Shown: positions 1 to 64,000 of the stretch, in pieces
How the letters are laid out: every line of letters starts with the position of its first letter
Position numbering within the stretch: position 1 is the first letter of the stretch
DNA from: an uncultured Prochlorococcus sp.
GTDB taxonomy: Bacteria > Cyanobacteriota > Cyanobacteriia > PCC-6307 > Cyanobiaceae
Reading direction: 5' to 3'
NCBI GenBank assembly: GCA_902616595.1
Contig: CACMTJ010000005.1
Coordinates: 1 to 64,000 of the forward strand
DNA: 64,000 nucleotides
Program-made: the position numbers and the translations under genes
Notes under the pieces: generated by a model
Seen by the model: the letters and a program-made list of their open reading frames with translations, nothing else
What the model was told of the DNA's origin: nothing
Database searches by the model: none

Positions 1-332
1 TTCCAGTAGAAAATATCTTTAATTAAATCGCTTCCAATAACAAAATCTAAATTATTTAATTCATAAATTCTTTTACATTTTTTAATTGACTCTACTGCCC
101 ATTGGCTACTAACACTTTGATTAAATAAAATTTTAGGATTATCCAAATCTTTAATAAGAGTTTTTAATAAATGGCTACGAATTGAGATATCCTCTTTGTG
201 ATTTTTGTTAGGGTTATTACTAACATAACCAATTGTAAAAGCATATATTTTGGATAATTCTTCAAGTATTTTTTTATGTCCAATGGTAGGCGGATCTGCA
301 CTGGTACCGAATAATGCAATACTTTTTCCCAT
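1..332 (-). CDS. nadD: Nicotinate-nucleotide adenylyltransferase, N-terminal part
   Basis: Partial gene running off the left edge; about 110 codons are visible from an ATG at 330-332. NadD adenylylates nicotinate mononucleotide in NAD synthesis. The N-terminus reads GTSADPPTIGH (residues 9-19), the nucleotidyltransferase signature in which TIGH stands for the (H/T)xGH motif, and near the visible end FVIGSDLIKDI matches the family's conserved GxDL segment. Stop of the next gene upstream lies only 8 bases away, so the two are probably co-transcribed leftward. The family call is firm; the C-terminus cannot be judged. Confidence 0.85.
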   Translation of the reverse strand, partial: MGKSIALFGTSADPPTIGHKKILEELSKIYAFTIGYVSNNPNKNHKEDISIRSHLLKTLIKDLDNPKILFNQSVSSQWAVESIKKCKRIYELNNLDFVIGSDLIKDIFYW

Positions 333-340
333 TTAATTTT

Positions 341-1582
341 TTAAGGCAAAATGCTAACAAAATTATTATTTAAATTTCTATTTGAAAAATAAATATTTAT
401 GTGTTTTAAAATCTCTGGGTCATTAAAAGTTATATTTTTGATCAGAATAGCGGGTTCTATAAAAGAGGCTTTGCTTCTTATAAGTATCTCTTTTGCGGCT
501 AATTTCCCTAGGATTTTTGTAGATTTTACCGCGATTGCTGCTTGAATAATTGCTATGGGTCCATAGGGTAATAATGAAAGCCCATTAGTAAAAGGTGCTG
601 TTAATAGAATTACTTTCTTGATAAGGTTGAAAGAGGTATTTATGCCGACTTGAGTAACTCCCAAACATAAATTATTAATGGATATATTCTTAAATATTTT
701 TCTTGTAGATTCACCTTTCAACTTTAATCCGTAAATTTTACTTAATTCGCTAATCAATGCAGTATCTAGTGCGAAACTACCAGCAACATCAAATAAAATA
801 AAAGGATTAAGAGCTACTGCGGATGCCTTTATAGTAGAAAATTTACCAATAGTTGATTGAGCTAATTTCTGTCTTCTTTTCAATCTTTGCTCTTTTATTT
901 GCAGAAATAATTTGTCAGCCAATTGAATAGAATTTAGTGTTAACAGCATCTCACCAAATTGATTTATAAATTTTGTTAAGTAATTTTTAAGATTGTTTTC
1001 ATTATTGATAATTATTGGAATATTTAAATCTTTTGGAAGCTTAAACTTTAAATTTTCAATTATTTCTTGTAATTCATTTTTATTATATAGATCGATTTTG
1101 TTTAAAATTAGAATAATTTTTTTCCCATTTTTTATAAAAGAGTTGATTTCGCTTAACTCATTTCTATTTAAATCTCCCGAAACTATAAATAAAATAAGGT
1201 CTGAATGATTTATATAAGAGTAAATTTTATCTGAGAATTTAATATTGCAGAAATCAAATCCTGGAGAATCTAGTAACTCTAAACTTTTGAGTGTTGGATC
1301 TTTAAGAGTCCAAGTTTCCGATTGTATTTCTTTTGTAGTCCCATTAATAATATCTGTTTTGAATATGTTTTTTTTTATTAAAGAATTTAAAACAGATGAT
1401 TTTCCTACACCTGATTTGCCATATGCGCCAATTCTTATTTTTTTTTCTTTGAGTCTTAAAAGTTGTTGATTAAAAGAAATTATTTCTTTATTAAGAAAAC
1501 TTTTTTCATAATTGGTAAGATCAACAGTCTCCCACCATTTCTTTAAAAGTAAATAATTTTCTTTAATAGTAAATTGTTTCAT
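341..1582 (-). CDS. Era/YcjF-like GTPase with hydrophobic C-terminal domain (DUF697 type)
   Basis: 413-residue GTP-binding protein. Visible G motifs are the P-loop GKSGVGKS (55-62), G3 DSPG (105-108) and G4 NKID (161-164). Residues about 240-380 are hydrophobic, with several possible membrane-associated helices, as in the DUF697/YcjF-type GTPases of cyanobacteria. The start ATG overlaps the stop of the upstream CNNM-like gene by four bases (ATGA), and nadD follows after 8 bases, so this is an operon. Cellular role is not known; membrane-related GTP switch is inference. Confidence 0.8.
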   Translation of the reverse strand: MKQFTIKENYLLLKKWWETVDLTNYEKSFLNKEIISFNQQLLRLKEKKIRIGAYGKSGVGKSSVLNSLIKKNIFKTDIINGTTKEIQSETWTLKDPTLKSLELLDSPGFDFCNIKFSDKIYSYINHSDLILFIVSGDLNRNELSEINSFIKNGKKIILILNKIDLYNKNELQEIIENLKFKLPKDLNIPIIINNENNLKNYLTKFINQFGEMLLTLNSIQLADKLFLQIKEQRLKRRQKLAQSTIGKFSTIKASAVALNPFILFDVAGSFALDTALISELSKIYGLKLKGESTRKIFKNISINNLCLGVTQVGINTSFNLIKKVILLTAPFTNGLSLLPYGPIAIIQAAIAVKSTKILGKLAAKEILIRSKASFIEPAILIKNITFNDPEILKHINIYFSNRNLNNNFVSILP

Positions 1583-2562
1583 GATTTATTTTTCCACCAA
1601 CCGGCTAATACAGATAACACAGCTTCTGCTCCAATAATTCCCACGAATCCTCCGAATTCATCTACTACTACTTTCACTCCTTTATGATTCTTGTCAAATT
1701 TAGTTAATAATTGATCTGCTTTAATCATTTCGGGAATGTAGTCTACAGGTTCGCAAATTTCTGATAATAATTTTTTATTTTCACCATTAATTAATTCTGC
1801 CAACATTTTTTCACGCTTTACTACCCCTTGTATTTTGTCAACTTTATCTCCCAAAATAACCCACCATGTGGAACTGTCAGACATTACAAGTTTTGAAATT
1901 TCACCAAGATTTGAAGACCCATCAAGACAAGGTGCCGAAACCCTAGGGGTCATTAAGTCTTTAGCTTTTAAATCATTTAATTGAAAAACCTTAAATATCA
2001 TTGCTGCCTCATCAGCTTCTATAAAACCTTTCTGACTTCCAATTTTTGCCATTTGTCTGATTTCTTCTTCATCAGTTGAAATTTCATTTTCTGCTGTAAT
2101 AACTGGAAATATTTGTTCGATTAATATTAAGAATGGCCTCATCAAAGAATTTAATATTCTCAAGATAGGAACCGATAATAATGCTATTTGAATAGAAAAT
2201 CTTGTGCCAAGAGCTTTGGGTAGTACTTCTCCTACTAAAACAACTAGTATGTAAAAAGCTATTGAAAAAAGGGTTAAACCAAAACTGCTATTAATTACAA
2301 ATGCTCCGTATACTCCCAAAATAAGACTACCAATAATATTAAATCCATTATTAGTAATGGTGATTACAGTTAACGTCCGACCAAGATGTTTTCTAAGTTT
2401 TAGAAGTTGGTTCGCAGAACTTTTTGGTTTTTGTCTAGAGGCAATTTCTAAAATTCTAATTGAATTTACAGCTAAAAAAGCTGCTTCTACTCCCGAACAA
2501 CATGCTGATCCAATTAAAATAATTAATATAAGTAAAATTAAACCGTAAACACTTGGTTCCAT
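1579..2562 (-). CDS. CNNM/hemolysin-C-like membrane protein (DUF21 plus CBS domains)
   Basis: 327 residues. The N-terminal half (about 5-150) has three to four membrane helices typical of the DUF21/CNNM transmembrane domain. It is followed by an acidic linker (ENEISTDEEEIRQM near 160) and a CBS-pair region (about 200-310, with DLMTPRVS and GVVKREKML). Family members are implicated in Mg/Co transport or efflux; older annotations call them hemolysins. It lacks the C-terminal CorC/HlyC domain of longer relatives. It overlaps the downstream GTPase start by four bases, so translation is probably coupled. Confidence 0.8.
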   Translation of the reverse strand: MEPSVYGLILLILIILIGSACCSGVEAAFLAVNSIRILEIASRQKPKSSANQLLKLRKHLGRTLTVITITNNGFNIIGSLILGVYGAFVINSSFGLTLFSIAFYILVVLVGEVLPKALGTRFSIQIALLSVPILRILNSLMRPFLILIEQIFPVITAENEISTDEEEIRQMAKIGSQKGFIEADEAAMIFKVFQLNDLKAKDLMTPRVSAPCLDGSSNLGEISKLVMSDSSTWWVILGDKVDKIQGVVKREKMLAELINGENKKLLSEICEPVDYIPEMIKADQLLTKFDKNHKGVKVVVDEFGGFVGIIGAEAVLSVLAGWWKNKS

Positions 2563-2636
2563 TAAAGTAGATTAGGTACTAAATCTGTTTTAATTCATTC
2601 TTCCATTTTTTTTAAAAACACGCCAATACACAATTT

Positions 2637-3962
2637 ATGTTTGAACCTGACCATAAAATTTTTGAAGAAAGAAGAGAAATTTTCCTAAATAAATTAGATG
2701 GAAAAGCTGCTATTATCCCTGGAGCTAATCTTGTAAAACATCATGCCGATTGTGAATACCCTTTTAGGCAAGATAGTAATTTTTGGTATTTAACTGGTTT
2801 TGATGAGCCGGATGCAATTGCTCTTTTCTTGTCGCATAAGCCAAAGGGAGAGAGATTTATTATGTTTGTCGCTCCCAAAGATGTTGTAAGTGAAGTCTGG
2901 CATGGCTTTAGATGGGGTTTAGAAGGCGCAGAAAAAGAGTTTAAGGCTGACAAGGCTCACTCAATAACCGAATTAAGAGATTTACTTCCAGGTTATATAA
3001 ATGGTTCCGATGAACTTTTTTTTTCAATAGGTAAGTATCCATTAATTGAGAAAATAGTACTCGAGATATTTTCACAACAAATCGACAATCGCTCAAGATT
3101 AGGAATTGGTGCAAATTCTATAAAATCTCCAGAAATTTATTTAAATGAGATGAGATTAATTAAAAGTGAATTTGAAATTAAGAGAATGAGAGAAGCTATA
3201 CAAATTTCAGCAGAAGCTCACGAACTAGTAAGAGAATCTATCTCATCAAAGAAAAATGAAAGGCAAATTCAGGGTCTTCTAGAGGGATTTTTTTTGGAAA
3301 AAGGTGCCAGAGGACCTGCATATAATTCTATTGTTGCTTCAGGAGATAATGCATGTATTTTGCATTACACTTCGAATAACTCACCCTTAAAGAAGGAAGA
3401 TTTATTGTTGGTAGATGCTGGCTGCTCACTAACTGATTATTACAATGGAGACATAACGAGAACCATCCCTATAGGTGGAAAATTTTCTAAAGAGCAAAAA
3501 GCAATCTATGAAATTGTATTAAGTGCTCAGAAAAATGCAATTAAAAGTGCTGTGGAGGGATCTAATTCTAGTTCTGTTCATAATGTTGCCTTAACAATTC
3601 TGATAGAAGGATTAAAAGAAATTGGTTTATTGTCTGGCAGTACTGAGGAGATAATTGACAATCAATCTTATAAACATCTTTATATGCATAGAACTGGACA
3701 CTGGCTCGGTTTAGATGTTCATGATGTTGGAGCTTACAGAATGGGAGACTATGAAGTGCCATTACAGAATGGAATGATTCTTACAGTAGAACCCGGGATT
3801 TATATCAGTGATAGGATTCCAGTCCCTAAGGGACAGCCTCTAATTGACGAGAAATGGAAAGGTATAGGGATAAGAATAGAAGATGATGTCCTGGTCAAAG
3901 ATTCAAACCCAGAAGTTCTAAGTATTGCGGCATTAAAAGAAATTTCTGATTTAGAATTTTAA
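2637..3962 (+). CDS. pepP: Xaa-Pro aminopeptidase (M24B)
   Basis: 441 residues, usual length for PepP, which removes N-terminal residues ahead of proline. The N-terminal half is the AMP_N domain (DSNFWYLTGFDEPDA around 45-60). The catalytic pita-bread domain shows the five metal ligands: Asp in LLVDAG (about 260), Asp in GDITRT (about 271), His in HRTGHWLGLDVHD (about 351-362), Glu in TVEPGIY (about 384) and Glu in IRIEDD (about 413). Transcribed divergently from the CNNM-like gene with a 74-base shared upstream region. Confidence 0.93.
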   Translation: MFEPDHKIFEERREIFLNKLDGKAAIIPGANLVKHHADCEYPFRQDSNFWYLTGFDEPDAIALFLSHKPKGERFIMFVAPKDVVSEVWHGFRWGLEGAEKEFKADKAHSITELRDLLPGYINGSDELFFSIGKYPLIEKIVLEIFSQQIDNRSRLGIGANSIKSPEIYLNEMRLIKSEFEIKRMREAIQISAEAHELVRESISSKKNERQIQGLLEGFFLEKGARGPAYNSIVASGDNACILHYTSNNSPLKKEDLLLVDAGCSLTDYYNGDITRTIPIGGKFSKEQKAIYEIVLSAQKNAIKSAVEGSNSSSVHNVALTILIEGLKEIGLLSGSTEEIIDNQSYKHLYMHRTGHWLGLDVHDVGAYRMGDYEVPLQNGMILTVEPGIYISDRIPVPKGQPLIDEKWKGIGIRIEDDVLVKDSNPEVLSIAALKEISDLEF

Positions 3963-4016
3963 AATTTGACTTATCTAGTTTATAGATTTATTTTTTATTA
4001 AGTTTAAAGCTCAAAA

Positions 4017-4175
4017 ATGAATAATTCTGATTCATATGATTCAAAACTCTCTCAAGCAAGAGGCTTAGCTAGTCAGCTTGGCATGTTCGCGGAAGAAAAT
4101 GATATCCCTAAAGATCTTTGGGATTCTTTGGAAGCTACTATTTATGACTTTTATGAAGTATCTCATGATAGATAA
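4017..4175 (+). CDS. Small conserved-looking acidic protein
   Basis: 52 residues from ATG at 4017, 54 bases after pepP on the same strand. Soluble and acidic (SQLGMFAEENDIPKDLWDSL near residues 20-39), with no membrane segment and no recognised domain. Codon use resembles its neighbours and it fills the gap before the psrp-3 gene, so it is probably real. Function unknown. Confidence 0.6.
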   Translation: MNNSDSYDSKLSQARGLASQLGMFAEENDIPKDLWDSLEATIYDFYEVSHDR

Positions 4176-4282
4176 AATTCCTATTTCGAAAGTATCAATA
4201 ACTAAAATCAAGAAATTTTTGAATAAATCAATCAAAATGTGACTATAAACTGATAAATTATTTATTAAACATAAATAAGTGA

Positions 4283-4759
4283 ATGACTTCATCAGATAAG
4301 TTAAATCAAAATTCAAAAGAAAAAAAGGAAAAAGTCAGTGATGCCCTAAAGGCCAAAAATTCTTCTCCTAATTCTGGAATGATGGGTGCTACAGCTGTAT
4401 TAGCAGCTGCCACCATTGATGAAGATGGAGTTCCTACTGGATATACTCCTAAACCTGATGAAGGAAGGTTCATAATTAAAGTATTATGGTTATCTGATAA
4501 TGTTGCTTTAGCAGTAGATCAAATAGTAGGTGGAGGCCCAAGCCCCCTTACCGCTTATTATTTTTGGCCAAGAGATGATGCTTGGGAAAAATTAAAAAGT
4601 GAATTAGAGAATAAAGGGTGGATTACAGATAACGAAAGAGTAGAAATATTGAATAAAGCTACTGAAGTAATAAATTATTGGCAAGAAGAAGGTAAAACAA
4701 AAAAATTAGAAGAAGCCAAAATAAAGTTCCCGGAAGTAACTTTTTGTGGAACCGCTTAA
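4283..4759 (+). CDS. PSRP-3/Ycf65 plastid-type 30S ribosomal protein
   Basis: 158 residues. The conserved Ycf65/PSRP-3 core is residues about 60-150: [34 protein letters not shown] and [13 protein letters not shown] are diagnostic. The family is found in cyanobacteria and plastids as an accessory protein of the small ribosomal subunit. The N-terminal 60 residues are a low-complexity, Lys/Ser/Asn-rich extension that many homologues lack, so a later start is possible, although this ATG is the first in frame. It converges on atpC with a 3-base gap. Confidence 0.88.
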
Positions 4760-4762
4760 GTA

Positions 4763-5167
4763 TTAATTCTTTGCAGCTTGAATTCTAGCCTCAGCCTTCG
4801 AAACCTCTTTCAAGGCCTTAATTTTCTCTGGATTTTTTTCATTTTCAGAAAATTTGCTAATTGCTAATTTTGCTTCTTTAAGATCTTGTTCAGCATTTTG
4901 AACATTAATCTCGGAACCTATTTCAGCATTATTTACTAAAACAATGACTTCATCTGATTCAATTTCAGCGAAGCCGCCCATTAGAGCTATTGATTTCCAC
5001 TGGGAATTCATTCTTACTCTTAAAACACCAATATCTATAGCAGTAACTAAAGATATGTGTCCTGGCAGTATACCAAGTTGACCTGTAGTGCTAGGAAGGA
5101 TTACTTCTTCAGCTTCGCCTTGATAAACATTTTTATTAGGAGCTAAAACTTTTAGAGAAATTGACAT
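4763..5167 (-). CDS. atpC: F1F0 ATP synthase epsilon subunit
   Basis: 134 residues, normal length. The beta-sandwich domain ([19 protein letters not shown] at the start; [14 protein letters not shown] around 25-38) and the C-terminal helical hairpin ([12 protein letters not shown]) are clear. Epsilon links the rotor to F1 and inhibits ATP hydrolysis. It follows atpD by 40 bases on the same strand. The beta-epsilon pair separate from the other atp genes is the cyanobacterial and chloroplast arrangement. Confidence 0.97.
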
Positions 5168-5207
5168 TTATTTAAAATTATTGAAGGTTAAAAATATATC
5201 TAAGTAT

Positions 5208-6698
<1,491 letters not shown>

Positions 6699-6887
6699 TT
6701 AAACAGCTCATAATCCGAAAATACTACCACCTCATGGGTAGATTCGTTAAATGGGTTCGGCCACCCGCACAGTTTAAGTATGGTTTAATTGCCGCTTTGC
6801 AGATTATGTTGTTGATGATACGGATGGAGAATTTCTCTTTCCATTTTTATGGCGCAAAGCGTCTCAATTATGATCCTCCATTAATCT

Positions 6888-7199
6888 ATGGCAGCTGTTT
6901 CACTTACAGTCTCTACAGTAAAACCACTGGGAGATAGAATATTTATTAAAGTTTCCGCATCTGAGGAAAAAACTGCTGGGGGCATTCTTTTGCCTGATTC
7001 AGCTAAAGAAAAACCACAGGTTGGAGAAGTTGCTCAGGTGGGCCCTGGCAAACTTAATGACGATGGTTCTCGACAAACTCCTGAAGTGAGTATTGGCGAT
7101 AAAGTTTTGTACAGCAAATATGCTGGCACAGACATTAAATTGGGAGGAGATGAATATGTCTTGCTCTCTGAAAAGGATATTTTGGCTGTAGTAAGCTAA
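6888..7199 (+). CDS. groES: Co-chaperonin GroES
   Basis: 103 residues. It contains the mobile-loop region [19 protein letters not shown] (about 26-44) and the family pattern [12 protein letters not shown] near the start. It caps the GroEL ring. The start ATG (6888) gives [17 protein letters not shown], matching the usual cyanobacterial N-terminus. groEL follows after 51 bases. No inverted repeat resembling the HrcA CIRCE site is visible upstream. Confidence 0.97.
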
Positions 7200-7223
7200 A
7201 AAATCTGTTTCAAAAATTATTAA

Positions 7224-8888
<1,665 letters not shown>

Positions 8889-8917
8889 CTAAAAAATAGT
8901 TATCTAATTAATTTTTT

Positions 8918-8949
8918 AAAGGGGGTCATTCTAAATGGTCCCTTTTTTA
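8918..8949. terminator. Bidirectional terminator between groEL and secG
   Basis: AAAGGG...CCCTTT stem with further AT and wobble pairs and an A-tract/T-tract on either side, placed between two convergent genes, so it can stop transcription from both strands. Confidence 0.85.
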
Positions 8950-8956
8950 TTCAACT

Positions 8957-9184
8957 TTATGAAATCCAACCAGCGCTGAGAATAATTGCAAGTGACAAAA
9001 ATATTACTAAAAAAGTCCAAGTTATTTTATTTAGAGAGGCTTCTGCACTACTTGCGCTGTTGAACATGGAGCTTCCACTGGCAGCTATGCCTCCCATCCC
9101 ATCACCTTTGGGACTATGAAGTAGAACTAGGAGAATGAGAAGAACCCCAGAAAATACCCATATCCAACTAATAATTTGAATCAT
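8957..9184 (-). CDS. secG: Preprotein translocase subunit SecG
   Basis: 75 residues with two membrane helices (about 5-23 and 52-72) joined by the family loop LLHSPKGDGMGGIAASGSSMFNS (residues about 20-42, signature GxGGxxxxG). SecG is the small accessory subunit of the SecYEG channel. It lies 22 bases after gpmI on the same strand, so the two probably form one transcript. Confidence 0.95.
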   Translation of the reverse strand: MIQIISWIWVFSGVLLILLVLLHSPKGDGMGGIAASGSSMFNSASSAEASLNKITWTFLVIFLSLAIILSAGWIS

Positions 9185-9206
9185 TGCTCAAAAATTTTTA
9201 TTAACT

Positions 9207-10829
9207 TTAAACGTGTTGAACCACCTTATTATAACCTTTTAATTCAATTTCTTGAATAAGTGATTTGCCGGTCATTTCACTTGGTATTGGGAGATTTAAT
9301 AATTGCAATAAAGTGGGAGCAATATCTGCTAAGCCAGCGTTTTCTCTTAAATTAATTTCATTCCCCATATTTGGTATTTTTCTTTTTTCACCTTCAATCA
9401 AAATTAATGGAACTTTATTTATTGTGTGTGCTGTCCATGGTTCTCCTTCAGATCCCTTCATTAACTCTGCGTTACCATGATCGGCTGTAATAACGATGCT
9501 TCCGCCCATTTCTCCAGTAGCATTAACTATTTGACCTACACATTTATCTACTTTTTCGATAGCTTTAATTGTTGCATCCATGTTGCCTGTATGACCAACC
9601 ATATCAGGATTAGCAAAATTGATTACAACAAAAGCATAATTCCCGCTTTTAATTGCTTTAGAGCAACTAATAGTTAATTCCTCGGCAGACATTTCGGGTT
9701 CCATATCATAAGTTGCGACTCTTGGAGATGGAATCAAATGTCTCTCTTCTCCAGGTAAAGGAATTTCAACTCCTCCATTGAAAAAGTATGTTACGTGAGG
9801 ATATTTTTCAGTTTCCGCGGTTCTATATTGTTTAAGTCCGTTTTCTGACACTATTTGGCCTATAAAATTGTTGAGTGATTCAGGAGGAAATGCAACTTTA
9901 ACGGGAAAATTAGGATCATATTGAGTAAAAGTAACGAAATTTAGATTTGGATAATTTTTTCTTTCAAAGTCTGAGAATTCTTTGGCAGAAAGGGATTTGA
10001 CTATTTGTCTTGCTCTGTCTGGACGAAAGTTAAAGCAAATCAAACTATCCCCATCCTTAAGATAGTTTTGAGAGATTCGTATAGGCTCTATAAATTCATC
10101 GGTTATGTTTTTGGCATAACTTTTTTCTATGTAATCCTTGGGAGTAATATTTGTTATTTGAATATCTGGATCAGTCAAATTAGAATATGCCTTTTCTGTT
10201 CTATCCCATAATAGATTTCTATCCATTATCCAGTATCTTCCGCATATGGAAGCTATTTCGCCTACGTTAAATTTTTTTATACATGATTCTATTTGATTTA
10301 GATATTTCGAGGCACTTTTTGCAGGAGTGTCTCTTCCATCGGTAATAATATGGATTGCAACTTTTTTAAGTTTATTATCAGATGCCCATTTTATTAAACC
10401 TAACAAATGATCAATATGACTATGAACTCCTCCATCTGAACACAATCCTGTGATATGCAAAGTAGAATTATTTTTCTTTAATGAATCCGCTATCTCTTTT
10501 AACTCATTTACTAAGCCTAATTGATTATTTTTTACAATATTAGAAATCCTTACAAGTTCTTGTTGTATTATTCTTCCCGAACCAATGGTAAGGTGCCCTA
10601 CCTCCGAATTGCCCATTTGTCCATCTGGGAGACCTACATCAGATCCACTAGCATTTATAAGGGTGTGGGGGTAAGCGTGCCACAACGAGTCCATGATTGG
10701 TGTACTAGCACTTTTTATAGCATTATCTGATTTTTCTTTTCGATATCCCCATCCATCTAGTATTGCGAGAACTACAGGGCTCTGAGGAGCACTTAATCTT
10801 TTTATATTTTTGCTGCTAATCTTTGACAT
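9207..10829 (-). CDS. gpmI: 2,3-bisphosphoglycerate-independent phosphoglycerate mutase
   Basis: 540 residues, normal length. Interconverts 3- and 2-phosphoglycerate in glycolysis. The alkaline-phosphatase-fold metal site is visible: DGWG with Asp25, the phosphoserine in MGNSEVGH (Ser75), HIDHL and TDGRDTPA in the transferase domain, and TADHGNAE with the second metal cluster near the C-terminus. Divergent from pyrR with 136 bases between them. Confidence 0.97.
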
Positions 10830-10965
10830 ATTTAGATCAAATTCATTATTAACTGATCCAACCTTAAATCTAGCTTCAAACGTTACTCTTTAACAATTTA
10901 TATTTAACATAGTTAGCTTTTGCTAATTTATGAAAATATTAGATGAATTTTATTCTTGATAAATC

Positions 10966-11502
10966 ATGTCTAAGAAAACTAAAAAGATCGTAATACTTAA
11001 TGAAGTTGAGCTTAGAAAAACTATTTCGCGTTTAACTTCCGAAATTATCGAAAAAGTAAAGAAACTGGATAACCTTCTATTAGTCGGTATCCCGACTAGA
11101 GGAATTGAGCTGACCAAAGTGCTAGAAAAGGAATTATTCTCTAGAACAGGTTTAAGAGTTAAAAAAGGAACAATTGATCCAACTTTTTATAGAGATGACC
11201 AAAATAGAGTTGGAACTCGCCTAATGCAAGCTGCAGACATACCAACTCCAATTGAGAAACAAGAGATTCTTTTAATTGATGATGTAATTTACACAGGTAG
11301 AACAATTAGAGCTGCAATGGATGCTTTATATTCATGGGGCAGGCCCCAAAGAGTGATGTTATTAGTCATGGTAGATAGAGGTCATAGAGAATTACCTATT
11401 CAACCAGATTTTTGTGGTAAAAAAGTGCCAACTAGTAAAATTGAAAGTATTAGTCTACGTTTAAAAAATGTTGATAATGAAGAAGGAGTTTTTCTCGAAT
11501 AG
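10966..11502 (+). CDS. pyrR: PyrR bifunctional pyrimidine regulator / uracil phosphoribosyltransferase
   Basis: 178 residues, as expected. The PRPP-binding loop LLIDDVIYTGRTIRAA is at about 103-118. In Bacillus PyrR binds pyr mRNA and attenuates transcription; in cyanobacteria the RNA-binding role is not well established, so UPRTase activity is the safer reading. It ends 7 bases before the stop of the convergent Hsp70-like gene. Confidence 0.93.
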   Translation: MSKKTKKIVILNEVELRKTISRLTSEIIEKVKKLDNLLLVGIPTRGIELTKVLEKELFSRTGLRVKKGTIDPTFYRDDQNRVGTRLMQAADIPTPIEKQEILLIDDVIYTGRTIRAAMDALYSWGRPQRVMLLVMVDRGHRELPIQPDFCGKKVPTSKIESISLRLKNVDNEEGVFLE

Positions 11503-11509
11503 CTTGGTT

Positions 11510-13084
11510 TCAGAAGATATTACCTAAATTATATTCTCCTAAAAATTCATTTTTAATATCAAAACACTTAACTAATAAATCAGCATTTTTACTAATTTTA
11601 AAAAAAAGTTTTAAGTTGTCTTCTCCAATATTAGAGCTATTTTTTAATACTATTTTGAGAGGCTTTTTGTTCCATTTTATAGTTTCTTCTTCATTTTGAA
11701 CCTCTGATAACTTTGGCAATCCATTTTCGAAAATAACATCATATGCTCTTTCTTTTTGTGTCTCTCCAATTATTAATTCGAATATTTTCTGATTATTTTT
11801 ACTGGCTTGAAGGATCAGTTTAAAGGGTGTCTCTGTTGGCCATGTTTGACCTTTGCAAAAAATAGGATGCCAAAAGTGTTTTTGCTCTCTTTTGTTAAAT
11901 AATCTTATAGATAACCCTTTGTTTAATATGTCTTTAATTTTTACTCCCGGGGTCATTGCTAAAGCTCCCAAAGCTATTGATTCAATAGGGGGTGGTGATT
12001 TTATTTGAATTTTTGGAAATTTTTTTGTTATCCATTCTTTAATCAATGGTATTTGAGTTCCTCCACCAACCAAAACTATTGCATTTAAGTCTTCAACTGT
12101 GCAAAATTTACCTCTTGCTTGATTTAATAAATCTTTTAGTAAAGAGTTAAGGTGATTAAGAAAATTATTTTCAATAAGTATTTTCTCAAATATTTCTTTA
12201 TTAAGATAAAATTCACTTTCGTTATTTTTTTCAGTAAATAATTTTATTGGATATTTATTTTCATATTTGATCACAGATGAGCTTAGTTTACATTTTATTT
12301 TTTCTGCCTTAGAAAGATTATTAATATAATTGTTACCTGGAATAAAATAATCAACTATCCATTGATCAATATCTTTCCCACCAATTTTTGAACCTGTTTT
12401 TCCAATTATTTCAGCACACCTTATTTTTTGTTTTGAAATTGAACTTACATCATTACCTTTAAATTTTAATAATTCAGCTATTGGACCAGATTTTCCTTCT
12501 CCTCCCTCTATTTTGACTATATTCATATCGACTGTACTTCCTCCAATATCTAATGTCATAATTTTTGAGCCAAATGGTACATTTATTCCTAAACTTGCCG
12601 CAGTAGGCTCATCAACAAGGGCTATTTCATCTACAGATATTTCCTCGCAAAGGTTAACTAACCATTCTCTGTATCCCTTATATGTATCTATGGGGGCAGT
12701 TAAAACAAGTCTTTTGATCTTATACTTGTGCGGAATGTTTGCCCACAAAATTTGAAAAAATTTTTTGCCACATTCATTAGGGTTTAAAATATTTTTTTGG
12801 TTAATATTTTCAATAGAATTTCCAATTAATCTTTTAAAGTTCGCATGAAAAAATAAATCAGAATTTGAGTTATCCCTCATCTTTAGAGCACTAATACCAA
12901 TTTTTGTAATCTTTGAAGGTTCCTCAAACCAAACTGCTGAAGGAATAACTCCTGGGGATGATGTAATATTCGGTATTTCAACTAAAACAGAATCTATATC
13001 TTTTTGATCTTGAAAAGCAACAACAGTATTAGTGTTCCCTAAATCGATAGCAAGAGTTCCAGATAAACTTTCTTCCATATGCAA
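11510..13084 (-). CDS. Divergent Hsp70-family protein
   Basis: 524 residues. The actin-like ATPase fold is clear: LAIDLGNTNTVVAFQ (about 12-26) is the phosphate-1 motif, EPTAASLGI and LDIGGSTVDM (about 190-200) the phosphate-2 region, and AIVLVGGGTQIPLI (about 335-350) the adenosine motif. The C-terminal 150 residues do not look like a normal DnaK substrate-binding domain, and the protein is about 100 residues shorter than DnaK. It is a lineage-specific Hsp70 relative beside the core genes; its clients are unknown. Confidence 0.85.
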   Translation of the reverse strand: MHMEESLSGTLAIDLGNTNTVVAFQDQKDIDSVLVEIPNITSSPGVIPSAVWFEEPSKITKIGISALKMRDNSNSDLFFHANFKRLIGNSIENINQKNILNPNECGKKFFQILWANIPHKYKIKRLVLTAPIDTYKGYREWLVNLCEEISVDEIALVDEPTAASLGINVPFGSKIMTLDIGGSTVDMNIVKIEGGEGKSGPIAELLKFKGNDVSSISKQKIRCAEIIGKTGSKIGGKDIDQWIVDYFIPGNNYINNLSKAEKIKCKLSSSVIKYENKYPIKLFTEKNNESEFYLNKEIFEKILIENNFLNHLNSLLKDLLNQARGKFCTVEDLNAIVLVGGGTQIPLIKEWITKKFPKIQIKSPPPIESIALGALAMTPGVKIKDILNKGLSIRLFNKREQKHFWHPIFCKGQTWPTETPFKLILQASKNNQKIFELIIGETQKERAYDVIFENGLPKLSEVQNEEETIKWNKKPLKIVLKNSSNIGEDNLKLFFKISKNADLLVKCFDIKNEFLGEYNLGNIF

Positions 13085-13176
13085 TTATTTAAAACAATTA
13101 AGTTCTTTTTGTAATTTATGTTTTGAAATGGTCGAATAAATTGTAAAATACATCTTATAGTAAAAGATTTTTTTTA

Positions 13177-13413
13177 ATGAACATATCTAACAAAGCAGGA
13201 ATAGATTCTAATGATCTTGCAAAGAGAGGTGAGAGCTTAATAAGAAAATCAACTAATAGATATTTAACTACAGTGAAAATTGCTTTCAGAGCTAAACAAA
13301 GACGTTTTGATGATTTTGATGGCTTATTAGAAGAATCAACTATTAAACCTGTTCAAAGGTCAATTATTGAACTAAGTGATGAGCAAGATCAACCAGATTT
13401 ACTTCCAGGCTAA
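13177..13413 (+). CDS. rpoZ: RNA polymerase omega subunit
   Basis: 78 residues. Matches the cyanobacterial omega pattern: [18 protein letters not shown] (about 26-45, here beginning STNRY) followed by [21 protein letters not shown] and a short acidic tail. Omega assists assembly of the polymerase beta' subunit. Two bases separate it from the DUF1818 gene, so the pair is an operon, a common cyanobacterial arrangement. Confidence 0.93.
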
Positions 13414-13415
13414 TT

Positions 13416-13787
13416 TTGGTAAAAGACCAAAAAAGATGGAGATTACTTAAAGATTTAAAAAAAGGCAAATTTTGCTTTTTGATTGGTGTAGACAATTGGT
13501 CAATAGAGTTACAAAAAAGTGAATTCAATTCACTTTACCTTCTACTCTTAAGAATTAATGAACAACTATTAGTTATCAAAGATGAACTAATGGATGAAGA
13601 GTCTATTACTTTAGAATTAGAACAATTACCTTGGTATATTCACTTAGAGGGGAAAAAAAATGAATGGAGTTTAAGGTTTGTTTTTGAAAGCAAAGACCAA
13701 ACTAGATCCTTTGAAATGTATTGGCCGATACCAATAGCACAAAATTTATTTTATGAAATAAAAAACATGTGGGAATCAATGGATTAA
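13416..13787 (+). CDS. DUF1818 family protein
   Basis: 123 residues from a TTG start 2 bases after rpoZ. The pattern GVDNWSIELQKSEFNSL (about 25-41), EQLPWYIHLEG and the C-terminal FYEIKNMWESMD fit the cyanobacteria-specific DUF1818 family, which is usually linked to rpoZ. Soluble, no membrane segment. Function unknown. A TTG start is needed because no ATG occurs in frame near the rpoZ stop. Confidence 0.8.
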   Translation: MVKDQKRWRLLKDLKKGKFCFLIGVDNWSIELQKSEFNSLYLLLLRINEQLLVIKDELMDEESITLELEQLPWYIHLEGKKNEWSLRFVFESKDQTRSFEMYWPIPIAQNLFYEIKNMWESMD

Positions 13788-13850
13788 AAGATAAATAAAA
13801 TTGGAAATTTTAGAAAATATTTCCCCCTCCAAAAAAAAAAAATTCACAAC

Positions 13851-13859
13851 TTTTCCACA
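13851..13859 (+). promoter_or_regulatory. DnaA-box-like 9-mer
   Basis: TTTTCCACA, one mismatch from the E. coli box TTATCCACA and identical to the form reported for cyanobacterial origins. A second copy lies 35 bases downstream in the opposite orientation. Confidence 0.5.
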
Positions 13860-13894
13860 GTAATTTTTAAAAAAATATCTGATGATCTAAAACA

Positions 13895-13903
13895 TGTGGA
13901 AAA
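13895..13903 (-). promoter_or_regulatory. DnaA-box-like 9-mer, inverted copy
   Basis: TGTGGAAAA on the plus strand, i.e. TTTTCCACA on the minus strand. Pairs with the box at 13851-13859. Confidence 0.5.
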
Positions 13904-14099
13904 CTTCTGATTTTATACAAATCTTTATATTTAAGTAAGATTTAATTTTACAAAATTAATTTCCATGACTTCCTGCATTATGACTAAATTCTCATTATTC
14001 TATAATCTGAGACTATCTCTTAATAATGCTTGTTGACGATTTTGTAATTTTGGAGAAAACTACATTTTGTAGATTCAAATTTCAAAAAGTTTTTTCAAT

Positions 14100-14351
14100 A
14101 TGCAAGAGTTAAATTACGACGAAAATTCAAAAGTATTAAATCATAAAGATGAAGTTATAAGTTTTAAATGTGAACTTCAAGAAAATCTTCAAAAGGCTAT
14201 GAAAGAATTCGTTGAGAAGCATCCTAATTGGGATCAATACAGGATATTACAAGCAGCTATTGCAGGTTTTTTAATGCAAAAAGGATTTCAAAATAGGGAT
14301 TTAACGAGGCTCTATATTGGCAATATGTTTTCAATGAATTTTAAGGATTAA
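14100..14351 (+). CDS. DUF2811 family protein
   Basis: 83 residues. The segment SFKCELQENLQKAMKEF (about 22-38), HPNWDQYRILQAAIAGFL (about 41-58) and a C-terminal DLTRLYIGNMF match the short cyanobacterial DUF2811 family. Soluble and helical. Role unknown. It converges on the EVE-domain gene with 5 bases between stops. Confidence 0.8.
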   Translation: MQELNYDENSKVLNHKDEVISFKCELQENLQKAMKEFVEKHPNWDQYRILQAAIAGFLMQKGFQNRDLTRLYIGNMFSMNFKD

Positions 14352-14356
14352 AATTT

Positions 14357-14821
14357 TTATATTTTTTCTAGTAGTATTTTCGCAATGTCATTTCTGACAG
14401 GTAATATTGATAATCTATTTCCTTTTTTTACGACTAATAATTCATCCTCATTAAATAAAATCTTTAATTCAGGTAAACTTAAAATCTTATTTGATTTAGA
14501 AATGTATTTTACTTTTACGCAATCCCATCTCGGATTATCAGGTTTCGATTTTGGATCAAAATATTTTGATTCTTGATCAAATTGAGTAGGGTCAATAATT
14601 TTTAGATCTATTACCTCCATAAGTCCCACAATACCTGGGGGCTTACAATTCGAATGATAGAAAAAAACCTTATCTCCTTTATGCATTTTTCTCATAAAAT
14701 TTCGAGCCTGATAATTTCTTATTCCATCCCATAAAGTTACATCGTCATTTTTTAAAGTATCTATGCTGTAAGCATCAGGCTCACTTTTCATTAGCCAGTA
14801 GGACGGTTGTTTGTCTGTCAT
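14357..14821 (-). CDS. EVE-domain protein (PUA-like, modified-base binding)
   Basis: 154 residues spanning the whole EVE domain: YWLMKSEPDAYSIDTL (about 8-23), LWDGIRNYQARNFMRKMHKGD (about 31-51) and FFYHSNCKPPGIVGLMEV are diagnostic. EVE domains have the PUA fold and bind modified bases in DNA or RNA; the exact ligand here is unknown. Its 5' side has two direct GGTTCGAAT repeats 20-40 bases upstream of the start. Confidence 0.9.
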   Translation of the reverse strand: MTDKQPSYWLMKSEPDAYSIDTLKNDDVTLWDGIRNYQARNFMRKMHKGDKVFFYHSNCKPPGIVGLMEVIDLKIIDPTQFDQESKYFDPKSKPDNPRWDCVKVKYISKSNKILSLPELKILFNEDELLVVKKGNRLSILPVRNDIAKILLEKI

Positions 14822-15143
14822 AGTTCTCAGGAAATATGGGTGGTTCGAATGAGGTTCGAATGGAATTAGTATTCGCTGAACCCTTTTATGAGTTAATTCT
14901 CTTTAAATATATCGGAAAGTTTTTCAGGAAGATATATATAGTTACAGATCGCTTGAGAAAGATTTTTTATTTTATTCTCATTAATAGGTATTTATTAAGA
15001 AACTTAGTTATATCAATGTGTTTCAAGGAATAGGTATGCGATCTATTCGAACCTTTTTTAAATCTGATTCGAACCTCCTCTGAAAACCCCTGTAAATACA
15101 ATAAATAGGCTTCAGCTTGTTAGGGAGAGGACGAACCTGACGC
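14822..15143. other. Intergenic region with four GGTTCGAAT copies
   Basis: No convincing gene. GGTTCGAAT occurs at 14842-14850 and 14853-14861 (plus) and as ATTCGAACC at 15045-15053 and 15067-15075. Spacing is 11 and 22 bases within the pairs. The rest is ordinary AT-rich sequence. This marks the border between backbone genes and the accessory region. Confidence 0.55.
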
Positions 15144-15371
15144 TCAAGCGGCTTCTGGGGCAAAGATCCTACTGTTCTCTCTCCAGTATCTACACCCTTT
15201 AATTAGATGATCTCCTTGAGGAATAAGCTTTTGATGAAACGGACAAGTAAGGATGGTGACACAAGAACTTGTCGTGCTGTACCTGAAGTGATTGCAAGTA
15301 ATACATATCTTCCGTCGTTTTCTTACTAATATTTCGTCCTCTAGATAATCCCATTCCTGCCAGTCCTCCAT
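15144..15371 (-). CDS. Cys-rich small protein under a LexA-type operator
   Basis: 75 residues from the ATG at 15369-15371 (a TTG 15 bases upstream is possible but lies inside the operator). It has five Cys (23, 26, 37, 43, 60) and His46 and His55; CITCNHF, CPFHQ and KGCRYW suggest a zinc-binding fold. The N-terminus is acidic and aromatic (MEDWQEWDYLEDE). A perfect cyanobacterial LexA-box palindrome ends 8 bases upstream of the start, so induction by DNA damage is likely. Function not recognised. Confidence 0.7.
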   Translation of the reverse strand: MEDWQEWDYLEDEILVRKRRKICITCNHFRYSTTSSCVTILTCPFHQKLIPQGDHLIKGCRYWRENSRIFAPEAA

Positions 15372-15378
15372 AGCTATA

Positions 15379-15394
15379 TAGTACAAGTGTACTA
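15379..15394. promoter_or_regulatory. LexA (SOS) box
   Basis: TAGTACAAGTGTACTA, a perfect 7-2-7 inverted repeat matching the cyanobacterial LexA consensus RGTACNNNDGTWCB. It sits directly upstream of the leftward Cys-rich gene, overlapping the place expected for its -10 box. Confidence 0.75.
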
Positions 15395-15496
15395 ATATTT
15401 ATAGCAACTGAAAAGGGTATGAGTCAACAAGTTTTTTATTAGAAAGCAACTAAACTCTTATGCTCTTTTCGAGCTGATTTTAAACTTTAGAAACTC

Positions 15497-15515
15497 CTTA
15501 AATTAAATTTAACTT
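15497..15515 (+). promoter_or_regulatory. Pho-box-like tandem repeat upstream of phoX
   Basis: CTTAAATT-AAA-TTTAACTT: two 8-base units 11 bases apart, matching the cyanobacterial PhoB/SphR pattern YTTAAYYT with 3-base spacing (7 of 8 and 8 of 8). It lies about 40 bases before the phoX start. Confidence 0.5.
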
Positions 15516-15553
15516 TAGAGATAGATTTTTAAATTAGTTATCACTTTTATGTT

Positions 15554-17359
15554 GTGTCTGATTTTAACGAAGTTGTTTCAAGAAGAAAATTTCTTCAGGG
15601 TTCATTTGCTATAGGAATAGGTGCTTTTGCTGCTGCCACTATTCCAAGCAAAGCAATTGGATTTGGTTCAGACTTTAATGGCATTAGTTTTACACCTTTA
15701 GCAGCCAATAGTAAAGATACAATTACTGTCCCAAAAGGTTTTAGTTGGCATACGGTTGCAGCTTGGGGTGATCCATTATGGAGCGGAGCCCCTGAATTTG
15801 ATCAGCAAACAAGAGGAACTGGGGAGTCGCAAGAACTATCATTTGGAGATAACAATGATGGAATGAGTCTTTTTGAGGTTAATGGCAAGTCAGTACTTGC
15901 AGTCAATAATGAATACTGTAATAGAAAAATAATTTATGGTAACCGTGCTAGTGGGCTTCCTGAAACACCTGATGATGTTAGAAAAGGCATGGCTGCACAT
16001 GGAGTATCGATTTTTGAAGTTGCACAAAAAGGTAGGAAGTGGGAAATAGTTAAAGATTCTCTTTATAACAGAAAAATTACTGCAGATACGAAAGTGGCTA
16101 TAGACGGACCGGCTGCAGGTCATCCATTACTTAAAACAGATGAGGATCAAACAGGCAAATTAGCAAGAGGTACATTTAATAATTGTGGTAATGGCAGAAC
16201 TCCCTGGGGAACTTATTTAGCTTGTGAAGAGAATTTTCACGGTTATTTCTCATCTCCATCAGACCCTAATGCAAATCTGTCAGCAGATTTGAAAAGATAT
16301 GGGGTTAAAACTAAAGATTGGGGTTACAACTGGGTTATGAATCAGGATAGATTTGATGTTGTAAAAAATCCGAATGAAATTAATAGGCATGGTTATATTA
16401 CTGAAATTGATCCCTCTAAGCCACAATCAATGCCAAGGAAACAGACGGCAATGGGTAGATTTAAACATGAAAACTGTGAAGTTGTTGTCTCCAAGAATGG
16501 TCAAGTTGTTGCCTATATGGGAGATGATGAAAGAGGAGAGCATCTATACAAATTCGTTTCAAAAGGAAAGTACATAAAAGGAGCTGCATCAAATTATGAT
16601 CTATTAACGGAAGGTGATTTATTTGTGGCGATTTTTAATGAGAATGGAACCGGGAGATGGGTTAATTTAAAAGAATCGGGAATGAGCGATTCAGATATTA
16701 GTATTTTCACAAGGATGGCGGCAACCCAAGTTGGTGCAACAACTATGGATCGACCTGAATGGGTGGCTGCAAATCCTAATAAAGTGGAGGCGTATTGTGC
16801 CTTAACTAATAATAAAAATAGAGGTGTTAAACCTAATCAACCTATTAATGCAGTTAACCCAAGAGTCGAAAATCCATATGGTCAAATAGTTCGATGGACT
16901 CCTGACAATAATGAACATGCCGCTGACGGGTTTAAATGGGATTTATTTGCAATGGCTGGTAATCCTGTTGTTGGTGAAGGTTTAATGAAGGGCTCTGAAA
17001 ATATTACGAAGGATAATATGTTTAATTCACCTGATGGAATCGCATTTGATTCAAAAGGTAACTTATGGATACAAACTGATGGTAAATATACTAATCAAGG
17101 AGCCTTTGAAGGAATGGGTAATAACCAAATGTTATGCGCAAATCCTAGGACAGGTAAAATTGACAGATTTTTAGTAGGTCCTAAAGAGTGTGAAATCACT
17201 GGTATCACATGGAGTAGTGATAAAAAGACTATGTTTGTAGGAGTCCAGCATCCAGGTGAAAATAATCCTGACAAATGTCACTTTCCTGATGGTGGGAGCT
17301 CAGTACCCAGATCGGCTATTGTTGCAATCAGCAGAAATGATGGCAAAACAATTGGCTGA
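15554..17359 (+). CDS. phoX: PhoX-family alkaline phosphatase (DUF839), Tat-exported
   Basis: 601 residues from a GTG start. The N-terminus carries a twin-arginine signal, SRRKFLQGS (9-17) followed by a hydrophobic stretch (GSFAIGIGAFAAATIPSKA). The mature part matches PhoX: FNNCGNGRTPWGTYLACEENFHGYF (residues about 208-232), the Ca/Fe-binding region, and a C-terminal SAIVAISRNDGKTIG ending as in the family. PhoX is a calcium- and iron-dependent periplasmic phosphatase that releases phosphate from esters. An upstream Pho-box-like sequence suggests phosphate-starvation control. An export signal with no membrane anchor fits a secreted or periplasmic enzyme. Confidence 0.9.
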   Translation: MSDFNEVVSRRKFLQGSFAIGIGAFAAATIPSKAIGFGSDFNGISFTPLAANSKDTITVPKGFSWHTVAAWGDPLWSGAPEFDQQTRGTGESQELSFGDNNDGMSLFEVNGKSVLAVNNEYCNRKIIYGNRASGLPETPDDVRKGMAAHGVSIFEVAQKGRKWEIVKDSLYNRKITADTKVAIDGPAAGHPLLKTDEDQTGKLARGTFNNCGNGRTPWGTYLACEENFHGYFSSPSDPNANLSADLKRYGVKTKDWGYNWVMNQDRFDVVKNPNEINRHGYITEIDPSKPQSMPRKQTAMGRFKHENCEVVVSKNGQVVAYMGDDERGEHLYKFVSKGKYIKGAASNYDLLTEGDLFVAIFNENGTGRWVNLKESGMSDSDISIFTRMAATQVGATTMDRPEWVAANPNKVEAYCALTNNKNRGVKPNQPINAVNPRVENPYGQIVRWTPDNNEHAADGFKWDLFAMAGNPVVGEGLMKGSENITKDNMFNSPDGIAFDSKGNLWIQTDGKYTNQGAFEGMGNNQMLCANPRTGKIDRFLVGPKECEITGITWSSDKKTMFVGVQHPGENNPDKCHFPDGGSSVPRSAIVAISRNDGKTIG

Positions 17360-17409
17360 GGATAGGTACTTTACCTGAAATTTGACTTTAGCAATAGAAA
17401 ACGACAAGT

Positions 17410-17654
17410 TTATTTGCTCTTCAAAAGGATAGCTCTTGCTTTATTCCATCTATACTCAAAAGACTCTTCTCTACTTGATTCTTCTATCTGATTTCCATAC
17501 TCATCTACACCGTTGTAGTACACGCCTAGAACGTACTCTACAAAGGGTTCAAGGGCTTTCTACTCTTTGATTTAAGGAGCTTTGTGAAGGCTTCCATCGA
17601 CCTCTCAAGCTTTCCTCTGTCTAGGTTCATTAGCCAGTAATTAACGTCAGTCAT
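17410..17654 (-). pseudogene. Frameshifted small gene
   Basis: Reading leftward from ATG at 17652-17654, one frame gives a good start (MTDVNYWLMNLDRGKLERS...) of about 37 codons to a TAG. The next frame then continues without interruption as EPFVEYVLGVYYNGVDEYGN... to a TAA at 17410-17412. Joined, the two halves would make one soluble protein of about 80 residues. The break lies near 17540-17560, where a stop in the second frame sits just upstream of KALEPF. A single-base indel, or a sequencing error, explains this. No family recognised. Confidence 0.6.
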
Positions 17655-17659
17655 ATCAG

Positions 17660-18055
17660 TCAGTTTTTCTTTTTAACTAATCCATAAGTACATAATATAG
17701 GATTCACTATTAAAACAACCCAAAAAGGAGGTGGAGGACCTCCATCAACAATTGTTCCAGCATTAAAAGTATTGAATAAGGCTACTGCTAATAAACAAGC
17801 CATTAAAGCTAGTTCCCCTGATAAAACTTTTTTTAAAGATTTCTTATCTTTGATAGAGCTGCAAATAAACAACAGGAAGCCTATCCCTAAATTACTAGCT
17901 GCTACAACATCTGCAGTCCCTCTTACAAGAAGCAATGTCTCATTTGAAGCGTTACCTGCGATAGTTTCCACAGAAAAAATCAGTAGGAAAATAATTAATA
18001 ATCCCAATAGTATATGAAGACTCCCAGTGGTTTTTAAAATATTTTTTAACTTCAT
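17660..18055 (-). CDS. Four-helix membrane protein, unknown
   Basis: 131 residues with hydrophobic segments at about 13-32, 52-68, 80-97 and 106-125, so an integral membrane protein. A GGPPPPFW turn precedes the last helix. No family recognised. The start abuts a dispersed palindrome/terminator element (18060-18100). Leftward, as are its neighbours. Confidence 0.65.
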   Translation of the reverse strand: MKLKNILKTTGSLHILLGLLIIFLLIFSVETIAGNASNETLLLVRGTADVVAASNLGIGFLLFICSSIKDKKSLKKVLSGELALMACLLAVALFNTFNAGTIVDGGPPPPFWVVLIVNPILCTYGLVKKKN

Positions 18056-18059
18056 AAAT

Positions 18060-18100
18060 AAAGGATCTAATTGCCCTTAATTTTAGATCGACTGTCAATC
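18060..18100 (-). repeat. Dispersed palindrome-plus-terminator element, copy 1
   Basis: Contains GATCGACTGTCAATC at 18086-18100 followed leftward by a weak GC hairpin with an AATTA loop and a T-rich end. Lies between the stop of the 40-residue gene (18103) and the start of the next leftward gene. Confidence 0.7.
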
Positions 18101-18102
18101 AA

Positions 18103-18225
18103 TTAATAATTAACTAATTTTCTCTTTCCATCTCTAGTTTCTACTTTATTTATTCTTAACCCAATAAACAGAGCCCATATAAGTGCAAAGACAATTGGTA
18201 AGAAAATGATCGCAAGTTTCATCAT
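18103..18225 (-). CDS. 40-residue single-helix membrane protein
   Basis: Starts MMKLAIIFLPIVFALIWALF, one membrane helix (about 3-23), then a basic tail INKVETRDGKRKLVNY. Size and layout resemble small photosynthetic-membrane subunits such as PsbY, but the similarity is too weak to name it. Two adjacent ATGs (18225 and 18222) are possible starts. Confidence 0.6.
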   Translation of the reverse strand: MMKLAIIFLPIVFALIWALFIGLRINKVETRDGKRKLVNY

Positions 18226-18361
18226 TTTTTAATCCTGTTATTTGCTCAAAATAATATCGTTTAAAAAAATAACTTAAAATAGGTACTTTACCTAAAATCT
18301 CATCATTTGATTTGGTAAGAAATTCTTGTATGGAAGATTTAAACCCAGATCTTTTTGGCAT
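18146..18361 (-). CDS. Possible 71-residue protein overlapping the 40-residue gene
   Basis: An open frame from ATG 18359-18361, starting MPKRSGFKSSIQEFLTKSND with a basic N-terminus, runs 71 codons. Its last third overlaps 18103-18225 in another frame. The first 45 codons look coding (no membrane segment, Lys/Ser/Phe-rich). Either this is a real gene with an overlapping end, or it is the head of a decayed gene. It lies 4 bases after the hydrolase stop. Confidence 0.35.
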   Translation of the reverse strand: MPKRSGFKSSIQEFLTKSNDEILGKVPILSYFFKRYYFEQITGLKNDETCDHFLTNCLCTYMGSVYWVKNK

Positions 18362-18365
18362 AATA

Positions 18366-19085
18366 TCAATTAATTAATTCTTTCATCAATAAGTTCCAAC
18401 CAATTAATGATGCGCCTTTATCGAAGGAATTTCTCTCCTCGCACATAAAGCCATGATCAGCATTTTCAATTTCGACAAAACTAAATCGCTCTTCTAATGG
18501 ATCCAATTTTTTAAACCTTTTTTTTATTTCTAATCGAACTTTTAAAGGAATTAAATCATCTGCAGATCCGCAAATAAAATTTAGTTTTCCAGAAACTTTT
18601 TCAAGTAAATCTATAGGTGCAAAATTAGTATCGGTTCTTGGCGCTGTAACTCCTGCTCCATAAAAACAAAATGAATTATCTATTCCTTTCAAAGAAGATG
18701 CAATAAGTGCTGCATGCCCCCCAAAACAAAATCCAATAATAGCGATTTTCTTTTTTGGATATTTTTCTTTAACCCAATTTATTGCTGCAGAAACATCTTC
18801 AATAATATTTTTTAAAGTAGTTAAATTTTTATGATGCCTGCCTAATTTTAAATCCTCTTCGCTGTACCCTAAATCCAAATTTGGAGCCGTTCTTCCGTAA
18901 AGAGGGATGGCTAATACAGGTAAATTTTGTGCAGCTAATTTTTCAGAAAAACTTCTTATCCAATTATTTATTCCAAATACCTCTGGTAAAACTATGGAGA
19001 TAAATTCACACTCATTTTTAGAATCTACCCACCAAGATCTTAAAGGTAAATCGCCACTATATATATTTATCCATTGACCTTTCAT
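18366..19085 (-). CDS. Dienelactone hydrolase family alpha/beta hydrolase
   Basis: 239 residues, typical length. The nucleophile elbow IIGFCFGGHAALIA (about 115-128) gives a Cys nucleophile, as in dienelactone hydrolase. The Asp in GSADDLIPL (about 175) and His in ENADHGFM (about 211) complete a Cys-Asp-His triad. Cytosolic, no signal. Natural substrate unknown; family members cleave lactones and esters. Part of a leftward run with the monooxygenase-like and cupin genes, separated by 66 bases. Confidence 0.85.
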   Translation of the reverse strand: MKGQWINIYSGDLPLRSWWVDSKNECEFISIVLPEVFGINNWIRSFSEKLAAQNLPVLAIPLYGRTAPNLDLGYSEEDLKLGRHHKNLTTLKNIIEDVSAAINWVKEKYPKKKIAIIGFCFGGHAALIASSLKGIDNSFCFYGAGVTAPRTDTNFAPIDLLEKVSGKLNFICGSADDLIPLKVRLEIKKRFKKLDPLEERFSFVEIENADHGFMCEERNSFDKGASLIGWNLLMKELIN

Positions 19086-19142
19086 AAGTTTTTATTTGAA
19101 AAATTTATTAGTAAAAACTAGGGTTTTGTTCTTTTAAAATTA

Positions 19143-19157
19143 GATCTACCGTCAATC
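19143..19157. repeat. Dispersed palindrome, diverged copy 2
   Basis: GATCTACCGTCAATC, two differences from the common form. It contains the TGA stop of the 102-residue leftward gene. No clear terminator hairpin follows. Confidence 0.55.
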
Positions 19158-19460
19158 ATGATAACCAACTTTAGAAACAATATTTCCTGAAACGGGATCA
19201 GTTACTCCAAGTTCAGGAGACAACTCTTCCATAAATCCTCTAACCTCATCAAGGTGAGCAATCATAGCTGGTCTTTGAGCTGCAATAGCTTCTGCACTTT
19301 TCCAGATCCCAACAAAACAGTAATCATAATTTCCAGTTTTAGCGATATATCTTTGAGTCATCCCCTCAAAGGTTGTTTTATCTATTACTTGAAAATATTT
19401 ATCTACACAATCTGACTTTAATTTAAATCTAACAACATTCATAAAATTTTGAGCAGTCAT
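19152..19460 (-). CDS. ABM/Dabb-like small ferredoxin-fold protein
   Basis: 102 residues. The N-terminal MNVVRFKLKSDCVDKYFQVI, the central YDYCFVGIWKSAEAIAAQRP and the conserved HLDEVRGFMEEL (about 69-80) resemble the antibiotic-biosynthesis-monooxygenase/Dabb dimeric alpha-beta barrel family. Such proteins act as cofactor-less oxygenases or stress proteins; activity here is unknown. The start directly follows element copy 3. Confidence 0.6.
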   Translation of the reverse strand: MTAQNFMNVVRFKLKSDCVDKYFQVIDKTTFEGMTQRYIAKTGNYDYCFVGIWKSAEAIAAQRPAMIAHLDEVRGFMEELSPELGVTDPVSGNIVSKVGYHD

Positions 19461-19504
19461 AAAAAAAGGAGCTAATTGCCCCTAGTTTAGATTGACTGTC
19501 AATC
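19461..19504 (-). repeat. Dispersed palindrome-plus-terminator element, copy 3
   Basis: Perfect palindrome GATTGACTGTCAATC at 19490-19504. Reading leftward it is followed by CTAAACT, a six-pair hairpin AGGGGC-AATTA-GCTCCT and seven T. It serves as terminator of the cupin gene and also borders the start codon of the next gene. Confidence 0.75.
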
Positions 19505-19512
19505 AGGTTGAT

Positions 19513-19938
19513 TTATTCTTCAGGATTAAGAGTAGGTACACCTTCTGCTGAAGCTACAGCAACCCACATAACTGCTGAAGAATTGCCACTATTAGCCATT
19601 GTATGAGCGGGAGTATTTGCTGAGAGAACAAATGAATCTCCCTCCTTAAAGGTTTTACTAATACCGGTCTTTTCAGCAAGCGTTAATTCACCACTTTCAA
19701 TATGTCCTAGTAAAGGTACAGGATGAGAGTGCATTGGTATCGTTGCTCCATTTTCAACTTCTACTCTAATCAAACGCATTTCAGCTTTTCCTTTGGGATA
19801 ATTAAAATTATCTCCATCAATGTTTTCTGAAGAGGTGAAGATTTCTTGTACATCAACAGGAGATTCTGCAGCTATGGAAATGCTTGGATTGATAAGCATT
19901 AATGCAAAAGCTAATGCGATGAATAAATTCTTGATCAT
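19513..19938 (-). CDS. Secreted single-domain cupin
   Basis: 141 residues. The N-terminal 24 residues are a signal peptide (MIKNLFIALAFALMLINPSI, then SIAAES as probable cleavage region). The rest is a cupin beta-barrel with metal ligands visible in HSHPVPLLGHIESGEL (about 81-96) and the second motif NTPAHTMANSG (about 114-124). Probably periplasmic metal-binding protein; ligand unknown. Confidence 0.8.
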   Translation of the reverse strand: MIKNLFIALAFALMLINPSISIAAESPVDVQEIFTSSENIDGDNFNYPKGKAEMRLIRVEVENGATIPMHSHPVPLLGHIESGELTLAEKTGISKTFKEGDSFVLSANTPAHTMANSGNSSAVMWVAVASAEGVPTLNPEE

Positions 19939-20317
19939 GAATTTGAATTTCTAAAAAATTATTTAGACCTATAGTATTTATTTTTTAAATATCTGTCAGT
20001 ACTTGATTTAACTTTTTATGTTTTTGTATAAATCTTTTATGAGGAGATAGCCCCCTTATTTTAAATCGAATGTTAATGTAAATTTTCCTTATTCAATTTT
20101 ATAAATTAAATCTTAAATTATGTAGAGAAACTTATATTGATTTCGTTTTTACATAAGTTATATAAATCAAATTAAGTAGTCTTTTTTACCAATTGAATAC
20201 ACCTGTTAGTAAATTAATATATTTTTCCTTGAAAAGCTCCTAAAAAATACTTTTTCTTGAAATAAAGATTGACAAGACATTCATAAAAAAAACTTTTATA
20301 AAACATTAACTTCTTTT
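19939..20317. other. Intergenic region, no gene seen
   Basis: AT-rich. The only structure is a diverged copy of the dispersed terminator element around 20041-20080 (GGAGATAGCCCCC...AAATCGAATGTTAATG). No start-stop frame longer than about 20 codons looks coding. Confidence 0.5.
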
Positions 20318-20632
20318 ATGAATATGTTTCTAACAAACAAGACCCGTTTAAAAATTAAGGATATTGTTAAAAGGATTTCACTAGATGAACCTGTCGCATT
20401 GGAAGAAAGAATTTATGTAGAGAAGTTTGCAAAACATAATTCAACTATATGGACATGGCTTAAGAAAGCTAATAGCTTGAGGAGATATGGAAAGCAAAAA
20501 TCAGATGGAATAAATGGACTTATCCAAAATCTTGGCCTTGATGGTTTAGAGACTGAAAATCATTTCGATCCCAAAAATGATGATCTTGCTGATTGGTTTA
20601 GTGGATCTCCTGATTGGGTGAGGAGGAGCTAA
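20318..20632 (+). CDS. Unknown soluble protein, 104 residues
   Basis: Begins MNMFLTNKTRLKIKDIVKRI and ends in an acidic, aromatic tail DDLADWFSGSPDWVRRS. Central part is rich in Lys/Arg (TWLKKANSLRRYGKQKSDG). A second ATG at codon 3 is possible. No family recognised. Convergent with the 56-residue gene, with 27 bases between them. Confidence 0.65.
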   Translation: MNMFLTNKTRLKIKDIVKRISLDEPVALEERIYVEKFAKHNSTIWTWLKKANSLRRYGKQKSDGINGLIQNLGLDGLETENHFDPKNDDLADWFSGSPDWVRRS

Positions 20633-20659
20633 TTTCCCTTACTTTTAAATGGATTCAAA

Positions 20660-20830
20660 TTAATAATGAAAAAAGGGAACTTCCTCAACTTGCTTTGGAG
20701 CATAATCACAAATACCGAATTGCATACATTCCATTTGAGCATCATTTAGTTTTCTCTCAATTGATAGCGAATCAAACAAACCACCAAATGCATGTTGAAT
20801 TTTATTTTTAATTAGATTTCCGTAAGTCAT
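20660..20830 (-). CDS. 56-residue unknown protein
   Basis: From ATG 20828-20830 with an AGAAGG ribosome site 7 bases upstream. Starts MTYGNLIKNKIQHAFGGLFD and ends EVPFFHY. Three Met and two Cys in MECMQFGIC near residues 33-41. It is read in preference to the overlapping plus-strand frame because of its ribosome site and better codon use. Function unknown. Confidence 0.6.
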   Translation of the reverse strand: MTYGNLIKNKIQHAFGGLFDSLSIERKLNDAQMECMQFGICDYAPKQVEEVPFFHY

Positions 20831-21018
20831 AATTAACCTTCTTTTTAGAAATTATTTAGTATGAGTTAAATACAAGAATCAAGAGTTGTAATACCTAAAA
20901 TATAATTTATAAATTAATCAGTTTTAAGTATTTCACTATATTCACAATCAGTATTTTTGCTCTAGGAAATTTGAATCATCACCTTTAAATTAAATCCACT
21001 GATTGGAGGTATCACTTC

Positions 21019-21126
21019 ATGAGTACGTTCAAAACGAAATACTTTAAAGACACAAAAAAGATTAACAACACTCTTTGGTTGGATAAATTAATTAATCAAC
21101 TTGAAAAAAAATCAAAGGGAGTTTGA
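21019..21126 (+). CDS. 35-residue microprotein, WLDxLIN family copy 1
   Basis: Starts MSTFKTKYFKDTKKINN; the C-terminal half NTLWLDKLINQLEKKSKG is amphipathic. A GGAGGT ribosome site lies 9 bases upstream. The C-terminal half resembles the microprotein at 21929, and the first ten residues resemble the next gene at 21129. Two bases separate its stop from that gene, so translation is probably coupled. Confidence 0.6.
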   Translation: MSTFKTKYFKDTKKINNTLWLDKLINQLEKKSKGV

Positions 21127-21128
21127 TC

Positions 21129-21293
21129 ATGAATACATTTAGAAATAAACACTTCAAAAATGAATTAGATCCCAAGTATGCATTTTATGATTGTCTTCGT
21201 AGTTGCGAAATTAAGAGTAATACTGAAAAGTCTCTAGAAGAGTGCGTCGAAAATTGTAAACCTAGATTATTACCAGAGAATCTCGATGGCTAA
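21129..21293 (+). CDS. 54-residue twin-CX3C microprotein
   Basis: Starts MNTFRNKHFKNELDPKY; then CLRSC (22-26) and CVENC (39-43), a twin CX3C arrangement separated by 12 residues on predicted helices. Such spacing favours two disulfides between antiparallel helices or a metal site. No signal peptide. Directly follows the 35-residue gene. Function unknown; compare the gene at 38421. Confidence 0.6.
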   Translation: MNTFRNKHFKNELDPKYAFYDCLRSCEIKSNTEKSLEECVENCKPRLLPENLDG

Positions 21294-21370
21294 AAATAGG
21301 AATTTAAACTCTATTCAATACCTATTTTGACCTTATAGAGTTTTTATGTAGATTTAAGGAGGGTTATCTT

Positions 21371-21529
21371 ATGACCAACCTCGCAATTGAGCTTCTACTT
21401 CTAATTTTAGTTTTAGTTAATTTTGGAGCAATCCTTACCTCTAAAATTTATTCACAATCAGTAAAAGAAATTCAACGTAAGAGATTATTTTGTAGTGAAT
21501 CTATAAGTAACCCATATTGTGTTTTTTGA
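21371..21529 (+). CDS. 52-residue single-helix membrane protein
   Basis: Strong AGGAGGG ribosome site, then MTNLAIELLLLILVLVNFGA, one membrane helix (about 5-25), and a cytosolic tail with two Cys (FCSES..NPYCVF). Function unknown. Confidence 0.6.
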   Translation: MTNLAIELLLLILVLVNFGAILTSKIYSQSVKEIQRKRLFCSESISNPYCVF

Positions 21530-21596
21530 TAAATTACTTCTAAACTAATAGATCTCAAACTAGAGATCTATTATTAAAAGTTAAAGTCCACCAAAA

Positions 21597-21704
21597 CTAA
21601 AAATAAGGTGTATAAGGTACTTCTGTTTTTAATGAATCTCCGTAGTAACTTTCCGCTGACTTTACCAAGATCCAATAAATGAAATTTAGAAATGATTTTT
21701 CCAT
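21597..21704 (-). CDS. 35-residue microprotein, MEK..N..YW family copy 1
   Basis: ATG 21702-21704. Sequence MEKSFLNFIYWILVKSAESY continues YGDSLKTEVPY. Short hydrophobic N-terminal half, then a conserved SAESxYG(D/E)S motif. It is clearly related, in frame and full length, to the gene at 26614-26733, which strongly supports coding. Confidence 0.65.
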   Translation of the reverse strand: MEKSFLNFIYWILVKSAESYYGDSLKTEVPYTPYF

Positions 21705-21825
21705 AGGAATATCTATACCCTTTCCTAATTCAAATCAGAATTTCAAATAAAAACATCGTAGAAAATACTTAACTGAAGAGATTTAGATTTTCTTAGTTAA
21801 TTTGTGTTGGGTAGGTTTGTATGAA

Positions 21826-21936
21826 ATGCTACTAAAGCTTGTCTTATCAATTGATTTGCTAATTTTGCTTATTGATTCCTTTAAATTCAAAAGATATATT
21901 AAATGGACAATCTTAATAAAAGAAATTTATGAGTAA
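21826..21936 (+). CDS. 36-residue membrane microprotein
   Basis: MLLKLVLSIDLLILLIDSFK then a basic tail RYIKWTILIKEIYE. One amphipathic or membrane helix. Its last codons overlap the ATG of the next gene by 8 bases, suggesting coupled translation. Confidence 0.45.
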   Translation: MLLKLVLSIDLLILLIDSFKFKRYIKWTILIKEIYE

Positions 21937-22045
21937 TCAAAAAAGTCAAAGCCATAAAAGACAAGAGCAAAATAATACAGAATGGTTAGATGAATTAATC
22001 AATAAAATTGAAAATATGAAAAATAAAATATCTAATACTTTTTAA
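21929..22045 (+). CDS. 38-residue microprotein, WLDxLIN family copy 2
   Basis: Polar start MSNQKSQSHKRQEQNN, then TEWLDELINKIENMKNK, which resembles WLDKLINQLEKKSKG of the 21019 gene. Overlaps the end of the upstream membrane microprotein. Function unknown. Confidence 0.55.
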   Translation: MSNQKSQSHKRQEQNNTEWLDELINKIENMKNKISNTF

Positions 22046-22102
22046 CTTATTACTTCTTCTATTATTTATTTAGTTATTAATATTTAAAATACTTTTGTAA
22101 TT

Positions 22103-22119
22103 AAGCCAGCTGGCTTTTT
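22103..22119 (+). terminator. Short intrinsic terminator
   Basis: AAGCC-AGCT-GGCTT hairpin running into TTTTT, about 60 bases after the WLDxLIN gene at 21929. Confidence 0.6.
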
Positions 22120-22161
22120 AATAGATTTATATATTTTATTTTTGCAAATAGTTATTTAACA

Positions 22162-22266
22162 ATGTTTAAATTAGAATCTATTAAAGCAAGTTTATGGTTC
22201 ATTTTTATTTTTATTGACAATATTGAAATAAGTGTAAAAAGAATTTTTAATTTGGTAGGGATTTGA
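22162..22266 (+). CDS. 34-residue hydrophobic microprotein
   Basis: MFKLESIKASLWFIFIFIDN then EISVKRIFNLVGI. One membrane helix. No ribosome site is obvious. Unrecognised; coding status uncertain. Confidence 0.4.
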   Translation: MFKLESIKASLWFIFIFIDNIEISVKRIFNLVGI

Positions 22267-22320
22267 CTACCTATTTAATAAACTTTATTGATAATGTAAT
22301 TAAGTACAAAAAAGTTGATT

Positions 22321-22638
22321 ATGAAGAATTTTATACTAATAATAGTCTCTTTATCTTTCTTATCTTCTTGCAGTAATGACAAAGATTTTTTTCTCACTGA
22401 GGGGAACGCTTTGTTAAGTTGCGGAGGTAAATCTCGTATTATAGAAAATGATAAAGAAGAGATAATTAATACTGAAGTTAAGGATTTAAGAGATGGAATT
22501 GGTAAATACGTTGAATTTACAGTTGTTGAGACTGATAAAAAAGGAGGCAAATATAGGATTATTAATTGTTTCCCAAGTGAAGAACCACAAGATTCAATAA
22601 TAAAAACTGTTAAAACAAATTATAAATTAAGTAATTAA
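22321..22638 (+). CDS. Small lipoprotein
   Basis: 105 residues from ATG 22321. The N-terminus MKNFILIIVSLSFLSSCSND carries a signal peptide with lipobox LSSC (Cys17), so a membrane-anchored lipoprotein. The mature part has three more Cys and an acidic middle; GGKYRIINCF near 79. Function unknown. Confidence 0.7.
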   Translation: MKNFILIIVSLSFLSSCSNDKDFFLTEGNALLSCGGKSRIIENDKEEIINTEVKDLRDGIGKYVEFTVVETDKKGGKYRIINCFPSEEPQDSIIKTVKTNYKLSN

Positions 22639-22666
22639 AAGTTATTTAAAAATAATTAGCTTACCT

Positions 22667-23530
22667 TTAAGCTGAGATTTTTGATGATTTGATAATTTCC
22701 CATGCTTCTGGTGCGGTGTCTGCATATTGGAAAAGATTTAAGTTTTCATCTGAAATTAATCCAAGATCAGCTAAATATTCAAAGTTAATTATCTTATTCC
22801 AATACTCCCTACCAAAAAGTATGATTGGAATTTTAGTTTTCATTCCTGTTTGACAAAGTGTCAATAGTTCAAATAATTCATCTAGTGTTCCAAAACCTCC
22901 AGGAAAAAATACGGCAGCTACTGATCGCATAACAAAATGGATCTTTCTTAATGCAAAATAATTAAACTTAAAGCAAAGACCGGGAGTTATAAAAGCATTT
23001 GGTATTTGTTCATTAGGAAGACTGATATTTAACCCTATAGACTTACAATTTGCTTCAAATGCACCTCTATTAGCAGCTTCCATAATTCCTGGCCCCCCAC
23101 CTGTAACAATCACATGAGAATTACAGTTTTTATTTTGATTACTAATTGAAGCAAGTTTAGAAAACTCTCTTGCGGATTGGTAGTAATGACTCATAAGAAG
23201 CAAATTTTCTAATCTATTTAAATTTCGTTTTAAAAGTATCGATTTAGGATTTTTTTTAATTAACTCTTCTATATTTTCAAGTCTCTTTTTTATATTTGAT
23301 TCTTCTGTAATGCTTGCGCCTCCAAAAATAATTATTGTTGAAAGAATTTTATTTTCTTCAAGGATTAAATCTGGTTTAGTAATTTCAAGAAGCATTCTGA
23401 CTCCACGCATTTCATTTCGGCTTAGTAGGTCAATATCTTCGTGAGCCAATTTATAAGTATCAGAATTAATAATTAAATTCAGGTTTTTTAAATTATTACT
23501 ATGGGATATATGTTTTTTCATTTCAAACAA
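22667..23530 (-). CDS. LOG-family protein (Rossmann, possible nucleoside 5'-monophosphate phosphoribohydrolase)
   Basis: 287 residues. The Rossmann-fold LOG signatures are present: GGGPGIMEAANRGA (about 143-156) and PGGFGTLDEL (about 208-217). Similar proteins cleave cytokinin ribotides or nucleotides; many were misannotated as lysine decarboxylases. The N-terminal 90 residues are an extension relative to minimal LOG. Overlaps the upstream cupin-like gene by 8 bases, so coupled. Confidence 0.88.
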   Translation of the reverse strand: MFEMKKHISHSNNLKNLNLIINSDTYKLAHEDIDLLSRNEMRGVRMLLEITKPDLILEENKILSTIIIFGGASITEESNIKKRLENIEELIKKNPKSILLKRNLNRLENLLLMSHYYQSAREFSKLASISNQNKNCNSHVIVTGGGPGIMEAANRGAFEANCKSIGLNISLPNEQIPNAFITPGLCFKFNYFALRKIHFVMRSVAAVFFPGGFGTLDELFELLTLCQTGMKTKIPIILFGREYWNKIINFEYLADLGLISDENLNLFQYADTAPEAWEIIKSSKISA

Positions 23531-24041
23531 GAGTTTTAACTTTTTTTTCTAGAGGATTAAAATATATTCTTTTGATTTTGTTATTTTCGTAAATCCAATA
23601 AACAGGCGGACTTTTTCTTGCCTTAATTAAATTAATTTTGTCAAATTTTTGAGGGATAAATTCTTTAGCAGGATCAAAAAATTTATCTCTTATAGGTTGG
23701 TTTAAAACAATACTACCTTCTTTCCCTGAGATAGATCTGTGATAAGTTCCTATAGGAATTTCTAATGCTCCCATAGATCTATTTAAATAAATCACATGAT
23801 GAGGTTCATCCCAGGAAGGATTTATTAAAACAAATTTTCTTTCTCCAGTGATAACTAAATTGTGGTCAATTTGATGATTGTGAACGTAATATTGCTCATC
23901 TTTTAAATCATCTGGAGGAGATATAGCTTCCCCAGAATGGATCACAACATCAGAACCATTAGAACTATCTATGCCTGCGTCAAAGAATGTCACTTTTGGA
24001 GTCTCTCTAAAAATATTTATTGGAAAGAATCTTAATTCCAT
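23523..24041 (-). CDS. Cupin-like protein upstream of LOG gene
   Basis: 172 residues. A cupin-like beta pattern with DEQYYVHNHQIDHNLVITGE (about 48-67), giving several His, and GALEIPIGTYHRSISGKEG (about 91-109). This fits a cupin barrel, perhaps a wxcM/FdtA-like or acireductone-type fold, but no specific family is firm. First gene of the pair with LOG. Confidence 0.6.
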   Translation of the reverse strand: MELRFFPINIFRETPKVTFFDAGIDSSNGSDVVIHSGEAISPPDDLKDEQYYVHNHQIDHNLVITGERKFVLINPSWDEPHHVIYLNRSMGALEIPIGTYHRSISGKEGSIVLNQPIRDKFFDPAKEFIPQKFDKINLIKARKSPPVYWIYENNKIKRIYFNPLEKKVKTLV

Positions 24042-24120
24042 AGTGCTAACTCCCTTTTAGAAAATTTATAAATACTAATAAAAATTTATTTACTTTTAAA
24101 AAACAGCTATTTTTTGATTT

Positions 24121-24267
24121 CTAATTGCAACAAACTAAGCAATCTTCTTGATTTGGATAATCTATAGATTCTTTATTTAAAGTTTCTTCTAAAAAATCTA
24201 CTTTCTTAACATAATCAAGATCTTTTAATTCTTTGTTTGGAACCGTGAACTGAGTTTGAAGTTTCAT
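24121..24267 (-). CDS. 48-residue microprotein with C-terminal CxxCC
   Basis: AGGAG ribosome site before ATG 24265-24267. Sequence starts MKLQTQFTVPNKELKDLDYV; the last residues are DCLVCCN. The long polar N-terminal part and short Cys-rich end resemble the general layout of leader-plus-core peptides, but no maturation gene is next to it. Function unknown. Confidence 0.55.
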   Translation of the reverse strand: MKLQTQFTVPNKELKDLDYVKKVDFLEETLNKESIDYPNQEDCLVCCN

Positions 24268-24282
24268 TTTCTATTCTCCTAA

Positions 24283-24384
24283 TTAATACTGTTTTTTGAA
24301 TCCATTCCTCGTTTGAGAAAACCTTAATCCCAGATAAGAAATTAAAATTATCCAAAATAAAATTTCTATACCTAAATTAGTCAT
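24283..24384 (-). CDS. 33-residue membrane microprotein
   Basis: AGGAGGACAAGCAAATG gives an excellent ribosome site. MTNLGIEILFWIILISYLGL is one membrane helix, then a basic tail RFSQTRNGFKKQY. Just upstream of the 48-residue gene (15-base gap), same strand. Confidence 0.6.
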   Translation of the reverse strand: MTNLGIEILFWIILISYLGLRFSQTRNGFKKQY

Positions 24385-24469
24385 TTGCTTGTCCTCCTTT
24401 CTATCTGATTATTCTTTAGTACGGGTATGATGTAAAAATCAAGCGTAAGAATACCTAAAAGTTAAAGTT

Positions 24470-24622
24470 TTAATCACAAAAAATCTTGCAATGATTGTTA
24501 CTGGGATTTTCAAAGCATTCGTAATTCCAATAGGCTTCAATTTTTCTGAGATTATTATCATTTGAAAGGTCTTTTTTATCCAAATTTATTTCTTGGATAG
24601 TAAATGTGTCATTTAGTGCCAT
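24470..24622 (-). CDS. 50-residue soluble microprotein
   Basis: The frame is open further upstream, but the ATG at 24620-24622 has a GAGGT ribosome site 7 bases before it and is chosen. Starts MALNDTFTIQEINLDKKDLS; three Cys in YECFENPSNNHCKIFCD at the end. Function unknown. Confidence 0.5.
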   Translation of the reverse strand: MALNDTFTIQEINLDKKDLSNDNNLRKIEAYWNYECFENPSNNHCKIFCD

Positions 24623-24861
24623 AAGACTTACCTCTTGACTACACTTATGTTCTAATTCATTTGGGTAGTAAATTTCAATTTTTATGTGTGCGGTAAGAGG
24701 AACAAAATTGTACGGATTAAGGATCAAAAAAAAATCTCAAATTATAAATGATTGCAAGGAAAATATCTTCAAAGATTTTATTCTAACTTTAAAAAAAATT
24801 TGTATAAATTTTGCTTAGAGATTATATTTTCCTAATACTTTCTCAGGTCTGCCAGTATCTA

Positions 24862-24987
24862 TCATTCATCTAATCTATCTGCATATTCTCTTAAAATCTC
24901 AGCCATCTTTTGAGGTGGAATTTCTTGTTGATATTCTCTACATAAATCAAAAAATTTATCTAAGAAATCTTTCATTGAAGATGACAT
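24862..24987 (-). CDS. 41-residue soluble microprotein, last gene of microprotein operon
   Basis: MSSSMKDFLDKFFDLCREYQ, then QEIPPQKMAEILREYADRLDE. Amphipathic helices, one Cys, no membrane segment. Lies 5 bases after the 31-residue membrane gene, forming the fourth member of a leftward cassette. Confidence 0.6.
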   Translation of the reverse strand: MSSSMKDFLDKFFDLCREYQQEIPPQKMAEILREYADRLDE

Positions 24988-24992
24988 AAAAA

Positions 24993-25088
24993 TCAGCGTT
25001 TCATTTTAAAAGTAAAGTATGCAAACCCACCAAGCAATAAAAGACTCACAACCCCATAAGTAATCGCTATGCCGTACATGTTAGTCAT
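24993..25088 (-). CDS. 31-residue membrane microprotein
   Basis: MTNMYGIAITYGVVSLLLLG then GFAYFTFKMKR. A single membrane helix with a basic end. The start ATG overlaps the upstream stop (ATGA), so translation is coupled. Confidence 0.6.
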   Translation of the reverse strand: MTNMYGIAITYGVVSLLLLGGFAYFTFKMKR

Positions 25089-25225
25089 TTATTTATAAAG
25101 ACATAAGCAGAATATAAATAAACTAAGAAAACTCCAATAGCTATTGAACTTCCATAAATAAGAAAGTTCCAAAATCTATATAATTTAGGTTTTTTAAATT
25201 CTTTTTCTTCTTCTTTAGTAATCAT
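25085..25225 (-). CDS. 46-residue membrane microprotein
   Basis: Charged N-terminus MITKEEEKEFKKPKLYRFWN followed by one membrane helix FLIYGSSIAIGVFLVYLY. ATGA overlaps on both sides, so it is the middle of the coupled cassette. Confidence 0.62.
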   Translation of the reverse strand: MITKEEEKEFKKPKLYRFWNFLIYGSSIAIGVFLVYLYSAYVFINK

Positions 25226-25344
25226 TTATTTTCTTTTTCCTTTTCTTTTCTGGCAGCATTACCTTTTGCTCTTAATACCAAAGTTATCGTAAGGGCAGTG
25301 CTTAATATCACAGCATCAATTAATAGGTGCGGGGAAATATTCAT
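25222..25344 (-). CDS. 40-residue membrane microprotein, first gene of operon
   Basis: MNISPHLLIDAVILSTALTI followed by TLVLRAKGNAARKEKEKENK: one membrane helix and a highly charged C-terminus. No clear ribosome site. Overlaps the next start by ATGA. Confidence 0.58.
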   Translation of the reverse strand: MNISPHLLIDAVILSTALTITLVLRAKGNAARKEKEKENK

Positions 25345-25403
25345 CAGCTGAAAAGAGAAATAAGAAGAGTCATTATCTTTTCATAAATAAATCTATTAAT
25401 CAT

Positions 25404-25449
25404 TAAAAAAGAGGGGTTTATCCCTCTAAGTTTAGATCGACTGTCAATC
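25404..25449 (-). repeat. Dispersed palindrome-plus-terminator element, copy 4
   Basis: Palindrome GATCGACTGTCAATC at 25435-25449, then leftward a strong hairpin AGAGGG-ATAAAC-CCCTCT and six T (25404-25427). It ends the transcript of the 51-residue gene. Confidence 0.75.
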
Positions 25450-25496
25450 ACAGTCTATTTTAGCTTTTTAGCTTCTCTAAAAAAACAGTATTTTAT

Positions 25497-25652
25497 CTAG
25501 CCAGAGCAAGAGAAGGCACCTGCAAGAATATTTTTAAAAATTGGTGCTTGACCCAAGGCATATAAAAAGAAAGTTGATGATGCGAGAGTAACAGCTATTT
25601 TAGAAGCCCTGTTAACTTTCAAATTTGAGACTTTTGCAAATGCAGAGTTCAT
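25497..25652 (-). CDS. 51-residue protein with one membrane helix
   Basis: MNSAFAKVSNLKVNRASKIA then VTLASSTFFLYALG, one helix (about 18-34), and a C-terminal QAPIFKNILAGAFSCSG. Its transcript ends at element copy 4. Unrecognised. Confidence 0.55.
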   Translation of the reverse strand: MNSAFAKVSNLKVNRASKIAVTLASSTFFLYALGQAPIFKNILAGAFSCSG

Positions 25653-25728
25653 TTGTTCCTTAATTTATTGATTTTATAATAGCTGCAAAAATTATATATT
25701 TAGCATCAATATTTACCAAAGAATAATT

Positions 25729-25932
25729 TTATTGCTCCTTTTTCTTAGCTTGCATTTTTATTAGCTCAAATTCTTTTTTAGAAACTATTCTTATTTTGTT
25801 TTCTGGATATCTTGTCTTCCACCATTTATTGATCGAAATAGCTACTCCTTCTAAATTTTGGGTACAAATATTGACCCATAGAGTTTTAGTTTCAGCTTCT
25901 TTGTAGAATACCCAACTTGTAGGTGAAGCCAT
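25729..25932 (-). CDS. 67-residue soluble protein
   Basis: ATG 25930-25932 chosen (a start 4 codons upstream is possible). MASPTSWVFYKEAETKTLWV, then SINKWWKTRYPENKIRIVSK and a Lys-rich end. Mixed alpha/beta character, no membrane segment. Unrecognised. Confidence 0.6.
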   Translation of the reverse strand: MASPTSWVFYKEAETKTLWVNICTQNLEGVAISINKWWKTRYPENKIRIVSKKEFELIKMQAKKKEQ

Positions 25933-26258
25933 TAAAAATCGCAAATAAAAAAATTCAATAAATTATGGGAAATGGTACATAAGCTAAAACTTTTGTTTTT
26001 TTAATAAGAGGATTTAGTTGAAGATATAGAGTTTTCATTAAGTGGTAATAAAAAACTTTTAACAAAAGATTTACATCACTTTCGCCTTCTAGGAAAGTAT
26101 TACTTTAATTTTATAACGAGTTTCAATTAAAAAATATCTCCGCAAAGAAGGGGCCAAAAATTGACCCCTCTTGGTGAAACTCTTCCAAAGAAACACCATT
26201 AAAATCTTACTCTGAAAGCTGCAAAGTTAAACAAATTAATAAAATCAAGATTAACAAT
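25933..26258. other. Intergenic region with one hairpin
   Basis: No gene chosen. A hairpin AAGGGGCC-AAAAA-TTGACCCCTCTT lies at about 26146-26175, possibly a weak terminator for the leftward gene at 26259. A 40-codon open stretch near 26014-26140 lacks a usable start codon. Confidence 0.4.
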
Positions 26259-26468
26259 TTATGCGGCCTTTTTAAAAGGGTTCATATTCCTTAAAAAGTT
26301 ATTACTTTTGCGGGTACTCATTTTTCTATATCTTTGATTTATATCTAGGATATACTTTCTAGCTTTCTTATCACTTTCAATTTTCTTTTTTCGAAGACGT
26401 AAAGCCCTTAAATCTTCTATGGACATGAGGCCATCATCTTCATTGAAATTTAAATGATCAAATTGCAT
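26259..26468 (-). CDS. 69-residue basic protein
   Basis: MQFDHLNFNEDDGLMSIEDL, then a very basic part RALRLRKKKIESDKKARKYI and STRKSNNFLRNMNPFKKAA. Soluble and helical, net positive; might contact nucleic acid, but nothing shows this directly. Unrecognised. Confidence 0.6.
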   Translation of the reverse strand: MQFDHLNFNEDDGLMSIEDLRALRLRKKKIESDKKARKYILDINQRYRKMSTRKSNNFLRNMNPFKKAA

Positions 26469-26613
26469 CAGTTTAAGAAATTAAGTTTCTTCTTTAAGTG
26501 CAAGATTAACAACCTTATCTTTATTTGCAATAGAGATAATTAACCAACTTAACTCAAATTAGTTATTCAATGTTCAGAAAGCTAAGAATTTAAGTATTAA
26601 AAACTTTCTAAAA

Positions 26614-26733
26614 TCAAGAAAAACTTTTGATTGAATTAGATGGAACTTCTACAGATACAAATGATTCTCCATAATGAGATTCGGCTGATCTTATCAGTAA
26701 CCAGTAAAAGAAATTTACTAAAGCTTTCTCCAC
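26614..26733 (-). CDS. 39-residue microprotein, MEK..N..YW family copy 2
   Basis: GTG start at 26731-26733. MEKALVNFFYWLLIRSAESH continues YGESFVSVEVPSN. Aligns from the first residue with the gene at 21597 (MEK, N, F/Y, YW, SAES.YG.S, EVP). The shared start at a GTG supports the call. Confidence 0.62.
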   Translation of the reverse strand: MEKALVNFFYWLLIRSAESHYGESFVSVEVPSNSIKSFS

Positions 26734-27078
26734 GAGGATTTAGTGACTAATTCAAATAAACTCATCATTTTTGTAATAGTAATATACAAAATAAATTTAT
26801 TAAACAATCAAGATATTTTTCTCATAAAGGATATATTTATATTATGAGATAAATTTGCACTCTCAGACTTTAGGCAGCGGACTAAATCCTCCTGGAGTAT
26901 TGGACTTTAGCCCGCACTATTTTTTTTAGCAAAAGAAAAATAGTTCTGCAAGGTAACTAGATCACCAATTACTCTATTTATTCTGAATAAGCATTGACGG
27001 GTTAATTGATCAACAATATCTGAACATATGTTGGGGTTGTTTATTGTATAGGAAGGCTACAAAAATTATGTTATATCA
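26734..27078. other. Intergenic region holding a candidate small RNA
   Basis: The only structured part is the hairpin and T-tract at 26877-26927, listed separately. Remainder is AT-rich with no coding signal. Confidence 0.5.
26850..26927 (+). ncRNA. Candidate small RNA with CCUCCU loop and terminator
   Basis: A -10-like TATATT at 26838-26843 precedes about 78 bases ending in a long hairpin: arms 26877-26889 (GCGGACTAAATCC) and 26902-26915 (GGACTTTAGCCCGC), followed by eight T. The apical region holds CCTCCTGGAG, exposing an anti-Shine-Dalgarno CCUCCU. No gene precedes it, so it is a free-standing transcript unit. Start is approximate. Confidence 0.5.
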
Positions 27079-27252
27079 ATGGATTCAGTATTTTTGCTCA
27101 TTGATATATTGATTCTTAGAATAATATTATTATTGGTGCCCAAAGAAGGTTTAATTTTGAAAAAAATAATTAAATTTTTAAAACTACTTAAGAGAAGAAT
27201 TGACATTCGTAACGCAGAGACTGAATTGAAATTTATATTGGAAAATAAATAA
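27079..27252 (+). CDS. 57-residue microprotein with membrane helix and basic tail
   Basis: MDSVFLLIDILILRIILLLV then a Lys/Arg-rich region (KKIIKFLKLLKRRIDIRNAE). One hydrophobic helix followed by an amphipathic basic helix. Stop overlaps the next start (TAATG), so coupled. The overlapping minus-strand frame is judged spurious. Confidence 0.5.
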   Translation: MDSVFLLIDILILRIILLLVPKEGLILKKIIKFLKLLKRRIDIRNAETELKFILENK

Positions 27253-27398
27253 TGGGATTCCCACATTGCCCCATTTGTGTAGTTCTAGCATTTGTTTCAA
27301 TTCTTATGGGAGTTACTCGTAGTTATATGTTCTATATTCTTGTTCGGGAGTTTATGAGTGCCGAATCTACTTTTAAATTGAAATTTAGTTTCTATTAA
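27252..27398 (+). CDS. 48-residue membrane microprotein
   Basis: MGFPHCPICVVLAFVSILMG: an N-terminal CPIC motif that begins a membrane helix, then GVTRSYMFYILVREFMSAES. Coupled to the preceding gene by TAATG. Just upstream of a consensus promoter at 27402-27430. Confidence 0.52.
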   Translation: MGFPHCPICVVLAFVSILMGVTRSYMFYILVREFMSAESTFKLKFSFY

Positions 27399-27401
27399 TT
27401 G

Positions 27402-27430
27402 TTGACATCTAAGTATAAATACTTTATAAA
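27402..27430 (+). promoter_or_regulatory. Consensus sigma-70 promoter for the riboswitch transcript
   Basis: TTGACA at 27402-27407, 17-base spacer, TATAAA at 27425-27430. The spacer contains the inverted repeat AAGTATAAATACTT (27411-27424). A GTA-N8-TAC sequence (27437-27450), matching the NtcA pattern but probably within the start of the transcript, follows. Confidence 0.7.
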
Positions 27431-27450
27431 TAGATTGTAGTGAATACTAC

Positions 27451-27527
27451 AAAATCGTCCGATCTACCATCTGATAGACCGCAGTACGACTCAAGCCATA
27501 GGACGGGGACTTGAGCAAGTTTAGGAG
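27451..27527 (+). promoter_or_regulatory. Candidate type II glutamine riboswitch (Downstream-peptide motif)
   Basis: CGTCC (27456-27460) pairs with GGACG (27501-27505), and CTCAAG (27490-27495) pairs with CTTGAG (27510-27515), an interleaved order that makes a pseudoknot. An inner TCTA/TAGA arm sits at about 27462-27478. A GGACGG core next to the 3' pseudoknot strand and a very short peptide gene right after it are the hallmarks of the marine cyanobacterial Downstream-peptide/glutamine aptamer class. The AGGAG ribosome site (27523-27527) lies 7 bases before the ATG, in reach of the 3' stem. Confidence 0.6.
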
Positions 27528-27534
27528 CTGCATC

Positions 27535-27636
27535 ATGGTAAACATGTATTTCAATGGAAAGTCATTCGTATATTGTAGAAAACAAGAAGAAAAGATTATA
27601 AAGCTTACTTATAGAGGGTCTATTTACTTAAAATAA
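27535..27636 (+). CDS. 33-residue peptide downstream of riboswitch (DUF4278-like)
   Basis: MVNMYFNGKSFVYCRKQEEK followed by IIKLTYRGSIYLK. The LTYRGxxY ending resembles short cyanobacterial DUF4278 proteins. Strong AGGAG site. In the Downstream-peptide riboswitch class the regulated gene is a peptide of this size; nitrogen-status control is inferred from that class. Confidence 0.65.
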   Translation: MVNMYFNGKSFVYCRKQEEKIIKLTYRGSIYLK

Positions 27637-27827
27637 GATTTTTAATTTCTTTTTAAAAAAATTTTGACATTTATTGACTTTTTAGAATTAAGTATTTATT
27701 AATACTTTATAAGAAGAACTTATAGTGAATATATTTTTTGCCTATTTAAAAATTCATATATTCGTATATTTAGTAACGAGAAATTAATTTTAAAATAATT
27801 AATTTGTAATTAGATTTTTATAAGGTT

Positions 27828-27884
27828 ATGCAACCTATTTCTGAGGAACTTTACAAAAAAATAGTAGAGAGTTCTAAAAAATGA
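27828..27884 (+). CDS. Possible 18-residue peptide
   Basis: MQPISEELYKKIVESSKK, stop overlapping the next ATG (ATGA). Upstream is a second AAGTAT...ATACTTTATAA promoter-like segment (27690-27713). Very short, so tentative. Confidence 0.3.
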   Translation: MQPISEELYKKIVESSKK

Positions 27885-27955
27885 GTAAGTTACTAATTGC
27901 TTTATTGGCTTTAGATATTGGAGTTAGTCTGTCTAAAGTTTTTATTTTTACCTGA
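27881..27955 (+). CDS. Possible 24-residue hydrophobic peptide
   Basis: MSKLLIALLALDIGVSLSKV then FIFT. One membrane helix; coupled by ATGA to the 18-residue frame. Tentative. Confidence 0.3.
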   Translation: MSKLLIALLALDIGVSLSKVFIFT

Positions 27956-28034
27956 AAATCAAATTACTTACCATTAAAAAGAAATTGTTTTCTAAAGAAA
28001 GAAATAGTTACTGGGTATTCTTTATTTGATTTAT

Positions 28035-28124
28035 TTATTTTATAAAATACAAAAATAAACCAATAAAAGAACTTCCTACAAGTAGTAGCACCATTAAAAG
28101 AGCTATTAACTTTGCTAATCCCAT
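28035..28124 (-). CDS. 29-residue membrane microprotein
   Basis: MGLAKLIALLMVLLLVGSSF then IGLFLYFIK, almost entirely one membrane helix. Its ATG lies inside the last codons of the SnoaL-like gene (ATGGGATTAG), so translation is coupled. Confidence 0.5.
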   Translation of the reverse strand: MGLAKLIALLMVLLLVGSSFIGLFLYFIK

Positions 28125-28501
28125 AAAGATAAATCCGAATTTCCTGTAGATCTTTGCAACCAGTGGATTTTCCAAATATTATTTACTTTTTTAAAAATAG
28201 ATGTGACTGTTGGTAAGTCATCATTAGGTGTCCCTTTATAAGTAAATTTTGAACCTAGTGTAAAAATGCACATTACTATATTTTCGCTTAAAAATTCGAA
28301 TCGGTGAATTTTGGTTATTTCTGCCTTTTCTTGAACTATATCACCAGTAATCATTTGTTCGAAACCTTTTGCATCTATAGGATTACCACTCGGTCTTATG
28401 AATAAAAAATCTGGAGTCGCATTGTCAACAAAAAATGAGGCCATTTTTTTTGGATTGGCAAATTCATTTAATAATGAAATTATTGTTTCTTTATCATTCA
28501 T
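28115..28501 (-). CDS. SnoaL/NTF2-like protein (DUF3804 type)
   Basis: 128 residues. NTF2-like cone fold pattern: N-terminal helix (ETIISLLNEFANPKKMASFF), DFLFIRPSGNPIDAKGFEQM, then beta strands ending in IFKKVNNIWKIHWLQRSTG. Such domains bind small ligands or act as isomerases; no catalytic residues can be assigned. A diverged copy of the dispersed terminator element (28502-28540) lies just before its start. Confidence 0.65.
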   Translation of the reverse strand: MNDKETIISLLNEFANPKKMASFFVDNATPDFLFIRPSGNPIDAKGFEQMITGDIVQEKAEITKIHRFEFLSENIVMCIFTLGSKFTYKGTPNDDLPTVTSIFKKVNNIWKIHWLQRSTGNSDLSLWD

Positions 28502-28622
28502 AAAAAAAGGGGCGTAACCATTCTAGTTTAGATATACTATTTAAAATGTACAAATCGAAATAGGATAATTCTAAAAAAAATTCGTTAGGATATTCAAAAT
28601 TATTAGATTTTTAATTTAAATC

Positions 28623-28745
28623 ATGATCAATTCATTAAATAAATTATTACCCGTTGGCAAAAAGGTCAAAAAATATTTGCCTTTTTTTATTGGATTTAAA
28701 TTACTTACATTTACTGGCTTTCTTACTTATTTAATGAATCGCTAA
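28623..28745 (+). CDS. 40-residue membrane microprotein
   Basis: Basic N-terminus MINSLNKLLPVGKKVKKYLP then FFIGFKLLTFTGFLTYLMNR, one membrane helix. Same strand as the 67-residue gene 43 bases on. Unrecognised. Confidence 0.5.
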   Translation: MINSLNKLLPVGKKVKKYLPFFIGFKLLTFTGFLTYLMNR

Positions 28746-28788
28746 TTGATATAACCTTATAAATAAAGTTTAACTAAATTAAGATCTA

Positions 28789-28992
28789 GTGAATAAAGAA
28801 GAACGAACTAAAAGATTTAAGTCTATGTCAAGTATGCAAAGACAAGAACTGATATTAAAGAAGATGAAAGAGAGAGGAATAGAGGTAGGAAGTGGAATTC
28901 CTAATAAAAAATATGATAGTAAAGAGGTTTATGAATTAATTCATATTGCAACTTGCTTCCCAGAATTAAGAAAGAAAAAAATATTTAGTTAA
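28789..28992 (+). CDS. 67-residue basic soluble protein
   Basis: GTG start. MNKEERTKRFKSMSSMQRQE, then KKMKERGIEVGSGIPNKKYD and ELIHIATCFPELRKKKIFS. Charged helical N-terminus, one Cys. Looks like a small regulator-sized protein but has no recognised motif. Convergent with the DoxX gene. Confidence 0.6.
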   Translation: MNKEERTKRFKSMSSMQRQELILKKMKERGIEVGSGIPNKKYDSKEVYELIHIATCFPELRKKKIFS

Positions 28993-29007
28993 CTCTAATT
29001 AAGTTAT

Positions 29008-29388
29008 TTATTTTGGATCCCTTAATCCAGCAATAACTAATCCACCTATCAAGCCGAGATTCATAAACACTGCTCTTTGATGGAAAGGGTATACATGAAA
29101 AATTATTGTTGTTGGAATAAGAAATAATAATAAAAAGATAGAACCAATTTTTTGATTTTCTCCAAATATGAAAAATCCTGAACCCAATATTAGGCATATA
29201 ATAGCCCCTATTAGTAGAACAGATGCAATAGGATCAGGAATCCCTTTTGAAGTTATATAATCGACTGTTCTTTCGAAACCAATAATTTTTCTTGGTATGG
29301 CTGAGATGAAAATTGCCGATATAGCTACTCTTGAAAAAAAATCTAAAAAAGATTTGATACCTTTATTTTTAAAAAAAGAAATTTCCAT
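29008..29388 (-). CDS. DoxX-family membrane protein
   Basis: 126 residues with four membrane helices (about 15-35, 55-75, 76-92, 105-122). Pattern FFSRVAISAIFISAIPRKI and a C-terminal GGLVIAGLRDPK fit DoxX/DoxD-like proteins, which are linked to redox and quinone functions. A second DoxX member lies at 55149. Specific role unknown. Confidence 0.75.
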   Translation of the reverse strand: MEISFFKNKGIKSFLDFFSRVAISAIFISAIPRKIIGFERTVDYITSKGIPDPIASVLLIGAIICLILGSGFFIFGENQKIGSIFLLLFLIPTTIIFHVYPFHQRAVFMNLGLIGGLVIAGLRDPK

Positions 29389-29583
29389 AATTTTATTATA
29401 AGAATAAAAATTTATACCTTTGATAAATAATTAATTAGTCTGAAATACTTTTAAATTTTTCTCAAAGAAGTTTAGATAAATTAATAGAAATCTTTTAATT
29501 AATGTGAATCTTATTGAGGTAATTAATAGTAACTTATGAATTATCTTTTTATATTTATGAAATAATAAATCTAATTAAAATAA

Positions 29584-30060
29584 ATGTTTAAGAAATTTCT
29601 TTTAACTTCTTTTTTACTTTTAAGTTCCCTCATAACTATATATCCTTCAAAAAAAGAAAATACTAATTTTTTTGATTATTGTTATTCTTTAGAAAAAACA
29701 ATTTCTAGAAATACAGTAGAAAAAAATAAGAATCTATCTAAGAATTTTAGATCTTTAGCAAAAGATATTGCTTTATTTGGGACTAAAAAAACTAAAGGGA
29801 CTTTCGTAAATAAGATAATTGATCAATATAAAAATTCCAAAAAATTATTTATTATTACTTTTGTTCCAAACAAAATTTATTGTTTAGCAGGATATTGGAT
29901 AGAGGAGGTAAGTCCAGGAAAATTTGAATCAATTTTCTATCAGAAAACCAAACGAAAAATAAATGAGTATAAGAATACTAAAAAAGAAGTAGATGAATTT
30001 ATTAAAGGTATTAATTTAGAATATAAATCTATAAAAAAAGAAATTAATGATTTTTTTTAG
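29584..30060 (+). CDS. Secreted Lys-rich protein, unknown
   Basis: 158 residues. Hydrophobic N-terminus MFKKFLLTSFLLLSSLITIY acts as signal peptide or anchor. The mature part is very Lys-rich with two Cys (FDYCYS, KIYCLAG). No family recognised. Strongly AT-biased codon use, even for this window. Confidence 0.6.
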   Translation: MFKKFLLTSFLLLSSLITIYPSKKENTNFFDYCYSLEKTISRNTVEKNKNLSKNFRSLAKDIALFGTKKTKGTFVNKIIDQYKNSKKLFIITFVPNKIYCLAGYWIEEVSPGKFESIFYQKTKRKINEYKNTKKEVDEFIKGINLEYKSIKKEINDFF

Positions 30061-30091
30061 AATGTTAAAAATTTTTTTTAATAGAATTAAT

Positions 30092-30247
30092 TTATTTTGA
30101 CTTTCTAGTTCCGCCATAGGAATAATTTTTATGTGTGGAAATTAGATTCCAACATTCTTTACAACAAAAAATCCAGTTCGTATGAATTATGGATTTAACT
30201 CTGTAATGAATTTTATCTGGCTTATGACATAAATCACATTTTTTCAT
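30092..30247 (-). CDS. 51-residue zinc-finger microprotein
   Basis: MKKCDLCHKPDKIHYRVKSI then FCCKECWNLI. CxxC at 4-7 and CxxC at 29-32 (CKEC) form a likely four-Cys zinc site with 21 residues between. C-terminus is basic (SYGGTRKSK). Could bind nucleic acid or protein; unknown. Confidence 0.6.
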   Translation of the reverse strand: MKKCDLCHKPDKIHYRVKSIIHTNWIFCCKECWNLISTHKNYSYGGTRKSK

Positions 30248-30586
30248 TTATCTATTAATTTTTTAATTTATTTTAGATATGCAAAAGTATGATTTAAAAA
30301 GATTCACGAAAAAAATTTTATCGTGTCATTATATAAATGCACTAAAAATATCCTGAAGCAAAGCAGTGGTTTTAATGAGTGCGATTATTTTAATGATTGG
30401 ATAAAAAATTTCTAATTTTCACTTTTAAAATTTCTAGTCAACCTCAATATTTATATAAAATTTACTAGACTTTATACGTCTTTCATAAAATTAAATATTT
30501 GATTATACATCTAAATTAGAACTTTAAAAAGAAACTCACGAATGATATTTAATTAATTTTATTATGATTTTATTGATTTTAATAGT
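30248..30586. other. Intergenic region with one weak ORF
   Basis: Mostly AT-rich. The one candidate is a 30-codon frame at 30323-30415, listed separately. No hairpin or repeat stands out. Confidence 0.4.
30323..30415 (+). CDS. Possible 30-residue peptide
   Basis: GTG start; MSLYKCTKNILKQSSGFNEC then DYFNDWIKNF. The composition looks coding, but there is no ribosome site, so tentative. An overlapping 25-codon ATG frame is equally unsupported. Confidence 0.25.
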   Translation: MSLYKCTKNILKQSSGFNECDYFNDWIKNF

Positions 30587-30730
30587 ATGAACATTTACCT
30601 ATTCTGGATATTATTTTTAGCTCTATGGGCAATAGTTCCCCTAATGATTATTAAAGGTAGAGTAGACGAAGAGCCTAAGATTCAGACTTCACCAAAAGTT
30701 AAAGAAAAGAAAAAAGGTTGGTTTAATTAA
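30587..30730 (+). CDS. 47-residue membrane microprotein
   Basis: MNIYLFWILFLALWAIVPLM, one membrane helix, then a charged tail KGRVDEEPKIQTSPKVKEKK ending KGWFN. Type resembles other single-helix proteins of the region. Confidence 0.55.
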   Translation: MNIYLFWILFLALWAIVPLMIIKGRVDEEPKIQTSPKVKEKKKGWFN

Positions 30731-30814
30731 CAGGATCTCTTAATTAGTAAAATTATCTTTAAGCTAAATTTTTATAATTTAAATTAAAGTTTAAATAAAG
30801 TTTATTTATTAAAA

Positions 30815-31399
30815 GTGAAAAAATTAAAAAATAATTTTCTTTATTTGGTTGTACTTGGAGGTAGAGCAGAAAAAGCTAATATTGAACTACATGATGTTAG
30901 ATGGGTTGTTGGATCTAAAATTGAAGACTCATTCGATACTTTAAGAAAGGACTGGTTTGGATCCTCAAAAGGTTTGCATATTGATAGCTATAAAAAAATA
31001 CAATATATAGATGGTCATAAGATTAATTTAAAAGATGTTGAAAAGCATAAAGTAGGAAAAAAGCAATTAGTAAAAAAAAATAATGCCAAAAAATATTTAT
31101 GGTTTGTCAATATTGGAGGCTATGATCCAAATTCTATGATGGAAAAACATGAGTTTGGATTAGTTATAGCTTCAAATAAATTAGAGGCAAAAAATATAGC
31201 TAAGTCTAAATGGCTTATTGGGTGTAAAAAAAAGCATAAAGATGATCTTGCTTCTTTAGAAATGTTAATTAGTTTCGATGATTGTGAACAAATAAAAAAG
31301 ATAGGTAATTGGGAAATAGAATTAATTCCAGATAATAACTTTATTCAAGAAAACAACTATCCTGATTGGTATGGTTATCAAAAAATTGACGAGAAATAA
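30815..31399 (+). CDS. DUF1543 family protein
   Basis: 194 residues from a GTG start. Two halves with the DUF1543 repeat pattern: LYLVVLGGRAEKANIELHDV (about 9-28) with RWVVGSKIED, and LWFVNIGGYDPNSMMEKHEF (about 96-115) with GLVIASNKLEAKNIAK. Soluble; function unknown. DUF1543 is widespread in proteobacteria and some cyanobacteria. Confidence 0.78.
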   Translation: MKKLKNNFLYLVVLGGRAEKANIELHDVRWVVGSKIEDSFDTLRKDWFGSSKGLHIDSYKKIQYIDGHKINLKDVEKHKVGKKQLVKKNNAKKYLWFVNIGGYDPNSMMEKHEFGLVIASNKLEAKNIAKSKWLIGCKKKHKDDLASLEMLISFDDCEQIKKIGNWEIELIPDNNFIQENNYPDWYGYQKIDEK

Positions 31400-31466
31400 A
31401 GATTTAAGAATCTATTACTTGCAAAATAATTTTGTAATGTATGTTCTTATTTATGTACTTAAAATA

Positions 31467-32672
31467 TTAAAAAGAACTTGATTTCCTCAAGAAATAAATT
31501 CCGCCTCCTAAAGAAACTAAGACCGGTAACCATGCAGCAAAAATTGGAGGTAATATCCCTTTTACTCCGAAGGAACTAAATACAAATGACATTACATAAT
31601 AAATTAATATAAGTATTACGCTCAATCCGAATCCCTGACTTTTAGAAGACCTTATATTAGATTTAGAACCCAAACTGCTACCTATTAAACCAAATACTAA
31701 GCATGCAAATGGTAGAGTGAATTTTTCTTGTATGCGTACCTGAATTCTTCTTATCTCTTTTAAATTACCAGTTTTTTTATAAATCTTTTCTGCATTTAAA
31801 GCCTGCTTTAAAGTCATTTCAGTGGCGTCTTTAGGCACTTTTGCTAACTCCAATGGCCCCTCTACAAATGGATAGGTATATTCTTTAAATTGAATATTTG
31901 TAGTTTGGCCACTTGGATCAATTGATATAATGTTTCCTTCAGAAAATATCCAAGAGGAGTTTTTTGAGTCAAATTTTGCTGTCTTTGCCTTTAAGACTTG
32001 TTGAAAATCTTGTCTTGAAAAATCCAATACTGTAACTCCCTTCATAATGTTGTTTTCGTACCATGAAGCATAAAATATGTGAGTAAGGAAAGTATTTGTT
32101 TTTGTTGGCTTTTTAGTTGATCCATTTATCCTAGAACCATATCTAGAAAACATAATATTGTCTTTACCTTTTTCACCGCTAAAGGAACTTCCAATTCCTG
32201 CTCTTAATGTTGTTTCAGCTAACTTATTACTTGTAGGAACTAAATTATCATTAAAGTAAAAAGTCAAACCTGTCATAAATATTGAAAGTGCAATAGCTGG
32301 AGAAATAATTCTTGATGTTTTTATCCCTAAGGATTTCAATGCTAATAACTCATAATTACTTGATAATTTTCCATATGCCAATAATGTAGAAAGCAAAACT
32401 GCCATTGGAAATGATAAAACTAAAAAGCTGGGTAAGCTAAAAAAAAGAACTTTTAAGGCTAAAAATAGAGGCAACCCAAATTCAACAATTTTTCTTATGA
32501 GATCGAACATTACCCCAACAGATAATGAAATAACTGTAAATGCAGAAATTGCAAATATCATAGGAGGAATGATTTGACCTAATAACCACCTATCTATTAA
32601 AGGTATTAAATACCAGGGACTAATTACTTTATTAATAGTTTTTTTAATTAGCGCTTGATTTGAAAGTTTCAA
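31467..32672 (-). CDS. LptF/LptG-family permease (YjgP/YjgQ)
   Basis: 401 residues. Membrane helices are at about 25-50, 60-85 and 98-120 in the N-terminal part and three more near the C-terminus (about 320-395), with a periplasmic beta-jellyroll domain between. This is the LptF/G layout. Pattern FDLIRKIVEFGLPLFLALKV near 55-75 is characteristic. Cyanobacteria carry a single such subunit in the ABC system that extracts lipopolysaccharide from the inner membrane. Single gene, no overlap with neighbours. Confidence 0.88.
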   Translation of the reverse strand: MKLSNQALIKKTINKVISPWYLIPLIDRWLLGQIIPPMIFAISAFTVISLSVGVMFDLIRKIVEFGLPLFLALKVLFFSLPSFLVLSFPMAVLLSTLLAYGKLSSNYELLALKSLGIKTSRIISPAIALSIFMTGLTFYFNDNLVPTSNKLAETTLRAGIGSSFSGEKGKDNIMFSRYGSRINGSTKKPTKTNTFLTHIFYASWYENNIMKGVTVLDFSRQDFQQVLKAKTAKFDSKNSSWIFSEGNIISIDPSGQTTNIQFKEYTYPFVEGPLELAKVPKDATEMTLKQALNAEKIYKKTGNLKEIRRIQVRIQEKFTLPFACLVFGLIGSSLGSKSNIRSSKSQGFGLSVILILIYYVMSFVFSSFGVKGILPPIFAAWLPVLVSLGGGIYFLRKSSSF

Positions 32673-32859
32673 AAGAGATTTATTTGTTTTTTACGGCCTT
32701 TTTAATATTATAAAATATCAATGATTAAGAAACCAATATAAAATTGATAGTTAAGAAAAATATTTTAATTCTTTAAATTTCAATAAAAATTAGAAAAATA
32801 ATTTATTAAAACTTGCAATAAAATCAGAAATTTGTTTTCTTTAAAAAAAGAGTTTATGC

Positions 32860-32979
32860 ATGAAAAATAAAACTTTTATATACGAATGCAATTGCATACA
32901 CTGCCAACAAAAACTAAATCAAATTAATAATGCAAAACTATATTGGGAAAAATTAATTTTAAGAAAAAAATTAGTATAG
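32860..32979 (+). CDS. 39-residue Cys-rich microprotein
   Basis: MKNKTFIYECNCIHCQQKLN then INNAKLYWEKLILRKKLV. ECNCIHC gives three Cys and one His in seven residues, a likely metal site. Unrecognised. Confidence 0.45.
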   Translation: MKNKTFIYECNCIHCQQKLNQINNAKLYWEKLILRKKLV

Positions 32980-33111
32980 TTTCTGCACTAAATTCTCAAA
33001 GTTTTTCCAAACTTTATAAAGAATTTATTTTGAAATCTATTATTTTCAGGAAAAAAAATTTTTTAAGATTTCTAGATCTTTAAGTATTAAGCTTTTTTTA
33101 GAAAAATGATA

Positions 33112-33213
33112 TTATTTAACCTTTTGATTTTTTTTGTAGATCATATTTTCTCGATTTAAAAGAAAAAGGATAATCAAAATACAAAATGGTATGAGAATAA
33201 AATCTAAAGACAT
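33112..33213 (-). CDS. 33-residue membrane microprotein
   Basis: MSLDFILIPFCILIILFLLN followed by RENMIYKKNQKVK: one helix and a basic tail. No ribosome site is obvious. Tentative. Confidence 0.45.
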   Translation of the reverse strand: MSLDFILIPFCILIILFLLNRENMIYKKNQKVK

Positions 33214-33669
33214 AAATTTTATTTTGTTAAGTCTATTTTCTATCTAGCAAATAAATAAATCTTTGACATAAGTTGCTTATCTAAAGATTTTTTTTAATAG
33301 AACAAATAATTATCTTTGCGCTTGATATTTGCTTTTTTTAAAATTGAAAGAGCTTGCAAGTATCCCACTGGCAAGCTCATGACGACCTAGTTAATTCAGA
33401 TTTCTGATTCAACCAGCTAAGCACTTCCTAAATGCTGTAAATATTCTACTAAGTAAAATTACTTACTGTGAGTATAAATGCTTATTTATAATAATTGATT
33501 GCGAATTTGACGATAAAAAGTGATTCGTATAAAAAATGCGACCTGTTAATTTTTAAACAGAAATGTCACATATTGACCTATAGTAAATTTCTCAGGTGAA
33601 ATTATTAGAGATATTGGTTTACATAAGTTAATATTTATGTTAATTTAATTAACAATTATTATCTTTTTA
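33214..33669. other. Intergenic region upstream of hli with structured element
   Basis: 456 bases without a gene. It holds a GC-rich hairpin (33350-33378) and a candidate leftward small RNA, listed separately, plus a GAGTATAAATGCTT sequence near 33470 resembling the inverted repeat at 27411. The part nearest 33670 should contain the hli promoter. Confidence 0.45.
33340..33436 (-). ncRNA. Candidate leftward small RNA
   Basis: TAGAAT (-10-like) on the minus strand at 33443-33448. About 97 bases downstream there is an 8-pair hairpin GAGCTTGC/GCAAGCTC (33350-33357 with 33371-33378) running into TTTCAATTTT. GC content is clearly above its surroundings. No start-stop frame fits. The weak T-tract is the main doubt. 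Confidence 0.4.
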
Positions 33670-33876
33670 ATGACAAAATCAGGAGTTACTACAGAATCTG
33701 GCGGAAGGCAGAATATGTTCCCATCAGAAACTAGACCTTATATTGATGAAACTGTGTCTTACGATGGATATCCTCAAAATGCAGAAAAAGTAAACGGTAG
33801 ATGGGCTATGGTTGGCTTCGTTGCATTATTAGGTGCCTATGTAACAACTGGACAGATTATTCCAGGAATTTTTTAA
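33670..33876 (+). CDS. hli: High-light-inducible protein (HLIP), long form
   Basis: 68 residues. C-terminal half is the Lhc-like motif AEKVNGRWAMVGFVALLGAY (38-57) then VTTGQIIPGIF. The E..NGR..M sequence binds chlorophyll in the single membrane helix. HLIPs protect photosystems and bind free chlorophyll under light or nutrient stress. The polar N-terminal extension distinguishes it from the two short forms at 34.5 kb. Confidence 0.95.
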   Translation: MTKSGVTTESGGRQNMFPSETRPYIDETVSYDGYPQNAEKVNGRWAMVGFVALLGAYVTTGQIIPGIF

Positions 33877-33949
33877 TTTTTAAGTAACCGTTTTCATAAA
33901 TTTAGTTCAATCTATACTTTTTAATACTTAAAAATGAAAAATCTAGATT

Positions 33950-34078
33950 TTATTTTAAATTTGAAAATAAGAAAAACCAAATAAAAGTTATGGCATTCAA
34001 GCTAAATATTATTCCTAAAAATGTATAAGCAAACTTTTTCCCAATAAATGCTGTCTCCGGTTCAAGCTTTACTCTCAT
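33950..34078 (-). CDS. 42-residue membrane microprotein
   Basis: MRVKLEPETAFIGKKFAYTF then LGIIFSLNAITFIWFFLFSN. One membrane helix with a polar N-terminus. Between hli genes; a role in the photosynthetic membrane is only a guess from position. Confidence 0.5.
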   Translation of the reverse strand: MRVKLEPETAFIGKKFAYTFLGIIFSLNAITFIWFFLFSNLK

Positions 34079-34523
34079 TAAATCCTCGGAATATCTCGAT
34101 TAAGATAACATCAATCAACAAATAAATTTAGGTTTTAAAGGAGAAAAATATTTAAATTAATATTTTTTTAAAAGCTTTTTTATATTAATAATTTTCTTTA
34201 TTCAGCTTTCTAAGTAAAAATTATGTTCTTGCATATTGTTACTAATAAAATTTTTTAGTTTATTTTATTTCCCGCATATATACATCATAAAATTACCCAA
34301 ACAAATCTTTCAAAACCAACTTTCAGCATAAGATAATTTGATAAACAAAAACTTTAAATCTAATTTTTAAAAATAAAAAAATGTTTTTATGCTGATTTTT
34401 AGCATACTTTTTTGTTGGAATTATTAAACCCTTAATTAATAAAGACCATTTATTGAAAAAAAACTCAAAAAAAAGTCTAATTTAATTTTAAATTAGACTT
34501 TTTATGAAATTAAAAGATTTGAA
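34079..34523. other. Intergenic region between hli units
   Basis: AT-rich. It contains a hairpin TATGCT-GATTTTT-AGCATA with CTTTTTT at 34388-34413 (plus strand) of unknown transcript, and the strong terminator at 34468-34503. No gene seen. Confidence 0.5.
34468..34503 (-). terminator. Terminator of the short hli pair
   Basis: AAGTCTAATTT / AAATTAGACTT, an 11-pair stem flanked by A- and T-runs, 20 bases after the hli stop on the leftward strand. Confidence 0.85.
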
Positions 34524-34664
34524 TTAGATAAAACCAGGAATGATTTGACCTGTAGTTAAATATGCGCCAACTAGAGCAACAAAACCTAACATCGCGAATC
34601 TACCGTTAAGCTTTTCAGCAACGATTTTTTCTTTTTCAATTATTTTTGGCTCGTTATTTTTCAT
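34524..34664 (-). CDS. hli: High-light-inducible protein, short form
   Basis: 46 residues: MKNNEPKIIEKEKIVAEKLN, then GRFAMLGFVALVGAYLTTGQ and IIPGFI. Chlorophyll-binding E..NGR..M motif intact. Start ATG shares one base with the stop of the upstream hli (TAATG), so translation is coupled. Longer frames through this start are not the real protein. Confidence 0.93.
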   Translation of the reverse strand: MKNNEPKIIEKEKIVAEKLNGRFAMLGFVALVGAYLTTGQIIPGFI

Positions 34665-34771
34665 TAGAACCAACCTGGAATGATCTGGCCTGTTGTGACA
34701 TATGCACCAACGGCTGCAACGAAACCTAACATTGCTGCCCAACCATTAAAACGTTCTGCTTCTGGAGTCAT
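34664..34771 (-). CDS. hli: High-light-inducible protein, 35-residue form with NGWAAM
   Basis: MTPEAERFNGWAAMLGFVAA then VGAYVTTGQIIPGWF. In the helix motif the usual Arg after NG is replaced by Trp (E-RFNGWAAM), which may change chlorophyll ligation. One of the shortest HLIPs. First gene of the coupled pair. Confidence 0.9.
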   Translation of the reverse strand: MTPEAERFNGWAAMLGFVAAVGAYVTTGQIIPGWF

Positions 34772-35017
34772 TTTGTTTGTATAATTTGTAAATAAATATA
34801 ACATAATTATTTAATAATGTAAAGAGAATCAGGGATTATTCTCTCTCTTTATCAGGAAAATTTAAAAAACTGCTACATATTTGTGTCGAAATATACCTTA
34901 TCGATTTTTTTTTATTTTTGTTTTGATTTTTTAAATTTGAAAAAAATATAAGCTTTTAACCTTTTTTTTTTAAGAGGTATATCCTCATTTAGAGGTAAAT
35001 TAAATTAATATATAACA

Positions 35018-35055
35018 AGAGTCAGCTAGTAGGGATACAGGCTGACTCTTTTTTT
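35018..35055 (+). terminator. Strong intrinsic terminator without an obvious gene
   Basis: AGAGTCAGC / GCTGACTCT, nine pairs, 14-base loop, then seven T. A -10-like TATAAC (35011-35016) lies immediately before it, so there is no room for a gene; see findings. Confidence 0.75.
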
Positions 35056-35135
35056 GAGAATTTTTGGTTTTTGACTAAAAGTAGTTTTTAGAATTCAAAA
35101 AATTGCTATTAATAAATTAGATATATTTTTAATTT

Positions 35136-35300
35136 ATGTCATTCGCGTCATACTACATGCATTTAATTTTTGGAAGGATTCCTTCTCTAATGAGTTCTGA
35201 TTTAATACTTTATATCTTGCCTGCTCTTACAATTTCAATATTATTCTTTAGCCTTAAAATAATGTTTTTCAAGACTCCTAAATTGAGAAAGGTTAAATAA
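35136..35300 (+). CDS. 54-residue membrane microprotein
   Basis: MSFASYYMHLIFGRIPSLMS then SDLILYILPALTISILFFSL and a basic end KTPKLRKVK. One clear helix (about 23-43). The internal ATG at codon 19 is an alternative start. Lies before the methyltransferase gene. Confidence 0.5.
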   Translation: MSFASYYMHLIFGRIPSLMSSDLILYILPALTISILFFSLKIMFFKTPKLRKVK

Positions 35301-35351
35301 TCAAGGATTTTAGAATTATTATTTTTACTGAAACGCCCAATTTTTTTAATT

Positions 35352-35969
35352 TTGGATAACAGACTTTTTTTTTCGGCAACTCAAAGAAATAGAGACTGCA
35401 TTGGTAATGTACTATCCCGAATTATAAAAAAAGGTTCAGTATTGGAAATCGGGAGTGGCAGTGGTGAACATGGAGTGTTTTTTCAGAAACGCTTTCCTGG
35501 AATAATTTGGCAAACAAGTGACCCAGAGTTAGTGCATAGAAAAAGTATAAGTTCTTGGATTGAGTATGAAGACCTATCTAAGAAAATGCCCCAGCCTCTT
35601 GAGATTGATGTAGAAAAAATTCCTTGGAAAATTCCATTGATATTAGCTAATTCTTTGCAAGGAATAGTCTCTATAAATATGATTCATATAGCAGAGTGGT
35701 CTTGCACTGTAGCACTCTTTAGAGAATCAGGAAAATTACTGAATAAGGGACAATTTTTGATGTTGTATGGGCCATTTAAAATTTGTAATAAGCATACAAG
35801 TGAAAGTAATTATTTTTTCGATAATTCATTAAAAATGCAAAATGATCTTTGGGGTATTAAAAATCTTGAGGAAGTTTGTGATGAGAGTAAGAAAAATGGT
35901 TTTTCTCAAGAGGATATTTTTAGTATGCCTGCAAATAATTATTCAATAATTTACAGAAAAGTTTCTTAA
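35352..35969 (+). CDS. SAM-dependent methyltransferase (DUF938)
   Basis: 205 residues. From a TTG start (LDNRLFFSATQRNRDCIGNV). Motif I VLEIGSGSGEHGVFFQKRFP (about 30-49) and QTSDPE are the DUF938 pattern; SINMIHIAEW near 116 is the central acidic/aromatic stretch. Substrate unknown. A TTG start is required since no ATG/GTG lies upstream in frame. Confidence 0.85.
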   Translation: MDNRLFFSATQRNRDCIGNVLSRIIKKGSVLEIGSGSGEHGVFFQKRFPGIIWQTSDPELVHRKSISSWIEYEDLSKKMPQPLEIDVEKIPWKIPLILANSLQGIVSINMIHIAEWSCTVALFRESGKLLNKGQFLMLYGPFKICNKHTSESNYFFDNSLKMQNDLWGIKNLEEVCDESKKNGFSQEDIFSMPANNYSIIYRKVS

Positions 35970-36020
35970 TAAGGCAAATAAAAATATCAATAAGTTTTTA
36001 AAATTCATCTTATTAGATGA

Positions 36021-36182
36021 TCAACCTGATAGTTTTTTGCTCCATTCTTTATGCTTTTGATCTAAATCTGAAATTTTTTCGCCTAAACTCAACTGTCTTT
36101 CTAATAATTCAACTTTTGTAAGCGTTATTTTTTCCGAATAAAATTTAATAGGCTGTTTACCATGTAGATTGTCGCCACTCAT
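36021..36182 (-). CDS. 53-residue coiled-coil protein
   Basis: MSGDNLHGKQPIKFYSEKIT then LTKVELLERQLSLGEKISDL and DQKHKEWSKKLSG. Heptad-like charged helix, no membrane segment. Function unknown. Confidence 0.55.
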   Translation of the reverse strand: MSGDNLHGKQPIKFYSEKITLTKVELLERQLSLGEKISDLDQKHKEWSKKLSG

Positions 36183-36289
36183 AGAATTACTAAGATTGTG
36201 AGTATTTTCTAAGATGAAAAATTTGTTATTGCTAATTCTTTTATATTTTTTTCAGATTTGCGTAAATTAAAGTGATAAAGAATTGGTGC

Positions 36290-37468
36290 TTATTGTGTTT
36301 TTAATCCATCTTTTTTGTATGAAGATTGCCATATATATCTTCCTCTCTTGATGTCAGACTCAACAGCAACGCAATTGCAAGCAATATTCCATAAAGCTTT
36401 GTGTATTGGATCAGGATTAAAAAGATATGCTTTTTTAAAGGCTTTTTTAATTAAGACAGTTGCCTTTTTTGCATGATAATGAGGGATCGTTGGACATACA
36501 TGATGAACGACATGGCTAGAACCTATATTATGGTGAAGAAAATTAAGGACTCTACCGTAAGGCCTGTCAATAGATAGAAATGCTCCTCTCATAAAGGAAA
36601 ATTCCGTATTTGAAAGATGAGGCACATCTGAATCTGTATGATGAAGCCATGTATAAACTACTAACCAACAATTAACAACTAATAAAGGGCCAAAATACAG
36701 AGTAATTACTGGAAATAATCCATACTTGAAAACTAAATAAACAATGCCCACTAATGTCAAACCTACTCCAATATCTGATATCCAAACTTTCTTGGCCCAT
36801 ACTGATGGCCATAATGCTTTAGAAAATGGTTTAATTGGCCAAAAATGATTTGAAGTGCCATATTTAACACCTCCTGTACTTCCAGTAAGTAAATAAGCAG
36901 GCCAGCCAAATATTAGATGTAAAACAAGTTGTAGAATTCCATAATTTTTCTTACCTAAGGAATTTGAAAAATGTAATTCTTTTTCTCCACCAACTTTTTC
37001 TGTAACTCCATTCCCTTTAATAACTAAAGGGACGTGAGTTTCTCCATTAGTTATGTTATTTGTGAATCGATGATGAACTGCATGAGAACGCTGCCAAGAA
37101 AAATAAGGCACCAGAAGTAATGAATGTAGTAAATAACCAGTTACAGATTCCAATGTTTTGTTTTTAGAGAATGCTCCATGCCCACATTCATGGGCAATTA
37201 CCCAGAATCCCATTGCAGTGGTACCTGATATTAATGCGTAAATTATCCAAATTGGGATCATTTTTGGGTTAAATGGAATAGATAACCCTATTGCAACTAC
37301 TAATGATTGAATGAAAGCTGATTGAAAAAGATACCTCAAAGAAGTTTTGGTATTGCACTTAAAGTAGTTATCTGGGATAACATCCTGAAATTCTTTTATG
37401 CTTGGAATATCTTTATCCTTTATTACAAGCGCTTGGCCTTTAAGACCAGAAAAGTTTATATTACTCAA
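36290..37468 (-). CDS. Membrane fatty-acid desaturase (delta-12/omega-3 type)
   Basis: 392 residues. Three histidine boxes that hold the di-iron centre: HECGH (93-97), HAVHH (129-133) and HVVHH (319-323), with paired membrane helices around them. Closest in layout to cyanobacterial DesA/DesB acyl-lipid desaturases that add double bases to thylakoid lipids, using ferredoxin. Position of desaturation cannot be read from sequence alone. The start ATG is followed by a soluble 30-residue N-terminus. Confidence 0.88.
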   Translation of the reverse strand: MSNINFSGLKGQALVIKDKDIPSIKEFQDVIPDNYFKCNTKTSLRYLFQSAFIQSLVVAIGLSIPFNPKMIPIWIIYALISGTTAMGFWVIAHECGHGAFSKNKTLESVTGYLLHSLLLVPYFSWQRSHAVHHRFTNNITNGETHVPLVIKGNGVTEKVGGEKELHFSNSLGKKNYGILQLVLHLIFGWPAYLLTGSTGGVKYGTSNHFWPIKPFSKALWPSVWAKKVWISDIGVGLTLVGIVYLVFKYGLFPVITLYFGPLLVVNCWLVVYTWLHHTDSDVPHLSNTEFSFMRGAFLSIDRPYGRVLNFLHHNIGSSHVVHHVCPTIPHYHAKKATVLIKKAFKKAYLFNPDPIHKALWNIACNCVAVESDIKRGRYIWQSSYKKDGLKTQ

Positions 37469-37681
37469 ATTTTTGTTGGTTAAGAATTTTGTTAAATAAA
37501 AGAGAATTTATATGTTCTATTATCTATCACAGGATCTCATTATGAAAAGAATTTTTAAATTTTTTTCGATAAAGTTTTTAAGATTTTAATTTCATCTTCA
37601 AATAAAACTATCTTTGGAAAAATTTTTTATTTATTTCTTTTTATTGCTGATTGTATATGCTCTTTTTAAAGCTTAATTAAT

Positions 37682-37813
37682 TTAAAGACCGCGTATATAC
37701 CTTTTAGGTAAACCAGATTGTTTACGTGGCTTTACTAAAATAGGTAAAGCAATAACTCCTACGGTAAAAAGACAGATTGGAGCAACTACCATCAATATAG
37801 ATTCTAGAGACAT
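37682..37813 (-). CDS. 43-residue membrane microprotein
   Basis: MSLESILMVVAPICLFTVGV then IALPILVKPRKQSGLPKRYI. One membrane helix, basic tail. Unrecognised. Confidence 0.5.
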   Translation of the reverse strand: MSLESILMVVAPICLFTVGVIALPILVKPRKQSGLPKRYIRGL

Positions 37814-38002
37814 GAATAATCTTAGATTTATTTATAAATAGCAGGATTTTTTTTTAAAGTCATGCGTATTTATATCTATTTTGTGAGAATAGATTCAACA
37901 TTTTTATAAATTATTAAGTAAAAAAGAAAAAAAGATTAAAAAAAAGCAATTTTTTCAAAATTTATCCTATTTACTTAATCATTATTTAAATAGTGATTAG
38001 TT

Positions 38003-38143
38003 ATGGATCAAGAAAAAAATTGGATGCTTATGACCTATTATTGTCCAACTCATGGTGATTCAGGATTAGTAAAACCGATTCAACTAACAAAAAAAGAAAT
38101 TAGTAAAACATTCTTAAAAAAAGGTAGGAGTTCTAAAAATTAA
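38003..38143 (+). CDS. 46-residue soluble microprotein
   Basis: MDQEKNWMLMTYYCPTHGDS then GLVKPIQLTKKEISKTFLKK. Contains YYCPTHG. Lys-rich end, no membrane segment. Unrecognised. Confidence 0.5.
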   Translation: MDQEKNWMLMTYYCPTHGDSGLVKPIQLTKKEISKTFLKKGRSSKN

Positions 38144-38275
38144 TTTTTAGAATAAAAATATAGTTTTATGAAAATGTTCTAAATATTGATTGAAATCTGA
38201 TTAATTAGAATCCTACAAAAATCCCATAAGCTGCTTTTTTATCAGCAGTATTAAAAATATATTGAAAAACATATC

Positions 38276-38428
38276 TTAATTTGTATCAGAATCGCATGTT
38301 AATTCACATTGATTAAGATCATATGATGATATCTTTTCTAAAATTCTTAACATATCAATTTCGGAAAGCTCTCCATTCGAGTTCCATTTTAAAGTTGTTT
38401 TTCTTTGAGGTGAATTTTTTTTATTCAT
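38276..38428 (-). CDS. 50-residue microprotein coupled to twin-CX3C gene
   Basis: MNKKNSPQRKTTLKWNSNGE then LSEIDMLRILEKISSYDLNQ and CELTCDSDTN. CELTC is a CX3C. Its ribosome site GGAGGTGATC, an almost perfect complement of the 16S 3' end, lies inside the last codons of the upstream gene, and ATG overlaps that gene's stop. So translation follows the upstream gene. Confidence 0.6.
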   Translation of the reverse strand: MNKKNSPQRKTTLKWNSNGELSEIDMLRILEKISSYDLNQCELTCDSDTN

Positions 38429-38579
38429 TTTGATCACCTCCCTTTAAATGAACTTCTAAACAACGAGTAATACATTCTTGATGACCATCCACAATACTGC
38501 ATTCAGTAATACACTCGAAATATGAATTAATAGAATCTATTTCTGTATTCTGATTGGTAGAAACAAATGAATCATTCAT
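38421..38579 (-). CDS. 52-residue twin-CX3C microprotein
   Basis: ATG 38577-38579 chosen; a TTG 17 codons upstream is possible. Acidic N-terminal half, then CITEC (23-27) and CITRC (36-40). Same twin CX3C plan as the gene at 21129, though the rest differs. Ends in GGDQNE, whose codons supply the ribosome site of the next gene. Confidence 0.58.
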   Translation of the reverse strand: MNDSFVSTNQNTEIDSINSYFECITECSIVDGHQECITRCLEVHLKGGDQNE

Positions 38580-38836
38580 AATATTGTTGGATTTATTTGG
38601 AATAGAGATATAGCACGAATTTATGTTCAATAATTTAATTTATTAAGTGAATCAGAAAAAATAAGTATTATTTACTAAATTTTTTTTGCAACTGGTTTAC
38701 CTTGAAAAAGATAGTAAAATCCTTCTTTTAAAACACAAAAGTAAAAAATAATTTTGATTATTTAATATTAATTTATAAGGTAATATTCTAAAAAAATCAG
38801 CATAAAGACTGATTTACTTTTCAGTAATTTAGTTAG

Positions 38837-39019
38837 ATGATTAAAAAGTACACTTTTAGATTGCACATGAAATCAGTAATCACTTGGCTTTCGAAAATGT
38901 TAGAGAGTATGGCAAATGCTTTTATGCATCCTTTAAAGAATGACTTGCCTCCATCTATTGGTACTCATGCATATAGCAGTATTCCTCTAAAAAGAAAATT
39001 GAGAAGAAGGTTGAATTAG
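38837..39019 (+). CDS. 60-residue unknown protein
   Basis: MIKKYTFRLHMKSVITWLSK, then MLESMANAFMHPLKNDLPPS and a basic end KRKLRRRLN. An internal ATG at codon 11 is an alternative start. HPLKNDLPPSIG is a distinctive turn. Unrecognised. Confidence 0.55.
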   Translation: MIKKYTFRLHMKSVITWLSKMLESMANAFMHPLKNDLPPSIGTHAYSSIPLKRKLRRRLN

Positions 39020-39022
39020 GTA

Positions 39023-40129
39023 TTAATTTATTGGAATTAATTTTTCATTTTTATTATCCCAAATAATATATTTGAAGCAGTTTGAAAAATCGCTTAATTT
39101 TAAGAACTTTGATTGTTGGAGTAAATGAATGTTTGCTTTATGACAAGCTCTTAAGTTGTAATTTGGTATTCTCTCAGAGAGATGGTGAATGCTGTGGAAG
39201 GATATGTCTGCTAAAAACCAATTTAACCAATTAGGGATATCTAAATTGCTACTACCTAAAATAGCTCCATCGATGAGATCCCAATTTTTTGTATTTTTAG
39301 CATATGCATTTTCGTAGTTATGTTGTACAAAAAAAACACATATTAAAATTGCTGCTGATAAGGTTAATATAATGGAATAAAACGATAAGAAAAAAACTAC
39401 CCCCAACCACTTACACATAAAAATCCACCCTATTATTACTACTATGTTATTGATTATTAATTCACATAGTTCACTAAAATTATCTCCATAATCAGAAAAA
39501 GGTGGTTTCACTCTTGAATTAATAACTAATAGTTGAGAAATATCTCTGTTTTTTATTTTGATAAAAGTCTCTTCCAATATATCTTTAATGAAATTAAAAA
39601 TTATAATGACTAGTCCTAATCTAGGCTTTAAAACTAAGTAAAAAAAACCGCCAGGGAATAGCATCATCCAGTTTCGACTTACTTTATAAAATATTTGCTC
39701 TCTTTTTGTAAGAGATTCATAGTCTTCAAGACTTAAAACATCTATCGGCCCTTTGTAAATTTCCCAATTTCCGTTATTTCTATGATGAAATGCATGATCA
39801 ATTGACCATGACTTCTGGGGAATACCATTAACCAAGCCAAGTAAAAATCCAAAAAAGCGGTTTAATTTCTGTTTTGTAAAAAGAGAATTATGACCGCAAT
39901 CATGCATTAATGAGAATGTTCGAGAAGAGAACAGAGTTAGAAGAATTATAAAAGGCACTAATAGGAATGCTTTAATCAATAATGAAAAAGGTTGAATTAT
40001 TATTTGGTGGACAATTAACCAGATAAAAATTATTGGGAGGATGGTAGAAATAATTTGATAACAAGCTCTAATATTATTTCTTTTTAAAAATGGCTTTATT
40101 AAAAAATCTCTTCTATTTACTTTTAGCAT
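39023..40129 (-). CDS. Second membrane fatty-acid desaturase
   Basis: 368 residues with His boxes HDCGH (76-80), HAFHH (112-116) and HSIHH (312-316), and two pairs of membrane helices. Box spacing matches acyl-lipid desaturases, and the sequence differs clearly from the enzyme at 36290, so a different positional specificity or substrate is likely. Might also be a carotenoid-type di-iron oxygenase of the same superfamily. Confidence 0.85.
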   Translation of the reverse strand: MLKVNRRDFLIKPFLKRNNIRACYQIISTILPIIFIWLIVHQIIIQPFSLLIKAFLLVPFIILLTLFSSRTFSLMHDCGHNSLFTKQKLNRFFGFLLGLVNGIPQKSWSIDHAFHHRNNGNWEIYKGPIDVLSLEDYESLTKREQIFYKVSRNWMMLFPGGFFYLVLKPRLGLVIIIFNFIKDILEETFIKIKNRDISQLLVINSRVKPPFSDYGDNFSELCELIINNIVVIIGWIFMCKWLGVVFFLSFYSIILTLSAAILICVFFVQHNYENAYAKNTKNWDLIDGAILGSSNLDIPNWLNWFLADISFHSIHHLSERIPNYNLRACHKANIHLLQQSKFLKLSDFSNCFKYIIWDNKNEKLIPIN

Positions 40130-40209
40130 ATTTCACTTATTATTTTTGATACTAACAATTTTTAAAAAGTATTGATTATTTAATAAACAATAAAATTTTA
40201 AAAATCATA

Positions 40210-40365
40210 CTAAAGAATAAATTCTTTAGACATAGTTCTCAATTGATCAAGATTTAATCTTTCTAAGTAATTTTTAAAGTCACTAACATTCTTAGTAGAG
40301 TCAGAATTTCTGCTCTCGTAAAGAAGACTATTAGAAATTAACTCAATAAGATGATCTTTATCCAT
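40210..40365 (-). CDS. 51-residue acidic microprotein
   Basis: MDKDHLIELISNSLLYESRN then SDSTKNVSDFKNYLERLNLD and QLRTMSKEFIL. Soluble, helical. Unrecognised. Confidence 0.5.
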   Translation of the reverse strand: MDKDHLIELISNSLLYESRNSDSTKNVSDFKNYLERLNLDQLRTMSKEFIL

Positions 40366-40450
40366 AACTCCTTATAGACCAAAATTCCTGTTTAAAAAAT
40401 TAAGGTCTTGAATTCGAGATCATTCACTCATCTCTATTTAAGAGTTATTT

Positions 40451-40669
40451 TTATAAATTTTTTAATTCTTGTTCTATTTTTTCTAATCTTTCATTTAATT
40501 CTTTTTGTTCCTTAATTAAGGATTTTTTCTTTTCTGCACGCTCTTTGTTTAAAGGAGAATTGAAATATTTTTGGTAAGAGACAAAAAAAACTGCTATCGC
40601 TACTGCAATGCCAAGAGCACCAATTATTAAAATTGGAGATGAAGGAAAGTCGTAAAATGGAATTGACAA
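40451..40669 (-). CDS. 72-residue membrane-anchored coiled-coil protein
   Basis: One membrane helix (about 11-31: SPILIIGALGIAVAIAVFFV), then a charged coiled coil rich in Lys/Glu (NKERAEKKKSLIKEQKELNE). Typical of small thylakoid-associated proteins, but no family is recognised. Confidence 0.6.
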   Translation of the reverse strand: MSIPFYDFPSSPILIIGALGIAVAIAVFFVSYQKYFNSPLNKERAEKKKSLIKEQKELNERLEKIEQELKNL

Positions 40670-40877
40670 TGTACTTTAAAAAAATAAATTCTAGCTATCT
40701 CATAAACAAAAAAATGAGTAATAAATACTTATTCTTTTAAAAGCTTTATGGTAATTATGCTAGTTATTTTGTAAAAAATAAATAAGGTTATTCTTTAATT
40801 GGTTTTTTAAAATAAGTATTTGTACAGCTGTCAAAGAATGAATAACTAATAATGATTAAACTAGTAAAAATTTTTTC

Positions 40878-41195
40878 ATGAAGAAAATCATAAATAAAAA
40901 AAGTAATAAAAATGAACCATGGTTTAAATGGTTAACAAGAGAACTTAATTCTTATGAAGCTTTTCAGGATTTCGAATCGGGCAAGAATCCACAAGATGTA
41001 GCAGAGGATTTTATTTCTAAAAATAGTAATGCTATTTCAGAAGTTTTCGAGAATTTTGATGAAGAAGATAAAGATACACTCGATCAGTTTCTTAAATTAA
41101 CCGAATGCGAAATGCATGTATTTAGAATTCTTGAAAAACAAATAGAGTTAAGAAACAAGGTAAGATTTGTAGATTTTAAAAAAAGAAAAAAATGA
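40878..41195 (+). CDS. Small soluble protein, paralogue of 51531 gene
   Basis: 105 residues. WFKWLTRELNSYEAFQDFES, DVAEDFISKNSNAI, then DQFLKLTECEMHVFRILEKQ. It aligns with the 88-residue protein at 51531 (WF.W, G..P..(V/I)AE.F, FLKL(T/S)E.E.H). Function unknown; acidic helical protein. Confidence 0.68.
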   Translation: MKKIINKKSNKNEPWFKWLTRELNSYEAFQDFESGKNPQDVAEDFISKNSNAISEVFENFDEEDKDTLDQFLKLTECEMHVFRILEKQIELRNKVRFVDFKKRKK

Positions 41196-41206
41196 CGAGT
41201 TAATTT

Positions 41207-41542
41207 CTATATAAGTTTATTCTTCCCATTACCAGTCTTACCAAAGCCTAGCCAGATGAACCACAAGATCCATCCGAAGATAGGTATTAAATTAATAAAG
41301 ATCCATTTCCAATCTTTACCAAAGTCTCTGATTCTTCTTATATCAATAGCTATTTGAGGAATGACACAAACTAATCCATAAGCATTGAATCCAAACGTTT
41401 TTAAAAATATTGGGATAGTTAGTAAAGAAATTATAAGATTCGCTAATTGAACTAACCACCAGTCTGAGCGACATGTGAATCCTTTGAATTCTGTAGCTTT
41501 AATCCAAAACTCCTTATATGCATTAAAAAAATTATTAAGCAT
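41207..41542 (-). CDS. DUF805 family membrane protein
   Basis: 111 residues, usual length. Signature R(S)DWW and a second RRIRDFGKDWKWIFINLIPI (about 69-88) with four membrane helices; GLVCVIPQIAIDIRRIRD is the family core. Function unknown, widespread in bacteria. Confidence 0.85.
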   Translation of the reverse strand: MLNNFFNAYKEFWIKATEFKGFTCRSDWWLVQLANLIISLLTIPIFLKTFGFNAYGLVCVIPQIAIDIRRIRDFGKDWKWIFINLIPIFGWILWFIWLGFGKTGNGKNKLI

Positions 41543-41611
41543 ATATTAAAAATTCAAAGAATTTAATACTATCAATTTAATCTTCAATTTCTCAAAATGT
41601 TTTTTTATTTA

Positions 41612-41776
41612 CTAAATAGGATCAAATAAATTCATATCATTTGAATCTTCTTTTGGGAGATCATCTCGATTTGGTAATGAACAGAATCCGTCTTTGCAAA
41701 TCATCTTTTCTTTTTCAATACTTCTAGTTTCTGAGAATATATTTTTGTTATTGTTATTTGAAGATTCTTTCAGCAT
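41612..41776 (-). CDS. 54-residue polar microprotein
   Basis: MLKESSNNNNKNIFSETRSI then EKEKMICKDGFCSLPNRDDL and acidic end. CKDGFC may be a CX4C metal or disulfide pair. Unrecognised. Confidence 0.5.
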   Translation of the reverse strand: MLKESSNNNNKNIFSETRSIEKEKMICKDGFCSLPNRDDLPKEDSNDMNLFDPI

Positions 41777-41858
41777 TTATATAAAAAAATTAAATCCAAT
41801 ATTAAATTAATAACTCAATTTATTTTGATAAGCAATAAATTTAATATTAATTATTTAT

Positions 41859-41954
41859 TTACTTTTTTTGATTTGGCAAGTCTCTCCAAAACAGCGCCAT
41901 TATATAAATGAATAAAGATATAGAACAAATATAAAGTAAAGAATTTAGATGCAT
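41859..41954 (-). CDS. 31-residue membrane microprotein
   Basis: MHLNSLLYICSISLFIYIMA then LFWRDLPNQKK. A single helix with the C-terminus in the positive side. Similar size to photosystem small subunits, but not recognisable as one. Confidence 0.48.
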   Translation of the reverse strand: MHLNSLLYICSISLFIYIMALFWRDLPNQKK

Positions 41955-42066
41955 TTTTATTTATTAAAGTAATTAGTAGGAGAGCTCCTTCACAAAAAGG
42001 AATAACCATGAATTTGTAGTTGTCTAACTTAGTAATCCTTCAAATTCTAGTATTTATTTAAGTTTT

Positions 42067-42207
42067 TTACGATTTATCCTTATTTATATCTGTTAAAGCT
42101 TTTCTCCCTTCTTTAAGGGTTCTTAAGACGAGCCAAGATAGAGAGGAAATGATAAGAATGGTAAGTGTAATTAGAGAAATATGAGTTGTTTCGATATTGT
42201 TAATCAA
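42067..42207 (-). CDS. 46-residue membrane microprotein
   Basis: TTG start. MINNIETTHISLITLTILII then SSLSWLVLRTLKEGRKALTD. One membrane helix with a charged C-terminus. The start codon choice is uncertain. Confidence 0.42.
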   Translation of the reverse strand: MINNIETTHISLITLTILIISSLSWLVLRTLKEGRKALTDINKDKS

Positions 42208-42253
42208 TCTACTGAAATTTTTATAGAGATTGTAATTTAAAATCTAAAAAATT

Positions 42254-42433
42254 TCAAACTTCAGATCTAGAGTAAGCAGGTATAAGCATTCCACCATCTT
42301 GGTCATCGTTATCATCATCAAACCCACCCCCTAGAAGTAATTCAATAATTACAAGTACAGCTACTGGATAAAGGCACCATAGTATCGCTGTAAAAGGACT
42401 TACTGAGGAAGAAGCTGAGTAAAATTCTGTCAT
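42254..42433 (-). CDS. 59-residue membrane microprotein with DDDNDDQDGG motif
   Basis: MTEFYSASSSVSPFTAILWC then LYPVAVLVIIELLLGGG, one helix (about 20-40), then the acidic FDDDNDDQDGGMLIP. The acidic run resembles the one in the protein at 43572. Function unknown; the acidic motif could bind divalent cations. Confidence 0.62.
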   Translation of the reverse strand: MTEFYSASSSVSPFTAILWCLYPVAVLVIIELLLGGGFDDDNDDQDGGMLIPAYSRSEV

Positions 42434-42718
42434 AAACTGATATTAATCTAAAGAAACAACAATTGTGGATCTTCTAGGTAGTGTTTTATTCAATATTTTT
42501 ATTAATATTTTTTAAAAACTTTTCTCTTTAGCACGAATAGATCTTTGGTATGTATTGATATTTTTATTCTTAAAATCAATTTGAATAATAATTTTTTTTG
42601 AACTTACTGAGAAACTAATAATGACATAATGAATCGCGCGATTGTTATTTTTTATACTTAACAACAATTGTACAATTTTGATTCAAAAACTATTATTTAT
42701 CTTGATTTTATAAATTCT

Positions 42719-42850
42719 ATGTTTTCTTTCACTTTTGATCCTTTGGCTGCGATATTTGGTATATCTGGAATTGTAGGCTTCTTTTTCTTCGTTTCTGCTG
42801 CTAAGGGAACTTCCAGTATCAATACAAAACCAAAAAAGGAATTAGATTAG
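42719..42850 (+). CDS. 43-residue membrane microprotein
   Basis: ATG 42719 chosen over a non-AUG start upstream. MFSFTFDPLAAIFGISGIVG then FFFFVSAAKGTSSINTKPKK. One membrane helix. Two short palindromes precede it (42632-42643 and 42666-42677). Confidence 0.5.
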   Translation: MFSFTFDPLAAIFGISGIVGFFFFVSAAKGTSSINTKPKKELD

Positions 42851-42914
42851 AACTTATTTTCTCAGAAAACTAAATTGAAATTTTAAATTTAGTATTTAAA
42901 AGGCTCTTTAATTA

Positions 42915-43085
42915 TTACTTATTCCATTGTTTAGAAATAAATTCAAGAAAATCTTTTAGATCCTCTTCAGGACAATTTGTTTGTTTTTGTAAATCAATGC
43001 AAATTTGCTTAATATTTTCAAAGGCCTTTTTAACTATTTCGTTTTTTTCAATAACCTCAAAATATTCTTGATCAGTAAAAGGCAT
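42915..43085 (-). CDS. 56-residue soluble microprotein
   Basis: MPFTDQEYFEVIEKNEIVKK then AFENIKQICIDLQKQTNCPE and EDLKDFLEFISKQWNK. All-helical, acidic, two Cys. Unrecognised. Confidence 0.55.
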   Translation of the reverse strand: MPFTDQEYFEVIEKNEIVKKAFENIKQICIDLQKQTNCPEEDLKDFLEFISKQWNK

Positions 43086-43176
43086 AATATTAGTTTCCTT
43101 CTTGAAAATTATTTATTACCCATATTTTATCTACATTGACTTAACAGTAAAGAAGAAAAACTCTTTTTTCTTAAAT

Positions 43177-43452
43177 TTAGCTACCCAATCGATAATGTTT
43201 TTTAATACTTTTGGTTACTTCCCATTCGCAGTTAAGTCCAGCAGGAAACTCAACTAGATCTCCAGCTTTAATCACGTAAATGTCACCGTTTTGGGTACTT
43301 ATTTTCGCTTGACCTTCAATAATTAAGCAAATTTCCTTATCATCGTAATTCCATTGAAATTTGCTTGGCTCACATTCCCAAATAGGCCAACTTTTTATTC
43401 CATACTGAATTATTACGCTTGCACTACAGGGGGAAGTTATTAGAACTTTCAC
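43177..43452 (-). CDS. Cupin (DUF861 type)
   Basis: 91 residues. WPIWECEPSKFQWNYDDKEI (about 22-41) and CLIIEGQAKISTQNG, then AGDLVEFPAGLNCEWEVTKS match the compact DUF861 cupin fold seen in ureidoglycolate-like and EutQ-like proteins. Metal ligands are incomplete, so enzymatic activity is uncertain. Confidence 0.85.
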   Translation of the reverse strand: MKVLITSPCSASVIIQYGIKSWPIWECEPSKFQWNYDDKEICLIIEGQAKISTQNGDIYVIKAGDLVEFPAGLNCEWEVTKSIKKHYRLGS

Positions 43453-43571
43453 GAAATAGTTCGGATGTGTTTTTTCATTTTACAAATAAAAGAAATATTT
43501 ATTTTCGAGAATGTGTATTTCTTTACTGTCTTTTATTTTTTTTCGTTTATCATAAAAAAAATTTCGAATTT

Positions 43572-43706
43572 ATGGATGAGCTTTCTGTATTATCAATTTC
43601 GCTATCTATAGCTTCTCTAGGAATATTTTTTTTATTTTTCGCTTCAAATGATGATGATGACCAAGATGGAGGTAAGTTGATTAAATCATTAGAAAGAATT
43701 AATTAA
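43572..43706 (+). CDS. 44-residue membrane microprotein with NDDDDQDGG motif
   Basis: MDELSVLSISLSIASLGIFF then LFFASNDDDDQDGGKLIKSL. One membrane helix, then an acidic motif nearly identical to that at 42254. ATG 43572 is chosen; the frame upstream overlaps the DUF861 gene. Converges with the 40-residue gene, sharing the stop region. Confidence 0.58.
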   Translation: MDELSVLSISLSIASLGIFFLFFASNDDDDQDGGKLIKSLERIN

Positions 43707-43825
43707 TTCCAAGTAAATAAAACATTTAATAGAGATTTATAACCTATAAAGCCTGCATAAATGCAGCTTAAAAAAATAACATAAACTTCCAATGTGCCAA
43801 GTCTTTTTTTCTTTAATGTTTTCAT
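43703..43825 (-). CDS. 40-residue membrane microprotein
   Basis: Basic MKTLKKKRLGTLEVYVIFLS then CIYAGFIGYKSLLNVLFTWN. One helix. Stop overlaps the convergent 43572 stop by four bases. Confidence 0.5.
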   Translation of the reverse strand: MKTLKKKRLGTLEVYVIFLSCIYAGFIGYKSLLNVLFTWN

Positions 43826-43902
43826 TTTTTTGAGTGTTTATAAGGTAATTTTATTTAATTTGATTTTTATTAACATGAGTATTTTTTACATTAACTCAGA
43901 GA

Positions 43903-44775
43903 TTAAAGAATTATTAATGTCAAGCCAAAAAATAAAAAACAAGTAAAAAATATTATTTTTTTGGTAATTTCTCTTTCCTCAGTCTTAGCAAAAAATAACG
44001 AAATTATTGGAGATATGCTTAGTAAAGCCCATCCTACTCCTATGGGAAGGGTTTTAAACACAACTTGTTGTAGAAATATTCCTAGATTTGTTCCAAGAAG
44101 TATTGAAATAAAAAATCTTTTTTGTTGTTTTTTGTCTATGTTTTTGAAGAAAAAATTAATCTTAAATCGTTTTAGACTAATTAAAAAAATTATTGCACCT
44201 AATAATCTTATTTCAGTTGTAAGGAAAGGAGATAAATTGCTTTGAAGGAAAACCATCCTTGATAAAAGACCTCCAAGAACAGCACATAAAACTGATAAAA
44301 AAGGAAAAGCAAAAATCTTAAAGTTATTTTTTTCTGAGAAAGAGGAGTTTTCCTCTTTAAAATCGTCACCTTTTCTGAGAATTATGAATAGCGAAATCGT
44401 TACTATAATTATTCCAACCCATGATTTTGTTGTTAAATTTTCATTAATAAAAAATTCTCCTGACAAAGCTGCCATTAACGGAGACAGAGTTTCTATAGAT
44501 AAAGTTTTTCTTGTTCCAATTGTTTGTAGTGACTTTAAATAGAAAGTATCACCTAAACCAATACCTATTATTCCACTTATTAGTAGGATAAATATGTTTT
44601 TTAATTCAGTTGTAGAACTTAGATTGATAAAAGCAGGTATAAAAATTAAAAAAGCTATTATATTTTTTATTAAATTAATATCTATCGATTTATATTTTTG
44701 AGTTTGCGAGCGCCAAATAAAGCACGCATATGTCCAAGATGTAGCAGCTCCAAAAGCAGAAAGGATTCCAATCAA
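43903..44775 (-). CDS. EamA/DMT-family transporter
   Basis: 290 residues with ten predicted membrane helices in two EamA repeats (first with IGIGLGDTFYLKSLQTIGT around 74-92, second with SPIISLFFAKTEEREIT near the end). Drug/metabolite transporters export or import small metabolites; substrate cannot be predicted. Usual length for the family. Confidence 0.85.
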   Translation of the reverse strand: MIGILSAFGAATSWTYACFIWRSQTQKYKSIDINLIKNIIAFLIFIPAFINLSSTTELKNIFILLISGIIGIGLGDTFYLKSLQTIGTRKTLSIETLSPLMAALSGEFFINENLTTKSWVGIIIVTISLFIILRKGDDFKEENSSFSEKNNFKIFAFPFLSVLCAVLGGLLSRMVFLQSNLSPFLTTEIRLLGAIIFLISLKRFKINFFFKNIDKKQQKRFFISILLGTNLGIFLQQVVFKTLPIGVGWALLSISPIISLFFAKTEEREITKKIIFFTCFLFFGLTLIIL

Positions 44776-44796
44776 AACGAATAATTTTTAAAAATT

Positions 44797-44895
44797 TTAT
44801 TTTATAAATTGAGTAAATGCTAAAAAGAATACATAAATAAGAATCAAAATACCTGGTAAGAACTGAATAAGTGATTTGAAATTATTTTTTTTCAT
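44797..44895 (-). CDS. 32-residue membrane microprotein
   Basis: MKKNNFKSLIQFLPGILILI then YVFFLAFTQFIK. One membrane helix. It lies 18 bases after the 78-residue gene on the same strand. Confidence 0.48.
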   Translation of the reverse strand: MKKNNFKSLIQFLPGILILIYVFFLAFTQFIK

Positions 44896-44913
44896 GTTTC
44901 TAAAATAATTATT

Positions 44914-45150
44914 TTAAACAGTTTTTTTATTAGTAGGGTACAAACTCTCTAACTTCTTTCTTCTTTGAACTTTCGCATTAATTCTTTCTTCTTTTTCTTT
45001 TTTCTTGATCTCATCATTTATCTTATTTTGTCTATATCCAAACCAAAGTAGAACCCAAATAACAGAAGTTATTAAAAGAAGAGCAGTATATTGACCAGTC
45101 ATAGGAAAACTGGCCTCAGAATATTTAACGTAAGAAAATAACAGACTCAT
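44914..45150 (-). CDS. 78-residue membrane protein with charged tail
   Basis: MSLLFSYVKYSEASFPMTGQ then YTALLLITSVIWVLLWFGYR, one helix (about 21-40), followed by a highly charged coiled coil (INDEIKKKEKEERINAKVQR). The Q(Y/F)xALxxIxxVxWxxxW pattern looks like conserved cyanobacterial small thylakoid proteins; not named. Confidence 0.6.
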   Translation of the reverse strand: MSLLFSYVKYSEASFPMTGQYTALLLITSVIWVLLWFGYRQNKINDEIKKKEKEERINAKVQRRKKLESLYPTNKKTV

Positions 45151-45336
45151 TTAATTAAGTTAAAGCATAAAAATAACTACTGTGTTGATTTTTCTAGAAA
45201 TTTAAAAATTAGCGAATCGAGGCTATTTATCATATATTTTTAAAATTTTTATATTTATTTTTTTATGGTTTTTGGGGTAATTTTTCTTTATTAGTCCTTG
45301 CTATTATCAGATTGAAGCATATTAAATAATAAGTTT

Positions 45337-46581
45337 TTGGAACCTTTTGATTTAGCAGTTGTTGGAGGCGGTGCAGCCGGTTTTATGACAGCAATAACTG
45401 CTGCTGAAAATGGAGTAAAAAGAATAATAATTCTTGAAGGAACTTCAAAACTTATGGAGAAAGTAAGGATTAGTGGAGGGGGAAGATGTAACGTCACTAA
45501 TGCGACATGGATACCGAATGAACTAATTGAGAATTACCCCAGAGGTGGAATTCAGCTCTTGGAATCATTTAATCGTTTTGCTGCTGGAGATGTATACGAT
45601 TGGTTTGAGAAAAAAGGGTTAAAATTAAAAATTGAGGAAGATCTAAGAGTATTCCCAGTTTCTAATTCTTCTTCAGATGTTATTGATTGCTTGAGAAAAA
45701 GTGCCTTATCAAAAAACGTAGAGATACTAACAAAATTTTTTGTAAAAGAAATTTCAAAAACTCCAGATAATATATTCAATATTTTTAGTCTTAAAAAAGC
45801 AAAGGTAACTGCAAAAAATATTATTCTTTCAACAGGAGGCAATCCAAGCGGATATAAATTAGCTCAAAATCTTGGACACACCATTGTTAAACCTGTACCA
45901 TCGCTTTTTACTTTTTCTACAAAGGAACCAAATTTGGATGAATGTAGTGGGGTATCGATAAGGGGCATAGATATAGAAATTAATTTAAACAATAAGTATT
46001 TTCAAAATAGAGGCGATTTACTAATAACGCATTGGGGGTTTAGTGGGCCAGCAGTACTAAAACTTTCATCAATTGCAGCAAGGGAACTTTATAGCCAAAA
46101 ATATAAATTTAATTTAATCATTAAATGGTCTTCTTTAAGTTATGAGGAGTTAAAAGAAAAAATTAATTATTTAAGATTAAATAAAGGCAAGGTGAATCTT
46201 ATTAATAGTAGACCTGTTCCACTATTAACAAAAAGATTATGGATTTTTTTATTAAAGAAAATAGGTATTGATAAAGAGAAAAAGTGGGCTGATTTACTGG
46301 CGGATGAAAGAGAGAAAATGATAAATACTCTAATGAGGGATAAATATATAATTTCTGGCAAAGGTCCATTTGGAGAGGAATTTGTTACTTCCGGAGGCGT
46401 AAAAATTAATGAGGTTAATTTTAAAAGTATGGAGAGCTTAATTTGTCCAGGTTTATTTTTTTCTGGAGAAGTTTTGGATGTTGATGGGATCACTGGTGGA
46501 TTTAATTTTCAACATTGTTGGACAAGTGGATGGATCGCTGGGATGGCAGTCTCAAAGTTAAATCAATCAATAATAAATTAA
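45337..46581 (+). CDS. HI0933-family FAD-dependent oxidoreductase (YhiN-like)
   Basis: 414 residues from a TTG start. Dinucleotide-binding GGGAAGFMTAITAAENG (about 10-26), then ISGGGRCNVTNA (about 46-57), the flavin-binding pattern, and the C-terminal FFSGEVLDVDGITGGFNFQ (about 371-389). This is the family of uncharacterised flavoproteins often annotated aminoacetone oxidase. Cytosolic. Substrate unknown. Confidence 0.88.
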   Translation: MEPFDLAVVGGGAAGFMTAITAAENGVKRIIILEGTSKLMEKVRISGGGRCNVTNATWIPNELIENYPRGGIQLLESFNRFAAGDVYDWFEKKGLKLKIEEDLRVFPVSNSSSDVIDCLRKSALSKNVEILTKFFVKEISKTPDNIFNIFSLKKAKVTAKNIILSTGGNPSGYKLAQNLGHTIVKPVPSLFTFSTKEPNLDECSGVSIRGIDIEINLNNKYFQNRGDLLITHWGFSGPAVLKLSSIAARELYSQKYKFNLIIKWSSLSYEELKEKINYLRLNKGKVNLINSRPVPLLTKRLWIFLLKKIGIDKEKKWADLLADEREKMINTLMRDKYIISGKGPFGEEFVTSGGVKINEVNFKSMESLICPGLFFSGEVLDVDGITGGFNFQHCWTSGWIAGMAVSKLNQSIIN

Positions 46582-46700
46582 TAAGTAATAAATCAGTAAG
46601 TAACAATTCAATAAGTTTATCTTTTTTTTATTAAGTATTAGACGGAAAAAGTTTTTTGTAGAAACTTTAATTTTAAAGTTTTAATTATTGGTGAAGATTA

Positions 46701-47450
46701 ATGCAGAATCTTGTATCAAAAAAAGAAGAAGAGGAAAGAAGATTAAAAGCTTTAGCAGAATATAGAATTTTGGGAACCAAGCCAGAATCATGTTATGACG
46801 ATATTACAAAAATTGCTGCTACAACCTGTAATGTGCCTATTTCTTTGATGACTTTGGTAGACAAAGATAAACAATGGTTTAAATCCAAAATAGGACTTCA
46901 AATATCAGAAACTAGAAGAGATTGGTCTTTTTGTACACATGCAATAAAAGAAAATAGTCCATTAATTATTCATGATGCTTTCCAAGATGAAAGATTTATA
47001 AATAATCCATTGGTAACTGGAGATCCAAAGATTCGTTTTTATGCAGGTTTTCCCCTTAGAAATAGTGATGGTAATAAGCTTGGAACTCTGTGTGTAATAG
47101 ACAGAAAGCCAGGAAATCTAACTACACAACAATTTAATATTATGGAATTATTATCCAAGCAAATAGTTTCATTTTTAGAGCTTAGAAAAAAGTCATTAAA
47201 TTTGCTAGATGCTTTATCTAATTTGCATAAACAGGAAGGGATTTTATCTGTATGTTCATATTGCAGAGAAGTGAAAAATAAGGAGGGAGATTGGATGCAT
47301 TTAGAAAAATATCTTTCGAAAATTAGTGATATTAGATTCAGTCATGGGGTTTGTGATAATTGTATGGAAAAACATTTCCCAGATGTAATCGAAGTATGGA
47401 ATAAAAAGGATTTCTTTGAAGATGGTCAAAAAAGGTTTTTAGAGTCCTAA
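46701..47450 (+). CDS. GAF-domain protein with C-terminal Cys motif
   Basis: 249 residues. The GAF domain (about 25-160) contains CNVPISLMTLVDKDKQWFKS and FYAGFPLRNSDGNKLGTLCV, typical of sensor GAFs. After it comes a compact Cys-rich region CSYCREVKNKEGDWMHLEKY (about 193-212) and HGVCDNC, a likely zinc site shared with GAF-type signalling proteins. No kinase or effector domain, so it is a stand-alone sensor. Confidence 0.85.
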   Translation: MQNLVSKKEEEERRLKALAEYRILGTKPESCYDDITKIAATTCNVPISLMTLVDKDKQWFKSKIGLQISETRRDWSFCTHAIKENSPLIIHDAFQDERFINNPLVTGDPKIRFYAGFPLRNSDGNKLGTLCVIDRKPGNLTTQQFNIMELLSKQIVSFLELRKKSLNLLDALSNLHKQEGILSVCSYCREVKNKEGDWMHLEKYLSKISDIRFSHGVCDNCMEKHFPDVIEVWNKKDFFEDGQKRFLES

Positions 47451-47538
47451 ATTCAATACCTGGCTTTTTATTGTTTAATTTATTTTCTAAACAAATTCTT
47501 TATTTGGTGGTTAGTATTGTATAAATTTTGACTAGAAA

Positions 47539-48024
47539 ATGTTATTAGGAACTTTATTGACAGGTGAAATTGCTAAAAGTGCATTAGTAGCATATGTTCA
47601 TTATTTAGGAATAATATTGTGTTTCGGTTCTCTTTTGTTTGAAAGATTGACTCTCAAAGTAGGTCTTAATAGAAATGAGACGATCTCAATGATAATTGCA
47701 GATGTGGTTTATGGGTTGGCAGGAGTTGCAATATTAGTTACTGGGATTTTGCGTGTTAAGTATTTTGGACAAGGAGGTGATTTCTATACTGGTAATCCTG
47801 TGTTTTGGATAAAGGTTTCGCTCTACATTTTGGTTGGCTTACTTTCTTTATACCCAACGACAACATATATCCTCTGGGCAATTCCACTAAGTAAGAATAA
47901 ACTACCTGAAATTTCAGAAAACCTAGTGAAGAGGTTTAGACTAATCATTACCACTGAATTAGTTGGCTTTGCAACAATACCTTTGTTCGCAACCCTTATG
48001 GCTAGAGGTGTAGGTTTAGGTTGA
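47539..48024 (+). CDS. DUF2214 family membrane protein
   Basis: 161 residues, four membrane helices. Histidine-containing YVHYLGIILCFGSLLFERLT (about 19-38), GLAGVAILVTGILRVKYFG and the final FATIPLFATLMARGVGLG match DUF2214, cyanobacterial and proteobacterial membrane proteins of unknown function. Stop overlaps the DUF1643 start by four bases. Confidence 0.85.
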   Translation: MLLGTLLTGEIAKSALVAYVHYLGIILCFGSLLFERLTLKVGLNRNETISMIIADVVYGLAGVAILVTGILRVKYFGQGGDFYTGNPVFWIKVSLYILVGLLSLYPTTTYILWAIPLSKNKLPEISENLVKRFRLIITTELVGFATIPLFATLMARGVGLG

Positions 48025-48563
48025 AAAATTTGTTTTTAGAAAGAAATTGTTTAATAAGTGCTAACAAAATATATAGATGGAGTTTAAGTTATAAGATTTC
48101 TAAATCTAAAAAAGAGATTATTTTTATTGGTCTAAATCCTTCATTATCAGATGCAGTTTTCTTGGATAATACAACAAAAAAGATAATTAAAATCTCGAAA
48201 AATAATAATTATGGCAAAGTTAAATTAATCAATTTATTTGCTCTTATTTCAAGTAAACCAGGAAGACTCTTTAATCATAAAAACCCTGTTGGGTATTTAA
48301 ATAATAATCATATTTATAAAAACTTAAAATTCTGGTCTGAAAATAAAAATTGTGATTTATGGTTAGGTTGGGGTAACAAAGGGAAATTTCTAAATAGAAA
48401 TAAAAGAATATTAAAAAAAATAATGCAATATAACTCAATCAGAAAAAATAATTTTGATAATCCTCTTGGACCGCTTTTAATTAAGAAAACAATCAAAGAT
48501 AATCCTATACATCCTCTATACTGTTCTGATAATTCCATTCTGAAAGCTTTAAATACGATTTGA
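48021..48563 (+). CDS. DUF1643 family protein
   Basis: 180 residues from a TTG start overlapping the DUF2214 stop (TTGA). FIGLNPSLSDAVFLDNTTKK (about 35-54), VKLINLFALISSKP and LWLGWGNKGKF (about 113-123) are the DUF1643 signatures. Function unknown, cytosolic. Confidence 0.82.
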   Translation: MKNLFLERNCLISANKIYRWSLSYKISKSKKEIIFIGLNPSLSDAVFLDNTTKKIIKISKNNNYGKVKLINLFALISSKPGRLFNHKNPVGYLNNNHIYKNLKFWSENKNCDLWLGWGNKGKFLNRNKRILKKIMQYNSIRKNNFDNPLGPLLIKKTIKDNPIHPLYCSDNSILKALNTI

Positions 48564-48628
48564 TGCAAAGGTTTAAGAGGCAATTAATTTAAACTTATGT
48601 TAAAATTACTTTAAGAACGGGTTAAATT

Positions 48629-48757
48629 ATGAGTAACACAAAGCAACTGCAAAAACTTAAAAACTTAAATGTAAAAGCAGAAAAATGCCTTACAAGAGAT
48701 GAAGCACAAAAAATATTGACAAAGGCTAATAAGGCTCAGAGTAAAATAAATTTTTAA
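48629..48757 (+). CDS. 42-residue basic microprotein
   Basis: MSNTKQLQKLKNLNVKAEKC then LTRDEAQKILTKANKAQSKI. Amphipathic basic helix, no membrane segment. Unrecognised. Confidence 0.5.
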   Translation: MSNTKQLQKLKNLNVKAEKCLTRDEAQKILTKANKAQSKINF

Positions 48758-48853
48758 ATTTGATATTTGCTTTTTTTTTAGGAATAATTTATCAAAAAAA
48801 TTTTACAAATATTTTTCTAATTATTTAGAATTTTTTTATTCTATTTAATTTTG

Positions 48854-49585
48854 ATGGTTTTTAATATTATTAAAATAAGAAAATCCGATGATAGATTTTT
48901 ATCAAGAAGAGATTGGCTGCATTCAATGCATTCATTTTCTTTCGCAGAGCATAGAGATCCAAAATGGGATAATTTTGGGAAAATTAGAGTTATAAACGAA
49001 GATATTATTTCTCCTAATGCAGGATTTAATACACATTCTCATGCAAATATGGAAATAATTACTGTCGTAACAAAAGGAGCAATAACTCATAGAGACTCTT
49101 TAAACAATCTTGGAAAAATTCACAAAGATGAAGTACAGGTTATGTCTGCAGGTACTGGAATCTCTCATAGCGAGAAGAATGAAGAAAATGAGAACTGCAA
49201 GTTGTTCCAGATTTGGATATACCCTCAAAAAGAAAATATCAAACCTCGATATGATCAAATTTCATTAAGTGAAAAGTTGTGGGATAACCTTATTTTTAAT
49301 TACAAAGACGGTAAAAATAATAAGCTTTTTCTAAATCAAAGTATCTCTTTATGGCGTTGTAAATATAAGCCAATTAAAGAAAAAAAATTGCCATTAAAAA
49401 TCGATAAATATAATTGGATACAAATAATAGAAGGTAATCTTTTATTAAAAAGTAAAGACTCTAATTCAAATATACTTCTCGAATCTGGAGATGGTTTGGG
49501 TTTTGAAGTTAATTATTATGATGATGTTTCTATAGATACTGAAAAAAACTTAGATTTTCTCTTGTTTTCGATGCCTTCCTTATAA
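48854..49585 (+). CDS. Pirin family protein
   Basis: 243 residues, ATG 48854. The bicupin pirin fold is clear: RDWLHSMHSFSFAEHRDPKW (residues about 18-37, metal-binding His), GFNTHSHANMEIITVVTKGA (about 57-76) and MSAGTGISHSEKNEENENCK (about 98-117). The C-terminal cupin is diverged. Pirins can have quercetinase or redox-sensing roles; the role here is open. Confidence 0.9.
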   Translation: MVFNIIKIRKSDDRFLSRRDWLHSMHSFSFAEHRDPKWDNFGKIRVINEDIISPNAGFNTHSHANMEIITVVTKGAITHRDSLNNLGKIHKDEVQVMSAGTGISHSEKNEENENCKLFQIWIYPQKENIKPRYDQISLSEKLWDNLIFNYKDGKNNKLFLNQSISLWRCKYKPIKEKKLPLKIDKYNWIQIIEGNLLLKSKDSNSNILLESGDGLGFEVNYYDDVSIDTEKNLDFLLFSMPSL

Positions 49586-49598
49586 TTTATCTGTTATT

Positions 49599-49913
49599 TT
49601 AACCATCAACTCCTTTATTAAATGCATTTAAGGCTTGCAAAGCCATGTTAAGGTGAACTTCCATAGCACCAAGTGCAATTAAAGAATTTGGTGATTTATC
49701 TTTTAGTAATTTCTCTTTTCTTTTTGATAACTCGTTAACTACCTTCTTAGTTGAAGCTTCCCAATTGTTGATTAACTCTTCAAATTCTCTTCTTTCCGGG
49801 CTTTCTATTTCTGCTAATTCATCAGAAAAATGAGAATCCTTTTGTGCCTTAAGCATCAAGTAACTTAATTTTTTATGACTTATTGCTTGAGGTAAATTGT
49901 TAGATTCACTCAT
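49599..49913 (-). CDS. Unknown helical protein, 104 residues
   Basis: ATG 49911-49913 chosen over an upstream TTG. MSESNNLPQAISHKKLSYLM then AEIESPERREFEELINNWEA and KSPNSLIALGAMEVHLNMAL. All-helical, soluble. Matches no family that can be named from sequence. Confidence 0.65.
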   Translation of the reverse strand: MSESNNLPQAISHKKLSYLMLKAQKDSHFSDELAEIESPERREFEELINNWEASTKKVVNELSKRKEKLLKDKSPNSLIALGAMEVHLNMALQALNAFNKGVDG

Positions 49914-49999
49914 TGCTAGTGGTTTATTTATAAACAAAATCTAACTAATTAAGTGAATATTTGCTAGAGGGTAAACGGTTGTGATGACCGACCTGAAAA

Positions 50000-51430
50000 T
50001 TACGAAATGATACTTGAACAAAAATTGGATTTATTAACCAATAATTTTTCACTTATTAGTTTCTTGAAATAATCTCCACGCTCTTCATAATTTTTAAATT
50101 GATCAAAACTAGAGCATGAAGGTGAGAATAATAATGTTCCAGCCCTATTATTTTGTAAATAATGGAAAACAAAATTTATAAGCTCTTTTAGATCTGAAAA
50201 TTCAAAAATATTTTTTTTAAATCCTTCATTAATAAGCGCCATTTTTAGGACTTTTGAGCTTTCTCCAAAAAGGAAAACACATTTAACTTTTTTCTTTAAA
50301 ACTTTTATCCACTCACTATATTCATTGCCTTTTAATCTACCCCCAGCAATTATTATTATTTGACCTTCAATTGAACTTATTCCCGCAATAGATGAGTCAA
50401 AATTTGTAGCTTTACTATCATTAATGATTTCCAGATCATTATTTTTATAAATTGTTTCCATCCTATGGGGTAATTGTTTGTAATTAGATAAAGAATCTTT
50501 AATCTTCTTGCCAGATAATCCAACTTTTCTTGCTGCTGCAATTACCAATAAAAGATTTTGAAGATTATGCATTCCTTTTAAAGAAAAATGTTCAAGTTTG
50601 AATAATTTCTTCCCTCTCTCAACAATGAACGCTTGTTCATCTATCCAATAATCGCAATGAATAAAATTTGATTGATCAAAACTAGTTGTTATCCAAACCC
50701 CTCTTGATAGTGAACTGTAGTGATTTCTTAGGTTTTTATCGTCATAATTATAAATTCTAAAATCAGATTTTTCTAACAAGCTTTTTTTTATGTTGAAATA
50801 GTTTTCAAGTGTTTTATGTCTTTCAAGATGATCTTCTGTGAAGGTTGTCCATATCCCAATATTAGGTTTTACTTCTGGAGATATTTCTATTTGATAACTG
50901 CTTAATTCAGCTACAACCCAATCAATTTTTTCATGTTTTTTGGAGTGAGCATACTTACATAAAGGTGTACCAATATTTCCAGCAAAAGGAGCATATAATC
51001 CAGTATCACAGAGTATATGGCTTAGAAGATGAGTAACAGTAGTCTTGCCATTAGTGCCAGTAATACCTATCCAATTTTTGTCTTTTAGAATTTCCCATGC
51101 AACATTAATTTCTCCAATTACTTTAATTCCCTTTTTTTTTAATTCAATAACAGTTATATGGTCATAAGGTATTGATGGACTTACAACAACAGATTCGATC
51201 TCTTTCAAAAAAGGTTGAATTTCTTCAAATACAAATTTTTTATTTAGAGAAACTATGATATTTAGCTCTTCTAATGCTGTTTTTCTTTCTAAGAATTCTA
51301 TCCCATCTTTACTTTCCCAAACAATTACTCTCTTATTAATGCTTTTCAAATACTTGGCAGCCCAAAATCCAGATTTACCTAATCCAATTACAAGATTAAT
51401 ATTTCTTTTACTTAAATGATTATCTATCAT
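50000..51430 (-). CDS. murD: UDP-N-acetylmuramoylalanine-D-glutamate ligase
   Basis: 476 residues from ATG 51428-51430; an ATG 16 codons upstream would add a tail not usual in the family. Adds D-Glu to UDP-MurNAc-Ala in peptidoglycan synthesis. P-loop of Mur ligases [15 protein letters not shown], plus ELSSYQIE and [11 protein letters not shown] (ligase core) are clear. Normal length. Confidence 0.95.
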
Positions 51431-51530
51431 TAAATTTATAATTGCATTTATATTAATTGTGTTTAAAGGGTAATTCAATCATGAGATTTTTCTTCAGTAT
51501 TTATAGTATTCGCCCAAGAAAAGTTAATTA

Positions 51531-51797
51531 ATGGAAGATAATACTGCAAAATATTGGTTCTCTTGGTTTTATGAAAAGTGGGAGAAAAATGCTCCAGGTG
51601 AATTAATTGAACAGGGTTTAACTCCCTCTCAGATTGCTGAGCGCTTTGTTAATGAAAACCATGATAGTTTTATTCAATTGTCAAAAAAAATTGATGAAAA
51701 AAATTATGATGCCCTAACAGAATTTATGAAACTCTCAGAGAGTGAATTACATATCTTGAAGTATTTTCTAAAGTTAGTAAAAATGAAAAATTTATAA
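51531..51797 (+). CDS. 88-residue paralogue of 40878 gene
   Basis: YWFSWFYEKWEKNAPGELIE, GLTPSQIAERFVNENHDSFI and TEFMKLSESELHILKYFLKL. Same helical pattern as the 105-residue gene at 40878. The end overlaps the convergent SDR gene by six bases. Confidence 0.65.
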   Translation: MEDNTAKYWFSWFYEKWEKNAPGELIEQGLTPSQIAERFVNENHDSFIQLSKKIDEKNYDALTEFMKLSESELHILKYFLKLVKMKNL

Positions 51798-52721
51798 GAA
51801 GTTATTAAGTATTTCGAGGCTTTTTTCCCATAAATTTTTTCTTTCTTTTTTATTCATGGCGAAAGGAGAAGTAGGGGATAGTTTTGGATGACCTCTGAAA
51901 TTAAATCTAGGACCATAATGATCACCGCCTCTTGCATCTGGTGAAGTAGCTGCAAAAAGCTGAGGTAAAGCACCCATCTCAGCAGTTTGAAAAATAGGAC
52001 TAAATAATTCCAATGAGAATGTTTCTAATGGACCAGGGTTAGGTTTTTGAGCAGTAAAGAGATTTGTTTTTGCAATTCCTGGGTGAGCAGCTAAAGAAAG
52101 TAGATTTTTGTGCTTTAAGTTCTCATTTAGTTCCAAAGCAAACATTACATTTGCCAATTTGCTATTGGAGTAAGATTCCCATTTGTTGTAATAGTTCTCG
52201 GCTTTCAGATTTTTCCAACCAACTTTGCCAAAAAATTGTGCTCCGGAAGTCACCGTCACTATTCTAGATTCTTCTTTTTTTTCAATAATTGGAAGTAACT
52301 TTAGAGTCAAAAGCATGTGAGCTAGATGATTAACTGCAAATTGTATTTCATATCCTTGGACACTAAGAGTTTTAGGCGGATGCATAATGCCTGCATTATT
52401 GATTAGCAAATCCAAATTTTCAAAATTATCAAAAATTTTGGACTGAACATCTACAATATTTTTTAAATCTGACAAATCTAATTCTAATGGTGTAAATAAT
52501 CCTTCAGGATTAAGACCTTTAAGTTTTTTGATAGTTTGATTAGCTTTTTCGAGCGATCTACAAGCTATAACAACATGAGCATTTTTTTCTGCTAAGGCCT
52601 TTGCAGTGTAATATCCAAGACCACTATTCGCACCAGTAATTAGCGCTGTTTTGCCTGTAAGGTTTGGAATATTAGATGTTTCCCAGTTAGAGATTTTTGG
52701 TCTTGAAATAGTGGCAGTCAT
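51792..52721 (-). CDS. Short-chain dehydrogenase/reductase, POR-like
   Basis: 309 residues. Rossmann motif TGANSGLGYYTAKALAE (about 28-44), NNAG (about 107-110), catalytic YSNSK (about 188-192). Resembles retinol-dehydrogenase and protochlorophyllide-reductase-like SDRs of cyanobacteria. Substrate not predictable. Cytosolic. Confidence 0.88.
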   Translation of the reverse strand: MTATISRPKISNWETSNIPNLTGKTALITGANSGLGYYTAKALAEKNAHVVIACRSLEKANQTIKKLKGLNPEGLFTPLELDLSDLKNIVDVQSKIFDNFENLDLLINNAGIMHPPKTLSVQGYEIQFAVNHLAHMLLTLKLLPIIEKKEESRIVTVTSGAQFFGKVGWKNLKAENYYNKWESYSNSKLANVMFALELNENLKHKNLLSLAAHPGIAKTNLFTAQKPNPGPLETFSLELFSPIFQTAEMGALPQLFAATSPDARGGDHYGPRFNFRGHPKLSPTSPFAMNKKERKNLWEKSLEILNNFL

Positions 52722-52829
52722 TTAATAATCCTGCAAATTGCTTTGGAATTTAACCAAAATTTAATTACTTTTCTACTGTAAATACTGGAAGTCAGTATCG
52801 TGAGCTCTTATTGAAGGTACTATTCAATA

Positions 52830-53579
52830 TTATTGTTCAATTGCATATTGCCATTCGTTATTTTGAGATATACTTTTCTCTCTAAGTAACTGTAATTTCC
52901 TACTATTTATTTTTATAACTATCCCATTAGTTGGATATTTTGCAAATATTTTTTTCTCTAACCAATTTTTTTTATATATTTGGATTTCGCTTGTATGATT
53001 TGTGAAGTAACTGTCAGGGGTGCTGAAGCCACATTTTTTAAGATAGTTAAGGGTTTCGTATTGATTAAGTCTTCCATTAAGTATTTGGAAACAGCAAAAG
53101 CGGAAACTTTCTCCAATCCCTTTCTTATCATTGAGGTATTTTCGTGTAATTCTTTGGGAAATGCCGGCAACTTGGTTTGCAGCGTATAGTTCACCTCTAA
53201 TTTGAAAATCTCGTTTGATAGGAATACAATCGGGGACATTTTTAATTTGTTTAATTTTGCTTGAGACATCAAATCCTTTTTTTGTAATAGCTTTATTAAA
53301 ATTGCCATCTATATATCTAATTGCAATAGCACAGCCATCAATTTTTGGTTGAATGCTTAATCTTGTTTTTGTTAATAAACTTTCCAAAAATTCTTTATAG
53401 TTTTTTTTAGCTAATTTTGGCAAAAGTTTATTATTTTTTTGATTAAAGTAGTCAGGCTTTGGATCAATAGGAATAAAGAGCTTCTCAAGTTGCTTAAATG
53501 CATCATCCGAAATTATGCCTTCACCTATTCTGTATTGTTCATCTAGATACTTAACATCTCTCACTATTAAATTATTCAT
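52830..53579 (-). CDS. Stand-alone NAD-dependent DNA ligase adenylation domain
   Basis: 249 residues. Remnant of the LigA Ia domain (YLDEQYRIGEGIISDDAFKQ, 11-30), then the nucleotidyltransferase core: K79 in KIDG (79-82) as adenylation lysine, RGE (128-130), TNGIVIK (217-223). The protein ends right after W243 with QYAIEQ, so motif V (normally AxxK) has no lysine and the OB, zinc, HhH and BRCT parts are absent. Full LigA is about 670 residues. Ligation activity is unlikely without them; adenylyl transfer might remain. It is not simply a start error: the upstream sequence has no ligase frame. Confidence 0.85.
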   Translation of the reverse strand: MNNLIVRDVKYLDEQYRIGEGIISDDAFKQLEKLFIPIDPKPDYFNQKNNKLLPKLAKKNYKEFLESLLTKTRLSIQPKIDGCAIAIRYIDGNFNKAITKKGFDVSSKIKQIKNVPDCIPIKRDFQIRGELYAANQVAGISQRITRKYLNDKKGIGESFRFCCFQILNGRLNQYETLNYLKKCGFSTPDSYFTNHTSEIQIYKKNWLEKKIFAKYPTNGIVIKINSRKLQLLREKSISQNNEWQYAIEQ

Positions 53580-53856
53580 AATAATTCTGATAAATATTTA
53601 AAAATCTTTTAGAAAAAATCATTTAAATAAAGATTTGAAAATTAAAATTAGATCTAAAAAGTAATTGAACACTAAATATCCTCCTATGCAGAGAGCGATT
53701 TAAGAGTATAAAATGTACTGATAAGGCGTTTAAATTAAATACTTCAATCAAACATATTTACTTAAAAGTGAAATAGAAAATTTTAAGGATTAATTTGAAG
53801 GCAAATTTTTGAAATTTCTATCAATACAAAAAAAAATTTTTTAAAGTTATGAGAAA

Positions 53857-55011
53857 ATGTCATTTTTATTAAAAGCTCAAAATACCTGGGAAAATTTTGC
53901 GAAATACAAAATTAATGATTATGCAAAATTAAGAAATTTTGATTTTGGGCCAAATAACGAAAGTTCAGTTTCAAAATTATCGCCTTTCATTACACATAGA
54001 ATTTTATCGGAATATGATCTGATTCAAGATATTAAAAGTAAGTACAAAATCAAAAATTCAACTAAATTTGTTGAAGAAATATTTTGGAGAGTTTACTGGA
54101 AAGGGTGGATGGAAAATAGACCTAAAGTTTGGAGGAATTTTATTTCAGAAAACAATCTCGATTTTGATTATGAGGTATATGAAAGTGCAATTAATGGAAA
54201 TACAGAATTAGATTTTTTTAATTCTTGGGTACATGAATTAAAGCAGTACAACTATTTGCATAACCATACAAGAATGTGGTTTGCGAGTACTTGGATATTT
54301 AATTTAGGCCTTCCATGGCAATTGGGAGCAAAGTTTTTCTTTAAATATCTTTTTGATGGTGATGCTGCATCTAATCTCCTTAGCTGGAGATGGGTCGGAG
54401 GATTGCAAACGAAGGGAAAACAATATCTTTTTTCATCATCAAACCTCAGAAAATTTTCAAATAACAGATTTAATGCAGAAAAAATCAGTAATCAACAAAT
54501 TTTTCTTGAAGAATCTAATCAAATACCATTAGAAGATGAGATTTATAAAAATGATATGAATCCTAAATCAGATATTCTGCTTATGTTTGAAAATGATCTG
54601 CACCTTGCAACCCTTAAAAATTTACTTACAAGCTATAAAAAAGTACTTATTATCCTTTTAAAAAATGAACAAAGACAAATTAAATTGTCTGAATCTGTTT
54701 TGAAATTTAAACAAGATTTGGTCTCTGAATTAGTAGAGGATTTTAATAATGTTGAACAGATTGATCCTGATTCACTTGAAAATACTTTGAAAAATACCAA
54801 CCAAATAGACATTATTTATCCTGGAGTGGGAGAAAATTATGATTTCATAACAGAGTTTAAAAATTTACACCATAAAAAAATTTTTAACCTTGTTAGAGAT
54901 GAAGATTTATTTGCTTGGCAATTCGCCAAAAAAGGGTTTTTCAAATTTAAAGAAAATATTCCGGAAATTAATCAGAGAATATTAAAAAATTATTCAAAAA
55001 ATAATTTTTAA
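53857..55011 (+). CDS. Photolyase/cryptochrome-like protein with swapped domains
   Basis: 384 residues. The N-terminal 215 residues are the FAD-binding helical domain: SPFITHRILSEYDLI (about 41-55), FVEEIFWRVYWKGWMENRP (about 71-89), NHTRMWFASTWIFNL (about 131-145) and DGDAASNLLSWRWVGGLQT (about 167-185). After a linker, residues about 240-384 form a Rossmann-like alpha/beta region (DILLMFENDLHLATLKNLLT), which in normal photolyases is the N-terminal antenna domain. Repair of UV damage or blue-light sensing is possible; DNA repair residues are not all evident. Confidence 0.82.
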   Translation: MSFLLKAQNTWENFAKYKINDYAKLRNFDFGPNNESSVSKLSPFITHRILSEYDLIQDIKSKYKIKNSTKFVEEIFWRVYWKGWMENRPKVWRNFISENNLDFDYEVYESAINGNTELDFFNSWVHELKQYNYLHNHTRMWFASTWIFNLGLPWQLGAKFFFKYLFDGDAASNLLSWRWVGGLQTKGKQYLFSSSNLRKFSNNRFNAEKISNQQIFLEESNQIPLEDEIYKNDMNPKSDILLMFENDLHLATLKNLLTSYKKVLIILLKNEQRQIKLSESVLKFKQDLVSELVEDFNNVEQIDPDSLENTLKNTNQIDIIYPGVGENYDFITEFKNLHHKKIFNLVRDEDLFAWQFAKKGFFKFKENIPEINQRILKNYSKNNF

Positions 55012-55148
55012 ATTAGTTGATTTCCTAATCAAAAAAAAGAATTCATTAGAGTACTAAGTATAAATACTTAATTAGGCACGACTTTTGCTGTTTAATCCAC
55101 GATGGATACTGTGACTAGTTATTTTTACTTAAGGATAACTTTTTTATA

Positions 55149-55700
55149 GTGCTTTCAACAATTCTTACCAAGTCGTTTAGCAAGGATACTGCTTTATTAA
55201 TTCTTAGAGTTATAACTGGAACTGTTCTTATTCATCACGGTTATGAGAAATTAGCAAATATAGAAAATTTCGCTGATGCTTTTGTCAGACCTTTACATCT
55301 TCCATTCCCAATATTTTTATCATACATAGCTGCATTCTCAGAAATAGGTGGTAGTTGGCTACTAATAATAGGCTTAGCTACAAGATTCGGGGCTTTGGCG
55401 ATTGTGGGAACAATTTCTGTCGCTATATATCATGCACTTGTTACTTCAGGTTTTAATATTTTCTTATTAGAGCTTTTACTTTTGTATTTTGCTTCAGCAA
55501 CTTCAATTGCGTTAACAGGACCTGGTAACTTCTCCTTAGATGAAGTCATTATCAGAATTTTGAAATCAGAAGACGAAGATGAAATCATTACCTCAACTAA
55601 ATCAAAAAATTCTAAAGAAGTTGAAGTTAATGAAGAAACAAGCAAAGGTGGCTTATTTCAATTTCTACAAGCGAACATACTATCAGACACTTCAAGCTAA
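55149..55700 (+). CDS. DoxX-family membrane protein with acidic tail
   Basis: 183 residues from a GTG start. LLILRVITGTVLIHHGYEKL (about 17-36) and the four membrane helices fit DoxX. The cytosolic tail after about 135 is acidic (SEDEDEIITSTKSKNSKEVE), unusual for the family. Upstream a 15-codon frame ends in the start codon (TAGTG). Role unknown. Confidence 0.85.
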   Translation: MLSTILTKSFSKDTALLILRVITGTVLIHHGYEKLANIENFADAFVRPLHLPFPIFLSYIAAFSEIGGSWLLIIGLATRFGALAIVGTISVAIYHALVTSGFNIFLLELLLLYFASATSIALTGPGNFSLDEVIIRILKSEDEDEIITSTKSKNSKEVEVNEETSKGGLFQFLQANILSDTSS

Positions 55701-55865
55701 CTTTTTAGGATAAAGGTTATTGATTAGTTCTAACCTTTTTCTATAAATGTTTCTTTTCTCAAGTTTTATCTTAATTGTTGCTTCAGAAAGACTTATAAAT
55801 AGTCCTATAGCAGTCACCCAAGATAAAAAAATAAAAGGGTTTTCTGGAATTTCTGAGAAATTCAT
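55692..55865 (-). CDS. 57-residue membrane microprotein
   Basis: MNFSEIPENPFIFLSWVTAI then GLFISLSEATIKIKLEKRNI and a basic end. One membrane helix (about 12-30). Overlaps the convergent DoxX stop by nine bases. Confidence 0.52.
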   Translation of the reverse strand: MNFSEIPENPFIFLSWVTAIGLFISLSEATIKIKLEKRNIYRKRLELINNLYPKKLA

Positions 55866-55939
55866 ATGAATAATACTTCTTTTTTAAAACTGACTGATCA
55901 TTATATTTTTTTCAACCTAAATATACAATTTAGAAATAT

Positions 55940-56491
55940 TTAAGGATTAATTTCAACTTTTTCCCATTTCTTACTCTTTTCCCAAAGATATCTTTTATGA
56001 ACAGGCTGTTCTAATTTAAGAAGATCTACTGAATCGATTTCAAAATTTAGAACTACAAAATTTTCTGAGTTGGGAAGATTGGATAATATTTCATAAGCAG
56101 ATTGGACTTTTGGGTTTATTTTCTCTCCAGGAGATCCCCAAAACCAAGAAGATTTTGATTTTTCTGATAATAAATCCCAATAATTTTTGTTATCACTTAA
56201 TTCATGTATTTTTCCTTTGAATCTATATTGTGATTTGGTTTTCAAAAAGAACCATAATATTTCTGCATTAGGGTTAGATTTTATATGCCCAATTTTTTCA
56301 CTTCTTCTATCTGTAAAAAAAATCATTGAACTATCTTTATGCCATCCTCTGAAAACAACTGTTCTTAATCTTGGCTCATTTTCTTCGCTGACTGTTGCAA
56401 GCTGTATCCATCTATTAGAGGGTGATTTGCCCTCTTTTTTTCTAGAGGACTTTAAATCTTGCCTCCAACTGGGTAAGTTGTTTTCAGGCAT
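55940..56491 (-). CDS. PNPOx-like flavin-binding protein
   Basis: 183 residues. The pyridoxamine-phosphate-oxidase-type split barrel is seen in NRWIQLATVSEENEPRLRTV (about 26-45), FFTDRRSEKIGHIKSNPNAE (about 60-79) and the closing PVHKRYLWEKSKKWEKVEIN. Probably binds FMN; catalytic role not assigned (the C-terminal substrate residues of true PdxH are missing). Overlaps the upstream DUF1295 gene by eight bases. Confidence 0.85.
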   Translation of the reverse strand: MPENNLPSWRQDLKSSRKKEGKSPSNRWIQLATVSEENEPRLRTVVFRGWHKDSSMIFFTDRRSEKIGHIKSNPNAEILWFFLKTKSQYRFKGKIHELSDNKNYWDLLSEKSKSSWFWGSPGEKINPKVQSAYEILSNLPNSENFVVLNFEIDSVDLLKLEQPVHKRYLWEKSKKWEKVEINP

Positions 56492-57104
56492 TTAATTTAG
56501 GCAATATAAGACCACTTTTCTTTTTGTATTCTTCGAATGAATCATATTTTGAGAGCGATTTATCTTTTTTTATCATTCTTGGTAGAAAAACTATAGAGAA
56601 AAATATTGCAAGAATTACTAATGGTATGAAACTCATTGAAAGTATGGCGAATGATAGATAAATTAGTATTTCTCCTAGATAATTAGTATTCCTTATATTT
56701 TTGAAAAATCCTTCTTTAATTAGATCTTTTTTTAATTTAAGAGAAAAATATTTTTGGGCATCACTAGCAAAGTGTAGAAACACACCAATTATATTTATAG
56801 ATACAGATGCAGCTATTACGATATTTGGAACAGATTTCTGAGATGAGATAAGAATGTAGGGAGCTACCCAGTAACTTCCAAGGAAAATAAAACCAGTAAC
56901 TGAAGTTAAAAAATTGATTTTTTCTTTAAAATAAGGATCTGGGAATATCTTTTCTTTTAGAAGCCAAAGTAATCCATAAGTACCATGCAGAGCTAAATAA
57001 ACGTAGGGAGCGATCGTAAAATTATCAAAAAAAATCATTAGACCTATCACTACAAATGCAGTGAGTCCCTTATGTAGATTAATTATTTGATTAAGTTTCA
57101 TCAT
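56484..57104 (-). CDS. DUF1295/isoprenylcysteine methyltransferase-like membrane protein
   Basis: 206 residues with about five membrane helices. Near the C-terminus NTNYLGEILIYLSFAILSMS (about 138-157) and FEEYKKKSGLILPKLNA is the DUF1295/ICMT-type end motif. May be a reductase or methyltransferase of lipids; no substrate can be named. Coupled to the flavin-binding gene. Confidence 0.78.
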   Translation of the reverse strand: MMKLNQIINLHKGLTAFVVIGLMIFFDNFTIAPYVYLALHGTYGLLWLLKEKIFPDPYFKEKINFLTSVTGFIFLGSYWVAPYILISSQKSVPNIVIAASVSINIIGVFLHFASDAQKYFSLKLKKDLIKEGFFKNIRNTNYLGEILIYLSFAILSMSFIPLVILAIFFSIVFLPRMIKKDKSLSKYDSFEEYKKKSGLILPKLNA

Positions 57105-57169
57105 TTTTTCATAATCTAAAAAATGAAATTATTTTCTGTGGATATAACCTAGGCCGTCAAAAGTTTTAA

Positions 57170-57241
57170 TGGGCGATACTGGATTCGAACCAGTGGCCAC
57201 TACCGTGTCGAGGTAGTGCTCTACCACTGAGCTAATCGCCC
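57170..57241 (-). tRNA. tRNA-Val (GAC) with C33
   Basis: 72 bases: acceptor GGGCGAT/ATCGCCC with discriminator A, D arm GCTC/GAGC, anticodon stem CTACC/GGTAG with loop TCGACAC, T arm ACTGG-TTCGAAT-CCAGT. By counting, the anticodon is GAC, valine. Position 33 is C instead of the near-universal U. CCA is not encoded. Small variable loop rules out tRNA-Ser. Confidence 0.9.
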
Positions 57242-57289
57242 CAATTGAGGAATTATTAACCCCCTTATAAGAAAATAGCAGGTTGCGTT

Positions 57290-58081
57290 TCATTTTCTAA
57301 GTAATTTAACTTTCCATCTTTCTCTTTTGGTCATTTCTAAATTGAGAATTTCAATAAATCCTTTATTTTCAAGTTCTAGTTTGTCTCCAATTTTTAGATT
57401 AATTGTTGGCTTATTAACTTTGCTTCCATTTAATCTGAGCATCCCATTTTCTATCCTTTCAATGATTTTGGTTCGTGATACCCTAAAGCCAGCTGAAGCT
57501 ATAGCATCTAATCTTGTTGAAGCTTCTACTGTATTGACAAGTTTTTTTGATCTTCCAGAAGGTATTTGTAATTCATTTATACCTACTAAATTAACTTTTA
57601 CTTTTACGTCTCTTAAATAAAAAATCTTTTCATCTAAATGCTTAATATCTGAATTATCAATTATCCCTTGTGCTCCCCTATCGCCAATAGTCCATATATC
57701 TCCAACTTTTATTTGATTAATCCCATTTTCACTTAAGAGGGATCTAAAGTCGTCTTGTGTAGCATTATCAAATAAAAAATTTCCATTAATTTTTATTCCT
57801 TGAGCTGGAAAATTACTTTTTAGCGCATCCTCTTCAGGAATATTATCTCCTCTAAAGCAAGCTATCCTAGATCTTTGAGAAGAGGAGAATCCTCCATAAA
57901 TAAAAAATTTGAAATCATTTAAATTTTCAAAATCTTTTAAAATCTCTTCGCAAACATAAGTTGAATTAAACCCAGTCCAATAAGTTTCCCAGTGTTTGTA
58001 AGCTAAGTTAGCGATATTTATTAATTCCTCAGTTTCTTTTTTGTAGTTTGAATTTATTAAGATCTCTTTTAAGTCAATCAT
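57290..58081 (-). CDS. Photosystem II S4-domain protein
   Basis: 263 residues. The C-terminal S4 RNA-binding domain (about 190-255) reads STRLDAIASAGFRVSRTKII then GMLRLNGSKVNKPTINLKIG. The N-terminal part (YLRDVKVKVNLVGINELQIP) is the YlmH-like region found in the cyanobacterial 'photosystem II S4' family. RNA-binding assistance in PSII assembly is suggested by family name only. Its start abuts the upstream stop. Confidence 0.85.
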   Translation of the reverse strand: MIDLKEILINSNYKKETEELINIANLAYKHWETYWTGFNSTYVCEEILKDFENLNDFKFFIYGGFSSSQRSRIACFRGDNIPEEDALKSNFPAQGIKINGNFLFDNATQDDFRSLLSENGINQIKVGDIWTIGDRGAQGIIDNSDIKHLDEKIFYLRDVKVKVNLVGINELQIPSGRSKKLVNTVEASTRLDAIASAGFRVSRTKIIERIENGMLRLNGSKVNKPTINLKIGDKLELENKGFIEILNLEMTKRERWKVKLLRK

Positions 58082-58648
58082 TTAGCCTTCTAAAAAAATT
58101 ATATCTTTCGCTTCTGATTGTTTTATCAAAGCCCATGGTAATTCAGCTCCAATTTGATTTTCAAGTAGAACAAGCCATTTACCCTCTTTATTAAAATTAA
58201 TGATCGATCTTAACTCTTTATTTCTATTAATGTTGATACTTGCAGAAGAAACAATGCTTCCTAAATATCCTGAACCCATTCCTAAAAGACCTCCAATTAA
58301 TGATTCCCCGATGTTATTTAAACCAAGAAAGCTGAAGGTAGATAAATTTGTCATATTAGAAAAAGCTATTCCAGCTATAAACCCAAATGGCATTAGCCAT
58401 CTACTCATATCTTGTTGTCTGATCTTTCTATCAAGTTTAGGATTTAAGATTCTTATATCTTCAAAATTTTGAGATTTGAATAAGATATTCGCTTTCGTAT
58501 TGAGTAATTCTGTTTCGTCTGATGATATTTTCTCACTTATTGGTGGGATCAAAATAGCTTCAGAGAGCATTACTGATTTTTCTTTGAAAACATCAAATAG
58601 CTGGATACATTTATCAATGTCTTCAAATATCACAATACTTTTAGTCAA
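58082..58648 (-). CDS. Unknown protein with central membrane segment
   Basis: 188 residues. Soluble N-terminal part, then GFIAGIAFSNMTNLSTFSFL and GGLLGMGSGYLGSIVSSASI (about 88-135), hydrophobic and Gly-rich, suggesting insertion or a membrane hairpin. C-terminal NQIGAELPWALIKQSEAKDI. Directly upstream of the PSII S4 gene (0-base gap), so an operon. No family recognised. Confidence 0.7.
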   Translation of the reverse strand: MTKSIVIFEDIDKCIQLFDVFKEKSVMLSEAILIPPISEKISSDETELLNTKANILFKSQNFEDIRILNPKLDRKIRQQDMSRWLMPFGFIAGIAFSNMTNLSTFSFLGLNNIGESLIGGLLGMGSGYLGSIVSSASININRNKELRSIINFNKEGKWLVLLENQIGAELPWALIKQSEAKDIIFLEG

Positions 58649-58747
58649 ATTTCAATCCTCAATTGTTTGTGTGTTATTCAAATTAATAAAATAAGATACA
58701 TACACTATAGATTAAGTTAAAGTAAAAGATTAAAGAACCAATCTTAA

Positions 58748-60334
58748 ATGACAAAAGTTCTCATTACAGATCCAATTGATCAAACAGGAATCGATATTCT
58801 TTCACAAGTTGCTCAGGTTGATCAGAAGATAGGAATCTCAGACTCTGAGTTAGCTTCCATTATTAGAGATTATGATGCTTTAATGATTCGCTCTGGCACT
58901 CAAGTGACTGAAGAGATTATTAACTCTTCAAGTAAACTGAGAATCATTGGGAGAGCAGGAGTTGGAGTCGATAATGTAGATGTTAAGGCTGCCACACAAA
59001 AAGGAGTCCTTGTTGTTAATTCTCCAGGGGGTAACACAATAGCTGCGGCTGAACATACTATAGCGATGATGTTGGCTTTATCTAGACATATTCCGATTGC
59101 TAATAGTAGTACTTTATTAGGTAAATGGGAAAGAAAGAAATTTGTTGGGAATGAGCTTTATAAGAAAAAATTAGGTGTAGTAGGTTTAGGAAAAATTGGT
59201 GCTCATGTAGCTAAAGTTGCTAATGCATTGGGAATGGAAGTTTACGGATATGATCCCTTCGTTTCAAATGAAAGAGCTCAACAAATACAAGTTAAATTAT
59301 CTGAATTAGAGGATTTATTTCGACAATCTGATTATGTAACTTTGCATTTGCCTCGAACTCCAGAGACAGAGAATTTAGTAAATATGGATGTGCTTAAAAG
59401 CATGAAAAGTAGTGCAAAATTAATTAATTGTGCTCGAGGAGGCTTGATTGACGAAGAAGCATTATCAGAAGCTTTAAATAAATCAATGATTGGAGGCGCT
59501 GCAATAGATGTCTTTTCTAAAGAACCTTTAGAATCTAATTCGCCACTTTTGAAGGTTGAAAAGAATCTTATTCTTACCCCTCACTTAGGAGCATCTACTC
59601 GGGAAGCACAAGAAAATGTAGCTGTTGATGTTGCAGAACAAATCAGAGATGTCTTACTTGGTTTATCTGCTAGAACTGCGGTAAATATACCAGGTTTGAG
59701 CCCTGATATTATGGATAGCCTAAAACCTCATTTGCAGTTAGCAGAAACAATGGGTTTACTTATAAGTCAGCTTTCAGGTGGACAGATTCAAAAACTAGAA
59801 GTAAAGCTTCAAGGCGAATTTGTTCAACATCCTTCCCAGCCATTAATAATAGCTAGTCTAAAAGGGCTTCTAAGTAAAGCTTTGGGAGATAGGATCAATT
59901 ATGTGAATGCCTCTCTAGAAGCAGATTCTAGAGGCATTACAGTTGTCGAAAGTAAAGATGAGGCAAGACCTGAATTTGCTAGCGGTTCGCTTCAATTAAC
60001 CACTTATGGAGATAATGGAGACCATAGTGTAGCAGGAAGCATTTTTGCTGATGGCGAATTAAGAATCATTAGTATTGATCAATATCCTGTTAATGTATCG
60101 CCAAGTAGATACATGCTGGTTACTAGGCATAGGGACATGCCTGGTATTATCGGAAAGCTTGGTTCTTTATTGGGTAGCAATAATGTAAATATTGCCTCAA
60201 TGCAAGTTGGGCGCAAAATTGTTAGAGGAGAAGCTGTTATGGTCCTAAGTATTGATGATCCAATTCCTAATAAGTTGCTTGACACCATTATTGAAGTAGA
60301 AGGAATTACTAACGCTAATCCAGTTACTCTTTAG
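58748..60334 (+). CDS. serA: D-3-phosphoglycerate dehydrogenase
   Basis: 528 residues, the long form with the intervening ASB domain and a C-terminal ACT domain. First step of serine synthesis. NAD site [16 protein letters not shown] (about 141-156), the catalytic His/Glu region, and ACT start [20 protein letters not shown] (about 452-471) are visible. Serine binding by the ACT domain may control it. 17 bases separate it from prmA. Confidence 0.96.
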
Positions 60335-60351
60335 AGAGGCCCGCTCTTTTA

Positions 60352-61263
60352 ATGGCAAATAAAGATTGGTATAAACTAACTTTTCTGATAGATAGTGATT
60401 CAGAAGAAATTATTATTTGGAAATTAAATGAGCTGGGAATATTTAGTTTTTCATTTGAATATTTAATCAATAATGAAAATAAAAAAGAAGTGAGTATATG
60501 GCTTCCAGTCGATGATTGGGGCGAGAGTTCTAGGTATGGTTTTGAAAAAATAATTAGCAAACTTCTAAACATTAATGCTCCAGAGAATCAATTTTTTGAC
60601 TGGAGTATTATTAAAGAGGAGGATTGGTTGACAAGCTGGAAGAAATATTGTGCGCCTGAATTAGTAGGTAATCATTTTTTAATATTGCCTTGTTGGATAA
60701 ATCTAAATAAAAAATTTAAAAATAAAAAAATCATAAAAATAGATCCTGGAGCAGCCTTTGGTACAGGTAGTCACCCTTCGACTTATCTTTGCTTGGAAAA
60801 AATGGAGAATATTTTATTTTCTGATAAAAAGATATTAGATATTGGGAGTGGTAGCGGGATTTTGAGTGTCGCCGCAAGATTACTCGGCGCTAAAGAGGTA
60901 TGTGCAGTGGATAATGATTATTTAGCTATAAATTCAACAAAATCTAATTTCCAACTAAATTTCGGTGATCTAAACAATTTAAATACATATTTGGGATCTT
61001 TTAATGAGGTAATTTTAAAAAATCAACTCGAACAATTTGATTTTGTTTTATGCAATATTCTTGCCGAAGTAATAAAAGGAATGATTCCAAATATTTATAA
61101 GTGCTTGAGAAACAATGGGGAAGTCATTTTCAGTGGAATTCTGAATTCACAAAAGGATGAAATTATAAAAAAATTAAATCAGCATGACTTGAAATTATTG
61201 GATGTATCAACTAGAAAAGATTGGGCATGCATTTCTGCGCAAAAAGCCAGCAATCCAACCTAA
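60352..61263 (+). CDS. prmA: Ribosomal protein L11 methyltransferase
   Basis: 303 residues. SAM-binding motif [20 protein letters not shown] (about 163-182) and the family signature [20 protein letters not shown] (about 130-149). Methylates L11. In operon with serA, a common cyanobacterial link. Confidence 0.93.
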
Positions 61264-61397
61264 GTATAAGTTTTTCTTATAGATACTCTTTCATACATTT
61301 TATTGTGTCATTTTTTACTTCAAAATCTCACATATCGACCTAATCGATGTTAAAAATGTATTTGATAGGTATTAATTACCAACAATTTTTTATTTAA

Positions 61398-61697
61398 ATG
61401 GCTTCTTACAAAGTTACTCTCATCAGCGAAGGTGAAGGTCTCAATTCAACTATTGAAGTACCTGATGACCAATACATCCTCGATGCGGCTGAAGAACAAG
61501 GCATTGACCTTCCTTATTCCTGCAGAGCTGGTGCATGTTCAACATGTGCTGGAAAAGTTACTTCAGGTAGTGTTGATCAGTCTGATCAAAGTTTCTTGGA
61601 TGACGACCAACTAGAAGCTGGTTTTGTTCTTACTTGTGTTGCTTATCCAACATCTGACGTAACAATTACAACTCATGCTGAGGAAGAATTGTACTAA
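61398..61697 (+). CDS. petF: Plant-type [2Fe-2S] ferredoxin
   Basis: 99 residues. Iron-sulfur ligands Cys42, Cys47, Cys50 and Cys80 in [13 protein letters not shown] and [10 protein letters not shown]. This is the main photosynthetic electron carrier after PSI, feeding FNR, and could also feed the desaturases in this window. A strong terminator follows. Confidence 0.97.
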
Positions 61698-61742
61698 TTA
61701 TAAAAATTTAACTTTTCTAAGTTGATTATTGATTATTTCTCT

Positions 61743-61772
61743 GCCACCCTCTATGAAGGTGGCTTTTTTTTT
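61743..61772 (+). terminator. Terminator of petF
   Basis: GCCACC-CTCTATGAA-GGTGGC stem with nine T following. The next gene starts 4 bases after. Confidence 0.9.
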
Positions 61773-61776
61773 GTGA

Positions 61777-62145
61777 ATGGATAAATTTGAATTTTTCAAG
61801 ACTGGCAGTGTTCAATCAAGTTATGGTGGTCAGTACAGTTATAAGGTAATTGGCCCATGTTGCAGACTTTATGATAGGGAAGAGTTACCTTGGCCCTGCT
61901 CAAGGCTTGCTTGGAGAAGTAAGGAGCCTAGTTGGAGAAGAATAGGGTCTAGGTTCGTTGCTGATATGGCTTCAAGAAAATGTCCATCTTACTCAGTTCA
62001 GATTTTGGAGCCTGGATCAAAACCTGTTGAGACAGTAATAACTCTTTTTTCAAAGAAATTTTCTTCTGATATACAAGAATGGTGGTATAGCAAAAAACCA
62101 GGCTCAAAAGAACCTGGTAATATCTTCCCTTCTGAAATTGGTTAG
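61777..62145 (+). CDS. Conserved cyanobacterial-type protein, unknown
   Basis: 122 residues. YKVIGPCCRLYDREELPWPC then SRLAWRSKEPSWRRIGSRFV and KCPSYSVQILEPGSKPVETV. Four Cys, with CC and WPC motifs. Soluble. Placed after petF in a tight spot. No domain name assignable. Confidence 0.7.
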   Translation: MDKFEFFKTGSVQSSYGGQYSYKVIGPCCRLYDREELPWPCSRLAWRSKEPSWRRIGSRFVADMASRKCPSYSVQILEPGSKPVETVITLFSKKFSSDIQEWWYSKKPGSKEPGNIFPSEIG

Positions 62146-62154
62146 CTTTAAATA

Positions 62155-62718
62155 TTATGCTTTTGGCTTTGGAGGCATGTAACCTTTTAAGCCAGTGCAT
62201 TCAAGACTATCAATTGTATTAACTCCAGTTTGTGAGTTAGTTCCACTAGCTCTTTCACATAATGATTTTCTCTGAGAAAGATCAAGATTTGCATCTGTAA
62301 AGTCCGCCCCATCAATAATTGCTCCATCAAAAACACTTTTCATTAGCTCGCCATTGGTAAGATTTGCATCTGTAAAATCGGCATTATCAAAGCGTGTTGC
62401 ATATGCAATAAGGTCCGTCATATTGGCTCCTTTAAAACTAGAGTTTTTTGCAGTCGTCACACTCATATATGCACCTTGAAGATTAGCTTCTCCTAAATCT
62501 TGATTAGATAAATCATATTTAACATATTCAGTATTATGAAGGTCAGCACCGTGAAGATCATCTTTTAGAACGTCAACTGATGAAGGATCACTAGGATAGA
62601 GTGCATTTGCAGATATTGGATTAATAAGTAACCCAATAATTAATGGAAGAAAAATAAATAGTCTTTTGCAAGACTTATGTAGTGATGAAAAAATAGAGAC
62701 CATTTCGATCGACATCAA
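62155..62718 (-). CDS. Exported pentapeptide-repeat protein
   Basis: 187 residues. A signal-like hydrophobic stretch (about 19-37, LFIFLPLIIGLLINPISANA) suggests thylakoid-lumen or periplasm export. The mature part has about 15 A(D/N)LxX-type repeats (DLSNQDLGEANLQGA; ADFTDANLTNGE) forming a right-handed beta-helix. Cys158 and Cys174 may form a disulfide. Similar lumenal pentapeptide proteins occur in chloroplasts; function unknown. Confidence 0.85.
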   Translation of the reverse strand: MMSIEMVSIFSSLHKSCKRLFIFLPLIIGLLINPISANALYPSDPSSVDVLKDDLHGADLHNTEYVKYDLSNQDLGEANLQGAYMSVTTAKNSSFKGANMTDLIAYATRFDNADFTDANLTNGELMKSVFDGAIIDGADFTDANLDLSQRKSLCERASGTNSQTGVNTIDSLECTGLKGYMPPKPKA

Positions 62719-62789
62719 ATAGAAAAACCTATGACTATTATTTCATGGGTTGGTCATTTACAACGCTCCTGCTAACGAACTGTTGCAGT

Positions 62790-63728
62790 TTATTTTATTT
62801 CTGCCGTTAGAAAATCTTTTGCAAGCTGAGTATTTGGAAAAACTTTTTGAGCCTCTTTAAGCAAATCGCTTGGAGTAATTGCGTTTTTATTAGTATATCT
62901 TGGACTTAAATGAGTAATAATTAATTTTTTTGTGTTAGATAATAATGCTGTTTTGGCAGCCATGATTGTCGTGGAATGTAATTTTTCGTATGCCATACTT
63001 TCATCCTCCACTGAAAAAGTCGATTCATGTACGAGTAAATCGGCATTTTTTGATAGTGAAACAGCTGATTCGCTAAACACTGTATCTGTGCAATAAACAA
63101 AACTTTCACCTTTTCTAGGAGGTCCACAGAATTCTTTCCCATCGAATGTCCTACCATCCGCTAATACGACTTTTTTACCTTGTTGCAGTTCTGAATAAAT
63201 TGGTCCAGGTGCTATTTTTAGAGACTGTGCTTTTTTGACATCAAATATACCTGGTTTATCTTTTTCACTCACCCTATAACCATAAGCAGGTATTTTATGT
63301 TTAAGGCAGGCACAATTTACTTTTATTTTGTTGTTTTCAAAAAGGATTTTATTTTCTGATGCAAAATTTTCAACTTCCACAAAATTTAATGGAAAAGACA
63401 ATTTGCAAAAACTACTTTTAAGTGATGAATTTATAAAACTTCGCAAACCTGAGGGGCCGTAAATTTGAATACCCTCACTATTTCCTGATAAACCTAAGGT
63501 AGCTAAAAGTCCAGGTAAACCATAAATATGATCACCATGCATATGAGTAATAAATATTTTCTTGATTTGTGAAGATTTAATATTGCTTTTCATTATTTGA
63601 TGTTGCGTTCCTTCTCCGCAATCAAAAAGCCAAACTTCTGATGACTGTGATAATTTAAGTGCTAGGGAAGAAACATTTCTCGTTAAGGATGGGACACCTG
63701 AGCTTGTTCCTAAGAAGGTGATATTCAC
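62790..63728 (-). CDS. rnz: Ribonuclease Z
   Basis: 312 residues. Metallo-beta-lactamase zinc motif [20 protein letters not shown] (about 58-77) and the C-terminal [11 protein letters not shown]. It cuts the 3' trailer of tRNA precursors. As the tRNA in this window lacks an encoded CCA, 3' processing by RNase Z fits. Confidence 0.95.
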
Positions 63729-63816
63729 TTATTTATGATATTTTTGTTGTTATATCTGGATTAAATTTAGACTTTTAGTCAAACTTAGGCAAATTAAGCA
63801 TTTGTTTTTAAACAAA

Positions 63817-64000
63817 GTGATACTTAAATTTAAAAATAACTATAGAAAATGTTGCCTGATATGTATTTTATTTATTTGTATTTTTCAGAGTGAAAGTGTT
63901 TTTGCATCCAGAGAACCAATCATTAGAGTTTTGATATCAAAAAATAACAATTTAAGGATCAGATCAGATAGATCAATTCCTTTAACAATAGAGGGTAAAT
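63817..64000 (+). CDS. SpoIID-like secreted protein, partial
   Basis: Only the first 61 codons are in the window, from a GTG. MILKFKNNYRKCCLICILFI is a signal peptide or anchor, then ASREPIIRVLISKNNNLRIR, the typical start of a SpoIID/LytB domain in cyanobacteria. It would act on peptidoglycan glycan strands. A TTG five codons upstream is an alternative start. Family call moderate because the conserved core lies off the edge. Confidence 0.55.
   Translation, partial: MILKFKNNYRKCCLICILFICIFQSESVFASREPIIRVLISKNNNLRIRSDRSIPLTIEGK

Follow-up and report, generated by a model that had tools for sequence, protein, structure and literature searches.

A conserved Glutamine-II riboswitch cassette and its YRG-type microprotein in Prochlorococcus

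What does a riboswitch control when the ORF behind it has 33 codons? We addressed this question for a cassette on a contig of an uncultured Prochlorococcus sp., using the whole 64,000-nt stretch of DNA that was analyzed (the window) together with homologous loci. A first-pass annotation had described a promoter, the interleaved pairings CGTCC/GGACG and CTCAAG/CTTGAG, an AGGAG ribosome site and a 33-codon gene ending in LTYRGSIYLK, and had proposed nitrogen-status control of a peptide regulator. All of the named elements are present where they had been placed (Table 1). The interpretation is right in kind; nitrogen-status control of a peptide regulator is probable by analogy with relatives, for which glutamine binding and ON behavior have been published. 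To it we add an NtcA-type box and a paralogous peptide family. The kind of riboswitch is already known: the class, its ligand, its ON behavior and the connection with small DUF4278 proteins have all been published (PMC2864571, PMC6316151, PMC6698751). The class of peptide encoded here was named in no paper found in the open-licence literature that we searched.

Table 1. Features of the cassette, in window coordinates
Feature	Positions	Strand	Basis
Promoter: -35 TTGACA (27402-27407), 17-nt spacer, -10 TATAAA (27425-27430)	27402-27430	+	sequence and conservation
NtcA-type operator (candidate) GTAGTGAATACTAC, of the form GTAN8TAC; first G is the presumed +1	27437-27450	+	conserved in leaders
Glutamine-II riboswitch aptamer (RF01704)	27453-27515	+	58.4 bits; covariation
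Pseudoknot 5′ strand CGTCC; partner GGACG at 27501-27505	27456-27460	+	pairs standard in 97-100 of 100 distinct aptamers
P1 hairpin, TCTA (27463-27466) with TAGA (27475-27478)	27462-27479	+	double changes in 5 of 5 aligned pairs
P2, CTCAAG (27490-27495) with CTTGAG (27510-27515); loop contains the 3′ strand of the pseudoknot (27501-27505)	27490-27515	+	double changes in 6 of 8 pairs
Shine-Dalgarno AGGAG (27523-27527) and conserved spacer CTGCATC; possible expression platform	27523-27534	+	conservation
33-aa microprotein MVNMYFNGKSFVYCRKQEEKIIKLTYRGSIYLK, diverged relative of YRG/DUF4278 proteins; ATG at 27535, TAA at 27634-27636	27535-27636	+	homologs; pN/pS

Across 121 distinct sequences, mean column conservation is 0.955 in the promoter, 0.904 in the NtcA-type box, 0.979 in the aptamer, 0.940 in the linker and 0.932 in the coding region, and 0.730 after the stop codon. 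A simple promoter scan of the region did not list this promoter (3 regional hits, with a shuffle mean of 2.7) because the scanner demands T at position 6 of the -10 element. Support for the putative promoter comes from conservation of TTGACA, which occurs in 93 of the 96 distinct homologous leaders of the window type (class C, see below).

A Glutamine-II aptamer with a covarying pseudoknot

The Rfam scan of the whole window matched the aptamer to RF01704 (Glutamine-II/Downstream-peptide, type 2) well above the gathering threshold of 33 bits (E 1.5e-11), and a permissive scan of the 281-nt stretch 27380-27660 gave E 6.5e-14. This was the sole above-threshold match at the cassette, so the Downstream-peptide class suggested earlier passed the covariance check proposed for it. 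The glnA model named in the same check fell away: the type 1 glutamine riboswitch (RF01739) had no match on 27380-27660, even at E up to 1. We also rejected a cyano-S1 leader, the sole extra match in the permissive scan, which overlaps the aptamer at 21.2 bits, below its threshold of 39.9. With known Glutamine-II RNAs the window copy shares the covariance score, P1, P2, the pseudoknot, the CGCA and ACGGG core, and the placement before a short ORF in marine picocyanobacteria. It differs in the pseudoknot itself: through a compensated double change, the usual CGUUC/GAACG is CGUCC/GGACG here.

No pseudoknot pairs are marked in the structure line that Rfam gives for the match, and the pseudoknot is therefore an independent test. 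As the pattern-based aptamer search demands a perfect pseudoknot, covariation was counted on sets picked otherwise, here 38 diverse aptamers drawn from covariance matches (680 cells, 18 pairs, 500 shuffles). P1, P2 and the pseudoknot all covary, which bears out the interleaved pairing. Standard pairs fill 93.1% of cells (79.1% in shuffles), 96 cells carry double changes (24.5 in shuffles) and the covariation score is 0.434 (0.195 in shuffles); none of the 500 shuffles reached either of the last two values. Double-sided changes occur in 12 of the 18 pairs, compared with 9.4 in shuffles; 12 of the 500 shuffles were as high. When partners were slid by 1-3 columns, pairing fell to 25-51%. Pseudoknot cells are 97.9% paired and one of the five pseudoknot pairs changed on both sides, with the counts for P1 and P2 given in Table 1. 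The outermost P1 pair (27462/27479) is unpaired in the window copy and in 18 of the 38 sequences in all.

We examined pair 27459/27502 in 100 distinct aptamers, having set aside 4 loci whose strand was ambiguous and those whose length was irregular: it is U-A in 52, U-G in 1 and C-G in 47. The C-G pairs are exactly those of the 47 distinct class C aptamers (as 63-mers excised at a constant offset from the ATG, three of these were off by one base until they were aligned), and the other 53 are U-A or U-G. Because the C-G set coincides with class C, this is about one compensated event and not many. The aptamer match and its pairing are not due to chance. Glutamine is the probable ligand of this copy by analogy with its relatives, as L-glutamine binding has been published for RF01704 (PMC6698751).

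A real microprotein and its paralogs

The ORF starts 19 nt past the aptamer. A longer ORF from TTG 27511 was rejected: it would begin within P2, and the codons it adds would occupy P2 and the linker, which is variable in part. A pattern search on the N-terminal part of the peptide, which is thus conserved by construction in this set, recovered 171 stretches (some being the same locus in two collections) with 61 distinct peptides, 168 of the stretches having exactly 33 codons. Among 101 distinct coding sequences (2000 random pairs), pN/pS is 0.166 in frame, and the same computation gave 2.35 and 1.11 after shifting the frame. Restricted to codons 12-33, which the search pattern does not touch, pN/pS is 0.267. 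Residues Y13, C14, Y26, R27, G28 and Y31 are invariant in these 101 sequences. The 33-codon gene claimed in the first-pass annotation thus encodes a real, conserved protein under purifying selection (pN/pS 0.17 against 2.3 and 1.1 in shifted frames). Variants at these residues do occur among other copies: a further class C copy (L262) has M for R27, giving YMG in place of YRG, and a copy from another genus (L311) has F for C14.

These values bear on the first proposal for the related transcript Yfr6, under which the RNA would be mainly regulatory and the ORF incidental. In published work Yfr6 is an ncRNA that may contain a 33-aa frame and that, with the antisense Yfr14, is a candidate toxin-antitoxin pair (PMC1242208, PMC2518516). 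For the window-type cassette we consider such a role highly improbable given the in-frame pN/pS, the constant length of 33 codons, the fall in column conservation past the stop codon (0.93 to 0.73), and second copies in two genomes whose alignment ends at the stop codon (see below).

To place the peptide, we sorted riboswitch copies by the ORF behind them into classes A-E; 4 of 138 loci had no match. Class A comprises Yfr6-type peptides of 33-35 aa with two YRG or YRG-like motifs (MTLIYRGQKYVQNKEAAKKQHNELTYRGKAYTS). Class B is a longer form, mostly 55-58 aa, with a YRG, a middle YR motif and another YRG; nine class B genes have an assigned start codon too far upstream (length 65), and the linker energy test described below used the later ATG. 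Class C is the window type, class D is MNNLVQIREK-like, and class E is a membrane protein with a repeated TLW motif. Class A probably corresponds to the published Yfr6 peptide, judging from length, leader and YRG motif and not from the published sequence.

Pfam found no family for the window peptide, which does not reach the gathering cut-off of DUF4278 (PF14105). The DUF4278 model recognizes the one class A peptide tested (33.1 bits) and both class B peptides tested (42.9 and 38.8 bits). All 22 DUF4278 matches (E ≤ 0.01, 11 genomes; one below the Pfam cut-off) lie directly behind a Glutamine-II hit. Measured against a requirement for at least two YRGxxY motifs, the motif being derived from classes A and B, the window peptide falls short: it has one YRGxxY, and FNGKSF stands in place of the other. 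For class C as a set, the FNGKSF half was dictated by the pattern used in the search. BLAST of class C against class A 33-mers aligned FNGKSFV to YRGQKYV (E 0.001), and in profile-profile comparison the C-terminal YRG of class C aligned with the first YRG of class A (probability 84.6%, E 6.8e-6). On these alignments, the window peptide is a diverged relative (a paralog) of the DUF4278/Yfr6 YRG microproteins that gained a conserved cysteine. AlphaFold predicted strands at residues 2-6, 9-13, 24-26 and 29-31 (mean pLDDT 74, pTM 0.20), that is, at modest confidence, two hairpins with turns at N7-G8 and R27-G28. The class B prediction has two hairpins and a helix (pLDDT 69, pTM 0.22). Neither prediction is strong enough for comparison with known folds.

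Compared with Yfr6-type class A, the window peptide shares the length of 33 residues, the C-terminal LTYRGxxY, the riboswitch and NtcA-type box, and nearly equal spacing. It differs in having FNGKSF in place of the N-terminal YRGxxY, an added VYC, a one-residue register shift and a different genomic place, and DUF4278 sees class A and not the window peptide. With the class B DUF4278 proteins, such as PMM1846 of MED4 and the N-terminus of IF17/GifB (PMM1846 and IF17 as described in PMC6316151), it has in common the YRG, the Glutamine-II leader and the NtcA-type box, whereas it is about half as long, has a single canonical YRG and matches no Pfam family. Riboswitch-controlled YRG microproteins thus fall into several paralogous lines, of which one escapes the Pfam model.

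At L076, L079 and L080, Glutamine-II precedes a predicted membrane protein with repeated TLW(S/A)(A/P)LG; both distinct leaders have an NtcA-type box, and the one protein tested has no Pfam family. At L086, L087 and L088, a Glutamine-II variant with a CGCAUGA core precedes MNNLVQIREK-like proteins, and none of the three has a GTAN8TAC box.

A phage or other viral origin of the cassette was considered and rejected: IMG/VR held no exact match to the N-terminal DNA pattern, and annotated phages had no match by DNA, by Yfr6-type peptide or by the window peptide.

An NtcA-type box and a candidate nitrogen-excess switch

Of the 96 distinct class C leaders, 94 contain GTAN8TAC, which we take to be the NtcA consensus; in 87 the box begins 98 nt ahead of the ATG. 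Within 60 nt upstream of the pseudoknot strand, the box occurs in 46/50 distinct leaders of class A, 20/22 of B, 35/37 of C, 2/2 of E, 0/3 of D and 1/1 for the unclassified copy, altogether in 104 of 115, counted on aptamers from the pattern search that demands a perfect pseudoknot. The gap is 3-7 nt, and for the lettered classes 1.3-2.3% of shuffled upstream sequences have such a box. Among class C leaders from other genera, it is present in 11 of the 16 evaluated and missing in 5 (L296, with a misplaced start, was left out). GTA and TAC are invariant or nearly so and the center is variable, the pattern expected of a protein site. An NtcA motif has been stated for the promoter region of the riboswitch gene PMM1846 (PMC6316151), so that at least one precedent exists for coupling riboswitch and NtcA; the count over all classes comes from the present analysis.

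The position of the box hints at its sign. The mapped Yfr6 transcript begins with a G and has its frame at nt 97 (PMC1242208). Counting from the first G of GTA as +1 puts the frame at exactly nt 97 in class A leaders whose ATG lies 28 nt past the pseudoknot. The corresponding start in the window would be G27437, 7 nt past TATAAA. The box would then span +1 to +14, which suggests repression by NtcA at this candidate site.

The explanation that we favor, and hold to be quite probable as a whole, is that the cassette is a two-lock device for nitrogen excess, whose YRG microprotein restrains a nitrogen-assimilation protein. The first lock would act on transcription: NtcA, active at high 2-oxoglutarate and hence at nitrogen shortage, would block the promoter through the box. 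The second would act on translation through the leader folded as a Glutamine-II aptamer. Without glutamine, the pseudoknot would be unstable and an alternative fold would hide the ribosome site; with glutamine, the pseudoknot would form, the ribosome site would be free and the 33-aa protein would be made. Repression by NtcA at nitrogen shortage combined with translation switched on by glutamine would mean that the protein is made at nitrogen excess. The product, a YRG-type microprotein and Yfr6/DUF4278 paralog predicted to form two short beta-hairpins, probably binds and restrains a nitrogen-assimilation protein, like IF7, IF17 and PirA. These proteins inhibit via PII/NAGK or glutamine synthetase and share with the cassette the logic of a small protein at nitrogen excess (PMC8092223, PMC6316151); the likeness drawn is one of regulatory logic, and the inhibitory role suggested for the window peptide is drawn from it. 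Marine picocyanobacteria are reported to lack both PirA and the inactivating factors (PMC8092223), and a section heading (2.7) of a review calls the regulation of Prochlorococcus glutamine synthetase unclear (PMC6316151).

The switch might have the opposite sign, with the glutamine-stabilized pseudoknot beside the ribosome site blocking the ribosome. Only 7 nt separate P2 from AGGAG, and in pseudoknot-free predictions GGA is mostly unpaired both in the free RNA (84-98%) and with P1 and P2 forced (89-97%), so it is not evident that the free state hides the site. We nevertheless regard an OFF switch as improbable, as a Prochlorococcus DP aptamer is reported to activate expression on glutamine binding (PMC6316151). 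Moreover, Yfr6 RNA is reported to fall on nitrogen depletion, its signal being called inconstant (PMC1242208), and a fall is what an ON switch with NtcA repression predicts. The ON sign that we favor for the window copy is thus carried over from published relatives.

For the class, a published proposal sets the ligand-stabilized pseudoknot in competition with a fold that occludes the ribosome site (PMC6698751). We looked for a counterpart in the distinct class C leaders, where GGA occurs in all 96, GGAG in 88, and CTGC (92), CTGT (3) or TTGC (1) in all 96. Conservation extends over the whole spacer CTGCATC and is not confined to CTGC, which speaks against the pairing described next. The folding model, which holds no pseudoknot and leaves J1/2 free, predicted pairing of the aptamer-core GCAG(U) with the (G)CUGC between the Shine-Dalgarno and the ATG, with a probability of about 0.9 in the window and above 0.5 in 68 of the 96 leaders. 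The CUGC spacer was paired both in the free RNA and with P1 and P2 forced, and the model showed no hidden Shine-Dalgarno, so that the hiding step is conjectural for this leader. Of 62 class C leaders, just one had a CGCAG:CUGC pairing better than that of shuffled linkers at p < 0.05. In other genera, 6 of the 16 class C leaders have neither CUGC nor CUGU. We rejected a general platform based on pairing of the linker with J1/2 and P2, as in no class did the linkers beat their shuffles (median p 0.16-0.30). Class C linkers paired better with class B aptamers than with their own. Given both results, a platform is kept as a possibility for class C only; CGCAG:CUGC is a possible lead to which the folding model gives no clear support.

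The microprotein might bind something other than glutamine synthetase, such as PII, a transporter, nitrate/nitrite reduction or the ribosome, and we put the chance of this at about even. PirA and NirP1 are cyanobacterial nitrogen-related small proteins with varied targets (PMC8092223, PMC10907346), and the FNGKSF/VYC half that sets class C apart suggests a partner of its own. The present results do not discriminate among targets, and another partner is compatible with control by NtcA and glutamine as set out above.

Distribution and duplication of the cassette

Within the genus, 189 of 266 genomes have a match to the peptide (E ≤ 0.01), as do 71 of the 87 that are ≥90% complete; a few of the matches are weak. 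It is absent from 77 of the 266, including 16 of the 87 near-complete genomes, and the protein is therefore dispensable. In the family, 81 of 400 genomes have a match (E ≤ 0.01), some weak, and these genomes belong to 3 of 59 genera. The riboswitch itself occurs in 284 of the 400 family genomes and 260 of the 266 genus genomes. The genome that contains the window (1.29 Mb, 39 contigs, 82% complete) has three copies of Glutamine-II. The N-terminal DNA pattern was found in at least 117 stretches; with one exception, the 80 listed are titled Prochlorococcus or uncultured Synechococcaceae.

Peptide and aptamer travel together. The aptamer pattern lies directly upstream of the peptide in 170 of the 171 stretches, and in the remaining one the contig ends 35 nt upstream, with the 3′ half of the aptamer still visible. 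In a threshold check among relatives, RF01704 was above threshold in all 20 stretches chosen from the family-wide peptide matches (19 from the genera g56 and g4 and one from the own genus; 17 are class C, one is class B and two have no recognizable ORF). Three of these 20 aptamers score low (33.5, 34.8 and 40.4 bits), which looks like decay. The low-scoring copies are L302, where the peptide is altered, and L308 and L315, where no ORF passed the filter; they are apparently decaying copies.

A record labeled as a Crocinitomicaceae MAG (L164, 6300-6800) carries an intact class C cassette. We did not count it as a transfer to Crocinitomicaceae, because it is probably a misbinned Prochlorococcus contig.

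In five genomes (G001, G003, G012, G043 and G044) the window aligns over blocks of 2.8-7.9 kb that contain the cassette, and in G027 over one of 2.1 kb. Two of these genomes have another class C copy, which has diverged; it lies about 9 kb away in G027 and about 16 kb away in G003. These second copies align with window positions 27395-27636 (pieces ≥80 nt), and as the aligned part runs from promoter to stop codon, the unit has duplicated. The second cassettes are at 4036-4277 of L256 and 3541-3782 of L260. Separate pieces of the window lie near them: 26588-26951 about 300 nt beyond the copy in G027, and 18097-18297 beside that in G003.

A bolder reading, which we offer tentatively and think unlikely as a whole, is that the FNGKSF-VYC-YRG peptides form a distinct nitrogen-excess family with its own target. 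It would have been born by duplication of a ~240-bp unit of promoter, NtcA box, riboswitch and microprotein that is still multiplying and decaying in Prochlorococcus. The cysteine may add redox or metal control, and the CUGC near the Shine-Dalgarno may be a class-specific platform that competes for the CGCAG core.

The cassette is conserved, apparently contains both nitrogen sensors and, at ~240 bp, is small enough to synthesize or delete, which makes its product a direct candidate for tests of nitrogen regulation in Prochlorococcus.

Elsewhere in the window, a DUF3804 protein (187 bits) is encoded downstream of the cassette at 28115-28501 on the minus strand. The cyanobacterial RNA Yfr20 (78.3 bits) was identified at 33351-33437, also on the minus strand, near two small ORFs at 33670-33876 and 34524-34742 that look hli-like by eye. 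Two fatty-acid-desaturase-like ORFs, with His-box motifs seen by eye, occupy 36290-37468 and 39023-40129.
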